From positions 1-64,000 of the forward strand of contig VBKJ01000128.1 in the NCBI GenBank assembly GCA_005879795.1: DNA of 64,000 nt, written 5' to 3'. Positions 1 to 64,000 of the stretch are shown here, in pieces (position 1 is the stretch's first letter; each line of letters starts with the position of its first letter). Position numbers and translations under genes: made by a program. This DNA comes from Deltaproteobacteria bacterium (lineage in GTDB: Bacteria; Desulfobacterota; Binatia; DP-6). The notes under the pieces were generated by a model, which did no database searches, was not told the DNA's origin, and was given only the letters and a program-made list of their open reading frames with translations.

Positions 1-1
1 G

Positions 2-1339
2 CCGGCCGGCGGCCTGGTGACCGGTATCGGCACGGTCGCCGGCCACCAGGCGATGGTGATCGGCAACGACGTGACGGTGAAGGGCGGGACGCTCTACCCT
101 CTCACCGTCCAGAAGCAGCTCCGCGCGCAGCAGATCGCCCTCGAGAACCGGCTCCCGTGCGCCTACCTGGTGGACTCGGGCGGCGCCTTCCTGCCCTTGC
201 AGGCGGAGATCTTCACCCCCGGCGGGCGCATCTTCTTCAACGAGGCGGTCATGTCCGCGGAGGGCATCCCGCAGGTGGCGGTGGTGCACGGGCCGTCGAC
301 CGCGGGCGGCGCGTACGTGCCGGCGATGTGCGACGAGAACATCATCGTGCGCGGGCAGGGCGCGATCTATCTCGGCGGCCCGCCGCTCGTGCGGGCCGCG
401 ACCGGCGAGCAGGTGACGGCCGAGGAGCTGGGCGGAGGCGAGGTCCACACCCGCATCTCGGGCGTGTCGGACCATCTCGCGAGCGACGATGCGCACGGTC
501 TCGCGCTGGCGCGCGAGGCGCTGGCGCAGGTCCCGCCCGTCCGTCCGTCGGTCGAGCCCGAGCCCGTCGAGCCGCCCGCCGAGGATCCCGCCGACCTCTA
601 CGGCATCCTGCCGCGCGACCCGCGCCGGCCCTACGAGGTGCGCGAGGTGATCGCGCGCCTGGTCGACGGGAGCCGCTTCCACGAGTTCAAGCCGCTCTAC
701 GGGACGACGCTGGTGACGGGGTTCGGGCGCGTCCACGGCTTCGAGGTCGGCGTCCTCGCCAACAACGGCGTCCTCTTCTCCGAGGCCGCACTCAAGGGCA
801 CGCACTTCATCCTGCTCGCCTGCCAGCGCCGCGTGCCGCTCGTCTTCCTCCAGAACATCACCGGCTTCATGGTCGGCAAACAGTACGAGCATGGCGGCAT
901 CACCAAGGACGGCGCCAAGATGGTGCACGCCGTCGCGACCGCGCAGGTGCCGAAGCTGACGGTCATGATCGGCGCCTCGCACGGCGCCGGGAATTACGCC
1001 ATGTGCGGCCGCTCCTACGGGCCCCGCTTCCTCTTCAGCTGGCCGAACGCGCGCATCTCGGTGATGGGTGGCGAACAGGCGGCGATGACGCTGCTCGCCG
1101 TCAAGCGCGAGCAGCTCCGCGCGCAGGGGAAGACGCTCACGCCCGAGGAGGAGGCGGCGCTCACGGCGCCCATCCTCGCCAAGTACGAGGAGGAGTCGAG
1201 CGCGTACTACGGGAGCGCGCGCCTGTGGGACGACGGCATCATCGATCCGGTGGACACGCGCGACGTCCTCGGGCTCGCGCTGGCGGTGGTGCTGCGCGCG
1301 CCGGTGCCGGCGCCGCGGCACGGGGTGCTGCGGATGTGA
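2..1339 (+). CDS. mccB: Acyl-CoA carboxylase carboxyltransferase (beta) subunit, methylcrotonoyl-CoA type; 5' end outside window
   Basis: Carboxyltransferase subunit of a biotin-dependent acyl-CoA carboxylase; it moves the carboxyl group from carboxybiotin to an acyl-CoA, most likely 3-methylcrotonoyl-CoA in leucine breakdown. The frame is open to the left edge, so roughly the first 90-100 residues of a protein normally near 535 are missing, and the GTG at 17 is internal. Both crotonase-fold lobes are visible: [16 protein letters not shown] and [11 protein letters not shown] in the first, [25 protein letters not shown] and [12 protein letters not shown] in the second. These forms match MccB better than propionyl-CoA carboxylase. 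Geranyl-CoA carboxylase is the main alternative. The acyl-CoA dehydrogenase downstream fits a branched-chain acyl-CoA pathway. Confidence 0.9.
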
Positions 1340-1351
1340 ACGGCGCGGCCG

Positions 1352-1585
1352 TCAGCGGCCGAGCAGCGCCAGCAGCTTCGCCGGGTTGAACCCGATCAGC
1401 ACGTCGCCACCCACTTTGATGGTGGGCGTCGCGCGGCTGCCGAGCGCGATCAGCTCCGCGCGCGCCTCCATATCCGTGGACACGTCCTTGGCGACGAACG
1501 GGATGCCCCTCTGCGATAGAAACTCCATCGCCGTGCGGCAGGGCTGTCAGCCGGGCTGGTGATAGACGACCACCGATGGGATCAT
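1352..1585 (-). CDS. Glutaredoxin-like selenoprotein candidate (UxxC active site, in-frame TGA at codon 13)
   Basis: Small thioredoxin-fold redox protein of 77 residues if the in-frame TGA (minus strand, 1549-1547) is read as selenocysteine. Read through, the protein is MIPSVVVYHQPG-U-QPC-RTAMEFL, then a PFVAKDVS strand, GSRATPTIKVGG with the cis-Pro TPT signature, and VLIGFNPAKLLALLGR. That is the full glutaredoxin/NrdH-like fold, with U exactly where the first Cys of the CxxC motif should be. Codon use stays G/C-biased on both sides of the TGA and there is no frameshift. The family is normally 75-90 residues. A hairpin fitting a bacterial SECIS lies just downstream of the UGA. Read without recoding, only 12 residues would be made. 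No Sec machinery lies in this window, so decoding is inferred. The alternative is a point-mutated pseudogene (TGC or TGT to TGA). Confidence 0.75.
1513..1531 (-). promoter_or_regulatory. Candidate bacterial SECIS stem-loop
   Basis: On the minus strand, 16 to 34 nt after the UGA of the glutaredoxin-like gene, GCGATGGA pairs with TCTATCGC: eight pairs including one G-U, closing a 3-nt GUU loop. A G followed by U in an apical loop some 16-37 nt past the UGA is what is known of bacterial SECIS elements bound by SelB. CCC 4-6 nt after the UGA could pair with GGG 38-40 nt after it to extend the stem. The coding constraint of the glutaredoxin sequence is preserved through the hairpin. SelB binding is inferred from geometry alone. 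Confidence 0.6.
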
Positions 1586-1720
1586 GGCCGCAGGCCTACA
1601 CACTCCGACGCGCTGGAGCAAGGGAGGACGCCGCCTCTCCTCCTGCCGGGACGCGGGGAACCGGGATCGCCGCTGGACTCCACCGCCGCTGCCGGATAGG
1701 TGCGGTCCGCGAGGTGATCC

Positions 1721-2884
1721 ATGAGCTTCGAGCTGTCGGCCGAGGAGCAGCTGATCGTCGAGGCGGTGCGTGAGCTGGCCGCCGGCCCCAACGGCCGCGT
1801 GCACTGGCGCGAGCGCGCGCTCGCCAACACCTTCCCCGAGCGGCTGTGGCAGGCGCTGGCCGAGGCGGGGTACCTGGGCCTCCTCGTGCCGCCGGAGCAC
1901 GGCGGGGCGGGACTCGGTCTCAAGGAGATGGCGGTCCTCATGGAGGCGATGGCCTCCGAGGGCATGGCGCTTCTCCTCATGATCGTCAGCACCGTGATGG
2001 CGACCATCGCGCTCGCCAAGCACGGGAGCCCGGAGCAGAAGCGCCGCTACCTCCCGGGGCTCGCGTGCGGCACGACCCGGTTCTGCTTCGCGATCACCGA
2101 GCCGAACGCCGGCTCGAACAGCTTCCGCCTCGAGACGCTCGCCACCCGCGACGGCGACGGTTACCGCATCCGCGGGCAGAAGTACTTCATCTCGGGGGTC
2201 GAGCAGGCGCAGCACGTGCTCCTCGTGACCCGCAGCACCCCGGCACGCGAGGTGCGCGACAAGCGAGCGGGCCTCTCCCTCTTCATCGTCGACACGGACG
2301 CCCCCGGCTTCTCGAAGCAGGTGCAGGACACGGCGCTCAACGAGACCGAGCGGCAGTGGACGCTCTTCCTGGACGACGTGCGCGTGCCGCGCGCGAACCT
2401 GATCGGCGAGGAGGGCGCGGGACACCGCTACCTCTTCGACCTGCTCAACCCCGAGCGCGTCGCCGGGGCGGCCATCGCGGTCGGCCTCGGCCGCTACGTG
2501 CTCAGGCGCGCCGTCGCCTATGCCAAGGAGCGCAGGGTGTTCGACGCGCCGATCGGCACGCACCAGGGCCTCGCGCACCCGATGGCGCTCGCGGCCACGC
2601 ATCTCGAGCTGGCCGGCGTGATGACCCGCAAGGCCGCCTGGCAGTTCGACCGCGGGGAGACCGCCGGTCCGGAGGCCAACATGGCGAAGATGGCGGCCGC
2701 CGACGCCGGGCTCGAGGCGTGTGACGTCGCCATCCAGGTCCACGGCGGCAACGGCTTCACCCGGGAATTCGAGGTGATCACGTACTGGCCGCTCCTCCGC
2801 CTCATCAAGACCGCGCCGGTGTCGCGGGAGATGATCCTCAACTACATCGGCGAGCACGTGCTGGGGCTGCCGCGGAGCTACTGA
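1721..2884 (+). CDS. Acyl-CoA dehydrogenase
   Basis: FAD-dependent alpha,beta-dehydrogenation of an acyl-CoA, passing electrons to ETF; 387 residues, the usual family length. Order of domains: N-terminal helical domain (1-115, with GYLGLLVPPEHGGAGLG), beta-domain (about 118-225, with CFAITEPNAGSN, the FAD/substrate signature, and KYFISGVEQA), and C-terminal helical domain (235-387, with QVHGGNGFTREFEV). It ends in LGLPRSY, a tail seen in FadE-like members rather than in medium-chain or isovaleryl enzymes, so the substrate is not determined. The ATG at 1721 is chosen because the product begins with the family's MSFELSAEEQ pattern. It follows the carboxylase subunit on the same strand with the small antisense glutaredoxin gene between them. 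Confidence 0.9.
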   Translation: MSFELSAEEQLIVEAVRELAAGPNGRVHWRERALANTFPERLWQALAEAGYLGLLVPPEHGGAGLGLKEMAVLMEAMASEGMALLLMIVSTVMATIALAKHGSPEQKRRYLPGLACGTTRFCFAITEPNAGSNSFRLETLATRDGDGYRIRGQKYFISGVEQAQHVLLVTRSTPAREVRDKRAGLSLFIVDTDAPGFSKQVQDTALNETERQWTLFLDDVRVPRANLIGEEGAGHRYLFDLLNPERVAGAAIAVGLGRYVLRRAVAYAKERRVFDAPIGTHQGLAHPMALAATHLELAGVMTRKAAWQFDRGETAGPEANMAKMAAADAGLEACDVAIQVHGGNGFTREFEVITYWPLLRLIKTAPVSREMILNYIGEHVLGLPRSY

Positions 2885-3096
2885 CGGCGCCCGGCGCCGG
2901 CGGGGAGCCGCGGGCGGGGGCGCCGCCGGCGCCCCGGCGTGCTCGGCCACGCACGCGTCCGCCGCAGCGTCCCCCCGAAAGGCCGTACGGGCGTGCGCGG
3001 GCCTGCGGCGGGTGGGCGTGCTTGCCGCTTCGTTCGTCCGAGGAGGTGACGGGCGCAGCTTGCCAAAAGAACCCGTCGAGCGTACAAGCGCGCGCG

Positions 3097-3300
3097 ATGA
3101 CCGGCACCATCAAGCGCATCGTGCGCGACAAGGGGTTCGGCTTCATTACCCCCGATGACGGGTCGGACGACGTGTTCTTCCACCGCTCGCGGCTCGCGCC
3201 GCGGGTCCCGTTCGAGGACCTGCGCGAGGGCGATCAGGTGGTGTTCCAGACGCGACCGGGCGAAAAGGGGCCGCAGGCGTTCGACGTGCGCCTCCGCTGA
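3097..3300 (+). CDS. Cold-shock-domain protein
   Basis: Single OB-fold cold-shock protein of 67 residues, a nucleic-acid chaperone. It carries the RNP1-type KGFGFITPDDG and RNP2-type DVFFHRS motifs, followed by an FEDLREGDQVVF strand. The start MTGTIKRIV matches the family; an upstream in-frame start would add 25 residues with no family counterpart. No good ribosome binding site lies just before the ATG; a GAGGAGGTGA stretch sits about 50 nt upstream. The preceding ~210 bases, after the acyl-CoA dehydrogenase, hold no other gene that I can support. Confidence 0.9.
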   Translation: MTGTIKRIVRDKGFGFITPDDGSDDVFFHRSRLAPRVPFEDLREGDQVVFQTRPGEKGPQAFDVRLR

Positions 3301-3614
3301 CGCAACCCCAGATTCTTCAGCCCCGGTCACACCCTCCAGTGTCCGAATAGTGTCCGAGATGCGGGGCCGGGCCCCGTGCTCGAGGCCCTCCCGTCTTGCG
3401 CGGCGACAGCGGGAGCGGGCGTGCCGTCGGTCGGGTGACGGGTGCAAGCCCGCTGCTCTGGGGTTGCCGCCCGCTCTCTTTCAGTTCTCGGACAGTTGAA
3501 TCTCAGACCAGTCGGGCATCGGCATGGACAGCGCCCGGCCCCCGCCGCCGCCTCCCGCCGCGAAGGCGGGAGTGCTACATAGACCCGTCGAAGTAGGAGT
3601 TAGGCAGGCAAGAC
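3301..3614. other. Non-coding stretch before the accessory patch
   Basis: No convincing gene. It contains the left 23-bp repeat and a perfect stem-loop (3552-3572: CTCCCGCC, five-base loop, GGCGGGAG), followed by TACATA, which might be a -10 element for the frameshifted gene at 3615. The hairpin has no T-run after it, so a terminator role is doubtful. Confidence 0.5.
3337..3359 (+). repeat. 23-bp direct repeat, left copy
   Basis: CAGTGTCCGAATAGTGTCCGAGA. It matches 21 of 23 bases with the copy at 5625-5647. Each copy itself contains two TAGTGTCC-like units. The two copies bracket the lower-GC accessory genes and the integrase remnant, as attachment-site or mobile-element end repeats would. 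Confidence 0.7.
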
Positions 3615-4141
3615 ATGCCCTTCGATCCGCCCGCCAAGAACGAGGTTCGCCGTCGTCTCCTTGAAACGACATCGTGGTGCTTGGCGAAGCATCCGATTCG
3701 GGATCCGCAAGGTGACCTGCGAACACCCCACTTGGAACCAGCGATTGAGGACTGGCCCACCTTCGCCGAACTCAATCAGGCCGTCAGCGTGCTCGCCACC
3801 ACGCGGCGAACATTGCTCTCTGGACAGCCGAACGTAGAGGACCGAGAAGGGCGAGTCTTGATCTGCGAGTTCAATATGTCGATCACGAGCGGCGAATCTG
3901 AGGGAGACGAACGGGTTCTTTGACATCAGCGACCGAACCGCCGTGGGACACCTGGATGTTCTGTATGCAACGAAGCGCCACAACTCCTACGTCACCCCAA
4001 CCATTCGACCTCGATCTGTTGATCAGCTGGGTTCCGGGCTCCCTTGTCGCCTGCGTCGATAGAGGAATTCGCGCCAACCCGTATGACTGCATCTACTGGG
4101 CTTCGGAGGAGGATCTCGCCAGGTGGGGTCTCTCCGGATGA
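3615..4141 (+). pseudogene. Hypothetical protein gene broken by two frameshifts
   Basis: The first reading frame (3615-3923) encodes 102 residues starting MPFDPPAKNEVRRRLL and running to RVLICEFNMSITSGESEG. The protein then appears to continue in the next frame (about 3901-3935, ETNGFFDISDR) and then in the third (about 3932-4141, TEPPWDTWMF, LLISWVPGSLVACVDRGIRANP, stop at 4141). The three pieces read as one globular protein of about 170 residues, so two single-base shifts have broken it. I recognise no named function. Its lower GC sets it apart from the core genes. A pair of real overlapping short genes is possible but less likely. Confidence 0.55.
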
Positions 4142-4295
4142 CATTGACCATGCCGCTGGTCTGCCTAACTCGCGGCAGCGTCCGCGGGCCGCACTGGGCT
4201 CCGCGCAGGTCGCTGCAAATCCGTGCTGCCTTCTTCACTGGCGGCCGTTGACCCGCGGGATCCGTTACGTCGCACCATGAACGTACCAGGAACGA

Positions 4296-4679
4296 TTGCC
4301 CTTCTCGTTGGCCCTCGTCCTCGGGGTCGTCCTCCTCGCCACTGGGCTCGCGCGGCGGCGTGCCGGAGCCCTTCTTGTCGTAGCCAGCCTGAGTCTCTCT
4401 GCTCTCTTCATCAACCGGTGCGCACGATACCAGAACACTTATCCGGCTATCGAGCTTGGAACCTCAGCGGAAGAGATCACCGCACGGCTCGGCAAACCGT
4501 GGGCGAATACCGATTGCAGCACCACGTATGCCGGGGACGAGAGGACCGAATACGATCCCGCTCCGCCGGGTTGCGTGCACGAGTTCTGGTACTACTCGTT
4601 CTTCTTTCCGGAGGCGTGGTCGTACGCCTTTGACGACGGCGGACGTCTGATCCACAAGTACGAGTGGGTGTCGCCGTGA
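4296..4679 (+). CDS. Small membrane-anchored protein, SmpA/BamE-like C-terminal domain possible
   Basis: 127 residues from a TTG start with AGGA just upstream. The N-terminus has two hydrophobic segments (about 3-20 and 24-40). The soluble part begins YPAIELGTSAEEITARLGKP and ends WSYAFDDGGRLIHKYEWVSP. The order IxLGTS..EI..RLGKP, then W/Y-rich and F..GG.L, resembles the SmpA/OmlA (BamE-like) fold, but this is a visual resemblance only. Cargo-type gene inside the accessory patch; its codon use is less G/C-biased than that of its neighbours. Confidence 0.55.
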   Translation: MPFSLALVLGVVLLATGLARRRAGALLVVASLSLSALFINRCARYQNTYPAIELGTSAEEITARLGKPWANTDCSTTYAGDERTEYDPAPPGCVHEFWYYSFFFPEAWSYAFDDGGRLIHKYEWVSP

Positions 4680-4832
4680 TTGGCGGCCCCGGCCCCCCGC
4701 TCGAGGCCCCCGCGACCCGGTCGATTTGACCGGAGAGGCCTCACGTTCGGTACCTGCCGCCCCCGGAAAGGGCCTTATGCGGCGGGCTTTCTCGGCCGTG
4801 TCCGGCCAGTGTGTGGATGGCGCACTCCGGCC

Positions 4833-5156
4833 ATGAACCCATCAACGAACGCCACCACAACGCGCCGGCCGAACCTGAGAAGCGGCCTCTACACGCTCAG
4901 GGAGGCCGTGCAGGTGCTCGGCTCGGGGGAAACGGTGAAGACGACGGTGGACCTGCCGATCCGGCTGTGGCGCGCCGCCAAGGTGCGCGCGATGGATGAT
5001 CGGACCGACCTCCGCCAGATCGTGATCGCCGCCCTTGAGACCCATCTCAAACCCAAGAACGAGGCGCACGATGAAGGGAGCCAAGGGGTTCGGCCGCGTG
5101 TTCCGGCGACCACGCTCGCCGTACTGGTGGATCAGCTACCCGTACCGAGGGCGTGA
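4833..5156 (+). CDS. Ribbon-helix-helix-type DNA-binding protein
   Basis: 107 residues. A segment at about 37-71, GETVKTTVDLPIRLWRAAKV then RAMDDRTDLRQIVIAAL, has the beta-strand plus two-helix layout of MetJ/Arc/CopG repressors. The upstream SGLYTLREAVQVLGSG resembles segments found in small proteins encoded next to phage-type integrases. The last ~25 residues overlap the start of the integrase remnant at 5071 in another frame and may not be native. Start ATG 4833 was chosen because sequence before it is not protein-like. Likely the accessory or excision-control gene of the decayed element; an antitoxin role is possible, but no toxin is visible. Confidence 0.6.
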   Translation: MNPSTNATTTRRPNLRSGLYTLREAVQVLGSGETVKTTVDLPIRLWRAAKVRAMDDRTDLRQIVIAALETHLKPKNEAHDEGSQGVRPRVPATTLAVLVDQLPVPRA

Positions 5157-5640
5157 GGTGCGGGAGTCGTCCGGGTCCGCCGTGAAGCAGGAGGCCGTCG
5201 ACAAGCTCAAGGAACGGCTCGCCAAGATCGCTCAGCACATCTATGTCGCCCGAAGGCTGAGCGCGTCACGGTCGACGAGCTGCTCGGGGACCTCCAGCGC
5301 CACTTCGAGGTGCGGGGCCTCACCTCGGCCCGGACGCTCAGGGGCCACATCGACGCGTGGCGGCAGTCGCCGATCGGGGCAGAGAAGGCGATCAATGTCG
5401 AGCTGCCGGTGCTCGAGGAGTGCGTGCAGCAGTGGCAGCGGGCAGGGCTACGCGCCGGCCACGATCAGCCGCTTCCTCGGCTCGCTCCACCAAGCCTACG
5501 GCTCGGGCAGAAGGCCAAGAAGGCGGCGACGATGCCCAGCTTCCCCCGGCTCGCCTTCGAGAACGCGAGGGAGGCTACGTCGCCACTCTCCCCGGCGAGC
5601 CCCGTGTCCACCCACTGCGCCGCGCAGTGTCCCAGTAGTG
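5071..5640 (+). pseudogene. Tyrosine-type site-specific integrase, truncated and multiply frameshifted
   Basis: The start MKGAKGFGRVFRRP, then YWWISYPYRGREVRESSGSA and KERLAKIA, is the N-terminal arm-binding domain of phage-type integrases. The frame then shifts to VTVDELLGDLQRHFEVRGL and INVELPVLEECVQQW (core-binding domain), shifts again for GYAPATISRFLGSLHQAY, and again for GQKAKKAATMPSFPRLA. At least three frameshifts are therefore present. The sequence ends just before where the catalytic domain would start, so the R...HxxR...Y residues are absent. The right 23-bp repeat lies in the truncated end. The gene cannot make an active recombinase; it marks an old insertion. Confidence 0.8.
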
Positions 5641-5647
5641 TCCGAGA
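5625..5647 (+). repeat. 23-bp direct repeat, right copy
   Basis: CAGTGTCCCAGTAGTGTCCGAGA, 21 of 23 bases identical to 3337-3359 and in the same orientation. It closes a 2.3-kb segment containing the broken hypothetical gene, the membrane protein, the ribbon-helix-helix gene and the integrase remnant. Confidence 0.7.
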
Positions 5648-5791
5648 CGGAGCCCATGCTTACCCATCGCAGCTATCGCAGCTCTTGTGTTCCGACGAAA
5701 AATGATGCTTCTACCCGGCGGGGCATGGGTTGCGTCACGGATCACCGCACACGTTCGACGTGAAGCTCCGCTGAGGGGCGAGGAGACGGGA

Positions 5792-6049
5792 ATGGCGAAG
5801 GCGAAGAAGGGCAAGACGAAGGCGGGCACGAAGCCGGCGCGCCGCGCCGCGGCGCAGAAGCCGAAGAAGGCGGCGCGGAGCACGGGGGGGGGGCCTCTCG
5901 CGGCCGCCCAGAAGCGCGTCGCGGCGCTCGAGGCGGAGAACCGACGGCTGCGCGACGAGCTGGCGGCGCTGCGGGCGCAGGGTGCCGCGCGTCCCACGCC
6001 GGCAGCGGCGCCCGCGCCGGGCGGGGGGCAGGCCGGCCTCGAGCTGTAG
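5792..6049 (+). CDS. Small basic protein with a short coiled coil
   Basis: 85 residues. The first ~30 are lysine/alanine-rich (MAKAKKGKTKAGTKPARR), residues about 38-62 form a leucine-zipper-like heptad run (RVAALEAENRRLRDELAALR), and the tail is Ala/Pro/Gly. GAGGAG sits seven bases before the ATG. The basic low-complexity arm suggests nucleic-acid binding and the zipper suggests dimerisation, but I recognise no named family. It converges on uvrA with 12 bases between the stop codons. Confidence 0.6.
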   Translation: MAKAKKGKTKAGTKPARRAAAQKPKKAARSTGGGPLAAAQKRVAALEAENRRLRDELAALRAQGAARPTPAAAPAPGGGQAGLEL

Positions 6050-6061
6050 GGCGGGTGTATC

Positions 6062-11623
<5,562 letters not shown>

Positions 11624-11798
11624 GAGGGCGTGTACGGCTGCGCGCGCCGGCGCGGGCGCGGAACCGTCGAGTATACCGGCGTGGTGGAGCGGGGGAAGAG
11701 GCCCGGCGCGGCGGGGGGAGCCGCCGGCGCTGCGCGCGCCGGGCCTTCCTACGCGCCGGCCGCGGCCGGCACGGCGCTGCGCGCGGCGACGGGGCACT

Positions 11799-13106
11799 TC
11801 AGGATGCGCCGGCCCCGAGTCGTTGCTCGATTCGCTCCAGCCTGGCGGCGAGAGACGGGTCCGTCTGGCGCCGGGCGCTCACCACCCGCCAGGCCTGCAG
11901 CACGGTCGTGTGATCGCGTCCGAAGGCCACGCCCAGCTCGGCGAACGGCCAGCCGAGCAGCTGGCGCGCGACATACATGGCGACGCGGCGCGGCAGCAGG
12001 AGATCGGCGCTGCGCTTGCGCCCTCGCAGCCGCCGGGCCGTGGTGTGGAAGCTCGCCGCCGTGGCGGCGATGACGTCGTCCACCGTGAGGACGGAGGGCG
12101 GGCGCGGGCGCAGCTCGGCCAGGACCTCGGCGGCGAGCTCCGCGTCGATCTGCCGGCCGCTCAGGCGGGCGTGAGCGAGGAGCCGGTTGAGGGCGCCCTC
12201 GAGCCGGCGCACGTTGTCGCCGAAGGCGCTCGCCACGCGTGCCGCGAGCTGCGGCTCGAGGACGAGGCCGAGGGCCTGCGCCTTCTGGCGGAGGATCGCC
12301 AGCCGGAGCGCCGGCTCGGGCCGTTCGATCCGCGCCGCCACGCTCCCCCGGACCCGCTCCTGCAGGCGTCGGGCCAGCGCCGGCGTGTCGCTCGGCGCAC
12401 GGTCCGAGGTGATCACGAGCAAGCGCCGGGCCTGTGCCCAGTCGGTCAGGCCGTCGAGCAGGCGCTCCTGGGTGACCTCGCGCCCCTCGATGGAATGGAT
12501 GTCGTCGAGCAGCAGGCCTCCGAGGGGGGTCAGGTCGCGCCAGAAGCGCTCGGGGGCGCCGGCCTCGTAGGCGGCCACCATGGCGGCGACCAGCTCGGCG
12601 GCGGACAGGCACGCGGCCGGGGTGCCAGCCGCGTCGAGCGCGTGGAAGACCGCGTGCAGGAGGTGCGTCTTGCCGACCCCCGAGGGCCCCCAGAGGAAGA
12701 GGGGTGCGGGATCGCGCGTCGCGAGGAGGGCGCGCGCGGCGGCGTGGGCGTCCCCGTTGCTGTCGCCGACGACGAAGGTGTCGAAGGTGTGGCCCGTGCT
12801 GGGCGACATCGCGCGGATGGGGAGGGACGGGCGTGCGGCCACCACACCGAGCCGCACCGGGTAGCGCTCGCCGAGCGCGTCGGTCAGTGCCTCCTCGATC
12901 GTGGCGAGGAAGTGACGTGCCACGCGGTCGCGCGTGACCGGATCGGGCGCGGCGAGGGCGAAGCCCTCGGGTGCCCAGCTCGAGCGCAGCGGCGCGACCC
13001 AGGTGGTGAAGTTCCGCTCGCCCACCCGGCTACGGACAGTCTCGCAGACCCGCGCCCAGACCGCCGCCGCGTCCTTTCGCTGTCCCGAGCCGGCCGGCAA
13101 CCTCAC
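11799..13106 (-). CDS. dnaA: DnaA-family replication initiator
   Basis: AAA+ initiator that binds DnaA boxes and opens the origin. From the GTG at 13106 it has 435 residues, in the normal range. Domain I begins near [16 protein letters not shown] with the conserved FTTWVAPL, domain III has Walker [16 protein letters not shown] and Walker [14 protein letters not shown], and domain IV ends in [14 protein letters not shown], the DnaA DNA-binding signature (one Gly shorter than the usual FGGRDH). An upstream in-frame start would add ~64 residues of noise, and GGAG lies ten bases before the GTG. There is no dnaN, recF or gyrB beside it, so it may be a second copy or a relocated dnaA. A Hda-like regulator is unlikely because domain IV is present. 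Confidence 0.85.
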
Positions 13107-13118
13107 GGCTTCCCCGCT

Positions 13119-13137
13119 CCATCCACACCTGTGGAGA
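13119..13137 (-). promoter_or_regulatory. Paired, back-to-back DnaA boxes before dnaA
   Basis: The plus strand reads CCATCCACA then CTGTGGAGAC, so cores TCCACA and TGTGGA face each other two bases apart (13122-13135). Each nine-base site matches TTATCCACA at seven of nine positions. They lie 13-31 bases upstream of the chosen GTG, where DnaA binding could repress its own expression. Autoregulation is inferred from position. Confidence 0.5.
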
Positions 13138-13361
13138 CTCGCGTCACTCGCTCGTGTAGGCAGGCGCTTCTCCCGCTTGTCGCAGTAGCCATCCCACCGT
13201 CCGGTCCAGCCCGCCGGCCCGGGCCGCCAATGGCCAGGGCGGCGCGGAAACGCGGCATCGACAGCGTGGGGGACCGCCGGGGTGCGCCGGCGGATCACCG
13301 CCTATAGGCCGGGCCCGGGTCGGATGGCAAGGAAAAAGGATGTCCGCCTTCCGAACGCCGT

Positions 13362-13907
13362 TTACTGGTAGGCGACCTTTCGTCCGCAGAGAAGCTGGAG
13401 GTCGGCGATCAGCTCGCGTACCGCCGCGCGCATTTCGCGCGCGTTGCGGCGCAGCTCCCGCTCGAGCTGGAGACGCCGGCTGTCGCGCAGCGGGCGGTTG
13501 CGGAGGTGGAGGTAGGCGCGCTGCATGTCGCCGCGCCGATCGAGGAGCCGGTCGACCTTGGCGAGCGCGAGCAGGCGCACGCGCTGCTGGGGCAGGTCAT
13601 CGGCGACCGAGAGCAGGCGCGAGAGCAGCCCGGTGTGGTGGCGCGCGATCTGCTCGACGAGACGCCCGTCGATGCGCACGATGAGCAGGCAGAAGGCCGC
13701 CTCGAACTCCCGCAGCGCCGCCTCGATCTGCCGCTCCTGCAGGTGCGCATCGCCGCGCGCGGTGTGCGCGAGGCGGCGCTGGAAGCGGGCGCGCTCGAGG
13801 GCGGCCAGCGCGGGCGCAGCCAGCGGTCGCGCGAGGAGCGCCACGAGCCCGGCCACGAGCACCAGCGCGAGGGGCAGGAGCACCAGCGCCACGAGCCACG
13901 TCGACAT
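13362..13907 (-). CDS. Membrane-anchored hypothetical protein with long helical region
   Basis: 181 residues. One strong transmembrane segment at about 5-27 (MSTWLVALVLLPLALVLVAG) is followed by an Arg/Leu/Glu-rich region predicted to be almost entirely helical, ending LLCGRKVAYQ. No catalytic motif is visible and I recognise no family. The layout (inner-membrane anchor, cytoplasmic helical domain) is like that of scaffolding or envelope-associated proteins. It lies between the dnaA-like gene and the GH57 gene on the same strand, with about 50 bases before the latter's stop. Confidence 0.7.
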   Translation of the reverse strand: MSTWLVALVLLPLALVLVAGLVALLARPLAAPALAALERARFQRRLAHTARGDAHLQERQIEAALREFEAAFCLLIVRIDGRLVEQIARHHTGLLSRLLSVADDLPQQRVRLLALAKVDRLLDRRGDMQRAYLHLRNRPLRDSRRLQLERELRRNAREMRAAVRELIADLQLLCGRKVAYQ

Positions 13908-13956
13908 GCCGGATCGGGGCGACTGTAGGGCAACGCCCGCGGCTAGACAAGGGCGT

Positions 13957-15534
13957 TCACACGAAGACGCGGTAGTCGAGGGTGGGGAAGAGGTTGTCGG
14001 TGTCCTCGAGCTGGGCGAGGCGCAGGTCGTCGACCGCCCCGCGCTCGATCTGCGCGCACAGCTCCTGGCAGCGCAGCAGGTGATCCTTGCTCCGTCGCAC
14101 GGCGTACTCGACGGTCGTCGCCCGCGACATCATGAAGGCCCAGTCGCTCGCCTGGGCGAGGAAGAGCTCGCGCAGCGCCTGGGTGAGCGCGCGGCGCGTG
14201 CGCTCGTCGGCGCTCGGGTAGCTCCGGCAGAGCGCGTGCAGGCGGTCCGCGGTGGCGTGGAGGTGGCGGTAGAGCCAGTCGTTCTCGCCCGCGAGCCAGA
14301 CCTCGTTGTAGCCCTTCCAGCCCCAGGTGGAGGCGGCCGGCGTGGCGCGCTGCAGGGTGGGATGGCGGGCGAGGTCGTCGCCCGGGCTCGCGGCGCGCAG
14401 CTCCGGCGTGGTGGCGAGGCGGCGCAGGACCGCCTCGAGCCACCACGGCCCCTCGAACCACCAGTGGCCGAAGAGCTCGGCGTCGTAGGGGCAGACGATG
14501 ATCGGCGGCCGGTCCATCGCCCGCGCCAGCCACGCCGCCTGGCGCACGCGGGCCTCGACGAAGTCCGCCGCGTGCGCCTCGAGCCGCTCGCGCGCGCGCG
14601 CGACCTCGTAGGCCTCCTTCATGTCGCTCTTGCCGGTGATGCGGTGGTACTTGAGGCCGGTCAGGATGCGCTGCCCGGTGGGCGGGAGATAGGGGCGCAC
14701 GTAGTCGTAGTCGAGGTCGAAGCCGATGTCGCGGTAGAAGTCGCGGTACCAGGAATCGCCCGGGTAGCCCTCCTCCGCGCTCCACACCTGCTTCGAGCTG
14801 TCGGGGTCGCGCCCGAAGGCCGCCACGCCCGAGTCGCAGGCGACGGGAGCGTAGACGCCGTACACGGGCCGGGGCGTGGCGTGCGCGATCCCGTGCGTGT
14901 CGACGAAGAAGTAGCGCACGCCGAGGCGAGCGAGCTCGGCGTCGAGCCCGGGCTCGTACGCGCACTCGGGGAGCCAGAAGCCCTCGGGGGTCCGCCCGAG
15001 GAAGCGGCGGTACTCGGCGACAGCGACCTCGATCTGCGCCCGGACCGCTCCGGGGGTCACGGCGAGCAAGGGGAGGAAGCCGTGCGTGGCGGCGCAGGTG
15101 ATGATCTCGACGAGGCCGCGCTCCTGGCAGGAGCGGAAGGCGGCGATCAGGTCCTGGCCCCACTCATCGAGGAAGATCGTGCGCGCGCGCCAGAAGCGTG
15201 CGAGGTACATCTCCGCCACGCTGTGGAAGCGCTCGTCGGCGCGCGTGCGGCGCTCCTCCTTCTCGGCCAGCTCGACCAGCCGGTCGAGGTGCCGGAGATA
15301 CCGCCTGCGCAGCAGGTGGTCGGCGAGCATGGCGAGGAGGGGCGGGCTGAGCGAGAGCGTCAGCCGCACGGGGACGCGGTCGCGCGCGAGCGCCCCCAGC
15401 ATCTCGAGCAGCGGGATGTAGGTCTCGGTGATCGCCTCGGCGAGCCAGCGCTCCTCGAGGAAGTCCTCGTGCGCCGGGTGGCGCACGAAGGGCAGGTGGG
15501 CGTGCAGGACGAAAGCGAGGCTGGCCTGGGGCAT
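13957..15534 (-). CDS. 1,4-alpha-glucan branching enzyme, GH57 family (DUF1957 C-terminus)
   Basis: Glycogen branching enzyme of the GH57 (beta/alpha)7-barrel type, 525 residues. The N-terminus LAFVLHAHLPFVRHP is the first GH57 conserved region. The expected nucleophile is the Glu of GFWLPECAYEPG, and the expected acid/base is the Asp of CPYDAELFGHWWFEG. The C-terminal helical bundle includes STWGWKGYNEVWL and DWAFMMSRATTVEYA. The start MPQASLAF is the family's natural N-terminus. It follows the DUF4912 gene by 17 bases, an arrangement known from other GH57 branching-enzyme loci, and the two are probably co-transcribed. Confidence 0.9.
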   Translation of the reverse strand: MPQASLAFVLHAHLPFVRHPAHEDFLEERWLAEAITETYIPLLEMLGALARDRVPVRLTLSLSPPLLAMLADHLLRRRYLRHLDRLVELAEKEERRTRADERFHSVAEMYLARFWRARTIFLDEWGQDLIAAFRSCQERGLVEIITCAATHGFLPLLAVTPGAVRAQIEVAVAEYRRFLGRTPEGFWLPECAYEPGLDAELARLGVRYFFVDTHGIAHATPRPVYGVYAPVACDSGVAAFGRDPDSSKQVWSAEEGYPGDSWYRDFYRDIGFDLDYDYVRPYLPPTGQRILTGLKYHRITGKSDMKEAYEVARARERLEAHAADFVEARVRQAAWLARAMDRPPIIVCPYDAELFGHWWFEGPWWLEAVLRRLATTPELRAASPGDDLARHPTLQRATPAASTWGWKGYNEVWLAGENDWLYRHLHATADRLHALCRSYPSADERTRRALTQALRELFLAQASDWAFMMSRATTVEYAVRRSKDHLLRCQELCAQIERGAVDDLRLAQLEDTDNLFPTLDYRVFV

Positions 15535-15551
15535 CGAGGCCGCGGCCGGGA

Positions 15552-16361
15552 TCAGTTGGCCCTGCGCGGCGTGTGCGCGTCGCTAGAGCGCGGCGGGCCG
15601 TCGACGGGCTCGGCGCCGGCGCTCTCGGTGAGCGCGCTCGGCAGCGGGGTCGCGTCCCCGGCGCGGGCGGTCTCCTGCACGCTTCCCGCGGCGAGGTCGA
15701 CCCAGCGCACCGTGGTGTCGGGAGAGGGGGTGGCGCGCGGCGTGGTCACCGCGTTCGAGCGGGCAAGCGGGAGAAAGCGCCCAAGGGCGCTGGCGAGACC
15801 GATCTCCACGCAGTACGACGCCGCGGGCCGCCCGACGTTCAGGTACCAATGGTCGGCGCCCGGCGGCAGCTCGACGTCGAAGGACCGCCACGCGTTGTCG
15901 CCGGTGAAGGTGATGAAGGTGACGTCGTAGACGCGCAGCAGCTCGCGCGCGCCCTCCGCCTCGGTGCCGAGGGCGCGCAGCGCCTGGACGCGCGTGGCAG
16001 GGGTGATCTCCCAGTAGGTGAACACCCACCATGGGTCGCGCGGCAGGAGCACGATGCGGTCGCGGCCATACGCACGCGGCAGCTCGCCGCTCTCGCGGTC
16101 GGCCCAGCCCGCCGCCGGCTCGTGTGCCGGGCCAAGGTAGTACTTCGCCTCCTCGACCTGGGACTGCGGGGGCGTCTCGCCGGGGCTCGGCTTGTCCGCG
16201 GGGGGCCGCTCCCCCACCGCCGCGCGCTTCGCGCGACCCCAGCCGGCCAGGCGGGCGAGCGGATCGAGCACCCGAGCCCCGACCCTGCGCACCGCGTTGC
16301 CGCCCAAGTCGAGCCAGCCGCCCACGAGCTCGAGCCCGGCGCTGAGTCCCTCCGCGATCAT
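15552..16361 (-). CDS. DUF4912 domain protein
   Basis: About 269 residues from the ATG at 16361 (MIAEGLSAGLELVGG). The middle carries the DUF4912 core, RIVLLPRDPWWVFTYWEITP, then RVYDVTFITFTG and PPGADHWYLNVGRPAASYCV, in which Trp/Asp/Tyr-rich strands resemble a carbohydrate-binding beta-sandwich. The N-terminal ~100 and C-terminal ~60 residues are Ala/Pro-rich and probably disordered. It directly precedes the GH57 branching enzyme on the same strand, so a role in glycogen handling is likely; the biochemical function is not known to me. A longer start 63 bases upstream is possible but gives a less family-like leader. Confidence 0.8.
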   Translation of the reverse strand: MIAEGLSAGLELVGGWLDLGGNAVRRVGARVLDPLARLAGWGRAKRAAVGERPPADKPSPGETPPQSQVEEAKYYLGPAHEPAAGWADRESGELPRAYGRDRIVLLPRDPWWVFTYWEITPATRVQALRALGTEAEGARELLRVYDVTFITFTGDNAWRSFDVELPPGADHWYLNVGRPAASYCVEIGLASALGRFLPLARSNAVTTPRATPSPDTTVRWVDLAAGSVQETARAGDATPLPSALTESAGAEPVDGPPRSSDAHTPRRAN

Positions 16362-16442
16362 ATCGTGGATCGTACCCGCGGCGATGGGGTGGGTCAAAAG
16401 CGGAGAGCCGCGGCGCGCTTGCACCTGCGCCCCCGGTGAGGA

Positions 16443-16670
16443 ATGTTCTGGGCTCCGGTGAGCCAGCCGTCTCCCAGGGCACTCGTCGTGCTGCGCGTGG
16501 CGCGCGGCGCCGGACCACCGAGCGAGCAGGAGATCCGCGCCCGGATCGACGCCGACCGCGTGCGGCTCGGGCTGTCACCGGACGGGGCTGCGGCGTACCG
16601 CCTCGCTGGACCCTACGCCATCGAGCTCGGCGGGCGGGCGCTCGACGAGTACGTCGCCTGGGAAATCTAG
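16443..16670 (+). CDS. Small hypothetical protein
   Basis: 75 residues from ATG 16443, or 70 from GTG 16458 (VSQPSPRALVVLRV). The C-terminal half, AAAYRLAGPYAIELGGRALD, looks like a short beta-hairpin with helix. I recognise no family. It is divergent from the DUF4912 gene, and its TAG stop shares the CTAG bases with the stop of the convergent PTS-like gene. Support is only G/C-biased codons and reasonable composition. Confidence 0.45.
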   Translation: MFWAPVSQPSPRALVVLRVARGAGPPSEQEIRARIDADRVRLGLSPDGAAAYRLAGPYAIELGGRALDEYVAWEI

Positions 16671-17149
16671 GAATGCGAGAGGCGCGGGCCCCCGGCGTGC
16701 GCGCGGAGGATGCGCAGCGCCTCGTCGGCGTCGCGCGCGGCGAGCAGCCCGGCGCGCAGCTCCGGGGAGCGGAGCAGCGTCGCGATGCCGGCCAGGATCG
16801 TCAGGTGCTGCGCGGTCGCCGCCGGCGGCGACAACACCAGCGCGACCACCTGGATCGGGACCGTCGGCACGGCCTCGTAGAGGCCGTGGGGGGAGGTCGC
16901 CAGGGCGGCGACCGGCTCGGTGACGCCGGGAAGGCGAGCATGCGGGACACCCGCATGGATGTCGAGGAGGGCGGTCGAGGACGCGGCCTCGCGCGCCGTC
17001 ACGGCCTGGATGGCGGTGGGTGCGGCAGCGGCGGGCAGTAGACGCTCGCCCGCGAGCACCGCCACCAGGCCCGCGATCGTCTCCTCGAACGTCCGCCACG
17101 GCGGGGCGACGCGGATCAGCGCGGGGCGGAGGCGGGCGACGAAGCTCAT
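16667..17149 (-). CDS. PTS EIIA type-2 (PtsN/fructose-like) domain protein
   Basis: 160 residues from ATG 17149 (MSFVARLRPALIRV). It is a single EIIA domain with the phosphorylatable His in HAGVPHARLPGV, where the family has GxAxPHAR, followed by the VQVVALVLSPPA strand and a C-terminal helix. In bacteria without a sugar PTS such domains usually act in regulatory (PTS-Ntr-like) phosphorelays; no EI or HPr is in the window, so the donor is unknown. It follows the TauE/SafE-like gene by 11 bases on the same strand. Confidence 0.75.
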   Translation of the reverse strand: MSFVARLRPALIRVAPPWRTFEETIAGLVAVLAGERLLPAAAAPTAIQAVTAREAASSTALLDIHAGVPHARLPGVTEPVAALATSPHGLYEAVPTVPIQVVALVLSPPAATAQHLTILAGIATLLRSPELRAGLLAARDADEALRILRAHAGGPRLSHS

Positions 17150-17160
17150 GTGCGCCCGGG

Positions 17161-17517
17161 TCAGCGCCGCAACAGGTCGAGGGCCGCGACCATCAGAAAG
17201 AGGGCGAACACCCGCCGGAGCGCCGTCTCGGCCAGCAACTGCGCGAGACCGCCGCCCGCGTAGCCGCCGACGAGGAAGCCCCCGGCGGCCCACAGGGCCA
17301 CCGGGACGTCGACGTGTCCGGCGCGCCAGTACTGCAGCACCGAGAGGAAGCCGACCGGCGGGAGGAGCACGGCGAGCGAGGTCCCCTGGGCGTCGTGCTG
17401 CGACATGTGGAAGAGATAGACGAGCAGCGGGACCATGATGAAGCCACCGCCGAGCCCGATCAGCCCGCCCAGCCCGCCGCCCACGAACCCGACCATCAAC
17501 GCGAGCACCGCTTGCAT
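17161..17517 (-). CDS. TauE/SafE (TSUP) family membrane protein, half-size
   Basis: 118 residues with about four membrane segments. The first carries the glycine-rich GGLGGLIGLGGGFIMVPLL signature of the TauE/SafE family (sulfite, sulfoacetate or other organic-anion export), followed by AQGTSLAVLLPPVGFL. Full-length members have two such repeats (~250 residues); this has one, so it must dimerise if it works as a transporter. Its ATG lies about 60 bases from the divergently read pfkA start. Substrate cannot be told. Confidence 0.8.
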   Translation of the reverse strand: MQAVLALMVGFVGGGLGGLIGLGGGFIMVPLLVYLFHMSQHDAQGTSLAVLLPPVGFLSVLQYWRAGHVDVPVALWAAGGFLVGGYAGGGLAQLLAETALRRVFALFLMVAALDLLRR

Positions 17518-17579
17518 GACGGCCCGATACCCGAGCGCGCCTTCCTTTTCCAGCCGCGCGGCTCTGCTATAGAGCGCGC

Positions 17580-18545
17580 ATGGTGCGCCGGATCGGGCTC
17601 ATGACCAGCGGCGGCGACGCGCCGGGCATGAACGCGGCGATCCGCGCCGTGGTGCGCCACGCCCTCGGCCGCTCGCTGGAGGTGGTGGGCATCCGGCGCG
17701 GCTATGCCGGGCTGCTCGTGGGCGAGCTCCTCCCCCTCACCCGCGCCGGGGTCGCCAACATCATCCAGCGCGGTGGCACGATCCTCGGCACCTCGCGCTC
17801 GCCGGAGTTCTACCAGCCCGGGGGCCGGGCACGCGCCGCGGCCGTGCTGCGCGGCGCCGGCATCGAGGCGCTGGTCGTCGTCGGCGGCGAAGGGACGCTC
17901 CACGGCGCGACCCTCCTCGCCGCCGAGCACGGCGTCGCGATCGCCGGCGTGCCGGGAACGATCGACAACGACGTCTACGGCACCGACTTCACGATCGGCT
18001 TCGACACCGCCGTGAACACGGCCCTGGAGGCGATCGACCGCATCCGCGACACGGCCGCGTCGCACGAGCGGCTCTTCCTGGTCGAGGTGATGGGGCGCAC
18101 GTGCGGCGAGATCGCGCTCGGGGTGGGCGTGGCCGGCGGGGCGGAGGACGTGCTCATCCCCGAGCAGCCGACCGACCTCGACACGCTCGGCGCCGAGCTC
18201 AAGCGGAGCTGGGAGCGCGGCAAGCGGAGCAGCATCATCGTGGTGGCGGAGAGCGGGAAGGAGGGCCACGTGTTCACGGTCGCCGATCGCGTGCGCGCCC
18301 TGACGGGCCTCGAGCCGCGCGTCTGCGTCTTCGGCCACATCCAGCGGGGCGGCACGCCCACCGCGCGCGACCGCATCCTGGCCAGCCGGCTCGGCACCGC
18401 CGCGGTCGACATCGTGCTCGACGGCGGCGGCATGATGGCGGGGGAGGCGGGCGGCCGGGTGGTGCGGGTGCCGCTCCGCGACACGTGGGAGAAGAGGCGC
18501 GCCCTGGCGGCCGACCTGCTGGCGCTGGTGCGGGACCTGGTGTGA
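17580..18545 (+). CDS. pfkA: ATP-type 6-phosphofructokinase
   Basis: Phosphorylates fructose 6-phosphate in glycolysis; 321 residues, the bacterial length. Seen: GLMTSGGDAPGMNAAIRA at the N-terminus (ATP loop), VVVGGEGTL (Gly at the position that separates ATP from PPi enzymes, with Glu in place of the usual Asp just before it), the catalytic PGTIDNDVYGTDFTIGFDTA with the general-base Asp, MGRTCGEIAL, and GHIQRGGTPTARDR. The ATG is only six bases after a TATAGA -10-like box (17568-17573), so the mRNA may be leaderless. Its stop overlaps the GTG of the acetyltransferase (GTGA). Confidence 0.93.
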   Translation: MVRRIGLMTSGGDAPGMNAAIRAVVRHALGRSLEVVGIRRGYAGLLVGELLPLTRAGVANIIQRGGTILGTSRSPEFYQPGGRARAAAVLRGAGIEALVVVGGEGTLHGATLLAAEHGVAIAGVPGTIDNDVYGTDFTIGFDTAVNTALEAIDRIRDTAASHERLFLVEVMGRTCGEIALGVGVAGGAEDVLIPEQPTDLDTLGAELKRSWERGKRSSIIVVAESGKEGHVFTVADRVRALTGLEPRVCVFGHIQRGGTPTARDRILASRLGTAAVDIVLDGGGMMAGEAGGRVVRVPLRDTWEKRRALAADLLALVRDLV

Positions 18546-19015
18546 GCGACGACGCGCTCGCCGACTACCCGAAGACCGTCGTCCTGAAGGACGGGGCGCA
18601 TCTCGTGCTGCGCCCGCTGGGTGCCGCCGAGCAGGGCGCGCTCGGCAGGGTCCTCGCCCATGCGGCGCCCGTGGAGCGCTTCGCGCCCGACGCCGAGCCC
18701 GTGATCCTCGCCTGTGACGGCGAGCGGGTGGTGGCGGCGGCGGCCCTCGAGCGGGGCGCGCCCGAGGTGGCCCGCCTGAGCGTCGTCATCGATCCCGAGT
18801 ACCGCGGGCGGCGCCTCGGCACCTGGCTCGTGCTCGACGCCGTTCATCTCGCCGCCGCTCTCGGCGTCGAGCGCCTCGAGGCCACGTTGCATCCTGAGGA
18901 CACCGCTTACCTCGCTGCGCTCGAGCGCCTCGACTTCGCCGTCGATCCGGCGCGCAGATCGCCGTCGGGCGCCGTGCTGGTGAAGCGCCTGCACCGCGGG
19001 TGGACGGATTTCTGA
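18542..19015 (+). CDS. GNAT-family N-acetyltransferase
   Basis: 157 residues from the GTG at 18542, which overlaps the pfkA stop by four bases. The acetyl-CoA-binding motif A is RLSVVIDPEYRGRRLGTWLV (R/Q-x-x-G-x-G/A type, here RGRRLG), followed by an amphipathic helix and the motif-B-like ERLEATLHPEDTAYLA. The N-terminal 60 residues begin with the DGAHLVLRPL strand typical of the fold. Substrate unknown; protein or small amine are both possible. Coupled translation with pfkA suggests one operon. Confidence 0.8.
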   Translation: MSDDALADYPKTVVLKDGAHLVLRPLGAAEQGALGRVLAHAAPVERFAPDAEPVILACDGERVVAAAALERGAPEVARLSVVIDPEYRGRRLGTWLVLDAVHLAAALGVERLEATLHPEDTAYLAALERLDFAVDPARRSPSGAVLVKRLHRGWTDF

Positions 19016-20247
19016 CCCCGCGCCGATCTGCCATCGCGTTTCGTCCCGACGGCGGGCGGCGCGGGATCCGGGGCCTGATCTGGATCGGCGCGGCGCTCGC
19101 GCCGCCGATCGCCTGGTTCGTGGTCCACCTGGGCCATCTCGCCACCACGCCGCTCGAGGTCGTGCTCTGGTCGGGGGGCGGCATCTTCGGCGCCGCCTTC
19201 CTGCTCTCCTGGGCCTCGGAGGTGGCGCAGCTCGACATCACCCGCGCGCTCGCGCTCGCGTTCCTGGCGCTCATCGCGGTCCTCCCGGAGTACGCCGTCG
19301 ACGTCTACTTCGCGTGGCGCGCCGGGCAGGACCCGACCTACACGGCGTACGCGACCGCCAACATGACGGGCGGCAACCGTCTCCTGATCGGCGTCGGCTG
19401 GGCGACCAGCGTCCTCGCCCTCTGGCTGCGGTACCGCCATCGCGAGGTGCGCCTGCCTCGCGCGCAGGCGGTGGAGGTCAACTGGCTCGCGCTGGCGACG
19501 CTCTACTCCTTCGTGATCCCGGCCAAGGGCACGCTCTCGCTCTTCGACACGGCCGTCCTCTTCCTCATGTTCGCGGGCTACGTGCGCGCCGCCGGCAGGA
19601 CGCACCACGAGGAACCGGAGCTGGAGGGGCCGGCGGAGCTGCTCGCGCGCCTCGCGCCCGCCCGGCGCCGGGGTGTGGTCCTGGCCCTCGCGCTGATCGC
19701 CGGCGCCGCCATCGTGACCGCCGCGGAGCCGTTCGCGGAGAGCCTGATCGCGACCGGGCGCCAGTTCGGCATCGAGGAGTTCCTGCTCGTTCAGTGGCTG
19801 GCACCGCTCGTCTCCGAGTCGCCGGAGTTCGTGGTGGCGGTGCTGTTCGCGCTGCGCGGCTCGGCCGCGGCCAGCATCGGGACGCTCATCTCCTCGACCG
19901 TGAACCAGTGGACGTTGCTCGTGGGCGCGCTCCCGGCGGCCTTTGCGCTCTCGCACGGCGGCATCGTCCCCATGCACCTGGACGGGCGGCAGCGCGAGGA
20001 GATGTTCCTCACCTCGGCGCAGTCGGTGTTCGCGCTGGTGGTGATCGCGAACTTCACCTTCTCGCGCCTGGAGGCGGCGGTGCTGTTCGCGCTCTTCGTG
20101 CCGCAGCTCTTCCTGACCACGGCGGCGGCGCGCTGGACGCACGCCGGTCTCTACCTCGTTCTGGCCGTCGCCGTCGTGTGCCTGAGCCCGACGGCGCGCG
20201 CAGGGGTCCGGCAGCTCCTGCCGCTCGGGCGACGGCGCTCGTCGTAG
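19000..20247 (+). CDS. CaCA-family sodium/calcium-exchanger-like membrane protein
   Basis: 415 residues with about ten membrane segments. Two inverted alpha repeats carry the ion-binding acidic residues: LIAVLPEYAVDVYFAWRAG with TANMTGGNRLLIG in the first half, and LAPLVSESPEFVVAVLFALR with SSTVNQWTLLVGALP in the second. Known relatives exchange Ca2+ (or H+, Na+) across the inner membrane. The GTG at 19000 overlaps the acetyltransferase by 16 bases, and the central cytoplasmic loop (about 195-225) is Glu/Arg-rich. The transported ion cannot be fixed from sequence. Confidence 0.85.
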   Translation: MDGFLTPRRSAIAFRPDGGRRGIRGLIWIGAALAPPIAWFVVHLGHLATTPLEVVLWSGGGIFGAAFLLSWASEVAQLDITRALALAFLALIAVLPEYAVDVYFAWRAGQDPTYTAYATANMTGGNRLLIGVGWATSVLALWLRYRHREVRLPRAQAVEVNWLALATLYSFVIPAKGTLSLFDTAVLFLMFAGYVRAAGRTHHEEPELEGPAELLARLAPARRRGVVLALALIAGAAIVTAAEPFAESLIATGRQFGIEEFLLVQWLAPLVSESPEFVVAVLFALRGSAAASIGTLISSTVNQWTLLVGALPAAFALSHGGIVPMHLDGRQREEMFLTSAQSVFALVVIANFTFSRLEAAVLFALFVPQLFLTTAAARWTHAGLYLVLAVAVVCLSPTARAGVRQLLPLGRRRSS

Positions 20248-20360
20248 CGGCCGACGCAGCCGCGTCCGACGGAAACGCATCGCGCCCGCGGGCGCGGAGC
20301 GCGCGCAACGATCGCTCGTCGAGCCGAATCCGAGGGAGAAGTCCGAGATTGGGGCGCGGC

Positions 20361-21065
20361 TTAGCGAGTGTCCGACTCGAGGAGCAGTGTGCGGAGGTCG
20401 TTCAGCACCAGCGCCGAGTCGAGGAGCCCGACGCTGTACACGTTCCGGACCCGGCCACGCCCGTCGAGCAGGAAGACCTTGAGCACGTGGCGGAAGAGGC
20501 CGGTCCACGTGCCGTCGTCGAAGCGGAGCTTCGCCACCGGCTGATCGAAGTCGGCGAGCAGCGGCCGCAGGTCCTCTTCGCTCCGGGTCGTCGTGAAGCG
20601 CCAGTCGCTCCGCGGCGCGTGGAACGAGCGTACGACCGCCATGCGCCCGGGCGTGTCGCGCTCGGGATCGAAGCTGATCGTGACGAGCGTGGCACGTCGC
20701 GCGAGCTCCGCGTCGGCGGCGACGGCGCGGTCGACCCGATCGAGGACGGCGAGGCTCAGCGGACAGCCCGTCGCCTCGATGCAGGTCGTGTAGACGAAGG
20801 CGACGACCGCGAGCCGGCCGTGCGTCACGGCGAAGAGGGTCGTGGACCGCCCGTCCGCGTCGAGGAGCGGGTGGTCCGTCACCGTGTTGATGGGGGGCAG
20901 CGAGTAGGAACCGGGCGCGGGCGGCGTGTACTCGGGGGCGAAGGCGCCGACCGCGTAGGTGTAGCGGGCCGCCGCGGGATCGACCGCGCCGAGACGCGGA
21001 TCGCCGGCCGCCGCCGCTCCGACGAGCGCGAGCAGGGCGGCCGCGATGAGACGATGCCGCCGCAC
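20361..21065 (-). CDS. SCO1/SenC-like copper chaperone or thiol-disulfide protein
   Basis: 234 residues with an N-terminal signal peptide (MRRHRLIAAALLALVGAAAA). Thioredoxin-like SCO fold: VAFVYTTCIEATGCP holds the metal/redox Cys pair, but spaced CxxxxxC rather than the usual CxxxC; TLVTISFDPERDTPGRM is the SCO strand with the DPxRDTP pattern, and RHVLKVFLLDGRG supplies the downstream His. It starts seven bases after the methanethiol oxidase gene stops. Published methanethiol oxidase (mtoX) loci carry an SCO1/SenC gene thought to supply copper to the oxidase, so that role is inferred here. Confidence 0.85.
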   Translation of the reverse strand: MRRHRLIAAALLALVGAAAAGDPRLGAVDPAAARYTYAVGAFAPEYTPPAPGSYSLPPINTVTDHPLLDADGRSTTLFAVTHGRLAVVAFVYTTCIEATGCPLSLAVLDRVDRAVAADAELARRATLVTISFDPERDTPGRMAVVRSFHAPRSDWRFTTTRSEEDLRPLLADFDQPVAKLRFDDGTWTGLFRHVLKVFLLDGRGRVRNVYSVGLLDSALVLNDLRTLLLESDTR

Positions 21066-21072
21066 GGCGATC

Positions 21073-22383
21073 TCAGCGGAGACCGGCTCCGCGCGCCGCG
21101 TCGCCGGCGTAGATCTGGTTCTTGTAGAAGCGCTCCTGCCCGAAGAGCATGATGTGGGGGCGGCCGAGCCCCTCCTTCAGGAAGTCCACGGCGAAGAGCG
21201 GCGTCAGGCGCTTGCCGTCCCAGCCGTACGCCTTGAGGAACTGCTCGCCGTCCTTGCCCTTCTTGTCCCAGTTGCTGAGCAGCGAGGACGTGAAGTAGAC
21301 GCGCTTCCCGTCCCAGGTCTCGGACACCATGTTCACCTGGGAGCCGATCCGCTGCGTGTGCACGAGGCGCGGGTGGTGCGGGTCGCTCACGTCGTAGACG
21401 CGGCACGACCCGTCCATGAAGGTATCGACGAAGAGGAAGCGGTCGTCGGCGGAGAGGCTCACGTCGACCGGGAGCGGCGTCTGCTTGGGGTCGGCGATGT
21501 CCGCGACCGCGGTCGCCTTGAACGCGCCGTCGTCCTGCTGCTCGACGAGCCAGATCTTGGAGGTGAGCGCGGTCGTGGTGAAGGCGTAGTTGTGGCGCGG
21601 CTGGAGAGCCCAGCGGATCTCGAGCGGCGCGCCGGGGACGGCGAGCGTCTGGATGGGCTTCCGGGCGTGGAAGTCCCAGACGACCATGGTGCTGCCGAAG
21701 TGCTTCATCGCCTCCGGGTCGGCCACGACCTTGCCGAATTCGGTCATGTAGTTGTTCCAGCCGGTGAAGGACGAGGTGAGCATGCGGTTGAGCCGGGGCT
21801 GCACGCGGGCGTCGTAGCCGTACTCTGCGTGCTCGGGCAGCCAGAGCGTCTGGATGAACTTGCCGTCGTTGTTGTACTCGACGAGCCCCGTCCTCCCGCC
21901 GCGCTCCTTGTCGTTGGAGAGGCCGGTGATCAGCATCCGGCCGGGCAGCGCGAAGAAGGTGTGCGGGCCGATCACGCCGCCACTCTCCTTCGCGAAGGAG
22001 TCGATCGTGCGGACGAGCTTCGGGTGCGCGGGATCGCCGGCCACGTCGAAGACCCAGATCATGCTGTCGTCGAGGCCGCCGGCCCAGAGGTGGCGGCGGT
22101 CCTCGCCGAAGCCGCCGTGATGCGCCTCGTGCCGGCCGCCGACCGACACCGTGGAGATCACCTTCCCGTAGCGGGCCGGGTCGGCCGGGTTGCCGCCGAT
22201 CGTGACCAGCTTGTCGGACCCGTCGCCCACGCCGTCGATGCCGAGGGTCAGGACGTAGACGTAGTCCTCCTGCCCGGTGATCTTCGGCATGTACGGCGAC
22301 ATGCAGGTCTCGTCGCCGCGGACGCGGACCGGACTCAGCAGCAGCGCGGCCAGCGCTGCGCCCATGAGGCGGCGTCGTGTCAC
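21073..22383 (-). CDS. mtoX: Methanethiol oxidase / SBP56-family protein
   Basis: Copper-dependent oxidation of methanethiol to formaldehyde, sulfide and hydrogen peroxide in known members of the selenium-binding protein 56 family. 436 residues from GTG 22383, which has GGAGGG eight bases upstream. The N-terminus TRRRLMGAALAALLLSP is a twin-arginine-like signal, implying export. The beta-propeller body shows DETCMSP (conserved Cys), GGRHEAHHGGFGEDRRHLW (His cluster corresponding to the family's DELHH), IGPHTFFALPG, and a C-terminal LGRPHIMLFGQERFYKNQ. It lies upstream of and co-oriented with an SCO-like gene, as in mtoX operons; no mauG is seen nearby. Confidence 0.88.
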   Translation of the reverse strand: MTRRRLMGAALAALLLSPVRVRGDETCMSPYMPKITGQEDYVYVLTLGIDGVGDGSDKLVTIGGNPADPARYGKVISTVSVGGRHEAHHGGFGEDRRHLWAGGLDDSMIWVFDVAGDPAHPKLVRTIDSFAKESGGVIGPHTFFALPGRMLITGLSNDKERGGRTGLVEYNNDGKFIQTLWLPEHAEYGYDARVQPRLNRMLTSSFTGWNNYMTEFGKVVADPEAMKHFGSTMVVWDFHARKPIQTLAVPGAPLEIRWALQPRHNYAFTTTALTSKIWLVEQQDDGAFKATAVADIADPKQTPLPVDVSLSADDRFLFVDTFMDGSCRVYDVSDPHHPRLVHTQRIGSQVNMVSETWDGKRVYFTSSLLSNWDKKGKDGEQFLKAYGWDGKRLTPLFAVDFLKEGLGRPHIMLFGQERFYKNQIYAGDAARGAGLR

Positions 22384-22492
22384 TGGTGAACCCTCCGTTG
22401 GACCCCCGGCAGCTAGCAGCCTCGCTCGGCGCTGTCGAGTAGGGGCCTCACGATCTGTTTCGCATGAAGGCCGACGGGGAACGCGGCCGGCG

Positions 22493-23710
22493 CTACACGA
22501 GCGCCTGTGCGGCGCGCAGGCGGGCGATCTCCGCCTCGCTGTAGCCGCACACGTCGCGCAGGACCTGGTCGGTGTCGGCACCGAGGCAGGGCGCCACCCG
22601 GCGCACCCGGCAGTCGCTCTCCGACATCCGCCATGGGACGCCGACGTGCTTGCGGGTGCCGACGACCGGGTGGGGCAGCTCGACGAAGAAGCCGCGCGCG
22701 GCGAGGTGCGGATCCTCCGCGAGGTCGCGGTTGGTGGCGGCGGTGAAGGCCGCGACGCCGGCGCCCTGGAGGGTCGCGGTCGCCTCCTCGGGAGAGCGCG
22801 CGCGGGTCCAGGCGGTCACGATCTCCTCCAGCGCGTCCTCGTGGCGCTTGCGTGCGGCGGCGGTGGCGTAGCGCGGGTCGCTCGCCAGCTCGGGACAACC
22901 GACCGCCGCCGCGAAGCGGGCCCAGGCCGCGTCGTCCTCGACGGCGAGTGCGACCCAGCGGTCCTCGCCGGCGGCGCGGAAGACCCCGTGCGGCGCCATG
23001 TGCGGGTCCCGGTTGCCGTCGCGCTCGGGCGCGGCGCCGTTCATCGTCCAGGCGGTGATCGCCTCGGCGAGCACGGCCATCGAGGTCTCCCACTGCGAGA
23101 GGTCGATGTACTGGCCCTGGCCGGTGCGCGCTCGGTGGACGAGCGCCGCCAGCACCGCCACCGCGCCGTGCAGCCCGCCGGTCGGATCGCCGTACGAGAT
23201 GCCGACGTGCATGGGCGGGAAGCCGTGGTAGCCGGTCACCGAGGACATCCCCGAGAGGGGCACCTGCGCGGGCCCGTACGACACCTTGTCGGCGTCGGGG
23301 CCGGTCGCGCCGTAGCCGGAGAGCGCGATCATGACGAGATCGGCGCGGAGTGCGCGGAGCACGTCCCAGCCGAGGCCCATGCGCTCCATCACCCCTGCGG
23401 CGTAGTTCTCGACCACGACGTCGCTCGCGGCGCACAGGCGCTTGGCGGCCTCGATCGCCTCGGGCCGCTTCAGGTCGAGCACGATGCTCTTCTTCCCCTG
23501 GTTGTACTGGTTGAAGTAGCCGCTGCGGTCCGGGCTGGGCTCGAAGTCGGCGAAGGGCGGCAGGAGGCGCGTCACGCACGGGCGGGTCGCGGTCTCGACG
23601 CGGATGACCTCGGCGCCGAGGTGCGCGAGCTGGAGCGTGCAGAAGGGGCCCGCCCACACCCAGGTGAAGTCGGCGACGCGGATACCCGCGAGCGGCGCGC
23701 GGTCCGCCAT
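22493..23710 (-). CDS. CaiB/BaiF-family (class III) CoA-transferase
   Basis: 405 residues. Transfers CoA between carboxylic acids through an aspartyl-CoA thioester. The N-terminal Rossmann-like start GIRVADFTWVWAGPFCTLQLAH and HLGAEVIRVE are family hallmarks; the catalytic Asp is in ISYGDPTGGLHGAVAVL, and RTGQGQYIDLSQWE follows. Substrate unknown: relatives use carnitine, bile acids, formate/oxalate or aromatic succinates. It starts one base after the stop of the second CoA-transferase; such tandem pairs often form heteromeric enzymes. Confidence 0.88.
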   Translation of the reverse strand: MADRAPLAGIRVADFTWVWAGPFCTLQLAHLGAEVIRVETATRPCVTRLLPPFADFEPSPDRSGYFNQYNQGKKSIVLDLKRPEAIEAAKRLCAASDVVVENYAAGVMERMGLGWDVLRALRADLVMIALSGYGATGPDADKVSYGPAQVPLSGMSSVTGYHGFPPMHVGISYGDPTGGLHGAVAVLAALVHRARTGQGQYIDLSQWETSMAVLAEAITAWTMNGAAPERDGNRDPHMAPHGVFRAAGEDRWVALAVEDDAAWARFAAAVGCPELASDPRYATAAARKRHEDALEEIVTAWTRARSPEEATATLQGAGVAAFTAATNRDLAEDPHLAARGFFVELPHPVVGTRKHVGVPWRMSESDCRVRRVAPCLGADTDQVLRDVCGYSEAEIARLRAAQALV

Positions 23711-24904
23711 CTATACCACCCCCTCGCGGGCGAGCGCGGCCGCGTCGAGGCCGATCTCGGCCAGCACCTGGGCGGTGTGCTGGCCGAGGCAGGGCGCGGG
23801 CGCGCGCAGGGTCCACGGCGTGGCGGAGAGCTTGCAGGGCGCGCCCGGCACGGTGACCGCGCCGGCCACGGGGTGCGCGATCGTGGCGAAGAAGCCGCGT
23901 GCCTGGAGGTGCGGCGAGGCGAGCAGGTCCCCCATGGTCGACACCGGCGCGAGCGGGACCCGTCGGAGCTGCGCCGCCTCGTAGAGCTCGTGCACCGACT
24001 GCTCGCGGCACCACTCCTGGAGGAAGACCTGGAGCGCGTCGAAGTTGGCGCCGCGCGAGAGGCGGTCGGCGAAGAGCTCCATCGACGCCCACTCCGGGTT
24101 GCTCATGATGTCGACCAGGCTCTTCCACTGGTGCTCCTCGACGCAGCACAGGAAGATCCACCCGTCGCGGCACTCCATGAAGCAGAGCGGCTGGATCGGC
24201 TTCGCGCCGAGGCGTGACGCCGTCAGCCGACAGTAGGGCCAGAACTCGAAGGTGAGCTCGAGGATCGCCGCCACGCACTCCTGCGTCGACACCTCGACGT
24301 GCTCGCCGCGTCCGGTGGCGAGGCGGGCGAAGAGGGCGCCGAGCGAGCCGACGGCCGCGTTGAGCCCCGCCTGGAAGCCGGACTGGTCGCCGAACGCCTT
24401 GAGCGGCGGGAGGTCGGGACGGCTGGGCTCGCCGTTCAAGGCCGCGACGCCGCCCGCGCTCCAGGTGACGACGTCGGGGCCGCGGTAGCCGGCATGTGGG
24501 CCGGAGAGGCCGAAGGGCGCGATCGAGGTCATCACCAGCCCCGGGCGGGCGGCCGCCAGGCGCTCGTAGTCGAGGCCGCGGCCCGCCATCTCGCTCGGGT
24601 GGACGTCGTGCACCAGGAGGTCCGCCCGCGCCATCAGGCGCTCGAGGACCTCGCGCCCGCGCGGCCGGGTGAGGTCGAGGGTGATGCCCCGCTTGTTGGC
24701 GTTGAGATAGAGGAATAGGCCGCTCTTCTCGGGGTGCGGGACGTTGCCCGGAAAGGGGCCGCGTGCGCGCGTCGCGTCCCCCCCTGCGGGCGGCTCGACC
24801 TTGACCACTTGCGCGCCCAGGTCCGCGAGCAGCTTCGCGGCGTAGGCCGCGGCCACGCCGCTCCCGACCTCGAGCACGCTGAGGTGGTCGAGGGCCGCGG
24901 ACAT
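23711..24904 (-). CDS. CaiB/BaiF-family (class III) CoA-transferase, partner subunit
   Basis: 397 residues, related to the downstream gene. Features: LSVLEVGSGVAAAYAAKLLA, DLGAQVVKVEPPAGGD, the catalytic-region FGDQSGFQAGLNAAVGSL with the conserved Asp, and TGRGEHVEVSTQECVA. An unusual Trp/Cys-rich stretch (CRDGWIFLCCVEEHQWKSL) sits at about 240-258. It is packed between the small hypothetical gene (one base gap) and the other CoA-transferase (directly abutting), so the three are almost certainly one transcript. A heteromeric class III CoA-transferase, as in benzylsuccinate-type enzymes, is a reasonable inference. Confidence 0.88.
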   Translation of the reverse strand: MSAALDHLSVLEVGSGVAAAYAAKLLADLGAQVVKVEPPAGGDATRARGPFPGNVPHPEKSGLFLYLNANKRGITLDLTRPRGREVLERLMARADLLVHDVHPSEMAGRGLDYERLAAARPGLVMTSIAPFGLSGPHAGYRGPDVVTWSAGGVAALNGEPSRPDLPPLKAFGDQSGFQAGLNAAVGSLGALFARLATGRGEHVEVSTQECVAAILELTFEFWPYCRLTASRLGAKPIQPLCFMECRDGWIFLCCVEEHQWKSLVDIMSNPEWASMELFADRLSRGANFDALQVFLQEWCREQSVHELYEAAQLRRVPLAPVSTMGDLLASPHLQARGFFATIAHPVAGAVTVPGAPCKLSATPWTLRAPAPCLGQHTAQVLAEIGLDAAALAREGVV

Positions 24905-24905
24905 G

Positions 24906-25205
24906 TCAGCCGCCGCTTGCGAGCCGCACCAGCTCGGCGACCGTCGCGGGCTCCTCGAGGACCGCCAGGCGCGCCATGAGCTCGGTGTGCGAGTGCTCCT
25001 CCACCGCCCAGTCCTCGAAGACGCGCCAGTCCCCGCCGACGCGCTCGAGCACGCGCACCCGCTTCTGGTCGTCGGTCACGCCGATCGCGGCGCGCTCGCT
25101 CGGGGTCATCGCGAAGAGCGCGTAGCCCGCGCGCTTGCTGGTGACGAAGTACACCCGGGCGTCTCCTACCAGGCTCGCCCCGGCACCGGCAACCGAGAGG
25201 GCCAC
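24906..25205 (-). CDS. Small hypothetical protein, first gene of the CoA-transferase operon
   Basis: 99 residues from GTG 25205. Mixed alpha/beta composition: SLVGDARVYFVTSKRAGYALF, then KRVRVLERVGGDWRVFEDWA, and a C-terminal helix LEEPATVAELVRLASGG. No motif I can name. Ends one base before the CoA-transferase ATG, so it is translationally close and probably functionally linked. Confidence 0.65.
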   Translation of the reverse strand: MALSVAGAGASLVGDARVYFVTSKRAGYALFAMTPSERAAIGVTDDQKRVRVLERVGGDWRVFEDWAVEEHSHTELMARLAVLEEPATVAELVRLASGG

Positions 25206-25274
25206 GCCCTTCCGGGTTCACTTGATGCCGGCGATGCGCTAGGGATGCCAGGGCGGTGTGGCGGAGGTCCTCGC

Positions 25275-26138
25275 ATGAACCTGAAGCCCGGCCTGTCCTT
25301 CCTGCGCGAGGTGGCGGCGGAGTGGCGCAAGGACAACGCGCTCAGCCTGGGCGCCGCGCTCGCCTTCTACACGCTCTTCTCGCTCGCGCCGCTCCTCGTC
25401 CTGGTCGTCGCGATCGTGGGCCTGGTCTTCGGTCGCGCCGCCGCGCAGGGCGAGATCGTGGCGCGCGTCGGGGGCGCCGTCGGGCCGGAGGCGGCGAAGG
25501 TGATCGAGGGCATGATCGCACGGGCCAGCGCGCCCACCTCGGGGGTGATCGCCACGGTCGCGAGCCTCGCCACCATGCTGTTCGGCGCGTCGGGGGTCTT
25601 CGGCCAGCTCCAGACCTCGCTCAACCAGATCTGGGGCGTGACCGGCGGCCCCCGCCGCGGGGTGCGTAGCCTCGTTCGCCGGCGGGTCACTTCCTTCAGC
25701 CTGATCCTCGGCATCGGCTTCCTCCTCTTCCTTTCGCTCGTCGTGTCGGCCGTGCTCGCCGCCGTGAAGCAGCTCCTGGCCGAGCATCTGCCCGTGCTCG
25801 GCGCGCTGCTCCCACCGCTCAACTTCCTGGTCTCGCTCCTGATGATCACCGCCCTCTTCGCCCTCATCTTCAAGGTGCTGCCCGACGCGCGCATGCACTG
25901 GCGGGACGTGTGGCTCGGCGCGGCGGTGACCGCGCTCCTCTTCACGGCGGGGAAGGGGCTGATCGCCCTCTATCTCGGTCGCACCGGCCGCGCCTCGGTC
26001 TACGGCGCCGCCGCGTCGCTCGTCGTCCTCCTCTTGTGGGTCTACTACTCGGCGCAGATCCTGCTCGTCGGCGCCGAGTTCACCGAGGTGTACTCGCGCC
26101 GCTACGGCTCACGCCGCGCGGAGGCCGGGAGTGGTTAG
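25275..26138 (+). CDS. YihY/BrkB-family inner-membrane protein
   Basis: 287 residues from ATG 25275, with GGAGG about seven bases upstream. About six membrane helices: the family start WRKDNALSLGAALAFYTLFSLAPLL, a TLFGASGVFGQLQTSLNQIW-like signature (MLFGASGVFGQLQTSLNQIW), LLPPLNFLVSLLMITALFAL, and the end LLWVYYSAQILLVGAEFTEVY. Once annotated as RNase BN, the family's real role is uncertain. The TAG stop is the first three bases of the 205-bp palindromic element, so the native C-terminus may have been altered by its insertion. Confidence 0.85.
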   Translation: MNLKPGLSFLREVAAEWRKDNALSLGAALAFYTLFSLAPLLVLVVAIVGLVFGRAAAQGEIVARVGGAVGPEAAKVIEGMIARASAPTSGVIATVASLATMLFGASGVFGQLQTSLNQIWGVTGGPRRGVRSLVRRRVTSFSLILGIGFLLFLSLVVSAVLAAVKQLLAEHLPVLGALLPPLNFLVSLLMITALFALIFKVLPDARMHWRDVWLGAAVTALLFTAGKGLIALYLGRTGRASVYGAAASLVVLLLWVYYSAQILLVGAEFTEVYSRRYGSRRAEAGSG

Positions 26139-26340
26139 TGTGGTGTCCGCGCGGTGGCTTGTCGCGAGAGCGTCGAGCCGGGAGCCGAGGCGGGCGAGCG
26201 CAGCGACGACCGACGAGGCGTAGCCAAACACACGCGGCGCGTCCCGCGCCGCGGCCGCAGGAAAGAGGGAGGAGCGAGCACGCCCGCCGCAGGCCCCGGA
26301 TCGACGCTCGCAGCAAAGCCACCGTGCGGAAACCACACTA
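26136..26340. repeat. 205-bp palindromic element with TAGTGT...ACACTA ends (MITE-like)
   Basis: The left end TAGTGTGGTGTCCGCGCG and the reverse complement of the right end, TAGTGTGGTTTCCGCACG, match closely and stay similar for about 60 bases (shared CGGTGGCTT, GAGCGTCGA, CCGGG, GGCGGGCG). The centre is a perfect hairpin: CGCGGCGCG (26233-26241), three-base loop, CGCGCCGCG (26245-26253). The whole unit can fold into one long imperfect stem. Its first TAG is the stop codon of the YihY gene, and its last three bases (CTA) are the stop codon of the convergent gene. It has no coding capacity of its own. It could also serve as a bidirectional terminator. Confidence 0.75.
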
Positions 26341-27018
26341 GCGCTGCGCGCAGACGCCGAGCGTGCCGAAGCGGACGGCGCGCGAATAGGCGATGACGCG
26401 GAGCCCGTCCGGCCCGAACTCGCCGAGCGCCGCGTAGCCCTGGTCGGTGCTCAGGCTGCGCGACCAGTCCCACGTGGCGGCAAGCAGGCGCTCGCCGTGG
26501 ACGCGCTGCCAGAGGAGCGTGTCGAGGGCGATCTCGGGCGCGCTCCGCCGGCGGGGACGGTCGGGCGGCGCGGCGCCGAGGAGGCGGTCCTGATCGCCGT
26601 AGGTGCGGTTCAGGGTCTCGCCGAGCGGCTCGCGGCGCACCAGCCACCAGCCCGCCGCACAGGTCTCCTCGGCCGCGAAGGGCTGATCGTCGATCGTCCA
26701 CTCCGGCCGGAGGAGGTAGCCGACGCCCTTGTGGACGGCCGGGTCGAGGCCGGCCTGCAGGCGCGCGGCCAGGCGAAGCATGGTGAGCGGCCCCTCGGGA
26801 TCGCGCGGCAGGCGCAGCACGAGCATCTCGCCCGCGGCGCGCGCCCGTTCCAGGTCGGAGGGGCCGAAGGGCAGGCGCGCCACCGTCTTCTGCTCGGCCG
26901 GCGTCAGGACCGCGAGCGGATCGAAGCCGAGGGCGGCCGCGAGCTCGCGCGGCCCCAGCATCCCTCCCCCCAGCGCGCGTGTGGCGGCGTCCAGCCCGTG
27001 GATGTCACCCGGCCTCAT
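26338..27018 (-). CDS. Hypothetical protein co-translated with moaA
   Basis: 226 residues. The ATG overlaps the moaA stop (TGATG). Contains LGPRELAAALGFDPLAVLTP, a hydrophilic middle, and the C-terminal TLLWQRVHGERLLAATWDWS, SLSTDQGYAALGEFGPDGL and FGTLGVCAQR. I recognise no family; the Trp-rich C-terminal half looks globular. Coupling to moaA hints at molybdopterin-related work, but that is inference. Its stop codon is supplied by the palindromic element, so the original end of the protein may have been replaced. Confidence 0.65.
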   Translation of the reverse strand: MRPGDIHGLDAATRALGGGMLGPRELAAALGFDPLAVLTPAEQKTVARLPFGPSDLERARAAGEMLVLRLPRDPEGPLTMLRLAARLQAGLDPAVHKGVGYLLRPEWTIDDQPFAAEETCAAGWWLVRREPLGETLNRTYGDQDRLLGAAPPDRPRRRSAPEIALDTLLWQRVHGERLLAATWDWSRSLSTDQGYAALGEFGPDGLRVIAYSRAVRFGTLGVCAQR

Positions 27019-28049
27019 CACCCGCCGAGCTGGTACATCTCGCGCCGCTCCGTGGAGCGTCCGAGGTCGAGGCGGTGGCCGGTCGGCTTGAAACGGACGG
27101 CGCGCATGAGGATGTCGGTGACCGCCTCGGGCCCCCCGCCGGCGCGCAGCGTGCCGCGGACGTCGAGCTCGTCGTCGTTCAAGAGGCAGAGGTGGAAGCG
27201 GCCGTCGGCCGTGAGTCGCATGCGGTTGCAGTCGGCGCAGTACGGCTCGCTCACCGGGCTGATGAAGCCGACCACGCCGCGCGCGCGCGGCAGGCGGTAG
27301 TTGCGTGCCTCGTCGGCGCGCTCGACCGACGGCACGGGTGCCAGCGCGCCCAGGACGTCCGCGATGCGCGCGCGCGTCTCCGTGTTCGGGACGAGCCGCC
27401 CGCGCGCCAGCGCCGCCACGGCACCGGTGCCGAGTGGCATCGTCTCGATGAAGCGCACGTGCCACGGCCGCTCGAGCGTGAGCGCCGCAAGGGGCACGAC
27501 GTCCTCCTCGTTGAAGCCGCGCGCAACCACCACGTTCAGCTTGATGGGGCAGAGCCCCGCGGCCTCGGCCGCCTCGATCCCGGCCCAGATCTCGGCGAGC
27601 GTGCCCCGGCGCATGATGCGGGCGAGGCGGCGCGGATCGAGGCTGTCGAGGTGGATGTTCACGCGCCGCAGCCCGGCCGCAGCGAGCGGCGCCGCGAGCG
27701 CGGGCAGGCGCACGCCGTTGGTGGTCATGGTCAGGTCGCCGAGGCCCGGCAGGCGCGCCAGGCGCGCGACGATCTCGAGCAGGTCGGCGCGCAGCGTCGG
27801 CTCGCCGCCGGTCAGGCGGAGCTTCCGGAAGCCCACGGCGAGCGCGGCGCGGGCCACGGTCTCGATCTCGGCCGCGGTCAGGACGTCGGCGGGCGGGGCG
27901 AGCGCCGGGCCGTCGAGCGGCATGCAGTAGACGCAGCGGAGGTTGCAGTGGTCGATGAGGGAGATACGCAGGTAGTCGATCTCGCGGCCGAAGGCGTCGC
28001 GCGGCACGGGCGCATCTTCGGCCCGGCGCCGGGCCAAGTCAATTCGCAC
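27018..28049 (-). CDS. moaA: GTP 3',8-cyclase (molybdenum cofactor biosynthesis)
   Basis: Radical-SAM enzyme for the first step of molybdopterin synthesis; 343 residues. N-terminal cluster motif CNLRCVYC (CxxxCxxC) after YLRISLIDH, the GGE motif in KLRLTGGEPTLR, and the second [4Fe-4S] ligands in the C-terminal half, EPYCADCNRMRLTADG plus FHLCLL. The tail ends in GG (MYQLGG), the MoaA double-glycine needed for catalysis. No moaC or other moa genes are in the window. Translation is coupled to the following hypothetical gene. Confidence 0.95.
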   Translation of the reverse strand: MRIDLARRRAEDAPVPRDAFGREIDYLRISLIDHCNLRCVYCMPLDGPALAPPADVLTAAEIETVARAALAVGFRKLRLTGGEPTLRADLLEIVARLARLPGLGDLTMTTNGVRLPALAAPLAAAGLRRVNIHLDSLDPRRLARIMRRGTLAEIWAGIEAAEAAGLCPIKLNVVVARGFNEEDVVPLAALTLERPWHVRFIETMPLGTGAVAALARGRLVPNTETRARIADVLGALAPVPSVERADEARNYRLPRARGVVGFISPVSEPYCADCNRMRLTADGRFHLCLLNDDELDVRGTLRAGGGPEAVTDILMRAVRFKPTGHRLDLGRSTERREMYQLGG

Positions 28050-28062
28050 GCCCCGCTCTGGG

Positions 28063-29064
28063 TCAGCTCGGCCGCTCGGCGAGCCCGTGCGTCAGGGCGA
28101 AGAGCGCGCTCCGGTACGGCGAGTCGGGGAGCTCCGCGAGCGTGGCCAGCGCGGCGTCGGTGTGGGCGCGCGCCCGCTCCGCGACGGCGGTGAGGACGCC
28201 CGTAAGGCGGATGCGCGCGAGCCCGGCCTCGATGTCCGCGGCCACGAGGCGCTCGCTGGCGAAGAGACGGGCGAGCTCGCCGTCGCGCGCGAGGGCGAGC
28301 ACGATCGGCAGGGACGGATTGCCGTCGCGCAGGTCGACGCCGCGCGGCTTGCCGGTGAGCGCGGGCTGGCCCTCGACGTCGAGCAGGTCGTCGCTCATCT
28401 GGAAGGCGAGGCCCAGGTGGCGGCCGCACGAGCCCATCGTGTCGACGAGCGCCGGCGGCGCGCCGGCCAGGTGCGCCGCCGTGCGCGCGCCCGCCGCGAA
28501 CAGCGAGGCCGTCTTGCGCTCGACGATCTCGAGGTAGTCGGAAACGGTAACCGCCGGATTATGCCGGAAGCGCCCCTGCATGATCTCGCCCTCGGTCAGG
28601 CTGATGCACGCCTCGGCCGCCCAGCGGATGACCTCGGGCTCGAAGCCCGCGCAGAGCGCGAAGGCTCGGCTGAAGAGGAAGTCGCCCGTGACCAGTGTGT
28701 CGGCGACGCCGAAGGTGCTGGGGGCCGAGGGCCGGCCGCGGCGCGTCTCGCCCCGGTCGATGATGTCGTCGTGCAGGAGGGTGGCGGAGTGGATCAGCTC
28801 GAGCGCGACCGCCGCCAGGGTCGCATCGGCGCGCCGCAGAAGCGGCCGCTCGCCCGCCGAGGCGTGGTAGACGAGCAGGACGACGAGCGGGCGGACGCGC
28901 TTGCCGCCCGCCGCGACGAGGTGCGTGGCGATCGCGTGCAGACGGTCCTCGCGTGAGCGGAGCTCGGCGTCGAGCCGCGCCTCGATCCGGACGAGGTCCT
29001 CCTCGATGGCCGGCGGGAGGGGCGGGGTGGCGGCGGCCGCGGCGCTGTCGGCGAGGGTCTTCAC
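28063..29064 (-). CDS. Trans-polyprenyl diphosphate synthase (octaprenyl/farnesyl type)
   Basis: Head-to-tail prenyl chain elongation, probably for the quinone side chain. 333 residues from GTG 29064, or 360 from an ATG at 29145. First Asp-rich motif LLHDDIIDRGETRRGRPS, second FQMSDDLLDVEG, and the GGKRVRPLVVLL start of the fold are intact. I prefer the GTG because a TTGACT-17-TTGATT promoter-like pair lies in the stretch the longer form would have to translate, but this is not settled. Residues just before the first Asp motif (ALELIHSATLLHDD) suggest a long-chain product. It ends 13 bases before moaA on the same strand. Confidence 0.88.
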   Translation of the reverse strand: MKTLADSAAAAATPPLPPAIEEDLVRIEARLDAELRSREDRLHAIATHLVAAGGKRVRPLVVLLVYHASAGERPLLRRADATLAAVALELIHSATLLHDDIIDRGETRRGRPSAPSTFGVADTLVTGDFLFSRAFALCAGFEPEVIRWAAEACISLTEGEIMQGRFRHNPAVTVSDYLEIVERKTASLFAAGARTAAHLAGAPPALVDTMGSCGRHLGLAFQMSDDLLDVEGQPALTGKPRGVDLRDGNPSLPIVLALARDGELARLFASERLVAADIEAGLARIRLTGVLTAVAERARAHTDAALATLAELPDSPYRSALFALTHGLAERPS

Positions 29065-29079
29065 GGCGGAGGCGAGGCG

Positions 29080-29108
29080 AATCAACGAGAACGGGCCCCC
29101 AAAGTCAA
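29080..29108 (-). promoter_or_regulatory. Possible sigma-70-type promoter for the polyprenyl synthase gene
   Basis: On the minus strand TTGACT (29108-29103) and TTGATT (29085-29080) are 17 bases apart, and the GTG start lies 15 bases beyond. The -35 is near perfect, the -10 weak. It lies in the short gap facing the divergent mrp gene. Confidence 0.4.
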
Positions 29109-29182
29109 GGACGGGCGCGGAGTGCCCGGCGATCGCAGGCAACATTGCACTCGCGCGGGGCCGCGGCTAGTGTCCGGCGGGC

Positions 29183-30262
29183 ATGGCGGAGCTCACGCCC
29201 GAGCGGGTGCGCGAGGCGCTTCGCACCGTCCTCTTCCCGAACTTTCGGCGCGACATCGTGACCCTCGGCATGGTGGGCGAGGACATCGCGATCGCGGGGG
29301 ACACCGTGCGCCTGCACGTGCGCCCGGGGACCGACAAGCCCGAGGCGCTGCAGCAGCTGGCGCACGCGATCGACGCCGCGCTCCGCCGTCTTCCCGGCGT
29401 CGTGCACGTCGACGTGCACTTCGCGCGTGCCGAGGAGGGGAGGGGGCGCGATCCCTTCACCGAGCGCGCGGCGCTGCCCGGCGTGGCGCACATCGTCGCG
29501 GTGGCGAGCGCGAAGGGCGGGGTCGGCAAGTCGACCGTGGCCGTCAACCTGGCGCTCGGGCTGGCGGGCGAGGGACGCCGGCGCGTCGGGCTCGTCGATG
29601 CCGACGTCTACGGTCCGAGCCTGCCCATCATGCTGGGCACCGACGCACGCCCGCGCGTCACACCGGACAAGCGCATCCATCCCCTCGAGCGGTACGGGAT
29701 CAAGCTCATGTCCATGGGCTTCTTCCTCGACGAGCAGTCGCCGGTCATCTGGCGCGGGCCGATCGTCATGGGCGTCGTGCGGCAGTTCCTGCGCGACGTG
29801 GAGTGGGGCGAGCTGGATTTCCTCGTCGTGGACCTCCCGCCGGGGACGGGCGACGCGCCGCTCACGCTGGTCCAGCAGGTGCCGGTCACGGGCGCGGTCA
29901 TCGTGACCACGCCGCAGGACGTGGCGCTCCTCGACACGGGGCGGAGCATGGGGATGTTCCTGCAGGTGAACACACCCGTGCTGGGCGTGGTGGAGAACAT
30001 GAGCGGCTACCTCTGCCCGCGCTGCGGGACGGAGGATCCGATCTTCGGCCGGGGCGGGGCCGAGGCGCTGGCGGCCCGCTTCGGCGTGCCCGTGCTGGCG
30101 CGTATCCCGCTCGTCGCCGCCCTGCGCGAGGGCGGCGATGCCGGGCGCCCGCTGGTCGCCGCCCAGCCGGAGCACCCGGTGAGCCGGCTCTTCGCCGCGC
30201 TCGCGGCGCGGGTGGCCGAGACGGTGGCACCGTCCGGCGCAGCTGCGGCCGCGCCCGCCTGA
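29183..30262 (+). CDS. mrp: Mrp/ApbC (NBP35-like) iron-sulfur cluster carrier ATPase
   Basis: P-loop ATPase that carries [4Fe-4S] clusters to target proteins; 359 residues. An N-terminal MIP18/DUF59-like domain (1-90, with ELTPERVREALRTV) is followed by the deviant Walker A VASAKGGVGKSTVAVNLAL, DADVYGPSLP, the VVDLPPGTGDAPLT switch, and the cluster-binding CxxC in SGYLCPRCGTEDPIFG. It is read divergently from the polyprenyl synthase. MoaA and UDG nearby are Fe-S enzymes and possible clients. Confidence 0.93.
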   Translation: MAELTPERVREALRTVLFPNFRRDIVTLGMVGEDIAIAGDTVRLHVRPGTDKPEALQQLAHAIDAALRRLPGVVHVDVHFARAEEGRGRDPFTERAALPGVAHIVAVASAKGGVGKSTVAVNLALGLAGEGRRRVGLVDADVYGPSLPIMLGTDARPRVTPDKRIHPLERYGIKLMSMGFFLDEQSPVIWRGPIVMGVVRQFLRDVEWGELDFLVVDLPPGTGDAPLTLVQQVPVTGAVIVTTPQDVALLDTGRSMGMFLQVNTPVLGVVENMSGYLCPRCGTEDPIFGRGGAEALAARFGVPVLARIPLVAALREGGDAGRPLVAAQPEHPVSRLFAALAARVAETVAPSGAAAAAPA

Positions 30263-30610
30263 GAGGCCGAGCCGCCCTCGCGCCGGTTGTCTCGCCGCCG
30301 GGCCGCGGTCATGGTCCGCGCCAACCGACGCGACCTGCGAGGGCGGGGTGTCCTGGCAGAACCGAGCAGTGCGCGGTGGTGCGACCGGCCGACTGCTGCG
30401 TGCCGAACCCCGACGACCCGAGACGGAGTCGCAGCTCCTCGCCCAGGCGCGCGCGATCCATCCCGAGCGCGACTTCCCGCCCGACTTCCCGTCCCGCTTC
30501 CGAAAGAAATAGAGCACGCGCGTCGATCGGGCGATTTACAGGCCTCCCCCCGTTGAGTATATGGGGCGCGCCCGTGCACGGGCCGGCGGCGGCGCACGCG
30601 AGCGAAGCGT
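30263..30610. other. Intergenic region between mrp and the inositol-phosphate synthase gene
   Basis: No gene I can support well. An open stretch ending at 30512, ETESQLLAQARAIHPERDF then PPDFPSRFRKK, looks somewhat protein-like and could be a ~54-residue gene from GTG 30348, but it lacks a clear ribosome binding site and family. The last 80 bases hold the promoter of the next gene. Confidence 0.3.
30535..30563 (+). promoter_or_regulatory. Promoter of the inositol-phosphate synthase operon
   Basis: TTTACA (30535-30540), a 17-base spacer, and TATATG (30558-30563) give a good sigma-70-type match. The start codon is 47 bases downstream. Confidence 0.5.
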
Positions 30611-31714
30611 ATGGGGAAGATCCGGATCGGCATCGTCGGGGTGGGCAACTGTGCGAGCAGCCTCCTCCAGGGCATCGAGTTCTATCGCGCCGCCGACGAG
30701 AAGACCGCGGACGCGCACGTGGGCCTCATGCACTTCGACGTGTGCGGCTACCGCCCGGGCGACATCGAAGTCGTGTGCGCCTTCGACGTCGACCAGCGCA
30801 AGGTGGGTCAGCCCCTCGACGTGGCCGCGCTCGCGCCGCCCAACAACACCCGCCCGCTTTACCCCAAGCTGCCGCGCTCGAGCGTGATCGTCGAGATGGG
30901 GCCGGTCCTCGACGGGGTGGCCGAGCACATGAGCGAGTACCCGCCCGAGGAGGCGTTCGTGGTGGCCGAGCGCCGGCCGGCGGACGTGGTCGAGGTGCTC
31001 GAGCGCAGCGGCGCCGAGATGGTGGTCAACTACCTCCCGGTCGGCAGCCAGGCGGCGACCGAGCACTACGCGCGCGCCTGCCTCGAGGCGGGGGTGTCGC
31101 TCGTGAACTGCATCCCGGTCTTCATCGCCTCGGATGCGGAATGGGCCGGCGAGTTCGAGCGCCGCGGTATCCCGATCGTGGGCGACGACGTCAAGTCGCA
31201 GCTCGGGGCCACCATCGTGCATCGCATGCTGGCCAGGCTGTTCGACGATCGCGGCGTCGTGCTCGACCGGACCTATCAGCTGAACACCGGCGGCAACACG
31301 GACTTCCTCAACATGCTGAACCGCGCCCGCACCGGCGCCAAGCGGCTCTCGAAGACCGAGGCGGTGCAGAGCGTGCTCCCGAGCCCGCTGCCGCGCACCC
31401 GCATCCACATCGGGCCGAGCGACTACGTCCCCTGGCAGCGCGACAACAAGGTCTGCTTCCTGCGCATGGAGGGCCGCGGCTTCGCCAACGCGCCGCTCGA
31501 GCTCGAGCTCCGGCTCTCGGTCGAGGACAGCCCCAACTCCGCCGGCTGCGTGATCGACGCCATCCGCTGCTGCCGCGTGGCGCGGGAGCGGAAGATCGGC
31601 GGCCCGCTGCTCAGCGTGGCCGCGTACCTGATGAAGCACCCTCCGCGTCAGCTGACCGACGATCTCGCCAGGGAGCGGGTCGAGGCCTTCCTGCGCGGAG
31701 AGGTCGAGCGCTAG
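30611..31714 (+). CDS. ino1: Inositol-3-phosphate synthase
   Basis: Converts glucose 6-phosphate to L-myo-inositol 1-phosphate (NAD-dependent). 367 residues, the prokaryotic short form. NAD-binding GIVGVGNCASSLLQGI at the N-terminus, VNYLPVGSQAATEHYA, the catalytic-domain GDDVKSQLGATIVHR, and NTGGNTDFLNML, with the conserved lysines in GAKRLSKTEAV. Two bases separate its stop from the GTG of the CDP-alcohol phosphatidyltransferase, so the inositol phosphate is probably used for an inositol phospholipid or solute made by that enzyme. Confidence 0.93.
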   Translation: MGKIRIGIVGVGNCASSLLQGIEFYRAADEKTADAHVGLMHFDVCGYRPGDIEVVCAFDVDQRKVGQPLDVAALAPPNNTRPLYPKLPRSSVIVEMGPVLDGVAEHMSEYPPEEAFVVAERRPADVVEVLERSGAEMVVNYLPVGSQAATEHYARACLEAGVSLVNCIPVFIASDAEWAGEFERRGIPIVGDDVKSQLGATIVHRMLARLFDDRGVVLDRTYQLNTGGNTDFLNMLNRARTGAKRLSKTEAVQSVLPSPLPRTRIHIGPSDYVPWQRDNKVCFLRMEGRGFANAPLELELRLSVEDSPNSAGCVIDAIRCCRVARERKIGGPLLSVAAYLMKHPPRQLTDDLARERVEAFLRGEVER

Positions 31715-31716
31715 GG

Positions 31717-32475
31717 GTGTCGCCGGCCTGCCGGCCGGGGACGGCCGTGGCCGCGACCCTCGTGATCGCGGCGACCGTGTGGCTGTCGCTGCGCGGCCTC
31801 GCCCGCGTGGTGGTCCCCGGCGTGACGCGAGACGCGTCCGCGCCGCTCGTCGGACCACGCGTGCGGGCCTGGTACCGCGGCGTGCTCGAGCCGCTCGAGG
31901 ACGCGCTGGTCGGGGCGCGGGTGCATCCCGACGCGCTCACCTGGGCGCAGCTCGCCGTGAGCGTGCTCGCGGGGGCGGTGTTCTGGGCGGGATGGCTCTT
32001 CGTCGGCGGCTGGCTCACCATCGTCGCCGGCACGCTCGACGTCCTCGACGGCGGCGTGGCGCGCCGCGCGGGGGTGGAGAGCCGGCGCGGCGCGCTGGTC
32101 GACTCGCTGGTCGACCGCTGGGCCGAGTTCGCGACCTTCCTCGGCCTGGGCGCCTTCTACCGCGACAGCTGGGTCCTCGTGCCCCTCATCGTGGCGTGCT
32201 TCGGCTCCTTCATGGTGAGCTACACGCGCGCGCGCGCCGAGGGGCTGGGTGTCGAGGCGCAGCTCGGCCGCGTGCAGCGCCCCGAGCGCTACGTGATCCT
32301 CGGCTGCGGGGCGTGGGCCTCGGACCTGGTCGCCCACCTGACGTGCACGCTCACGGGGCGCCCGACGCAAGTCGTGCTGGCCGCCGCGATCGTCGTGCTC
32401 GCCGCTCTCTCCGCGTGGACGGCGCTCGAGCGGGCGCGCCATGCCGCCGCGGCGCTCAGGCAGTCGGCCCCATGA
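31717..32475 (+). CDS. CDP-alcohol phosphatidyltransferase, probable phosphatidylinositol(-phosphate) synthase
   Basis: 252 residues from GTG 31717 with about six membrane helices. The diagnostic DGxxARx8GxxxDxxxD motif is complete: LDGGVARRAGVESRRG followed by ALVDSLVD. Family members join a CDP-activated lipid or polyol to an alcohol. Position directly after ino1 points to inositol 1-phosphate as the acceptor (phosphatidylinositol-phosphate synthase, as in actinobacteria), though archaetidylinositol- or di-inositol-phosphate-type chemistry cannot be excluded. Its stop overlaps the next ATG (ATGA). Confidence 0.88.
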   Translation: MSPACRPGTAVAATLVIAATVWLSLRGLARVVVPGVTRDASAPLVGPRVRAWYRGVLEPLEDALVGARVHPDALTWAQLAVSVLAGAVFWAGWLFVGGWLTIVAGTLDVLDGGVARRAGVESRRGALVDSLVDRWAEFATFLGLGAFYRDSWVLVPLIVACFGSFMVSYTRARAEGLGVEAQLGRVQRPERYVILGCGAWASDLVAHLTCTLTGRPTQVVLAAAIVVLAALSAWTALERARHAAAALRQSAP

Positions 32476-32666
32476 CGGCCGGCGTGTGGCGCCCGCTCGG
32501 CTTCCTCATCCTCATGCTCGGGTTCGGGCTCCGGCTCGACAGCGAGTGGCAAGGGGTGGCCGGGGTGCTGCTGGCGGCCGGCGCGGCCGCCGGCGGCGCG
32601 GGCCTATGGGCGCTCCGCCGCGATACGGCCGGCGAGCCTTTCGTCCCGCCGGTGCGCGAGCGATAA
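32472..32666 (+). CDS. Small two-helix membrane protein
   Basis: 64 residues, translationally coupled (ATGA) to the CDP-alcohol phosphatidyltransferase. Two hydrophobic segments: RPLGFLILMLGFGLRLD and GVAGVLLAAGAAAGGAG, with a charged tail ending PFVPPVRER. No family recognised; it could be a subunit or stabiliser of the lipid-synthesis enzymes beside it. Confidence 0.65.
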   Translation: MTAGVWRPLGFLILMLGFGLRLDSEWQGVAGVLLAAGAAAGGAGLWALRRDTAGEPFVPPVRER

Positions 32667-32703
32667 TGCGGAGCGATCCGAGGGACTACCGAGGAGGAAC
32701 CGT

Positions 32704-33723
32704 CTGCGCAACGCGCTCCGTCTGACCGCCGGCATCGCCGTATCCCTGGCCTGCCTCTACTTCGCCACGCGCGGCACCGACTGGGCGGGGGTGGGCGGCG
32801 TGCTGGCCGCGGCGCGCCCCGCGTGGATCGCGGCCGTGGTGCTGGCGAGCCTGGCGACGGTGTACATCCGGGCGCAGCGCTGGTGCGTGCTGTTGCGGCC
32901 GGTGGGGCGCGTGCCCCTTTATCCGGCCCTCTCCGCGACCGCCATCGGCTTCGGGGCGAGCTCCGTGCTGCCCTTCCGCGCCGGCGAGCTCGTGCGGCCG
33001 GCCCTCCTCGGACGGCAGCCGGGCGTGGGGATGAGCGCGGCGCTCTCGAGCGTCGTGCTCGAGCGGCTCTTCGACATGCTGCTCGTCATCGGCTGCTTTC
33101 TCGCCGTCGCCCTCGTCAACCCCGAAGTGCCGCCCGACATGCGCCGCGGCGCGTTCGCGCTCGCGGCGCTGGCCGCCCTCGGCTTCCTCGGCCTGGCGCT
33201 CGCGCAGCGATACAGGACGAGCACCGAGGCGGTCGTCGGACGGCTGCTCGGGCTCCTGCCGCGCCCGGTTGGCCGCCGCCTGGTGCCGCTCGTCGCCTCC
33301 TTCATGAACGGCCTGGGCGGCCTCGCCGACCTGCCGACCGTCTTGCTCGTGCTCGCCTACTCGGCCTACCTGTGGGGTGTGATCACGCTCACCTTTCTCT
33401 TCTCCTTCCTGGCGCTCGGCATCCAGGTGCCGCTGGTGGCCGCATCGCTCACCACGGTCGTGGTGGTGGCCGCTGCGGTCTTCCTGCCCCAGGCACCCGG
33501 CTTCGTAGGCACGTGGCAGGCGGGCTGCGTGCTCGCGCTCCGCCTCTTCGACGTGCCTCACGAGGTCGCGGTCGGGTTCTCGCTCCTCACCTGGGTCATC
33601 CAGATGGCGGTCAACATCGCCACCGGGGGCATCTTCCTGGCGCGCGAGGACCTGCCGCTCGCGCGGCTTCTGCGGCTCGCCTCGCGCGAGGCGCCGGCGC
33701 CGGCGGCGGGGGCGGAGAGCTAG
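32704..33723 (+). CDS. UPF0104/LPG-synthase-transmembrane-like (AglD/MprF-type) flippase-domain protein
   Basis: 339 residues, about eight membrane helices, with the family's first helix LRLTAGIAVSLACLYF, ARPAWIAAVVLASLATVYIR plus RAQRW, SVLPFRAGELVRP, SSVVLERLFDMLLV, and FLPQAPGFVGTWQAG. Relatives are lipid-binding or flippase-like proteins of envelope lipid and glycan pathways. No ATG, GTG or TTG stands in frame before the conserved first helix; GGAGGA lies five bases ahead of a CTG at 32704, which I take as the start. The first in-frame GTG (32791) would cut off helix one. Grouped with the inositol-lipid genes. Confidence 0.75.
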   Translation: MRNALRLTAGIAVSLACLYFATRGTDWAGVGGVLAAARPAWIAAVVLASLATVYIRAQRWCVLLRPVGRVPLYPALSATAIGFGASSVLPFRAGELVRPALLGRQPGVGMSAALSSVVLERLFDMLLVIGCFLAVALVNPEVPPDMRRGAFALAALAALGFLGLALAQRYRTSTEAVVGRLLGLLPRPVGRRLVPLVASFMNGLGGLADLPTVLLVLAYSAYLWGVITLTFLFSFLALGIQVPLVAASLTTVVVVAAAVFLPQAPGFVGTWQAGCVLALRLFDVPHEVAVGFSLLTWVIQMAVNIATGGIFLAREDLPLARLLRLASREAPAPAAGAES

Positions 33724-33727
33724 GCCG

Positions 33728-35002
33728 GTGCGGCTCGAGGGACGCACGGTCGTGGTGGGCCTCACCGGCGGCATCGCCTGCTACAAGGCGTGCGAGGTGG
33801 TGCGGCTCCTCGCCGCCGCCGGTGCGCGCGTGCCCGTCATCATGAGCGCGGGGGCGCAGCAGTTCGTGACCCCGCTCACCCTGCAGACGCTCTCCGGGCA
33901 GCCGGTCGCGACCGACACCTTCAGCCTGACCCAGGAGTCCGAGATCGGGCACATCCGGCTGGCGGACCAGGCGGGCGCGATCGTCATCGCTCCGGCGACC
34001 GCGAACGTGCTCGGGAAGCTCGCGAACGGGATCGCCGACGATCTCCTCACCACGGTGCTGCTCGCCACGCGTGCGCCGCTCGTGCTCGCGCCGGCCATGA
34101 ACGTCCATATGTGGGAGCACGCCGCCGTGCAGGAGAACCTGGCCCGCCTGATCGGCCGCGGCGCGCGCGTCGTCGGTCCGGCGAGCGGCGCGCTCGCCTG
34201 CGGCTACGAGGGGACGGGGCGGCTCGCGGAGCCCGCGGACATCGTGGAGGAGGTGTGCTGCGCGCTGGCCGCGCGGGATCTCGCGGGCGAGCGCGTCCTC
34301 GTCTCCGCGGGGCCGACGCGGGAGCCGATCGATCCGGTGCGCTACCTCTCGAACCACTCGAGCGGGAAGATGGGCTGCGCGGTGGCGCGCGTCGCACGCC
34401 GCCGGGGCGCCGAGGTGACGCTGGTCATCGGGCCCACCGCGCTCGCACCCCCGCCCGGCGTGCGGGTCGTGCCGGTCGGCACGGCGCGCGAGATGGCGAC
34501 CGTCGTCGAGGAAGCCTTCCCGAGCGCCACCGTCGTGATCATGACCGCTGCGGTCGCCGACTACCGGCCGCGCGAGCCGCTCGCGCGCAAGCTCAAGAAG
34601 GACGCCGCCGGGCTCACCCTCGAGCTCGAGCGCAACCCCGACATCCTGGCCGGGCTCGGCGCCCGCAAGGGACGCCGGCTCCTGGTCGGCTTCGCGGCCG
34701 AGACCGGCGACGTGGCGGCCGAGGCGCGGCGGAAGCTCGCCGCCAAGCACCTCGATCTCATCGTCGCCAACGACGTGACCGCGCCCGGCGCGGGCTTCGG
34801 CACCGACACCAACGCGGTGCGCCTGCTCGACACGAGCGGCCTCGACGAGGCGCTGCCCGTCCTCGACAAGGAGGAGGTGGCGGTGCGGGTCCTCGACTGG
34901 GTCGCGGCGCATCGGCACCGCGCGGGGACGGCTACGCTGCGGCCGGTGCCAGGGCGCGCAGCTCCGCGGCGATCGCCTCCGTCATCTGGCCGCGGCGCTT
35001 GA
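33728..35002 (+). CDS. coaBC: Bifunctional phosphopantothenoylcysteine decarboxylase / phosphopantothenate-cysteine ligase
   Basis: Two consecutive steps of coenzyme A synthesis in one FMN enzyme, 424 residues (usual ~400). CoaC part: VVGLTGGIACYKACEVVR, ATANVLGKLANGIADDLLTT, PAMNVHMWEHAAVQ (PXMNXXMW) and the CxxG-type ALACGYEGTGRLAEP with the catalytic Cys. CoaB part: VLVSAGPTREPIDPVRYLSN, NHSSGKMG, MTAAVADYRP, and KKDAAGLTLELERNPDIL. The last ~30 residues after LDWVAAHRHR are Arg/Pro-rich, overlap the convergent phospholipase-like gene by 71 bases, and look like run-through of the frame. Confidence 0.93.
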   Translation: MRLEGRTVVVGLTGGIACYKACEVVRLLAAAGARVPVIMSAGAQQFVTPLTLQTLSGQPVATDTFSLTQESEIGHIRLADQAGAIVIAPATANVLGKLANGIADDLLTTVLLATRAPLVLAPAMNVHMWEHAAVQENLARLIGRGARVVGPASGALACGYEGTGRLAEPADIVEEVCCALAARDLAGERVLVSAGPTREPIDPVRYLSNHSSGKMGCAVARVARRRGAEVTLVIGPTALAPPPGVRVVPVGTAREMATVVEEAFPSATVVIMTAAVADYRPREPLARKLKKDAAGLTLELERNPDILAGLGARKGRRLLVGFAAETGDVAAEARRKLAAKHLDLIVANDVTAPGAGFGTDTNAVRLLDTSGLDEALPVLDKEEVAVRVLDWVAAHRHRAGTATLRPVPGRAAPRRSPPSSGRGA

Positions 35003-35819
35003 GCGCCCTGAGCTTGCGGCGGAGCACGTCGGCCCGGGCGAGCGCCTCGCGCCCGGTCGGATCGGCGTGCTGGCAAACGCTCTTCCGCCCGCGGGCGAGC
35101 AGGTCCTGCACGGCGCGAATGCAGAGCGAGTTGAAGCGCTCGACCTCGCCGCGCGGCAGGGGATAGCGGGAGCGAGCCGAGAGGCCCCGCATCAGGCGCT
35201 GCCACTGGCCGAGCCGCTGGACCGCCATGACCGAGCTGAAGATGCGCTTGTTGGTCCTGAAGGAGAAGAGGGTACGCTCGACCACCTGCTCGACCAGGCG
35301 GTCACAGTCCGGGTAGCGGTGCTCGAACACCGTGCGCATGAGCCGCCAGCGGTCACGCGCCTGCGCGGCGTCGAAGCGCGCCTCCCAGTAGACGTGGCGG
35401 GCGGTGCGCGACGGGTAGCTCACCACCATCTGAACGGGCACGAAGTGGTTGTGGGAGTAGACGTCGCCCGCCAGGTGCGAGAGGTAGCCGTAGGCGAAGG
35501 CCTGCTCGCGCTCGCCGCGCGCGGCCTCGGCGATCTGCCAGCCGACCGGCCAGCAATGGCAGTGCGTGTAGAGACTGCGCGTGTACTTCTTCCCCTGCAC
35601 GATGTCGGCGGCGACGCAGCCGTAGAGGTAGGCGAGGCGGTGGGCGCCCAGAATTTCTTGAAGCGCCGGTCCGAGGATGCTAAGGCTGTCCAGTACTTGC
35701 GACCCGTGGACGAGGTGGGTCACGGGACCCCAGGCGAGCGCGTCGTGCGGCCAGGCGAGCACGAGGGCCGCAACCAGTCCGACGAGCAGCACGACCGGAT
35801 CGTACAATGCGCGACGCAC
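34932..35819 (-). CDS. Zinc-dependent phospholipase C-like secreted protein
   Basis: 295 residues from GTG 35819. The signal peptide ends ALA, then WGPVTHLVHG: a mature N-terminal Trp next to a His-containing strand is how the phospholipase C/P1-nuclease fold (PF00882-type) binds its first zinc. Further metal ligands: HCHCWPVGWQ and the HLAGDVYSHNHFVP motif (HxxxD...H). The C-terminal half is Arg/Leu-rich and helical. The gene overlaps coaBC at its 3' end (71 bases, convergent) and the UDG gene at its 5' end (13 bases, divergent), unusually tight on both sides. Substrate not determined. Confidence 0.8.
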   Translation of the reverse strand: MRRALYDPVVLLVGLVAALVLAWPHDALAWGPVTHLVHGSQVLDSLSILGPALQEILGAHRLAYLYGCVAADIVQGKKYTRSLYTHCHCWPVGWQIAEAARGEREQAFAYGYLSHLAGDVYSHNHFVPVQMVVSYPSRTARHVYWEARFDAAQARDRWRLMRTVFEHRYPDCDRLVEQVVERTLFSFRTNKRIFSSVMAVQRLGQWQRLMRGLSARSRYPLPRGEVERFNSLCIRAVQDLLARGRKSVCQHADPTGREALARADVLRRKLRALKRRGQMTEAIAAELRALAPAAA

Positions 35820-36580
35820 CGTCTCAAGCTGAACGCGCGGCGCTGGCGGCCGCGGTGCGGGCCTACGTCGAGTACCAGCGCGAGCTCGGCGTGCTCGGCT
35901 TCCCGCGGGCGGCGCCGCCGCCGCGCGCGCCCGCCGCGGCCGCACCCGGCGAGCGCCCGGCGAGCGTGCCGGCGTCGAGCGGGGCTCTCTTCGGCGCGCC
36001 CGGACTCGGCGCGACGCGCACCCTCGAGGAGCTGCGCAGCCACATCGGCGACTGCCAGCGCTGCAAGCTCGCCCCGCACCGGACGCACCTGGTCTTCGGC
36101 GTGGGCAACCCGCGCGCGCGCCTGGTGTTCGTGGGCGAGGCGCCGGGCCGCGACGAGGACCTGCAGGGCGAGCCCTTCGTCGGCCGCGCCGGCCAGCTCC
36201 TGACCGAGATCATCAGCAAGGGGATGAGGCTCGACCGGACCGACGTCTACATCGCGAACGTCATCAAGTGTCGGCCGCCGGAGAACCGCAATCCCGAGCC
36301 CGACGAGGTGGCGAGCTGCGAGCCCTTCCTCCTCCGCCAGCTCGAGCTGATCGGGCCCGAGGTGATCGTGGCGCTCGGCAAGTTCGCGGCCCAGACGCTG
36401 CTCCGGACGAAGGCCCCGATCACGCGGCTGCGCGGCCGCTGGTACGACTACCACGGCATCAAGTTGATGCCGACCTTCCACCCCGCCTATCTGCTGCGCA
36501 ACCCCGGCGACAAGCGCCTGGTGTGGGAGGACATCCAGAAGGTCATGCGGGCGCTCGGCATCGCGGGCGGGCGCCCGTGA
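35807..36580 (+). CDS. Type-4 uracil-DNA glycosylase (Fe-S)
   Basis: Excises uracil from DNA. 257 residues. After a Pro/Ala-rich linker (45-70), LRSHIGDCQRCKLAPHRT gives the first two cluster Cys; KCRPPENRNPEPDEVASC gives the other two, the signature of family-4 UDGs with a [4Fe-4S] cluster. Motif A is FVGEAPGRDEDLQGEPFVGRAG and motif B is TFHPAYLLRNPGDKR, given here as landmarks of the active site. The N-terminal 35 residues are an added region. The stop overlaps the nfeD start (GTGA). Confidence 0.92.
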   Translation: MRDAPSQAERAALAAAVRAYVEYQRELGVLGFPRAAPPPRAPAAAAPGERPASVPASSGALFGAPGLGATRTLEELRSHIGDCQRCKLAPHRTHLVFGVGNPRARLVFVGEAPGRDEDLQGEPFVGRAGQLLTEIISKGMRLDRTDVYIANVIKCRPPENRNPEPDEVASCEPFLLRQLELIGPEVIVALGKFAAQTLLRTKAPITRLRGRWYDYHGIKLMPTFHPAYLLRNPGDKRLVWEDIQKVMRALGIAGGRP

Positions 36581-37899
36581 GACGGGCGGCGGCGGCGCTG
36601 AGCGCGTTCCTGCTGGCGGCGGCGCCGGTACGAGCGGAAGCCCCGGCGGCGGCCGCGCTGGCGCGGATCGTGATCGAGGGCTCCATCAACCCGGCGGTGG
36701 CCGGCTTCGTGCACGAGTCGATCGCGCGTGCCCGGGCGGAGGGCGCGCCGGCGCTGGTGATCGAGCTCGATACGCCGGGCGGGCTCCTGCCCTCGATGCA
36801 GGCGATCGTGAAGGACATCCTCGCGGCGCCGGTGCCCGTGATCGTCTACGTCGCCCCGAGCGGCGCGGGCGCCGGCTCGGCGGGCGTCTTCATCACCCTC
36901 GCGGCGCACGTGGCCGCCATGGCCCCGGGCACGAGCATCGGCGCAGCGCACCCCGTGGGCGGGGGGGGCGAGGACATCAAGGGGACCCTCGGGCGGAAGA
37001 TCGTCAACTTCACCGCCTCGTTCAGCGAGGCGATCGCGCACAAGCGGGGCCGCAACGTCGAGTGGGCCGCCAGGGCGGTCCGCCGGAGCGTCTCCATCAC
37101 CGCCGAGGAGGCCGCGAAGCTGAACGTCGTCGACTTCGTGGCCAAGGACCTCGACGAGGTGGTGGCGCGCGCCGACGGGCGTACGGTGGACGTGGCGGGC
37201 GAGAGCCGGAAGCTCGCGCTCGGCAGGGCCGTCCGCGGCGCCGACGGCCACGTGCGCGTGCACCCCTACGAGATGCGGCTCTCGCAGCGGGTGCTCAACG
37301 TGATCGCCGATCCGCGCATCGCCTCGCTCCTCATGATGGCGGGGCTCCTCGGGCTCTACGTCGAGTTCACGCACCCGGGGCTCGCGTTCCCCGGGGTGGC
37401 GGGTGCGATCTGCCTGATCCTCGGGCTCGCCGCCCTCCACGTGCTGCCGGTCAACACCTCGGCGCTCGCACTCCTGCTGCTCGGCGTGGCGCTGCTCGTC
37501 GCGGAGGCGTTCCTGCCCACCTTCGGCGTGGTCGGTGCCGGTGGGCTCATCGCCTTCGTCCTGGGCGCACTCTTCCTCTTCGACGCGGCCGAGACCGGGG
37601 TCGTGGTGCCGAGGAGTCTGATCCTCGGGGTGAGCGCGGCCGTCGCCGGCATCATGCTGGTGGTGGCGACGCTGGTGGCCCGCTCGCAGCGGGCGCGGCC
37701 GTCGCAAGGGGCGGAGGGGATGGTCGGCGCGATCGGGGTGGCGCGCGGCCGGCTGGCGCCCGCCGGGCCGGTGCTGATACGCGGGGAGTACTGGGTGGCG
37801 GAGAGCGACGAGGTCGTGGACGCGGGTGAGCGGGTCGAGGTGACCGCGGTGGACGGGCTCCGGCTGCGGGTGCGGCGCGCCCGCCGCGGGGGCGGCTGA
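36577..37899 (+). CDS. nfeD: NfeD-family membrane serine protease (ClpP-like, long form)
   Basis: 440 residues from GTG 36577. Signal or anchor (FLLAAAPVRA), then a ClpP-like protease domain: RIVIEGSINPAVAGFV, VIELDTPGGLLPSMQAIV, the Ser nucleophile in GAGAGSAGVFITLAAH, and the Lys general base in the following helix (GRKIVNFTASFSEAI), as known for the 1510-N protease. It is followed by about four membrane helices (from ~240) and a C-terminal OB-fold (about 385-440, GMVGAIGVARGRL). It precedes a slipin gene by 12 bases, the standard NfeD-SPFH pair in which the protease cleaves the slipin. Confidence 0.9.
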   Translation: MRRAAAALSAFLLAAAPVRAEAPAAAALARIVIEGSINPAVAGFVHESIARARAEGAPALVIELDTPGGLLPSMQAIVKDILAAPVPVIVYVAPSGAGAGSAGVFITLAAHVAAMAPGTSIGAAHPVGGGGEDIKGTLGRKIVNFTASFSEAIAHKRGRNVEWAARAVRRSVSITAEEAAKLNVVDFVAKDLDEVVARADGRTVDVAGESRKLALGRAVRGADGHVRVHPYEMRLSQRVLNVIADPRIASLLMMAGLLGLYVEFTHPGLAFPGVAGAICLILGLAALHVLPVNTSALALLLLGVALLVAEAFLPTFGVVGAGGLIAFVLGALFLFDAAETGVVVPRSLILGVSAAVAGIMLVVATLVARSQRARPSQGAEGMVGAIGVARGRLAPAGPVLIRGEYWVAESDEVVDAGERVEVTAVDGLRLRVRRARRGGG

Positions 37900-37911
37900 A
37901 AGGAGGCTCCG

Positions 37912-38667
37912 ATGCCAGGCTTGCTGGGGGCAGTAGCGATCGTGGTCGTGTTCCTCCTGAGCGGGCTCAAGGTCCTGCGCGAGTACGAGCGGGCGGTCGT
38001 CTTCCGCCTGGGACGGCTGGTCGGAGCGCGCGGCCCCGGGCTCGTCTACGTCATCCCCGCCGTCGAGAAGGCGCTGCGCGTGGATCTCCGCACCATCACC
38101 ATGGACATCCCCTCGCAGGACGTCATCACCAAGGACAACGTCTCGCTCAAGGTGAACGCCGTCCTCTACTTCCGGGTGATCGACTCCAACCGCGCCGTGG
38201 TCGAGGTGGAGAACTACCTCTTCGCCACCTCGCAGCTCGCGCAGACCACGCTGCGCAGCGTGTGCGGCGAGGCCCAGCTCGACGAGCTCCTCGCCGAGCG
38301 CGAGAAGATCAATGCCCACCTGCAGTCGATCATCGACCAGCACACCGAGCCGTGGGGCATCAAGGTGGTGCAGGTGGCGGTCAAACACATCGACCTGCCC
38401 GAGGAGATGCGCCGGGCGATGGCGCGCCAGGCCGAGGCCGAACGCGAGCGGCGGGCCAAGGTGATCGCCGCCGAGGGCGAGTTCCAGGCGGCGCAGCGCC
38501 TCGCCGACGCCTCGGCGATCATGGCGCGGGAGCCGATCGCGCTCCAGCTCCGCTTCCTGCAGACGCTGGTCGAGGTGGCCTCGGAGAACAACTCGACCAC
38601 CATCTTCCCGGTGCCGATCGACATCCTGAGACCCTTCCTCGAGGTCCGGGGCACGCGCTCGACCTGA
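37912..38667 (+). CDS. Slipin (stomatin/SPFH-family membrane scaffold)
   Basis: 251 residues. N-terminal membrane hairpin (4-22), SPFH domain from [20 protein letters not shown] through [16 protein letters not shown], and the coiled-coil [20 protein letters not shown] before the oligomerisation tail with [16 protein letters not shown]. Family members form ring or raft assemblies in the inner membrane. AAGGAGG lies six bases before the ATG. Partner of the upstream NfeD protease; queA follows seven bases after its stop. Confidence 0.92.
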
Positions 38668-38674
38668 AGGGCGG

Positions 38675-39691
38675 ATGCGGCTCGCGGACCTCGACTACCC
38701 GCTGCCGGAGGCACTGATCGCGCAGCAGCCCGCGCCCGAGCGCGTGGCGGCCCGGCTCCTCCTGCTCGACCGGGGCGGCGCTGCCCTCCGCCACGCGCGC
38801 GTCGCCGACCTCCCCGCCCTCCTCCGCACCGGGGACGTGCTCGTCCTGAACGACACGCGGGTCATCCCGGCCCGGGTGCGCGGGCGGCGGCCGAGCGGCG
38901 GGCGGCTCGAGGTCCTCTTCGTCGCGCCGCTCGGTGAAGAGGGCGAGTGGGAAGTGCTCGTGCGCGGCGCGCCGCGCGCCGGCGAGCGGGTCCACCTCGC
39001 GGGCGACGAGGGGAAGTGGGTCGCGCCGCTCGGTGACGGCCGCTGGCGGCTCCGCCTGGCGCTCGACGAACCCGCGCTCACCTGGCTCGAGCGGGTGGGG
39101 GAGGTGCCACTGCCACCCTACGTCCGGCGCGCCCCGACGCCGGCCGATCGCGAGCGCTATCAGACCGTGTACGCGCGCGCGCCGGGCGCGGTGGCGGCAC
39201 CGACGGCCGGGCTCCACCTGACCCGGGAGCTGCTGGGCGCCATCGCCGCGGCGGGCGTCCGGGTCGCGACCCTCACGCTGCACGTCGGACCCGGCACGTT
39301 CCTCCCCATCCGCACCGCCGACCTCGACCGGCACGTGATGGTGCCCGAGCGCTTCGAGATCCCGCCGCCGACGGTCGAGGCGATCGCCGCGGCCCGCACG
39401 GCGGGCGGACGGGTCGTCGCGGTCGGCACGACGACCGTGCGCGCCCTCGAGTCGGCGGGCGCGGACGGCGCGCTCCACGCCGGCCCGGGCGCGGCGGCGC
39501 TCTTCATCCGCCCGGGCCATCGCTTCCGGGTGGTGGACGCGCTGCTCACGAACTTCCACCTGCCGCGCTCGACGCTGCTCGCGCTGGTGGCGGCGTTCGC
39601 CGGGTGGGAGCGCGTCCGCGCCGCCTACGCCGAGGCGGTGCGACTCGGCTACCGCTTCTACAGCTACGGCGACGCCATGCTCATCACGTGA
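38675..39691 (+). CDS. queA: S-adenosylmethionine:tRNA ribosyltransferase-isomerase
   Basis: Makes epoxyqueuosine in tRNA by transferring and isomerising the ribosyl moiety of SAM onto preQ1. 338 residues. Family landmarks: DYPLPEALIAQQPAPERV, GDVLVLNDTRVIPARVRG, APTAGLHLTRELL, TLHVGPGTFLPIR, and LTNFHLPRSTLLALVAAFAG. Its stop overlaps the tgt GTG (GTGA), so the two queuosine genes are co-translated. Confidence 0.95.
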   Translation: MRLADLDYPLPEALIAQQPAPERVAARLLLLDRGGAALRHARVADLPALLRTGDVLVLNDTRVIPARVRGRRPSGGRLEVLFVAPLGEEGEWEVLVRGAPRAGERVHLAGDEGKWVAPLGDGRWRLRLALDEPALTWLERVGEVPLPPYVRRAPTPADRERYQTVYARAPGAVAAPTAGLHLTRELLGAIAAAGVRVATLTLHVGPGTFLPIRTADLDRHVMVPERFEIPPPTVEAIAAARTAGGRVVAVGTTTVRALESAGADGALHAGPGAAALFIRPGHRFRVVDALLTNFHLPRSTLLALVAAFAGWERVRAAYAEAVRLGYRFYSYGDAMLIT

Positions 39692-40797
39692 GCGCGCCGT
39701 TCGGCTTCGAGGTGGTGCGCGTCGACCCGAGCGGGGCGCGGCTCGGCCGGCTCACCACGGCGCACGGGGTGGTGGACACCCCGGTGTTCATGCCGGTCGC
39801 CACCCACGGGGCGGTGAAGGGCGTGGTCCCGGAGCAGCTCCGCACGCTCGGGACGACCATCCTCCTCGCCAACGCCTATCACCTGGCCCAGCGGCCCGGG
39901 GTCGAGGCGGTGCGGGCGCTGGGCGGGCTGCACGCGCTCATGGGGTGGGACGGGCCGCTGCTCACCGACAGCGGCGGCTTCCAGGTGATGAGCCTCGGCG
40001 AGCTGGTGCGCGTCGACGACGGCGGTCTGCACTATCGCTCGCACGTGGATGGGCGCGCCGGACGCCTCGCCCCCGAGGACGCCGTCGCCGTGCAGGAGGC
40101 GCTCGGGGCCGACATCGCCATGTCGCTCGACGAGTGCGTCCCGGCGGGCGCGCGACACGCGCAGGTGGCGCACGCCGTCGCGCGCACGAGCGCGTGGGCG
40201 GCGCGCGGCCTCGCGGCGCGCACGCGCGCGGCGACGGCGCTCTTCGGTATCGTGCAGGGCGGGCTCGACCCGGCGCTGCGCGCCGAGAGCGCGTGGGCGC
40301 TCACCGGACTCGGCTTCGACGGCTACGCGGTGGGCGGCCTCTCGGTCGGCGAGCCGCCGGACGAGACGGCCCGGGTCGCAGCCGCCACGGTGACCCTCCT
40401 TCCGCCCGAGCGACCCCGTTACCTGATGGGCGTCGGCACGCCGCGCGATTTGCTTCGCTTCGCGGCGATGGGATACGATCTCTTTGATTGCGTCCTGCCC
40501 ACGCGCAACGCCCGCAACGGGACGCTCTTCACTCGACAAGGCAAGCTGATGATCCGCAACGCCGCGCACGCCCGCGACGCGCGTCCGGTCGAGGACGGCT
40601 GCCCCTGCTACACCTGCACGCGCTTCAGCCGGGGCGCGCTCCGGCACCTGGTGCTGGCCCGCGAGATGCTCGGCGCCCAGCTCGCCACGCTGCACAACCT
40701 GCACTTCTATCTGCACCTGATGCGCGAGGTACGCGCCGCGCTCACGGAGGGCAGCTTCCCGGCGCGGGCGGCGGCTGCAGCCGGGGCGTGGGCGTAG
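39688..40797 (+). CDS. tgt: tRNA-guanine transglycosylase
   Basis: Exchanges guanine-34 for preQ1 in tRNAs with GUN anticodons. 369 residues from the GTG overlapping queA. Catalytic base Asp in LLTDSGGFQVMSL, nucleophile Asp in YDLFDCVLPTRNARNG, GGLSVGEP for substrate binding, and the zinc site CPCYTCTRFSRGALRHL plus the downstream His (LHNLHFYLH). The queA-tgt-yajC-secD-secF order is a widely conserved bacterial operon. Confidence 0.95.
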   Translation: MSAPFGFEVVRVDPSGARLGRLTTAHGVVDTPVFMPVATHGAVKGVVPEQLRTLGTTILLANAYHLAQRPGVEAVRALGGLHALMGWDGPLLTDSGGFQVMSLGELVRVDDGGLHYRSHVDGRAGRLAPEDAVAVQEALGADIAMSLDECVPAGARHAQVAHAVARTSAWAARGLAARTRAATALFGIVQGGLDPALRAESAWALTGLGFDGYAVGGLSVGEPPDETARVAAATVTLLPPERPRYLMGVGTPRDLLRFAAMGYDLFDCVLPTRNARNGTLFTRQGKLMIRNAAHARDARPVEDGCPCYTCTRFSRGALRHLVLAREMLGAQLATLHNLHFYLHLMREVRAALTEGSFPARAAAAAGAWA

Positions 40798-40798
40798 C

Positions 40799-41134
40799 GT
40801 GGGGGGGCTCTTCACGCAGGGGACGGACGGGGGCGCACCGCCCGTGCTCCAGATACTGCCGCTTCTCCTGCTCGGCGTGGTCTTCTACGTCGTCCTCCTG
40901 CGCCCCGAACAGAAGCGCCGACGGGAGCACGCGCAGATGGTCGCGGCGCTCAAGCGGGGCGACCGCGTGGTGATGGCCTCCGGCATCCACGGCCGGGTGA
41001 CGGGCGTGGCGGAGAAGGTGGTGACCGTGGAGATCGCCCGCAACGTGCAGGTCGAGGTGGACCGCAGCTCGATTCAGACGGTCACCAAGGGCCCGGCCCT
41101 CGAGGTCCGGGAGAAAGAGCGGGAGAAGTCGTGA
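40799..41134 (+). CDS. yajC: Sec translocase accessory subunit YajC
   Basis: 111 residues from GTG 40799. One membrane helix (QILPLLLLGVVFYVVLL), then the RPEQKRRREHAQMVAALKRG segment and the VMASGIHGRVTGVAEKVVTV beta domain. Works with SecD/SecF in the inner membrane. It overlaps secD by GTGA. Confidence 0.92.
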   Translation: MGGLFTQGTDGGAPPVLQILPLLLLGVVFYVVLLRPEQKRRREHAQMVAALKRGDRVVMASGIHGRVTGVAEKVVTVEIARNVQVEVDRSSIQTVTKGPALEVREKEREKS

Positions 41135-42699
41135 GCCGATCGGTTCTCACCCGGGGGGCGCTCTACGCGGCGCTGGCAGTGGCCGCCCTCGTCTTCCTGG
41201 TGCCGAGCTTCGTGCGGCCGGCGCCGGCGTTCTGGCCCTGGCGCCAGCCGATCCGGCTTGGCCTCGATCTGCAGGGCGGGACCCACCTCCTCTACGGCGT
41301 CGACATCGATCAGGCGGTCGACAACACGGTCGATCGACAGATGCAGGACCTCGAGCGGACGCTGCGCGAGGAGCAGATCGGCGCCGCCTCGGTCGAGCGG
41401 GAGGGCCGGACCGTCCACCTGCGGCTCGCCAACAAGGACAAGCGTGCGCAGGTCGAGGCGCTCGTGAAAGACCGTTTCCCGAGCCTGGTCGCCGTACCCG
41501 AATCGGACGTCGAGGCGGGCGACCTCGCCTACACGCTCGAGCCGCGCGAGGTGCAGCGCCTGCGCGACAACGTCCAGGAGCAGGCCTTGAAGATCATCCG
41601 CAACCGCATCGACCAGTTCGGCGTGGCGGAGCCGACCGTGCAGGCGCAGGGGACGGACGAGATCGTGGTGCAGCTGCCCGGCGTCCAAGATCCGCAGCGC
41701 GCCAAGGAGCTGATCGGGCGCACGGCGCTCCTCGAGTTCAAGCTGGTGGCGCGGGCGGGCGACGCGGGGACTCCCGACCACCCCGGGCCGAACGTGCAGT
41801 ACCTGCCGGGCAAGAGCGAGAAGGGTCGCCGCGCGAGCCCCGTCGCGGTCGAGCGGCGCACCCTCATGACCGGCGACGTGCTGACGGATGCGTTCGTCTC
41901 CCAGGGCGCGGCCACCGAGGGCATGGTGGTCGACTTCGTGCTCGACGCGCGCGGCACCAAGGAGTTCGGCGAGATCACCAGCGCGAACGTCGGCCGCCAG
42001 CTCGCCATCGTCCTCGACGGCGTGGTCGAGTCGGCGCCGGTGATCGAGACGCCGATCACCGGCGGCCGGGGGCTCATCCGCGGCCGCTTCGACTTCACCG
42101 AGGCGCAGGACCTGGCCAACGTGCTGCGCAACGGGGCGCTGCCCGCCCCCCTCAAGCTGATCGAGGAGCGCACGGTCGGCCCGTCGCTCGGGAAGGATTC
42201 GATCCGCAAGGGCGTGCTCTCCTTCGTGGTGGGGAGCGCGCTCGTGATCGTGTTCATGCTGGTCTATTACCGCGGCGGCGGGGTGATCGCGGACGGGGCC
42301 CTCCTGCTGAACGTCCTCCTCCTCGTGGGCGCCTTCGCCGCCTTCGGCTTCACGCTCTCCTTGCCGGGCATCGCCGGTATCGTGCTCACCATCGGCATGG
42401 CCGTCGATGCCAACGTCCTCATCCTCGAGCGCATCCGCGAGGAGCTGCGCCTGGGAAAGACCGCGCGCGCGGCGATCGAGGCGGGCTACGAGCGGGCGTG
42501 GTATGCGATCCGGGACTCGAACGTCACCACCTTCTGCTCGGGGCTCATCCTGTTCCAGTTCGGCAGCGGCCCGGTGCGGGGTTTCGCGATCACCCTCTGC
42601 CTCGGCATCCTGACCAGTCTGGCGACCGGCGTGTTCGGCACGCGCGTGGTCTACGACTTCCTGACCTCGCGCCGACGGCTCGCGACGGTGAGCGTATGA
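41131..42699 (+). CDS. secD: Protein-export membrane protein SecD
   Basis: 522 residues. Uses the proton gradient with SecF to pull preproteins across the membrane. N-terminal helix, then LGLDLQGGTHLLYGVD (P1 domain start), KIIRNRIDQFGVAEPTVQ, GRTALLEFKL, and five C-terminal helices with GIAGIVLTIGMAVDANVLIL, the conserved D-A-N of the proton path. Overlaps yajC upstream and secF downstream by four bases each. Confidence 0.95.
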   Translation: MSRSVLTRGALYAALAVAALVFLVPSFVRPAPAFWPWRQPIRLGLDLQGGTHLLYGVDIDQAVDNTVDRQMQDLERTLREEQIGAASVEREGRTVHLRLANKDKRAQVEALVKDRFPSLVAVPESDVEAGDLAYTLEPREVQRLRDNVQEQALKIIRNRIDQFGVAEPTVQAQGTDEIVVQLPGVQDPQRAKELIGRTALLEFKLVARAGDAGTPDHPGPNVQYLPGKSEKGRRASPVAVERRTLMTGDVLTDAFVSQGAATEGMVVDFVLDARGTKEFGEITSANVGRQLAIVLDGVVESAPVIETPITGGRGLIRGRFDFTEAQDLANVLRNGALPAPLKLIEERTVGPSLGKDSIRKGVLSFVVGSALVIVFMLVYYRGGGVIADGALLLNVLLLVGAFAAFGFTLSLPGIAGIVLTIGMAVDANVLILERIREELRLGKTARAAIEAGYERAWYAIRDSNVTTFCSGLILFQFGSGPVRGFAITLCLGILTSLATGVFGTRVVYDFLTSRRRLATVSV

Positions 42700-43679
42700 A
42701 GGGGGACACGAGCACCATGCCCACGAGCCGCCCGGTCCGGGGCGCGGCGGAGCCCGCGCCCGTCGAGCACCGCTTCTTCGAGCTGATCCCGCCCGGGACG
42801 AAGATCGATTTCGTCGGGCTGCGCTTCAAGATGCTCGTCCTCTCGTGGACCCTGATCGCGATCGGCCTCGCGTGGGCCTACGCGAGGGGCATCAACTGGG
42901 GCATCGACTTCGCCGGCGGCACGATGGTGCACGTCAAGTTCGCGGCACCGACCCCCATCGGCGACGTGCGCGCGGCGCTCTCGAAGCCGGAGATCGGTGA
43001 GGTCCTCGTCCAGGACGTGGGGCGGGCGGGCAACGAGTTCCAGATCCGGGTCCGCGGGGCGGAGAAGGGCGGCAGCGGCTCGGTGGCGGACGCCATCCGG
43101 GCCGCCCTGCGCGAGAAGTTCGGCGAGGGGACGCACGACGTGCTGCGCGTCGAGACGGTGGGGCCGAGGGTCGGCAAGGATCTCGGCCGGAGCGCCGCGC
43201 TGGCGGTCCTCGCCGCGACGCTCGTCATGGGTGTCTACATCGCGCTCCGTTTCGAGCTGCGCTTCGGGATCGGCGCCGCCATCGCCCTCGTGCACGACGT
43301 GCTCATGACGATCGGGGCGCTCGCCATCGCCCACATGGAGTTCGATCTGACCACGGTGGCGGCGCTGCTCACGGTCGTGGGCTACTCGGTGCACGACACC
43401 GTCATCGTCTCCGACCGCATCCGCGAGAACATGAAGAAGATGCGGCGCGAGAGCCTGGCCACCATCATGAACATCTCGATCAACGAGACGCTGTCGCGGA
43501 CGCTCATCACGAGCGGCACGGCGATCCTGGTGACCGCGGCGCTCTTCGTGCTGGGTGGCCCGGTGATCCACAGCTTCGCCTTCGCCTTGCTGGTCGGCTT
43601 CATCGTGGGCACGTACTCGTCGATCTACGTGGCGAGTCCCGTGGTGCTCTATCTGGAGGGACGGCAGGCGCGGCGCTGA
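42696..43679 (+). CDS. secF: Protein-export membrane protein SecF
   Basis: 327 residues from the ATG overlapping the secD stop. Six helices: NWGIDFAGGTMVHVKF after the first, GPRVGKDLGRSAALAVLAAT, and TVVGYSVHDTVIVSDRIREN, the SecF proton-relay signature. It ends the export operon; downstream is the decayed recJ sequence, the gene that commonly follows secF in related genomes. Confidence 0.95.
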   Translation: MKGDTSTMPTSRPVRGAAEPAPVEHRFFELIPPGTKIDFVGLRFKMLVLSWTLIAIGLAWAYARGINWGIDFAGGTMVHVKFAAPTPIGDVRAALSKPEIGEVLVQDVGRAGNEFQIRVRGAEKGGSGSVADAIRAALREKFGEGTHDVLRVETVGPRVGKDLGRSAALAVLAATLVMGVYIALRFELRFGIGAAIALVHDVLMTIGALAIAHMEFDLTTVAALLTVVGYSVHDTVIVSDRIRENMKKMRRESLATIMNISINETLSRTLITSGTAILVTAALFVLGGPVIHSFAFALLVGFIVGTYSSIYVASPVVLYLEGRQARR

Positions 43680-43699
43680 CGCGAGCCGGCGACGCGCTT

Positions 43700-44111
43700 C
43701 GAGGAGGGTGCTCCGCGGCCAGACGACGCCCGCCGACCCGGAGCCGCTGCTCGAGATCGACGCGTAGATGCCCTTCGGGATCATCACGCCCGCGCCCGCC
43801 GAGGCGTTGGCGACCCTCGAGCCGTCCGGTCCCGGAAGTCCCGAGCCGGTGCTCCTCGCGCGCCGGGTGGAGATCGAGGGCGCGCGCCGGGTGGACCCGA
43901 CCCGCCCGCACCTCCGCCTGCGGCTCCGGGCAGGACGGTCGCACGTTGCCCGCCATCGGGCTACGCTCCGGGAGGGCTCCCGCTGTACGGCCGGGGCAGC
44001 GCGCCGACGTCGTCTTCCGGGCCCGGCTGGCGCGGTGGCAGGGCAGGGAGCGCCTCGAGCCGGAGGTCCTCGACCGGCGCGGGAGCAGCCCTCCGCGAGC
44101 GCCTCAAGTAA
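43700..44111 (+). pseudogene. recJ: recJ remnant (C-terminal OB-domain only, decayed)
   Basis: Non-functional fragment of single-strand exonuclease RecJ. One frame reads DPEPLLEIDA, a TAG at 43765-43767 where an aromatic codon would fit, then MPFGIITPAPAEALATLEPS and GPGSPEPVLLARRVEI, closely following the RecJ C-terminal pattern (iDa...Lt..l...l.PFGpGNPePvf...). After RPHLRLRLRAGRS the frame shifts; GQRADVVFRARLARWQGRER and LEPEVLDRRG in another frame match the end of the OB domain. The N-terminal ~450 residues with the DHH phosphoesterase motifs are gone. The position right after secF fits a former recJ. Confidence 0.7.
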
Positions 44112-44139
44112 CCGAGAATGCACGCGAATTCGGCGTTCC

Positions 44140-44168
44140 TTGACGGCGGCGGACCGCCCTGCTACCAA
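44140..44168 (+). promoter_or_regulatory. Possible promoter for the HTH gene
   Basis: TTGACG (44140-44145), 17-base spacer, TACCAA (44163-44168). Good -35, weak -10. It lies 32 bases before the ATG. Confidence 0.35.
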
Positions 44169-44200
44169 AACGCCGTCCCGGAACAGCCGCGGGCGGTGCC

Positions 44201-44392
44201 ATGCTGGACGTCGAAGATAACTTACTTAATAGCAAAGAGGTAGCCGAGCTCCTCGATTGCAGTCCGGACACGGTGAACGAGCTGGCGAGGAAGAGCATCC
44301 TGCCCGCCTTCAAGCGGGGCCGGCAGTGGCGCTTCCGCAAGCGGGACATCACCTCCTTCAAGCGGCAGCTGCGAGGCAAGACCGCCGCATGA
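44201..44392 (+). CDS. Excisionase/MerR-like helix-turn-helix protein
   Basis: 63 residues. LLNSKEVAELLDCSPDTVNE is the helix-turn-helix, followed by LARKSILPAFKRGRQWRFRK and RDITSFKRQL, the winged part of the HTH_17 (excisionase family) domain. The 5' end has a short lower-GC run (AACTTACTTAATAGCAAAG). Such single-domain proteins are widespread small regulators; the target is unknown. It sits between the recJ remnant and the methyltransferase gene. Confidence 0.8.
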   Translation: MLDVEDNLLNSKEVAELLDCSPDTVNELARKSILPAFKRGRQWRFRKRDITSFKRQLRGKTAA

Positions 44393-44483
44393 ACGGAGCG
44401 GCACCCCGCGGCGGGCGTTCGCGCTAGGGACCGGCGCCCCGGGCGTCCCGCGCTCCGGGCACGCGACAACACGAAGGAGGCGT

Positions 44484-45173
44484 ATGGCTCTCGCGAACGC
44501 GCAGCCGCACGAAAGCCGGCTGTACTACGAGTTCTCGCATCTCTACGACCTGCTCTTCCGGCGCGTATTCTATCCGCGGATCGCCCGGGTCATCCGCTCG
44601 CTCGCGATCGAGCCCGGGGCGCGCGTGCTCGAGCTCGGGGTCGGGACCGGGCTCTCCCTCGACGCCTATCCCTCGCACTGCCACGTGACCGGGATCGATC
44701 TCGCGCCCGACATGCTGGAGCGGGCGCAGGACAAGGTGAACCGCAACGGCTGGCGGCACATCACGCTCGAGCAAGGGGATGCGCTCAGCCTGAAGTTCCC
44801 CGACGACAGCTTCGACTACGTGATGGCCTTCCACGTGGTGAGCGTGGTGCCGGATCCGGATCGCATGATGGCCGAAGCCCGGCGCGTGTGCCGGCCGGGC
44901 GGGGTCATCACCCTCATCAACCATTTCCGCAGCCCGAAGCCGGGGCTCGCCCGCCTCCAGCGTACGATCGACCCGGTCACGCGCTGGCTCGGCTGGACGA
45001 CCCTCCAGCTCTCGGACGTGCTCGATCAGCAAACCCTGCACGTCGAGCGGCAGTGGAAGACGTCGCCGCGCTCGCTCTTCACCATCGTGGTGGCGCGCAA
45101 TGCCAAGGCCGTGCCGGCGGCGCGCCGGAGGCCCAGCACGCGGGCCCGCCGCTCCGAGGCTGCCCTCGCCTAG
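44484..45173 (+). CDS. SAM-dependent phospholipid (phosphatidylethanolamine) N-methyltransferase, PmtA-like
   Basis: 229 residues with AAGGAGG five bases upstream of the ATG. The N-terminus YYEFSHLYDLLFRRVFYPRI is typical of PmtA-type enzymes; the SAM site is LELGVGTGLSLDAYP, followed by TGIDLAPDMLERAQ, and FPDDSFDYVMAFHVVSVVPD is the post-motif region. Known relatives methylate phosphatidylethanolamine stepwise to phosphatidylcholine. The C-terminal 25 residues are Arg-rich, and the TAG stop is the first three bases of a palindromic element, so the native end may be altered. Confidence 0.82.
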   Translation: MALANAQPHESRLYYEFSHLYDLLFRRVFYPRIARVIRSLAIEPGARVLELGVGTGLSLDAYPSHCHVTGIDLAPDMLERAQDKVNRNGWRHITLEQGDALSLKFPDDSFDYVMAFHVVSVVPDPDRMMAEARRVCRPGGVITLINHFRSPKPGLARLQRTIDPVTRWLGWTTLQLSDVLDQQTLHVERQWKTSPRSLFTIVVARNAKAVPAARRRPSTRARRSEAALA

Positions 45174-45336
45174 TGTCCCGAACCCGAAGTCCGTCACCAA
45201 ATTCGGGGGCGTCTCGGCGACACTGGCTGCGTTGCTCCTCCTCGGAATAGCGCCAACTATTCCTCGTTGTCGCGCCTTGCCAGCGCCGCCGATCCACCCC
45301 CGACTTTGGCAACGGATTTCGGGTCCGGGACACTAG
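45170..45336. repeat. 166-bp palindromic element with TAGTGT...ACACTA ends (MITE-like)
   Basis: Terminal inverted repeats of 40 bases: 45170-45209 begins CTAGTGTCCCGAACCCGAA, and the reverse complement of 45297-45336 begins CTAGTGTCCCGGACCCGAA; 35 of 40 bases match. The centre is a perfect stem, GGAATAG (45244-45250), six-base loop, CTATTCC (45257-45263), and the arms between are partly complementary, so the unit folds into one long hairpin. Both ends sit in a CTAG context. It is AT-richer than its surroundings, lies between convergent genes, and supplies the methyltransferase stop codon. No coding capacity. Confidence 0.8.
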
Positions 45337-45352
45337 CGAGTGTGCTGGCCGA

Positions 45353-45922
45353 TCAGTGCCGGTGTTTCGCCGGCGGGGCGAACGGGATGATGCCCCGCCG
45401 CATGAGGAGGTCGGCCTCGCGCCGCCCGCGCGTGTGGAGCCAGCGCTTGTAGAGCCGGAGCGTGTCCTGCTCGCGACGGAAGAGCTCCTGCGCGCTGATC
45501 TCGGTGAGCACCCGCACGAACTCCGGAAAGCGTCCCGCGAGCTCCTCGAACAGGGTGGCGAGGGCGCCGCGGGATGACTGCGCCGACAGGCGCGCGTAGG
45601 CGTTGCGGCCGAGCGCGGCGTAGTACTCGGGCCCCACCAGGCTCCGCTCGAGGCTGTCGACGAACATGCCCGTGATGAAGAGCGCGGTGTCGGCGACGCG
45701 CTTCAGCTTCTCGTAACCCCTGGCGGCCGGGAGATGGAACGCCTCCAGATAGTCGAGGGCGAGGGGCGGGTCGAGCAGATCCCCGCGCGCGGGGCGTGCG
45801 AAACCCTCGAGCAGCCGGACGAGGTAGAACTCGGTGGTCTCCGACGACGCGACCCGCTGCGCGGCCATGGCGGTGCGCACCATGTCGCGGAAGATGACGG
45901 TGAGATTGCTCGTGGACAGCAT
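45353..45922 (-). CDS. Hypothetical helical protein
   Basis: 189 residues from ATG 45922 (MLSTSNLTVIFRDMVRTAMA). Mostly helical, with ETTEFYLVRLLEGFARP, LLDPPLALDYLEAFHLP and RVADTALFITGMFVDSLERS, and a C-terminal IIPFAPPAKHRH. No membrane helix or signal. The pattern recalls uncharacterised proteins annotated only as hypothetical in deltaproteobacteria; I cannot assign a function. Read divergently from hisS. Confidence 0.75.
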   Translation of the reverse strand: MLSTSNLTVIFRDMVRTAMAAQRVASSETTEFYLVRLLEGFARPARGDLLDPPLALDYLEAFHLPAARGYEKLKRVADTALFITGMFVDSLERSLVGPEYYAALGRNAYARLSAQSSRGALATLFEELAGRFPEFVRVLTEISAQELFRREQDTLRLYKRWLHTRGRREADLLMRRGIIPFAPPAKHRH

Positions 45923-46032
45923 GCCGACTCGCTCAGCGTGGCTCGGGCCCCGCGCGCGATATCGCGGCCACCCGCACGACTTCACGTTCACCATTGTGGT
46001 GACAAAACGCCGCAGTATCAAACGTACTCGCA

Positions 46033-46061
46033 TTGAAGGGGGTGAGGGCCTTTGCTACAAA
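46033..46061 (+). promoter_or_regulatory. Promoter of hisS-aspS
   Basis: TTGAAG (46033-46038), 17-base spacer, TACAAA (46056-46061). Predicted start of transcription is ~13 bases before the hisS ATG, giving a very short leader. Confidence 0.5.
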
Positions 46062-46080
46062 TCGCCGTTCACCCCTCCGC

Positions 46081-47373
46081 ATGTCGGCTCCCCAGGCGAT
46101 CGCTGCCGTCAAGGGCTTCCGGGACGTCCTCCCCGACGAGAGCCGGCGCTGGCGTGCCCTGGAAGAGGCGGCCGAGCGCACGTTCACGCGCTACGGGTTC
46201 GGCGAGATCCGGCTGCCGGTGGTGGAGCGCACGGAGCTGTTCGCCCGCTCACTCGGCGAGACGACGGACATCGTCGAGAAGGAGATGTACTCGTTCGCGG
46301 ACCGCGACACGACGGGGCTCACGCTCCGCCCCGAGGCGACGGCAGGGGTGGTGCGCGCCTACCTCGAGAACGGCCTCGTGCAGAGCGACCCGACCGCACG
46401 CCTGTTCTACCGCGGGCCGATGTTCCGGCGCGAGCGGCCGCAGCGCGGTCGCTACCGGCAGTTCTACCAGATCGGGGCCGAGGTGCTCGGGCGGGACGAC
46501 CCGCTCGCCGACGCCGAGCTGCTCGTCATGCTCGAGCGTTACCTCGCGGCGGTGGGCGCGCGCGCGGCGCGGCTCGAGCTCAACTCGGTCGGCGATCGCG
46601 TCTGCCGCCCGGTCTACCGCGAGCGCCTGCGGGAGTTCGGGCGCGCTCACCTGGCGGGGCTCTGTCCTGACTGCCACCGGCGCGTGGAGCGCAACCCGCT
46701 GCGCATGCTCGACTGCAAGGTGGAGTCGTGCCGGGAGATCATGACCCGAGCGCCGGTAGCCGCCGACAGCCTGTGCGACGGCTGCCGGGCGCACCTGGCC
46801 CAAGTGCGCGCGCTCCTCGAGCAGGAACGGGTGGCTTACGTGATGAATCCGCGCCTGGTGCGCGGACTCGACTACTACTGCCGGACGGCCTTCGAGGTCG
46901 TCGCCAGCGGGCTCGGCGCGCAGAACGCGGTGGGCGGCGGCGGGCGCTACGACGGGCTGGTGGCGGCGCTCGGCGGCCCGGACGTCCCCGGCGTCGGCTT
47001 CGCGCTCGGCCTCGAGCGCCTCGCCATGGCGGCGCCCGGGACCGAGGCCGAGGCGGCGGGTCCGGCCGCCGTCATCCTCCCGCTCGAGGCCGGCGCGATC
47101 GGTCCGGCGCTCGCGCTCGCGACCCGACTCCGCGACGGCGGGCTCGCCATCGGGCTCGAGCCGGCGGGGCGGAGCCTGAAGGCGCTGCTCCGCGCCGCCG
47201 ACCGCCGGCGCGCGCGCCTCGCGGCCATCCTGGGCGAGGAGGAGCTGCGGGCCGGGCGGGCGACGGTGCGCGACCTGGTGCGGCACCAGGACCGCCGCCA
47301 GGTCCTCCCGCTCGACGCGAGCGGGCCCGAGCTTGCACGCTTGCTGCAGGCGATGATCGGGGGCGGGGAGTGA
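46081..47373 (+). CDS. hisS: Histidyl-tRNA synthetase
   Basis: 430 residues from ATG 46081 (MSAPQAIAAVKGFRDVLPDE); an upstream start is not family-like. Class II motifs: motif 2 RLFYRGPMFRRERPQRGRYR, the histidine-binding HisA-type LVRGLDYYCRTAFEV, GGGGRYDGLV, and motif 3 GFALGLERLAM. The C-terminal anticodon domain starts near AAVILPLEAG. The stop overlaps the aspS GTG. Confidence 0.95.
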   Translation: MSAPQAIAAVKGFRDVLPDESRRWRALEEAAERTFTRYGFGEIRLPVVERTELFARSLGETTDIVEKEMYSFADRDTTGLTLRPEATAGVVRAYLENGLVQSDPTARLFYRGPMFRRERPQRGRYRQFYQIGAEVLGRDDPLADAELLVMLERYLAAVGARAARLELNSVGDRVCRPVYRERLREFGRAHLAGLCPDCHRRVERNPLRMLDCKVESCREIMTRAPVAADSLCDGCRAHLAQVRALLEQERVAYVMNPRLVRGLDYYCRTAFEVVASGLGAQNAVGGGGRYDGLVAALGGPDVPGVGFALGLERLAMAAPGTEAEAAGPAAVILPLEAGAIGPALALATRLRDGGLAIGLEPAGRSLKALLRAADRRRARLAAILGEEELRAGRATVRDLVRHQDRRQVLPLDASGPELARLLQAMIGGGE

Positions 47374-49160
47374 GCGCGCCGATCGAGCCGCTGGGCGACT
47401 GGCGGTGCAGCGACCCGTGCGGCACGCTCCGCCCCACGGACATCGGGCGTGCGGTGACGCTCTGCGGTTGGGTGCATGCGCGGCGCGACCACGGGGGCGT
47501 GCTCTTCATCGATCTGCGCGACCGCAGCGGCCTCGTGCAGGTAGTCTGCAACCCCGCCGAGAGCCCGGCCGCGCATGCCCGTGCGGGCGAGGTGCGGCTC
47601 GAGTACGTGATCGCGGTGCGCGGAGAGGTGCGGGCCCGTCCCCCGGAGACGGTCAACGTCGAGCTGCCGACGGGCGCGATCGAAGTGTCCGTCCGCGAGC
47701 TCCGGGTGCTCAACACCGCACGGCCGACGCCGTACCCGATCGACGACGTCACCGAGGTGAGCGAGCCGAACCGCCTCCGCTACCGCTACCTCGATCTGCG
47801 CCGGCCGCGCATGCAGCGGAACCTCCTCCTGCGCCACGAGGTCACGCGCGCCGTGCGCGAGCACCTGAACGCGGCCGGCTTCGTGGAGGTCGAGACCCCG
47901 GTGCTGACGCGCTCCACCCCGGAGGGGGCACGCGACTACCTGGTGCCGAGCCGCGTGCAGCGCGGCAGCTTCTACGCGCTGCCGCAGTCGCCGCAGCTCT
48001 TCAAGCAGCTGCTCATGGTGGCCGGACTCGATCGCTACTACCAGATCGTCCGCTGCTTCCGCGACGAGGACCTGCGCGCCGACCGGCAGCCGGAGTTCAC
48101 GCAGATCGACCTCGAGATGTCCTTCGTCGGCCCGGGCGACGTGATGGCGGTCGTGGAGCCCATGATCGCGGCGCTGTTCACGCAGGTGCGCGGGCGGCCC
48201 ACGCCGCGCCCGTTTCCGGTCCTTCGCCACGCCGAGACGATGCTGCGCTATGGAATCGACCGGCCCGACCTGCGCGTCGACCTCGAGCTCGCCGACTTCA
48301 CCGCCTGCTTCGCGGGGACCGGCTTCCGCGTGTTCGCGGAGGCGCTCGCCGCGGGCAATCCCATCCGCGGCCTCGCCGTCCCCGGCGGCGGCGCGGCGCT
48401 CTCGCGCCGCGAGCTCGACGACCTGGTCGGCTTCGCGACCGCGGAGGGCGCGGGCGGCCTCACCTGGATCAAGGTCGGCGCCGACGGCTGGCAATCGCCG
48501 GCGGTCAAGTTCCTCTCCGGCGCCGAGCGGGCGCGCCTGGCGGCGGCGGCCCGCCTCGAGATCGGCGACCTCCTCGTGCTGCTGGCCGAGCCGGAGGCTA
48601 CGGCGGCGCCCATCCTCTCACAGCTGCGCCTCCGGCTCGGGGAGCGGCTGGGCCGGGTGGCGCGGGACGAGGATCGCTTCCTCTGGGTGGTCGACTTCCC
48701 GCTCCTCCAGCGCGACCCGGACGCGGGTCGCTACGTCGCCGTGCACCATCCCTTCACGGCACCCGCCGAGGAGGATCTCGACCGTCTCGAGCGCGCCCCG
48801 CTCGCCGTCCGCTCGCAGGCCTACGACCTGGTGCTCAACGGCATCGAGCTCGGCGGCGGCAGCATCCGTATCCATCGCCCCGACGTGCAGCAGCGCGTGT
48901 TCGCGCTCCTCGGCATGTCGGAGAGCGAGGCACAGGCGCGCTTCGGCTTCCTGCTCGAGGCGCTCGCCTTCGGCGCGCCGCCGCACGGCGGCATCGCCCT
49001 CGGCCTCGACCGCCTGGTGATGCTGCTCGCGGGCGCCGACTCGATCCGCGAGGTGATCGCCTTTCCGAAGACGCAGCGTGCGGTCTGTCTCCTCACCGAG
49101 GCGCCGACCCCGGTCGACCCGGCGCAGCTGCGTGAGCTGGGCATCCGGGTCGTGTCGTAG
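47370..49160 (+). CDS. aspS: Aspartyl-tRNA synthetase
   Basis: 596 residues from the GTG overlapping hisS. N-terminal OB fold (VTLCGWVHARRDHGGVLFID), class II motif 1 around GFVEVETPVLT, motif 2 FRDEDLRADRQPEFTQID, bacterial GAD insertion (about 290-420), and motif 3 IALGLDRLVMLLAG. The RDHGG form in the anticodon domain (rather than RDLG as in E. coli) is the type reported in non-discriminating enzymes that also charge tRNA-Asn, so Asn-tRNA may be made by GatCAB here; that is inference. Confidence 0.95.
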   Translation: MSAPIEPLGDWRCSDPCGTLRPTDIGRAVTLCGWVHARRDHGGVLFIDLRDRSGLVQVVCNPAESPAAHARAGEVRLEYVIAVRGEVRARPPETVNVELPTGAIEVSVRELRVLNTARPTPYPIDDVTEVSEPNRLRYRYLDLRRPRMQRNLLLRHEVTRAVREHLNAAGFVEVETPVLTRSTPEGARDYLVPSRVQRGSFYALPQSPQLFKQLLMVAGLDRYYQIVRCFRDEDLRADRQPEFTQIDLEMSFVGPGDVMAVVEPMIAALFTQVRGRPTPRPFPVLRHAETMLRYGIDRPDLRVDLELADFTACFAGTGFRVFAEALAAGNPIRGLAVPGGGAALSRRELDDLVGFATAEGAGGLTWIKVGADGWQSPAVKFLSGAERARLAAAARLEIGDLLVLLAEPEATAAPILSQLRLRLGERLGRVARDEDRFLWVVDFPLLQRDPDAGRYVAVHHPFTAPAEEDLDRLERAPLAVRSQAYDLVLNGIELGGGSIRIHRPDVQQRVFALLGMSESEAQARFGFLLEALAFGAPPHGGIALGLDRLVMLLAGADSIREVIAFPKTQRAVCLLTEAPTPVDPAQLRELGIRVVS

Positions 49161-49270
49161 GGAGGCCGGCGCCGAGAGGCGCCTAGCCGCGCGGGGGTTG
49201 CGCTCCGGGCATGGGGAGCGGGCAGCGCACGAGCACTGGACGGGCCTCCGAGGAAGACGGACGGCGGCTC

Positions 49271-50380
49271 CTAGAGCAACGTCTCGGGCGCCGTCGCCGA
49301 GACGCCGATCGCCTCCGCCACGCCCGGGTGGGTCACGCGCCCGGCGAGCACGTTGCACGCCCGGCAGAGCGCCGGGTCACGGCGCAGCGCATCCGCGAAG
49401 CCATGGTCCGCGATCGCGAGCGCGTAGGAGAGGGTCGCGTTGGTGAGCGCGAGGGTCGCGGTGTGGGGCACCATTCCCGGCATGTTGGCGACGGCGTAGT
49501 GCACCACGCCCTCGACCCGGTAGGTCGGATCGGCGTGCGTAGTGGGGCGCGAGGTCTCGGCGCACCCGCCCTGGTCGATCGAGAGGTCGACCAGGGCCGC
49601 GCCGGGACGCATGGCCGCGACCAGTGCGCGGGAGATGAGCCGCGGCGCGCGGGCGCCCGGGATGAGCACGCCGCCCACGATCATATCGGCGCTCACCGCC
49701 TCCTCCTCGATGTTGGCCCGGTTCGACATGACGGTGGTCACGTGGCCGCCGAGGATGTCGTGCACATAGCGGAGCTTGGCGGGGTCGACGTCGAGGATCG
49801 ACACGTGGGCCCCCACCCCGACGGCCACCTGGCAGGCGTTGGTCCCCGCGATCCCGGCGCCCAGGATGACGACCTTCGCGGGCCGCACGCCCGACGCACC
49901 GGAGAGGAGCACGCCGCGGCCGCCGTTCTGGGCCTGAAGGCACCAGGCGCCCACCTGCACCGCGAGCCGCCCCGCGATCTCGCTCATGGGAGCGAGCAGC
50001 GGCAGCGAGCCGTCCGGGGGCTGCAGCGTCTCGTAGGCCAGGGCGCGCACGCGGCGCGCGACGAGCACCCGCACGAGCTGCGGGTTGGCCGCGAGGTGCA
50101 GATACGTGAACAGGATCTGGTCGGGGCGCAGGAGGTCGTACTCGGAGGGGAGCGGCTCTTTCACCTTGAGGATCAGCTCTGCCCGGCCCCAGACCGCGGC
50201 GGCGTCGGCCAGCGTCGCGCCGGCATCGCGGTAGAGCCGGTCGGGCAGGCTCGAGCCGGTGCCCGCGCCGTGCTCCACCACCACGGTGTGCCCGTGCGCC
50301 ACCAGCGCGCCGACGCCGCTCGGCGTGAGCGCGACGCGGTTCTCCTCCGCCTTGATCTCGCGCGGGACGCCGACGATCAC
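49271..50380 (-). CDS. ald: Alanine dehydrogenase
   Basis: NAD-dependent reversible deamination of alanine to pyruvate and ammonia. 369 residues from GTG 50380, beginning [18 protein letters not shown], the family N-terminus (an ATG 201 bases upstream gives noise). [13 protein letters not shown] with the substrate Lys, the NAD Rossmann motif [30 protein letters not shown], and [20 protein letters not shown] with the catalytic Asp are all present. Divergent from the one-carbon operon, which includes the glycine-cleavage genes. Confidence 0.95.
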
Positions 50381-50424
50381 GCGTCCAGAGTGTAGCACGG
50401 CCCGGGGCGCGTGCGACCGCCGAC

Positions 50425-50452
50425 TTGCCCTGCCCGCGAGCAGCCCTATAGA
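50425..50452 (+). promoter_or_regulatory. Possible promoter of the folD-gcv operon
   Basis: TTGCCC (50425-50430), 16-base spacer, TATAGA (50447-50452), 22 bases before the folD GTG. Moderate match; lies in the gap facing ald. No glycine riboswitch-like structure was seen here. Confidence 0.4.
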
Positions 50453-50474
50453 AGAAGCCGATCGGGATCGCTGC

Positions 50475-51320
50475 GTGGGACACACGATCGACGGCAAGAG
50501 CGTGGCGGCGGTGGTACGGAGCGAGGTGCGGGAGCGCGTCGCGCGCCTCGCCAGCCGCGGGGTGATCCCGGGTCTGGCCACCGTGCTCGTCGGCGACGAT
50601 CCCGCCTCGCACCTCTACGTCGGCAACAAGGAGAAGGCGTGCCAGGAGGTGGGCATGCGCTCCTTCGGCCATCGGCTCGCGGCGAGCACAGGGCAAGCGG
50701 AGCTGCTCGCCCTGGTCCGCGAGCTCGGCCGCCGGCGCGATGTGCACGGCATCCTCGTCCAGCTTCCCCTGCCTCCCCGGCTCGATGCCCGGGCGGTGAT
50801 CGAGGCGCTCCCACCCGAGAAGGACGTCGACGGGCTGCATCCCGTGAGTCAAGGTCGCCTGCTGGCGGGCGAGCCGGGTCTGCGTCCCTGCACGCCGCTC
50901 GGGGTGCTCCGACTGATCGACGAGACCGGTGTCGCGCTCAAGGGCGCGCGCGCGGTGGTGGTGGGCCGCAGCCTGCTGGTCGGCAAGCCGGTGGCGCTCC
51001 TCCTCCTCGAGCGCCACGCGACCGTCACCGTGTGTCACTCCCGCACCGCGGACCTGGAGCACGAGGTCGGACGCGCGGAGGTGCTGGTGGCGGCTACCGG
51101 GCAGGCGGGACTCGTCCGGGGCGCATGGATCCGCCCCGGTGCGGTCGTGATCGACGTCGGCATGAACCGCGGGCCGGACGGCCGGTTCTGCGGCGACGTC
51201 GAGTTCGCCGGCGCGCGCGAGCGCGCCTCTCACATCACTCCGGTTCCGGGCGGGGTGGGACCGATGACGGTCGCGATGCTGCTCGCCAACACCCTGAGCG
51301 CCGCGGAGCAGGCGGCCTAG
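50475..51320 (+). CDS. folD: Bifunctional methylenetetrahydrofolate dehydrogenase / cyclohydrolase
   Basis: Interconverts 5,10-methylene- and 10-formyl-THF. 281 residues from GTG 50475 ([18 protein letters not shown]). [21 protein letters not shown] carries the catalytic Lys region, [14 protein letters not shown] and [10 protein letters not shown] follow, then the NADP-binding [18 protein letters not shown] and the C-terminal [16 protein letters not shown]. Nine bases before gcvT, it starts the one-carbon operon. Confidence 0.95.
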
Positions 51321-51329
51321 AGCCCGCGC

Positions 51330-52427
51330 ATGGCCCGCCGCACCCCGCTCTTCGACGTCCATCGCGCGCTCGGCGCCCGGATGGGCGAGTTCGCGGGCTG
51401 GGAGATGCCGCTCTCCTACCGCGGGGCCGCGGAGGAGCACCGCGCGGTCCGTGAGCGCTGCGCGCTCTTCGACGTGAGCCACATGGGCGAGATCGAGCTG
51501 CGTGGCCCCGGGGCCGCCGTGGTCTGCCAGGAGCTCACCGTGAACGACATCCGCCGCCTCCGCATCGGCGACGGGCAGTACACGCTCTTCTGCAACCAGC
51601 GCGGCGGCGTGCTGGACGACCTGATCGTCGTCCGCCTCGGCGCCGAGCGCTACCTCCTGGTGGTGAACGCGGCCAACACGGCGACCGACTACGCCTGGGT
51701 CCGCGCGCGCGCGGGCGAGCGCGCCGAGGTGGTCGACCGCAGCGCCGAGCTCGCGCTCCTGGCGCTGCAGGGACCCGAGGCGGAGCGCGCGCTCCGCACG
51801 CTCACCGCCCTCGACCTGGCGGCGCTCCGCCCCTTCACCGCCCTCGAAGGGCCCGTGGCCGGCGTGCGGACCTTGGTGTCGCGCACGGGGTACACCGGCG
51901 AGGATGGGTTCGAGCTCCTGGTCGCCGCCTCGGATGCGCCGCGGCTGTGGGAGGCTGTGCTCGACGCCACGCGGCGGCGGGACGGGCTCCCGGCGGGGCT
52001 CGGCGCGCGCGACACGCTGCGGCTGGAGGCCGGCCTCCCGCTCTGCGGGACCGACATGGACGAGACGACGACGCCGCTCGAGGCGGGTCTCGCCTGGGTG
52101 GTGAAGCTCGGCAAGGGGGACTTCGTCGGCCGCGCAGCGTTGGCCGAGCAGGCCGCCCGCGGCGTTGTGCGCCGCCTGGTCGGCATCGAGCTCGCCGAGC
52201 CCGGCGTCCCGCGCCATGGCTGCGCCGTGTGGCGCGACGGCGACGCCGTCGGCAGCGTGACCAGCGGCACCAGGTCGCCCACCCTCGGGCGCTACATCGG
52301 CCTCGCCTACGTCACGGCCGGCGCGGCGGCGCCCGGCACGCCGGTCGCGGTCGAGATCCGCGGGCGCCGCGTTCCGGCGCGGGTCGTCGCGCGTACCTTC
52401 TATCGCCGTGTGCAGCGGGAGGATTGA
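51330..52427 (+). CDS. gcvT: Glycine cleavage system T protein (aminomethyltransferase)
   Basis: Releases ammonia from the aminomethyl-lipoyl group on H protein and makes methylene-THF. 365 residues. LFDVHRALGARMGEFAGWEM and FDVSHMGEIELRGPGA at the N-terminus, the THF-site YTGEDGFELLVAASDAPRLW, and GLGARDTLRLEAGLPLCGTD are the family signatures. gcvH follows after two bases. Confidence 0.95.
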   Translation: MARRTPLFDVHRALGARMGEFAGWEMPLSYRGAAEEHRAVRERCALFDVSHMGEIELRGPGAAVVCQELTVNDIRRLRIGDGQYTLFCNQRGGVLDDLIVVRLGAERYLLVVNAANTATDYAWVRARAGERAEVVDRSAELALLALQGPEAERALRTLTALDLAALRPFTALEGPVAGVRTLVSRTGYTGEDGFELLVAASDAPRLWEAVLDATRRRDGLPAGLGARDTLRLEAGLPLCGTDMDETTTPLEAGLAWVVKLGKGDFVGRAALAEQAARGVVRRLVGIELAEPGVPRHGCAVWRDGDAVGSVTSGTRSPTLGRYIGLAYVTAGAAAPGTPVAVEIRGRRVPARVVARTFYRRVQRED

Positions 52428-52429
52428 GC

Positions 52430-52822
52430 ATGGAGTTCCCCGACGACCTCCGGTACACGAGGGATCACGAGTGGCTCCGCATGGAGGGGAACGAAGGCGT
52501 GGTCGGCATCACCGACTTCGCGCAGGACGCGCTCGGCGACGTGGTCTTCGTCGAGCTCCCGGCGGTGGACGCCACGCTCGCGCAGGGGCAGGTGCTCGGC
52601 GTGGTGGAATCCAACAAGACGGTCTCCGATCTGTTCGCGCCGGTGAGCGGACGCGTGATCGCGGTGAACCACGTCCTGCGCGACGGGCCGGAGCACGTCA
52701 ACACGGATCCCTACGGCGCGGGCTGGATGATCCGCCTGCGGGTCGTCAGGCCGGACGAGGTCGATGGGCTCCTCGACGCGGCCGCCTACCGCGCTCACAT
52801 CGCGAGCGAGCTGAGGAAGTGA
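52430..52822 (+). CDS. gcvH: Glycine cleavage system H protein
   Basis: Lipoyl carrier of glycine cleavage, 130 residues. RYTRDHEWLRMEGNEGVVGI at the start and GDVVFVELPAVD follow the family. The lipoylated Lys lies in GVVESNKTVSDLFAPVSG (usual VESVK.VSD, here an Asn before the Lys). The end overlaps the gcvPA GTG by four bases. Confidence 0.95.
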   Translation: MEFPDDLRYTRDHEWLRMEGNEGVVGITDFAQDALGDVVFVELPAVDATLAQGQVLGVVESNKTVSDLFAPVSGRVIAVNHVLRDGPEHVNTDPYGAGWMIRLRVVRPDEVDGLLDAAAYRAHIASELRK

Positions 52823-54192
52823 GCGGCTACAGCCCTCACACCGCGCGGGACATCGCCGCCATGCTGGAGGCGATCGGGGTCGGCTCGATCGACGACCTGT
52901 TCGCGGACGTTCCGGCCCGCCTGCGGGCACGCGCGGCGATCGCGCTTCCGGAGGGCATGACCGAGCCCGAGTTGCGGCGCCACCTGGGCGCGCTGGCGGC
53001 CCGCAACGCGGACGCGGCGGGCGCGGCCGTCTTCCTGGGCGCGGGCGCGTACCCGCACTGGGTCCCGGCCGTGGTGGACCAGATCCTCCTGCGCAGCGAG
53101 TTCGCGACCGCCTACACTCCCTACCAGCCGGAGGTGAGCCAGGGCACGCTGCAGGCGACCTTCGAGTTCCAGACGTTCTCGGCGCTGCTGCTCGGCCTCG
53201 AGGTGGCGAGCGCCAGCCTGTACGACGGTGCGTCGGCGACCGCCGAGGCGGTGCTCATGGCCCGCCGCCTCCGGCCCGGCCGCCGGGTGGTCTGGCTGGC
53301 GCGCGCGCTCCATCCCCACTATCGCGCGACGGTCGCAACCTACCTGCGCGGCCTCGGCGGCGTGGAGGTGCGCGAGGTACCGTTCGGCGCCGATGGCCGC
53401 ACCGACCTGGGCGCGCTCCGCGCCGGGCTCGGCGGCGACACGCTCTGTCTGGTGCTCGGTTACCCGAACGTCTTCGGGGTGGTGGAGCACGTTGCGCTCT
53501 TCGCCGACGCCGTGCGCGCAGTTGGCGCGCTCACCATCACGGCGACGCCCGAGGCGCTCGCGCTGGCCCTCGTGCGCTCGCCCGGCGCCTCGGGCGTCGA
53601 CATCGCGGTGGCGGAGGGGCAGAGCTTCGGCCTCCCGCTGTCATACGGCGGCCCGGGCGTCGGGCTCTTCGCCACCCGCGAGCGCTTCGTGCGCAGCATG
53701 CCGGGCCGCCTGGTCGGCGAGACCGTCGACGCCCGCGGTCGCCGCGGCTACGTGCTGACGCTCGCAACGCGCGAGCAGCACATCCGCCGCGAGCGCGCTA
53801 CCTCGAACATCTGCACGAACCAGGCGCTGTGCGCCCTTGCCGTGACCGTCTACCTCTCGCTCCTCGGGCGGCACGGGCTCGCGAGCCTGGCCCGGGCGAA
53901 CTACCGCGCCGCGCACGCCGCCGCCGCCCGCCTCGAGGCGGCAGGGGTCCCGGCGCGCTTCGCGGGGCCCTTCTTCAACGAGTTCGTCGTCCGGGCACCC
54001 GCGGCGGCGCGCGCGTGGGAAGCGGCCGCGCAGGCCGGGGTCGTGGCCGGGTTCCCGCTCGGCCGCTGGTACCCGGAGCTGGAGGGCAGCCTCGTCCTCT
54101 GCGTGACCGAGACCCACACGCCCGAGCAGGTCGATCGGCTGATCGGCGTGCTCGCGGCGCCGGCGCCGGCCGCGCGTGCTGCGGGTGGATGA
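52819..54192 (+). CDS. gcvPA: Glycine dehydrogenase (decarboxylating) subunit 1
   Basis: N-terminal half of the two-subunit P protein, 457 residues from the GTG overlapping gcvH. PHTARDIAAMLEAIGVGSID, FLGAGAYPHWVPAVVDQILL, YTPYQPEVSQGTLQATFEFQ, SLYDGASATAEAVLMA, and RERATSNICTNQALCALA are subunit-1 signatures. It lacks the PLP lysine, which is in subunit 2. Its end overlaps gcvPB by up to 17 bases. Confidence 0.95.
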   Translation: MSGYSPHTARDIAAMLEAIGVGSIDDLFADVPARLRARAAIALPEGMTEPELRRHLGALAARNADAAGAAVFLGAGAYPHWVPAVVDQILLRSEFATAYTPYQPEVSQGTLQATFEFQTFSALLLGLEVASASLYDGASATAEAVLMARRLRPGRRVVWLARALHPHYRATVATYLRGLGGVEVREVPFGADGRTDLGALRAGLGGDTLCLVLGYPNVFGVVEHVALFADAVRAVGALTITATPEALALALVRSPGASGVDIAVAEGQSFGLPLSYGGPGVGLFATRERFVRSMPGRLVGETVDARGRRGYVLTLATREQHIRRERATSNICTNQALCALAVTVYLSLLGRHGLASLARANYRAAHAAAARLEAAGVPARFAGPFFNEFVVRAPAAARAWEAAAQAGVVAGFPLGRWYPELEGSLVLCVTETHTPEQVDRLIGVLAAPAPAARAAGG

Positions 54193-55669
54193 GCCGATGT
54201 TCGACGAACCGCTCATCTTCGAGCGGGGATCGCCCGGGCGAGTCGGCTGGCCGGTGCGGGCGGCCGCGGGTGCGGGCGTCGCCGACCTGCCGGCGGACCT
54301 CCGGCGCGAGGACGAGCTGGCGGGCATGCCCGAGGTGAGCGAGCTCGAGGTGCTGCGCCACTTCCTCCGCCTCTCGCAGTGGAACTACAGCGCGGCGACG
54401 ACGCTCTACCCGCTCGGGTCGTGCACCATGAAGTACAACCCCGTGGTGAACGAGGAGCTGGCGCGCCTCCCGGGCTTCGCGGCTCTCCACCCGCTCGTGC
54501 CCGAGGCGCTCGCGCAGGGAGCGCTCGAGCTGCTCGCGGCCCTGGAGGCGGGGCTCGCCGCCGTGAGCGGCCTCGATGCGGTGTGCCTCCAGCCCGCCGC
54601 CGGGGCGCACGGCGAGCTGCTCGGCATGCTCCTCGTGCGCGCCTACCACGCCGACCGCGGGCAGGCGCGCCGGCGCGTCCTCATCCCCGCGAGCGCGCAC
54701 GGCACGAACCCGGCGAGCGCCACGCTGTGCGGCTACGAGGTGACCGAGGTCGCGGTGGACGCCCGCGGGCTCTTGACCGCCGCGGCGGTGGCGGCCGCCA
54801 TGGACGAGTCGGTCGCCGCGCTCATGATCACCAACCCGAACACACTCGGGCTCTTCGAGCGCGAGATCGACGGCATCACGGCCGCCGTCCACACGCAGGG
54901 CGGCCTCGTCTACCTGGACGGCGCGAACCTGAACGCCATCATGGGGATCGCGAAGCCCGCCGACATGGGCGTGGACGTGATGCAGTTCAACCTGCACAAG
55001 ACGTTCTCCACGCCGCACGGCGGGGGCGGGCCGGGCGCGGGGCCGGTCGCGGTTCGCGCGGCGCTCGCGGACTACCTACCGGTGCCGCGGCTCGTGCGCG
55101 GCGACGGCGTCCTCAAGTGGACGGACGATGCACCCAAGAGCGTGGGGCGCCTGCGGGCGTTCTCCGGCAACTTCGGCGTCCTGGTGCGCGCCTACGCCTA
55201 TCTCGCCCGGCTCGGCGGCCCCGGCCTGGCGGAAGCGACGCGCTTCGCGGTCCTGAATGCCAACTACCTGCGGGCGCGCCTCAGCGGGACCTACCATCTC
55301 CCGTATGACACGCCCTCGCTGCACGAGTGCGTGTTCTCCGACGGCTGCCTCCAGGACTACGATGTCCACACCCTGGACGTCGCCAAGCGTCTGCTCGACT
55401 ACGGCTTCTACGCGCCCACCATCTACTTCCCGCTGGTGGTGAAGGGCGCCCTCATGATCGAACCGACCGAGACCGAGACCAAGGAGACACTCGACCGGTT
55501 CGCCGACGCCATGCTCGCGATCGCCGAGGAGGCCCGCACCGACCCCGCCCGCGTGCGCGAGGCCCCGCACTCGACGCGCCTCGCCCGCCTCGACGAGACC
55601 CGCGCCGCGCGCCGGCCGGTGCTGCGCTGGTGGCCCGAGCGACCTTCGAATCCTGGAGGATCCGCTTGA
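54176..55669 (+). CDS. gcvPB: Glycine dehydrogenase (decarboxylating) subunit 2
   Basis: PLP-bearing half of the P protein, 497 residues. TLYPLGSCTMKYNPVVNEE, LQPAAGAHGELLGMLLVRAY, SAHGTNPASATLCGYEV, the PLP Lys in MQFNLHKTFSTPHGGGGPG, and MIEPTETETKETLDRFADAM. Start may instead be GTG 54185 or ATG 54197; all three keep the domain intact. The stop overlaps the TTG of the HNH gene. Confidence 0.93.
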   Translation: MLRVDEPMFDEPLIFERGSPGRVGWPVRAAAGAGVADLPADLRREDELAGMPEVSELEVLRHFLRLSQWNYSAATTLYPLGSCTMKYNPVVNEELARLPGFAALHPLVPEALAQGALELLAALEAGLAAVSGLDAVCLQPAAGAHGELLGMLLVRAYHADRGQARRRVLIPASAHGTNPASATLCGYEVTEVAVDARGLLTAAAVAAAMDESVAALMITNPNTLGLFEREIDGITAAVHTQGGLVYLDGANLNAIMGIAKPADMGVDVMQFNLHKTFSTPHGGGGPGAGPVAVRAALADYLPVPRLVRGDGVLKWTDDAPKSVGRLRAFSGNFGVLVRAYAYLARLGGPGLAEATRFAVLNANYLRARLSGTYHLPYDTPSLHECVFSDGCLQDYDVHTLDVAKRLLDYGFYAPTIYFPLVVKGALMIEPTETETKETLDRFADAMLAIAEEARTDPARVREAPHSTRLARLDETRAARRPVLRWWPERPSNPGGSA

Positions 55670-56313
55670 GTTTCGTTGACTTCGCCGCAGCCCGCCGGTA
55701 CCCTGCGCGGAACGTGTCGGTGTTGAACACCAAGGTGCTCGTCCTCAACCGGTCGTACCTGCCGATCCACATCACGGTGGTTCGGCGCGCGCTCTCGCTC
55801 CTCTACCAGGGCATCGCGCACGCCGTGGACGAGCAGTACCGCACGTTCGACTTCGCCAGCTGGGCCGACCTGGTGGCCGAGGAGGACAGGATCGGTCTGG
55901 TCGACCGGGCGATCCGCGTCCCGCGCGTCATCCTATTGCAGGGCTACGATCGCATCCCGCGCCGCTACGTGCGCTTCAGCCGCTTCAACATCTACGCGCG
56001 CGACGGGAACCGCTGCCAGTACTGCGGCCGGCAGTTCGCGCGCGTCGAGCTGAACCTCGACCACGTCGTGCCACGCTCGAGGGGCGGCACGTCGGTGTGG
56101 GAGAACGTCGTCTGCTCGTGCCACCGCTGCAACCGCCTGAAGGGCGGGCGCACGCCGGCGGAGGCGGGCATGCGGCTCGTCCGGCAGCCGCGGCGGCCGC
56201 AGTGGACGCCGTTCATGACGGAGACCTACAGCCTCCGTCGCTACAAGGAGTGGATGCCCTTTCTGAGCGCGGTGGATGCGGCGTACTGGAACACGGAGCT
56301 GGTGGCGGAGTAG
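55666..56313 (+). CDS. HNH endonuclease-family protein
   Basis: 215 residues from a TTG start with GGAGGA five bases upstream, overlapping the gcvPB stop. A GTG at 55714 is the other choice, closer to the usual family start. N-terminal TKVLVLNRSYLPIHITVVRR, then the zinc-stabilised HNH core: NRCQYCGRQF, LNLDHVVPRSRGGTSVWENV and CHRCNRLKGGRTPAEAG. Widely conserved single-copy relatives sit in core genome locations and are not obviously part of restriction systems; the natural substrate is not known. Confidence 0.88.
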   Translation: MSFVDFAAARRYPARNVSVLNTKVLVLNRSYLPIHITVVRRALSLLYQGIAHAVDEQYRTFDFASWADLVAEEDRIGLVDRAIRVPRVILLQGYDRIPRRYVRFSRFNIYARDGNRCQYCGRQFARVELNLDHVVPRSRGGTSVWENVVCSCHRCNRLKGGRTPAEAGMRLVRQPRRPQWTPFMTETYSLRRYKEWMPFLSAVDAAYWNTELVAE

Positions 56314-56371
56314 CGCTCGGGGCCCCCATCCCCGGGTGTGACGGCCGCGCGGCGGCCGGCAAGGAACCCGG

Positions 56372-59300
56372 ATGCGGATCAGGCAGATCGAGCTGAACGG
56401 CTTCAAGTCGTTCATGCAGCGGACGGTCCTCGAGCTCCCGCGCGGAGTGACCGCCATCGTCGGGCCGAACGGCTGCGGCAAGTCGAACATCGTCGACGCG
56501 ATCCGCTGGGTGCTGGGCGAGCAAAGCCCACGTCATCTCCGCGGGGAGGCGATGGAGGACGTCATCTTCACCGGCAACACGGAGAACGGGCCACTGGGGA
56601 TGGCCGAGGTGGCGCTCCTCCTCGAGCGAGACGAGGCGGACCTCGCGCCCCGCGCCGAGCCCGGCGCGGAGGAGGAGGATGCCCCGGACGGGCTGCCGCC
56701 CGGGCTCGCCACGGCGAGCGAGATCCTGGTGAGTCGGCGCTACTTCCGCTCCGGCGAGTCCGAGTACTTCATCAATCGAGCGCCCTGCCGCCTGAAGGAC
56801 ATCACCGAGCTCTTCCTGGGCACCGGCGTCGGCACCAAGGCCTACGCCATCGTCGAGCAGGGGCGCGTGGATCAGCTGGTCAACGCCAAGCCGGAGGAGC
56901 TGCGCCTGTTCATCGAAGAGGCGGCCGGCACGACCCGCTTTCGCAGCCGCAAGCTGACCGCGGAGCGGAAGATGGAGCGTACGCGCGAGAACCTGCTCCG
57001 CGTCCAGGACATCCTGCGCGAGCTCGAGCGGCAGATGGCCTCGCTGGAGCGCCAGGCGCGGCGTGCCGAGGAGTACCATCGCATCAAGGATGAGCTGCGC
57101 GACCTCGACCTGCGCGTGATGGCGACGCGCCAGCGGAGCTGGTCGGCCGAGCTCGCGACCCTGGGCGACCGCCTGGCCGCCGTGCAGGCGGAGGAGGCCG
57201 CGCTGCAGGAGGACATCCGTCGGAGCCGCGGCGCCAGCGACGAGGCTCATGCCGCGCGCGCGACCAACGAGGAGCGGCTGCGCGCAGTGGAGGAGGAGCT
57301 GACGGGCAAGCGCCTCGCGGCCGCGGAGGCCCAGGCACGATCGGGGGGCCTCGCCGAGCGCGGCCGCGAGCTCGCAGCGCGTGCGGTCGAGAGCCGCAGG
57401 GAGGCCGAGCGGATCGGGGCGCGTTTCGCGGCGCTCGCCCGGGAGACGGCAGGGCTCGAGAAGGAGATCGATCGGCTGGGCGCGGAGCTCCCCCGAGCCG
57501 AGGCCGCGCGCGCCGAGGCCGAGGCGCACCTCCAGGCGCTCGAGGGGGCCGGTCTCCCGCTCGAGCGGGCCGTCGAGGAGACCAAGGACGCGCACCTCGA
57601 TGCCCTCGCCGAGGAGGCAAGGCTGCGCAACCTGAGCGAGGCTCTCCGCCAGCGGCGCGACGACCTCGACGGACGCCGGCGGCGTCTGGAGGACGAGCAG
57701 CGCGCCCTGGGCGAGCGGTTGCACGCCAACACCCGGGCGAGCGACGGCGCGCGTGCAGCGATCGCCCGCCTGCAGGGCGAGCGGGCGCGTCTCGTGGCCG
57801 AGCGGCAGGCCCTCGGCGAGCGGCAGCAGGCGCTCGGCGCCGAGGAGACGGCGCGCCTCGCCGTCGTCGAGCGGGCGCGGGCTGAGGCGACGCAGCTGCG
57901 CTCGCGCGCCGACTCGCTGCGCGAGCTCGAGAAGCGCTACGAGGGCTGCACGCGCGGCGTGGCGAGCCTGGTCGGGCGCGCGCCGCGGACGGCGGCGCTG
58001 CTCGCGAGCGTGCTCCACGTCCCGAAGGACCTCGAGCGGGCGGTGGCCGCGGCGCTTGGCGCGCGCCTCGCGCAGGTGGTGGTGCCGGACACGGCGGCGG
58101 CCATCGATGCCATCGGCTGGCTCGCGAAGACGGGCGGCGGCAGCGCCACCGTGCTGCCCCGCGAGGCCGAGCGGCGCGCCGCCGTGATCGTCCCGCCCGG
58201 ACCGCGCCTGGTCGACCGCATCGAGATCGAGCCGCAGCACTGGGCGTTGGTGGAAGCGCTGCTCGGCCACGTCCTCCTCGCGGCCGACCTGGTCGAGGCC
58301 CTCAAGCTGTGGCGGGGGGCCGAGCACCCGGTGACGGTCGTCACCCCGCGCGGCGAGGCGATCGATGCGCTCGGTACCGTCACCGGTGGTAGCGAGCCGC
58401 CGCTCGAGGAGACGCTCCTCGCCCGCGCCCGCGAGCTGCGCGAGCTCGAGGCCGCGCATGTGGCGAGCCTCGAGCGCCTGGCGGCCGAGGAGCGCGCGCT
58501 CGCGCTCGACAGGGCACGGGGCGCCGAGGCGGCGCGTGCGATCACCGCGGCCGACGAGCGGCTGCACGCCCTCGACGTCGATCTGGTCGCGGCGGAGAAG
58601 GACCGGGAGCGGCTCGAGGCCGAGCGCCAGCAGATCGCGGTCGAGCTCGAGGCCGGCGCGCTGGAGGCGAGTGGGCTCGCGGGGGAGGACGGCGCGATGG
58701 CCGGCGAGCTGGCGGCGCTCGACGAGCGCCGGGCCGGGGCGACCGCGGCGGCGACCGAGCTGCGTGTGCGGCTCGGGGAGCAGCAGGAGACCCTCGCCGA
58801 CTGGCGCGCGAGACATGCCGAGGTCGAGCGGCAGCGCACCGAGGCGGCGGTGCGGGTGGCGGCGGTGGCAGAGCGCCTGCGGGCGGCGCGGGCGGAGCTG
58901 AGCCGCGCCGCCGCCACCGGCGCCGATCTGAGCGAGCGGCTCGCCACGGCCGACCGGCAGGTGGCCGAGGCGGCGGCCGGGGCGGCGGCGGCCGAGAGGG
59001 ATGTCGCGTCCGCGGAGGAGGCCCGCGCGCGGGCCGAGGCGCGAGCGGCGACCCTGGGCGCGGAGCGGGAGCGCCTTCTCGCGGCGATCGCCGACGCCTC
59101 GGCGAACGCGTCCGCGGACGACGTCGCCGAGCGGGAGGCGCGCGAACGCCTGGAAGCGGCGCGCGAGCGGCGCGCTCGCCTCGACGTCACGATGACCGAG
59201 CAGCGTCTGGCGCTCGAGCACCTGGCCACGCAGCTCGCCGAGCGCTACGGTCTCGGCCCGGACGCACTCGCGGACGTGGCGCTCACCGACGACGGGCTGG

Positions 59301-59953
59301 ATGACGAGCGGGCGGCGCGGGTGGAGGCGCTGCGGGCGCGGCTCGCGCGTCTCGGCGACGTGAACCCGGAGGCGCTGACCGAGCTCGAGGAGCTCCGCGG
59401 ACGGCACGAGTTCCTGGTCGGCCAACGCACCGACCTCGAGCGCTCCCTCGACGACCTCCGGCGCACGATCGCGAAGCTCATCCGGACCTCGCGCCGGCGC
59501 TTCGAGGAGACGTTCGCGGGCGCCAACGAGAAGCTCGCCGCGGTGTTCCCGAAGCTCTTTCCGGGCGGCAAGGCGCGCCTGGAGCTGACCGGGCCCGAAG
59601 AGGGCGGCGAGCCCGGGGTCGAGATCGTGGTCCAGCCGGCGGGAAAGAAACTGCAGTCGCTCGGCCTGCTCTCCGGGGGCGAGAAGGCACTCACGGCCGT
59701 CGCGTTGATCCTCTCCCTGTTCCTGATCCGGCCGACGCCCTTCTGCCTGCTCGACGAGGTGGACGCCCCGCTCGACGAGGCCAACATCGGGCGCTTCAAT
59801 CAGCTGATCCAGGACATGGCGACGGGCTCGCAGTTCGTCCTCATCACGCACAACCGCCGCACCATGGAAGCCGCCGATACGCTCTACGGCATTACGATGG
59901 AGCAGGCTGGGGTGTCGAAGGTCGTGTCGGTTCGCCTGCGCGCCGCGGCGTAG
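56372..59953 (+). CDS. smc: Chromosome segregation ATPase SMC
   Basis: Condensin-type ATPase that organises the chromosome. 1193 residues. N-terminal ATPase half MRIRQIELNGFKSF with Walker A GPNGCGKSN (31-39), two long Arg/Glu/Ala-rich coiled coils, a hinge at about 525-690 (RYEGCTRGVASLVGRA to ATVLPREAER region), and the C-terminal half with the LSGGEKALTAVALILSLFLI signature and Walker B PFCLLDEVDAPLDEANIGRF. No scpA/scpB in the window. ftsY follows 14 bases later. Confidence 0.95.
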   Translation: MRIRQIELNGFKSFMQRTVLELPRGVTAIVGPNGCGKSNIVDAIRWVLGEQSPRHLRGEAMEDVIFTGNTENGPLGMAEVALLLERDEADLAPRAEPGAEEEDAPDGLPPGLATASEILVSRRYFRSGESEYFINRAPCRLKDITELFLGTGVGTKAYAIVEQGRVDQLVNAKPEELRLFIEEAAGTTRFRSRKLTAERKMERTRENLLRVQDILRELERQMASLERQARRAEEYHRIKDELRDLDLRVMATRQRSWSAELATLGDRLAAVQAEEAALQEDIRRSRGASDEAHAARATNEERLRAVEEELTGKRLAAAEAQARSGGLAERGRELAARAVESRREAERIGARFAALARETAGLEKEIDRLGAELPRAEAARAEAEAHLQALEGAGLPLERAVEETKDAHLDALAEEARLRNLSEALRQRRDDLDGRRRRLEDEQRALGERLHANTRASDGARAAIARLQGERARLVAERQALGERQQALGAEETARLAVVERARAEATQLRSRADSLRELEKRYEGCTRGVASLVGRAPRTAALLASVLHVPKDLERAVAAALGARLAQVVVPDTAAAIDAIGWLAKTGGGSATVLPREAERRAAVIVPPGPRLVDRIEIEPQHWALVEALLGHVLLAADLVEALKLWRGAEHPVTVVTPRGEAIDALGTVTGGSEPPLEETLLARARELRELEAAHVASLERLAAEERALALDRARGAEAARAITAADERLHALDVDLVAAEKDRERLEAERQQIAVELEAGALEASGLAGEDGAMAGELAALDERRAGATAAATELRVRLGEQQETLADWRARHAEVERQRTEAAVRVAAVAERLRAARAELSRAAATGADLSERLATADRQVAEAAAGAAAAERDVASAEEARARAEARAATLGAERERLLAAIADASANASADDVAEREARERLEAARERRARLDVTMTEQRLALEHLATQLAERYGLGPDALADVALTDDGLDDERAARVEALRARLARLGDVNPEALTELEELRGRHEFLVGQRTDLERSLDDLRRTIAKLIRTSRRRFEETFAGANEKLAAVFPKLFPGGKARLELTGPEEGGEPGVEIVVQPAGKKLQSLGLLSGGEKALTAVALILSLFLIRPTPFCLLDEVDAPLDEANIGRFNQLIQDMATGSQFVLITHNRRTMEAADTLYGITMEQAGVSKVVSVRLRAAA

Positions 59954-59967
59954 TCGTCGGCCGCCCA

Positions 59968-60996
59968 ATGGCTCCCTGGTGGATCGTCGCCGCCGGCGCG
60001 GCGCTCGTGCCGCTCGGCCTCGCGGTCGCCTTCGCCAGGGCGCGCCGGCGACGGGCGGTGAAGGCTGCGCCCAGTCCGGCCGCACCGCCGGCCGACCGGC
60101 TCCGCCAGGGTCTCGTGGCGACGCGACGTCGGCTCGCGGCGAGCCTGGAGGCCGCCCTGGGACGCGGTGCCGCCGAGCCCGAGCGAGCGCTGCAGGAGCT
60201 GGAGGACGCGCTCGTCGCGGCCGACGTCGGCGTCCGGACCTCGGCCGAGCTGGTGGCGCGCGTTCGGGCAGGCGTCGGCAGAGCGGACATCCGCCAAGCG
60301 CTGCAGAGGGAGATGGAGGCGGTCCTGGGCGCAGCGCCGGAGCCGACACCGAGCGCGCGCCCCTGGGTCGTCCTGGTGGCGGGCGTGAACGGCGTCGGCA
60401 AGACGACGACCATCGGGAAGCTGGCCGCCCGCCACGCGGCCGCGGGGCGGAGCGTGCTCATGGTGGCCGGGGACACGTTCCGAGCCGCCGCGATCGACCA
60501 GCTGGCCGTGTGGGCCGAGCGCACGGGAGCGGCGCTGGTGCGCCAGGCGCCGGGCGCCAACCCGTCGGCGGTCGTCTTCGACGGCATGAAGGCCGCGCTC
60601 GCGCGCGCGGTCGACGTCGTCCTGGTCGACACGGCCGGACGCCTGCACACGCGCTCCAACTTGATGGACGAGCTCCGCAAGGTGCAGCGCGTGATCACCC
60701 GCGAGGTTCCCGGGGCGCCGCACGAGACATTGCTCGTTCTCGATGCGACCACCGGCCAGAACGCCATCGCCCAGGCGCGGACCTTCTCCGAAGCCCTGGG
60801 GGTGACGGGGATCATCCTCACCAAGCTCGACGGGACGGCGCGGGGAGGGGTCGCGATCGCCATCCGCCAGCAGACGGGCATCCCGATCCGCTACGTGGGA
60901 GTGGGGGAAGCCACCGAGGACCTACGGCCGTTCGAAGCGCATCAGTTCGTGCGGGCGCTGCTCGAGCCGGACGCGCCCGCCGGGCAATTCGCTTGA
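59968..60996 (+). CDS. ftsY: Signal recognition particle receptor FtsY
   Basis: GTPase that docks SRP-ribosome complexes at the membrane. 342 residues, with a short A region that here contains a predicted N-terminal membrane helix (APWWIVAAGAALVPLGLAVA) and basic RARRRRAVK. NG domain: GVNGVGKTTTIGKLAARHA, DTFRAAAIDQLAVW, VLVDTAGRLHTRSNLMDEL, TKLDGTARGGVAIAI and GVGEATEDLRPFEAHQFVR. A TTGACA -35-like box for the next gene overlaps its stop. Confidence 0.93.
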   Translation: MAPWWIVAAGAALVPLGLAVAFARARRRRAVKAAPSPAAPPADRLRQGLVATRRRLAASLEAALGRGAAEPERALQELEDALVAADVGVRTSAELVARVRAGVGRADIRQALQREMEAVLGAAPEPTPSARPWVVLVAGVNGVGKTTTIGKLAARHAAAGRSVLMVAGDTFRAAAIDQLAVWAERTGAALVRQAPGANPSAVVFDGMKAALARAVDVVLVDTAGRLHTRSNLMDELRKVQRVITREVPGAPHETLLVLDATTGQNAIAQARTFSEALGVTGIILTKLDGTARGGVAIAIRQQTGIPIRYVGVGEATEDLRPFEAHQFVRALLEPDAPAGQFA

Positions 60997-61022
60997 CACC
61001 GAGTTCCGCAGCGAACTAGACA
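60993..61022 (+). promoter_or_regulatory. Possible promoter for the small coiled-coil gene
   Basis: TTGACA (60993-60998, containing the ftsY TGA), 18-base spacer, TAGACA (61017-61022). Perfect -35, weak -10, 28 bases before the ATG. Confidence 0.45.
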
Positions 61023-61049
61023 CTCTCGGACCGTAGGCGGGTGGCGGCC

Positions 61050-61250
61050 ATGAACCGAGAGAGCGCAGAGACCTTCCTCGCACGCCATCAAGAGGTCGAG
61101 GACGAGCGCGAGGCGCTCGCCCTCCGGCTTGCCGAGGTCGAGCGTGCCTACCAGGAGCTCGTCGAGCGCCTGCACGGGTACGAGCGCGAGCGCGCCGAGA
61201 TCAAGGCCCGGCTGGAAGGGATTCTCGCCCGGATCGGACCAGCCCGCTAA
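61050..61250 (+). CDS. Small coiled-coil protein, ZapB-like by position
   Basis: 66 residues, nearly all one heptad-type helix: EVEDEREALALRLAEVERAY and ERAEIKARLEGILARIG. Position between ftsY and fthC/rny resembles deltaproteobacterial loci that hold zapB/zapA-like division genes, but there is no ZapA beside it and the assignment rests on shape and place only. A GTG nine bases upstream is another start. Confidence 0.6.
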   Translation: MNRESAETFLARHQEVEDEREALALRLAEVERAYQELVERLHGYERERAEIKARLEGILARIGPAR

Positions 61251-61275
61251 CCCCCGGGGGGGGGGTCTTTCTCCC
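61251..61275 (+). terminator. Possible terminator after the coiled-coil gene
   Basis: Directly after the stop codon, ACCCCC followed by ten Gs and T can form a six-pair stem, then CTTTCT. The T-run is weak, so this is tentative. Confidence 0.3.
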
Positions 61276-61300
61276 TTCAGGGCGGGAGGCCGCGATCGCG

Positions 61301-61329
61301 TTGCACATCGGGCGCGACTTGCATAAAGT
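61301..61329 (+). promoter_or_regulatory. Promoter for the structured RNA / fthC leader
   Basis: TTGCAC (61301-61306), 17-base spacer, TAAAGT (61324-61329). The expected transcription start (about 61336) coincides with the 5' strand of the long closing stem described next. Confidence 0.5.
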
Positions 61330-61335
61330 GCGCCA

Positions 61336-61619
61336 GGTTCGTGCCAACCCGGCTGAACGACCGAGCCGCAGGTGCGGCCTCGGCTGCTGAAGGAGTCCGA
61401 CTGACAAGACAGAAGCAAGCTTGACTGAGCTCCGCAGGGGGGCTCGCCGACGAGCAGGGAGACGGGGCGGGGGTTCGGGAAACCATATTCATGCGGTCGA
61501 CCCACGATCGAAGCGATCCGAGGACTGTGATCTCAACGGGCCGAAGGGGCCCGCAAACCACGGCTTCTCCGTCCGGCGGCAGCGCCACTAGCATCGCCTC
61601 GTAGCCGCCGGCACGCACC
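61336..61619 (+). ncRNA. Structured RNA or fthC leader of unknown class (6S RNA locus position)
   Basis: No convincing gene in the ~400 bases between the coiled-coil gene and fthC. The predicted transcript starts with GGTTCGTGCC (61336-61345), which pairs with GGCACGCACC (61610-61619), nine of ten bases, closing a ~284-nt domain; GGCT just inside the 5' strand can pair with AGCC just inside the 3' strand. Inside are clear hairpins: CCGAGCCGC/GCGGCCTCGG (61361-61383), GCTCG/CGAGC (61443-61456), and CGGGCC/GGCCCG around 61539-61556. In many proteobacteria 6S RNA is encoded beside fthC, but this is longer and more branched than 6S, and I do not recognise it as RNase P, tmRNA or a known riboswitch. 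Confidence 0.4.
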
Positions 61620-61620
61620 G

Positions 61621-61661
61621 GTCCCCCTCCGTTGGTAGCTGCGCTCACAGCGATGGGGGAC
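61621..61661 (+). promoter_or_regulatory. Stem hiding the fthC start codon
   Basis: GTCCCCC (61621-61627) is a perfect complement of GGGGGAC (61655-61661), which includes the G of the fthC ATG; GCTG and CAGC pair inside the loop. Formed in the mRNA, this would cover the start codon and could couple translation to folding of the upstream RNA domain. Confidence 0.45.
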
Positions 61662-62234
61662 ACCTACGACGAGGACAAGCGTCTCATCCGGGGCCAAATC
61701 CGGGCGCGCCGCACCGCGCTCTCGCCCGGTGAAGTCGCCCGCCTGTCGGCCGCGGCCTGCGCCCGGCTGCTCGTGTCGCCCCTCTTCGCCCGCGCCCGCC
61801 ACGTCGCGGCCTATGCCGCCATCGACAACGAGCTCGACCCGGCGCTTCTCGTGGAGGCTGCCCTCTCGGCCGGGAGGAGGGTCTATCTTCCCGTGGTGAG
61901 CAGGGAGCGGTTCGGCTTCGTCGGCCTGTCGCCCCCTCGGCCCGGGCACGGGGAGAGCGGAGCATCGGGACCTCGGGGTGGCCCCTGTCTGCCTCCGGAG
62001 GCGGAGGACGTGGTGTTCCTCGTGCCCGGGGTGGCCTTCACCCCTTGCGGGGTGCGTCTGGGGCGGGGTGTGGGCTGGTACGACCGGGCGCTCGGGCGGC
62101 ACCCTCGCGGCATCCGGATCGGGCTCGCCTACGGGTTCCAGGTGGTGCCGCGTCTCCCCGAGGCCCCGTGGGACGTCCGCATGCACGCCGTCGTCACCGA
62201 GTCACGTTCGATCAGCGCGGCGCTCGCGCAATGA
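61653..62234 (+). CDS. fthC: 5-formyltetrahydrofolate cyclo-ligase
   Basis: ATP-dependent conversion of 5-formyl-THF to 5,10-methenyl-THF. 193 residues from ATG 61653. KRLIRGQIRARRTALSPGEV at the N-terminus (catalytic Lys/Arg), AAYAAIDNELDPALLVEAAL, the ATP-site LVPGVAFTPCGVRLGRGVGW plus YDRAL (usual FD..G.RLG.G.GYYDR.L; here VGWYDR), and a C-terminal MHAVVTES. No clear ribosome binding site, and the start may be occluded by a stem. It complements FolD and glycine cleavage elsewhere in the window. Confidence 0.9.
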   Translation: MGDTYDEDKRLIRGQIRARRTALSPGEVARLSAAACARLLVSPLFARARHVAAYAAIDNELDPALLVEAALSAGRRVYLPVVSRERFGFVGLSPPRPGHGESGASGPRGGPCLPPEAEDVVFLVPGVAFTPCGVRLGRGVGWYDRALGRHPRGIRIGLAYGFQVVPRLPEAPWDVRMHAVVTESRSISAALAQ

Positions 62235-62247
62235 AGGAGAAACGGCC

Positions 62248-63828
62248 ATGACCGGGGTGAGCGTGATGGTCCTGCTGCTCCTGCTGCTGATCGGCATCGC
62301 TCTCGGGGCGGGCGCGCTCTGGGTCGTCGGGCGGCTGCGTCGGCAGCGGCTGGCGGAGCTGGAGAGCGGGGCCCAGGCCACGGCGGCTCGCATCCTGGAG
62401 GAAGCGCGCAAGGAAGGCGAGGCGATCCGCAACGAGGCGCAGGGCCAGGCAAGAGATCTCCTCGGCCAGGCCAAGGTCGAGTGGGAGCGCGAGGTGCGGG
62501 ATCACCGTGGTGAGCTGCTCGCGCTCGAGAAGCGCGTGGCGCAGAAGGAAGAGAGCATCGAGCGGAAGATCGAGGTCTTCGCCCAGCGCGAAGCCGAGCT
62601 GGCGAAGCGCGAGGACGGCTTCCGGCAGAAGGAGGGCGCGCTCGAGGGCCGGCGGGCCGAGTACGAGCGCCTCATCGACTCCGTGCGGGAGAAGCTCGAG
62701 CAGACCGCCGGCATGACGCGCGACGAGGCCAAGAGGACGCTCATCGAGCAGATGCTGGACGAGGCCCGCCACGACGCGGCCCGGCACATCCGGCACATCG
62801 AGGGCGAGGCGCGCGAGGAGGCCGACCGCCGCGCCAAGAAGATCGTCTCGATCGCCATCGAACGCCTCGCGGGGGAGTTCGTCGCCGAGCGCACGGTGTC
62901 GGTCGTCCCGCTCCCCAGCGACGACATGAAGGGGCGCATCATCGGTCGCGAGGGTCGGAACATCCGGGCCATCGAGGCGGCGACCGGGGTAGACCTCATC
63001 ATCGACGACACCCCGGAGGTGGTCGTGATCTCGTGCCACAACCCCATCCGGCGCGAGCTGGCCCGCCTGACGCTCGAGCGCCTCGTCTCGGACGGGCGCA
63101 TTCACCCCGGTCGGATCGAGGAGGTGGTACGCAAGGCGGAGGAGGATCTCGACAACACCATCCGCGAGGCCGGACAGCGCGCCGTGCTCGAGGTCGGGGT
63201 GCACGGCATCCATCCCGAGCTGGTCAAGCTCATCGGCATGCTCAAGTATCGCTACAGCTACGCGCAGAACGTCCTCATGCACTCGATCGAGGCCGCCTTC
63301 ATCGCCGGCGCGATGGCGGCCGAGCTCGGCCTCAACGAGAAGCAGGCGCGCCGCGCCGCGCTCCTCCACGACATCGGCAAGGCGCTCACCCACGAGGTGG
63401 AGGGGTCGCACGCGATCATCGGCGGCGAGATCGCGCGCAAGTATGGCGAGTCGGCGAAGATCGTGAACGCCATCGCGGCGCACCATGAGGAGGTGCGCGC
63501 CGAGACCATCCTGGCGCCGCTGGTCGATGCGGCCGACGCGCTCTCCGGGGCCCGTCCCGGGGCGCGGCGCGAGGTGCTCGAGAGCTACGTCAAGCGGCTC
63601 GAGGACCTGGAGCGCATCAGCAACTCGTTCCGGGGGGTCGAGAAGTCGTTCGCCGTGCAGGCGGGTCGTGAGATCCGCATCATCGTGGACCCGGGCACGG
63701 TGCCCGACGATCAGGCGGCCGTCCTGGCGCGCGACGTGGCGCGCAAGATCGAGCAGGAGATGACGTACCCCGGCCAAATCAAGGTGACCGTCATCCGCGA
63801 GACGCGCGCAAGCGACCTGGCACGCTGA
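62248..63828 (+). CDS. rny: Ribonuclease Y
   Basis: Membrane-anchored endoribonuclease for mRNA decay, 526 residues from ATG 62248 with AAGGAG upstream. N-terminal helix (VSVMVLLLLLLIGIALGAG), long coiled coil (about 30-200), KH domain (MKGRIIGREGRNIRAIEAAT), HD domain (AALLHDIGKALTHEVEGSHA with the metal-binding HD, and IAAHHEEV), and the C-terminal GVEKSFAVQAGREIRIIVDP. ymdB follows four bases after the stop. Confidence 0.95.
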   Translation: MTGVSVMVLLLLLLIGIALGAGALWVVGRLRRQRLAELESGAQATAARILEEARKEGEAIRNEAQGQARDLLGQAKVEWEREVRDHRGELLALEKRVAQKEESIERKIEVFAQREAELAKREDGFRQKEGALEGRRAEYERLIDSVREKLEQTAGMTRDEAKRTLIEQMLDEARHDAARHIRHIEGEAREEADRRAKKIVSIAIERLAGEFVAERTVSVVPLPSDDMKGRIIGREGRNIRAIEAATGVDLIIDDTPEVVVISCHNPIRRELARLTLERLVSDGRIHPGRIEEVVRKAEEDLDNTIREAGQRAVLEVGVHGIHPELVKLIGMLKYRYSYAQNVLMHSIEAAFIAGAMAAELGLNEKQARRAALLHDIGKALTHEVEGSHAIIGGEIARKYGESAKIVNAIAAHHEEVRAETILAPLVDAADALSGARPGARREVLESYVKRLEDLERISNSFRGVEKSFAVQAGREIRIIVDPGTVPDDQAAVLARDVARKIEQEMTYPGQIKVTVIRETRASDLAR

Positions 63829-63831
63829 CCG

Positions 63832-64000
63832 ATGCGACTCCTCTTCCTCGGCGACGTCGTCGGTCGTCCCGGCCGGCGGGCCCTGCGCGTCCTCCTCCCG
63901 CGTCTCGTCGCGCGGGAGGAGGTCCAGCTCGTGGTCGCCAACGGCGAGAATGCATCGGGCGGCAAGGGCATCGACCCGGAGGGCGCGGAAGAGCTGCTCG
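63832..64000 (+). CDS. ymdB: YmdB-family metallophosphoesterase (TIGR00282 type), 3' end outside window
   Basis: The first 56 residues are visible: MRLLFLGDVVGRPGRRALRV, with the metal-binding GDVVG, and VVANGENASGGKGIDPEGAE with the NGEN motif. Relatives are dinuclear-metal phosphodiesterases that hydrolyse 2',3'-cyclic nucleotides and typically lie next to rny. The frame stays open to the right edge. Confidence 0.9.
   Translation, partial: MRLLFLGDVVGRPGRRALRVLLPRLVAREEVQLVVANGENASGGKGIDPEGAEELL

What the first reader, a model, noticed from the sequence alone, without database searches (positions are those of the whole stretch)
1352..1585. Glutaredoxin-like protein with selenocysteine (UGA) replacing the first active-site Cys
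Reading through a TGA at 1549-1547 (minus) gives an uninterrupted 77-residue glutaredoxin-fold protein with a YHQPG-U-QPC active site, the TPT cis-proline motif and the GFNPAKL helix. The TGA falls at the one position where selenocysteine makes chemical sense. An eight-pair hairpin with a GUU loop sits 16-34 nt after the UGA, where bacterial SECIS elements lie. An ordinary caller would miss the gene or end it after 12 residues. UxxC glutaredoxin/thioredoxin-like selenoproteins are known in Sec-decoding bacteria; this one appears unannotated.
Basis: partly seen in the sequence, partly recalled or inferred. Interest (0 to 1): 0.88.

Follow-up and report, generated by a model that had tools for sequence, protein, structure and literature searches.

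The report
A selenium-containing glutaredoxin read through UGA
An uncultured bacterium carries a small redox gene whose apparent stop codon almost certainly codes for the rare selenium amino acid selenocysteine; it is a real gene that ordinary annotation would miss, but selenium glutaredoxins are already known.

Summary
Window 1352-1585 (-) encodes a 77-residue glutaredoxin-fold protein with an in-frame UGA at codon 13, the first active-site Cys position (YHQPG-U-QPC). Homologues from many phyla keep UGA at this codon (78 of 80 loci in one scan, though that scan favoured Sec forms). All carry the same hairpin 16-34 nt after the UGA. It has two strongly covarying base pairs and an invariant G-U at the start of the loop, and it meets every published bacterial SECIS constraint. 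Cys homologues exist; those compared lack or have damaged the hairpin. The genome has a high-scoring tRNA-Sec. However, in four same-family relatives they form one block with cca and pepA, and the window's assembly breaks off inside pepA just where that block should start, so an assembly gap explains the absence. UxxC Sec-glutaredoxins are a known kind with a characterised example (cGrx1, PDB 7c10). This is a divergent member, below every NCBIfam cut-off, closest to Planctomycetota sequences. Verdict: a genuine new member of a known kind, of moderate interest. Electron donor and substrate are unknown.

The parts
1352..1585 (-). Sec-glutaredoxin gene, 77 residues plus TGA stop (1352-1354); start ATG 1583-1585
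   Evidence: homologues of the same length starting at the same Met
1547..1549 (-). in-frame UGA read as selenocysteine (residue 13, first active-site position)
   Evidence: TGA conserved at this codon across phyla; TGC/TGT in Cys homologues
1538..1540 (-). codon of the resolving cysteine (Cys16) of the UxxC motif
   Evidence: sequence; invariant in alignment A2
1513..1531 (-). bacterial SECIS hairpin 5'-GCGATGGA-GTT-TCTATCGC-3': 8-bp stem, loop GUU at 1521-1523
   Evidence: model R1 scores 68.1 bits here (E 2.6e-14; next best in the window 11.7 bits) and hits no other place in the genome
17..1339 (+). carboxyl transferase (acyl-CoA carboxylase beta-subunit type), convergent neighbour, not part of the system
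   Evidence: PF01039 E=1.4e-131
1721..2884 (+). acyl-CoA dehydrogenase, divergent neighbour, not part of the system
   Evidence: PF00441/PF02771/PF02770

Best explanation
The gene is a genuine bacterial selenoprotein gene: it encodes a small glutaredoxin-fold thiol-disulfide oxidoreductase with a U-x-x-C active site. Shown by sequence: UGA codon 13 is followed 16-34 nt downstream by a SECIS hairpin of the class bound by SelB, and the genome encodes tRNA-Sec. Inferred: SelB with Sec-tRNA-Sec decodes the UGA. The Sec selenolate attacks a target disulfide or an oxidised enzyme. Cys16 then resolves the mixed selenide-sulfide. The resulting Se-S bond is re-reduced by a low-molecular thiol or, perhaps more likely for this subgroup, by a disulfide reductase (thioredoxin-reductase or ferredoxin-thioredoxin-reductase type). 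selA, selB and selD are expected in the real genome but fall in an assembly gap.
For: UGA at the same codon in all close homologues from relatives and in 78 of 80 loci of a genome-wide scan. Hairpin in all of them: 97.7% of cells paired against 36-71% for slid controls; pairs 20/36 (CG<->AU, 24 double changes) and 23/33 (AU<->UA, 21 double changes); 0 of 500 shuffles as high on cells paired, double-change cells and covariation score. The 3' sides of both covarying pairs are synonymous third positions (Ser TCG/TCT, Leu CTA/CTT), so protein constraint cannot explain them. Published bSECIS limits are all met (hairpin -8.9 kcal/mol). Cys homologues lack the hairpin (L026, L028, L063) or have it damaged (L164). 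The region after the UGA evolves as protein: 157 synonymous and 48 non-synonymous codon differences over 12 close pairs; GC by codon position 0.65/0.48/0.92 in the window gene. tRNA-Sec 81.4 bits, the best of 58 genomes. selB over cut-off in 41 of 58 genomes of the set. Assembly gap supported. Structure model pLDDT 86 with Trx fold, matching Sec-Grx cGrx1 7c10 at TM 0.90-0.95.
Against: selA, selB and selD are not in the held assembly. None of six same-family genomes carries this gene. On the tree the covariation rests on few independent events: 1-4 independent pairs, too few for significance on their own. No expression or protein data. The gap argument assumes that gene order in the window genome is that of its relatives.
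Confidence: 0.95

Rival explanations
1. Pseudogene or sequencing error: the codon was TGC/TGT and a change or miscall to A made a stop.
For: A Cys codon is one substitution away; draft metagenome-type assembly; one relative (L139) has TCA at this codon.
Against: TGA conserved in dozens of independent assemblies of different phyla; the downstream frame is under purifying selection in the family and uninterrupted here; a position-specific, covarying hairpin follows the TGA.
Confidence: 0.02
2. The gene was once a selenoprotein gene, but this lineage has lost selA/selB/selD (tRNA-Sec a relic), so translation now ends at residue 12.
For: selA, selB and selD not found; same-family G001 lacks selB and selD and has only a weak tRNA-Sec match (50.8 bits) in a near-complete genome, so loss does occur in the family.
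Against: The non-selenium gene cca of the same block is missing too, and a contig ends inside pepA at the block's expected edge; tRNA-Sec has the highest score of the set; reading frame and SECIS are intact.
Confidence: 0.03
3. UGA is read as another amino acid (Trp, Cys or Gly, as in codes 4 or 25, or by a suppressor) rather than Sec.
For: None specific.
Against: UGA is the normal stop of this very gene; a SECIS and a tRNA-Sec are present; the position is the catalytic Cys.
Confidence: 0.005
4. The gene is real, but the contig is mis-binned and belongs to another organism (for example a Planctomycete), so the tRNA-Sec of this genome is not its partner.
For: Closest homologues are Planctomycetota (60-61%, tree support 98/90); no orthologue in six same-family genomes; 3.9% estimated contamination.
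Against: Tetranucleotide profile and GC of the window fit the other contigs of the genome (correlation about 0.87, the same as among those contigs). It would not change what the gene is.
Confidence: 0.07

Closest known systems
cGrx1, the selenoprotein glutaredoxin of Clostridium (Alkaliphilus) oremlandii (PDB 7c10/7c12; PMC7642778; Kim et al. 2011, cited in PMC9312934 and PMC13188914)
   Same: U13-x-x-C16 numbering identical, about 40% identity over 73-74 residues, same length and fold (TM 0.90-0.95), GF[DN] motif before the last helix
   Different: UPHC instead of UQPC; the GSH and MsrA partnership described for cGrx1 is untested here; host phylum differs
NCBIfam TIGR02196 (YruB-family glutaredoxin-like) and TIGR02194 (NrdH-redoxin)
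   Same: best-scoring curated glutaredoxin models, nearly full-length match (67.1 and 48.3 bits); NrdH-like GF[NDR]P motif
   Different: below both cut-offs (88.55 and 85.75); Sec at the first position; no link to a ribonucleotide reductase tested
NCBIfam Uxx-star (seleno)proteins (NF041212, NF041211, NF041114, NF047338)
   Same: glutaredoxin-like proteins with Sec at the first active-site position
   Different: below every cut-off (48.3 of 66 for NF041212); UxxC kept here, whereas the family-1 motif is listed as UxxT (PMC13188914)
Sec-glutaredoxins reported from the Sargasso Sea, Geobacter and Alkaliphilus (PMC1088965, PMC1794560)
   Same: same selenoprotein family (Grx, COG0695 / PF00462), UxxC
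   Different: not compared by sequence here; those reports predate the window's lineage

Membership tests
bacterial selenoprotein | in-frame UGA aligned with conserved Cys of homologues (Sec/Cys pair) | tested here: met
   TGA in Sec forms, TGC/TGT in L026, L028, L063, L164
bacterial selenoprotein | bSECIS: 3-9 nt loop, 4-16 bp upper stem, G in first two loop positions, UGA-to-loop spacing 16-37 nt, MFE <= -7.5 (limits as given in PMC13188914) | tested here: met
   loop GUU (3 nt), 8 bp, G first, spacing 23 nt, -8.9 kcal/mol for the hairpin alone
bacterial selenoprotein | SECIS conserved by compensatory change | tested here: met
   the number of independent events is small
bacterial selenoprotein | genome encodes tRNA-Sec (selC) | tested here: met
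   C162:23266-23356 (-), 81.4 bits, ARAGORN SeC with anticodon TCA
bacterial selenoprotein | genome encodes SelA, SelB, SelD | tested here: inconclusive
   not in the draft, but cca of the same block is missing too and contig C157 ends inside the neighbouring pepA
bacterial selenoprotein | selenium actually in the protein | not testable with these tools
   needs 75Se labelling or mass spectrometry
glutaredoxin family (PF00462) | profile match and Trx/Grx fold with U/CxxC and cis-Pro | tested here: met
   E=1.3e-13, 51.4 bits against a cut-off of 22.9; AF2 pLDDT 86, b-a-b-a-b-b-a; positions 13, 16 and P54 invariant
glutathione-dependent Grx3 (TIGR02181) | curated cut-off | tested here: not met
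   28.5 of 90 bits; GSH use itself not testable
NrdH-redoxin (TIGR02194) | curated cut-off | tested here: not met
   48.3 of 85.75 bits
NCBIfam Uxx-star (NF041212) | curated cut-off | tested here: not met
   48.3 of 66 bits

The most novel reading that the evidence does not exclude
The window protein belongs to a Sec-dominated subfamily of NrdH/YruB-like glutaredoxins spread over many uncultured phyla, in which the SECIS itself dictates the conserved EFLSQ helix motif of the protein. Its electrons come from disulfide reductases (thioredoxin reductase or ferredoxin-thioredoxin reductase, found beside it in Rokubacteria and Tectomicrobia) rather than from glutathione.
Probability: 0.4. Interest if true: 0.5.

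Novelty: new member of a known kind. Interest (0 to 1): 0.36.

Why it matters
It is a clean case of a functional gene hidden behind a recoded stop codon, in a candidate phylum (most likely Binatota) for which the held literature has no paper that mentions selenoproteins. It also shows how an apparently absent SelB can be an assembly gap rather than a contradiction. For the subfamily, gene neighbourhoods give a testable lead on the unknown electron donor of Sec-glutaredoxins.

Tried and rejected
RF00023 (tmRNA) was searched first by mistake for tRNA-Sec; RF01852 was then used. Folding energy of the 45 nt after the UGA is not distinctive in 73% GC DNA, so it is not used as evidence. The covariation was also tested on a tree built without the SECIS columns: it nearly always goes the same way, never the opposite way, but only 1-4 independent pairs exist. 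Synteny of the flanking acyl-CoA dehydrogenase in same-family genomes gave only 31-37% identical matches, so the locus cannot be compared position by position. A donor next to the window gene: no thioredoxin-reductase or FTR homologue in the window, and no FTR homologue in the genome. No sigma-70-type promoter or terminator pattern at the gene, which says little in this lineage.

Full report
Observation. The reverse strand of 1352-1585 reads as a 77-residue protein with one in-frame TGA at codon 13 and a TGA stop. With Cys in place of the TGA it matches Pfam Glutaredoxin (E=1.3e-13). Its best solved relative by sequence is 7c10, the cysteine version of the selenoprotein glutaredoxin cGrx1 of Clostridium oremlandii, whose catalytic residue is natively Sec (PMC7642778). 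The numbering U13-x-x-C16 is identical. The gene lies alone on the minus strand between a carboxyl transferase (17-1339) and an acyl-CoA dehydrogenase (1721-2884), both on the plus strand.

Homologues. In 57 relatives of the window's genome, the closest homologues all have TGA at the same codon: G034, G007 (three copies), G020, G040, G027, G022, G016, G029, G053, G049. Cys forms with TGC occur in two genomes of another family of the class (L026, L028). A scan of 84,980 species genomes, made with the part of the protein after the Sec, gave 80 loci: 78 TGA, one TGT (a Dehalococcoidales MAG) and one TCA. This ratio is biased, because the search pattern contained residues written by the SECIS. One relative (G022) is recognisable as OY282457.1, a Candidatus Binatia chromosome, from contig length and position, so the window very probably comes from a member of Binatia (Candidatus Binatota); this is an inference. 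In a tree of 88 proteins the window sequence joins three Planctomycetota sequences (98/90), with 61% identity at most. No same-family genome has the gene, so transfer or repeated loss is likely.

SECIS. The hairpin at 1531-1513 starts 16 nt after the UGA: eight pairs around a GUU loop. The same hairpin stands at the same place in the Sec homologues, also in the fused forms, and not in the Cys homologues compared. Over 64 distinct sequences 97.7% of pair cells are standard pairs, against 36-71% when the partner is slid. Pair 20/36 switches between C-G and A-U, pair 23/33 between A-U and U-A; loop positions G27 and U28 are invariant. The 3' partners are synonymous third positions (TCG/TCT, CTA/CTT), so the protein does not force them. 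The published limits for bacterial SECIS elements (loop 3-9 nt, stem 4-16 bp, G in the first two loop positions, spacing 16-37 nt, MFE <= -7.5) are all met (hairpin -8.9 kcal/mol). In the window the loop-side codons TTT and CTA are rare (4% of Phe, 0.6% of Leu), and synonymous sampling gives the full stem in 0.3% of cases. A covariance model of the element hits this site alone in the genome (68 bits). Caveat: on the tree the covarying pairs changed only a few times independently.

Coding after the UGA. Twelve close pairs of homologues show 157 synonymous against 48 non-synonymous codon differences after the UGA, and the window's post-UGA codons have the GC pattern of a gene of this genome (0.65/0.48/0.92).

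Machinery. The genome has a tRNA-Sec (81.4 bits, anticodon UCA), the highest score among 58 genomes. No selB, selA or selD is found: the selB matches are well below its cut-off, and by length and sequence they look like other translation GTPases (EF-Tu, IF-2, LepA, BipA/TypA, EF-G), and there is no selA or selD match. In four same-family genomes the genes lie in one block, pepA-cca-adh-selA-selB-selD (not every gene visible in every contig; identities by Pfam). The window's genome lacks cca as well, although tRNA nucleotidyltransferase is normally needed. Its pepA is cut off because contig C157 ends there (match to base 30155 of 30159, residue 354 of 490 of the query). The simplest reading is that the whole block is in an assembly gap. 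The same may have happened in G007, which has three Sec-glutaredoxin genes but neither selB nor tRNA-Sec in its draft, while in its genus mate G053 the two lie 1.3 kb apart on one contig. Composition does not suggest that the window contig is foreign to the genome.

Function. AlphaFold gives a confident thioredoxin-type fold (pLDDT 86), nearest to BC3987, cGrx1 and NrdH-redoxins. Curated models place it nearest YruB, Uxx-star and NrdH, but below all cut-offs, and far below Grx3. In Rokubacteria and Tectomicrobia, whose proteins form the neighbouring clade in the tree (92/81), the catalytic subunit of ferredoxin-thioredoxin reductase (PF02943) lies within 3 kb of the gene in 14 loci, and a thioredoxin reductase gene stands directly upstream in eight of them. 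A donor of that type is therefore plausible for the subgroup, but no FTR homologue was found in the window's own genome. The catalytic cycle (selenolate attack, resolution by Cys16) is inferred from cGrx1 and the family.

Verdict. The finding is right and its main doubt has a good explanation. It is an unannotated-looking new member of a known selenoprotein family.

Noticed in passing
L029:819-1544(+), L030:979-1692(-), L057:481-1233(-): In three Binatia genomes a Sec-glutaredoxin domain with the same SECIS is fused to a C-terminal domain of about 170 residues; in L030 it weakly matches DinB_2 (E=1.2e-4). Possible thiol-transferase fusion.
   Followed up: partly
L059, L060, L061, L062: A second, GrxC-like Sec-glutaredoxin (YSTDYUGFC / YTTDYUGYC) in another Binatia family, with a different hairpin after the UGA (seen in L062).
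   Followed up: partly
L089:1947-3625 and 13 further loci (L093, L096, L097, L100-L102, L104, L105, L109, L113, L120, L142, L152): Ferredoxin-thioredoxin reductase catalytic subunit near the Sec-glutaredoxin gene; thioredoxin reductase directly upstream in eight of these loci.
   Followed up: partly
L106, L128, L140 (MerT-like); L106, L140, L124, L056, L154, L123, L121, L156 (ArsR-type): In Methylomirabilota and Binatia homologues an ArsR-type regulator, and in three loci a MerT-like protein, lies near the Sec-glutaredoxin gene, hinting at metal or metalloid stress.
   Followed up: partly
G007 (L020, L056, L057) and G053 (L054, L074): G007 has three Sec-glutaredoxin genes with intact SECIS but no selB or tRNA-Sec in a draft rated 100% complete; genus mate G053 has both close together on one contig.
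   Followed up: partly
L139, Sec codon position: A Binatota homologue with TCA (Ser) at the Sec codon but an intact SECIS hairpin: recent mutation or assembly error.
   Followed up: no
window 3097-3300 (+): Ordinary cold-shock domain protein (PF00313).
   Followed up: yes
G000:C134:54923-55120 (L063): The same genome also has an ordinary Cys (TGC) glutaredoxin-3-like paralogue without the hairpin.
   Followed up: partly
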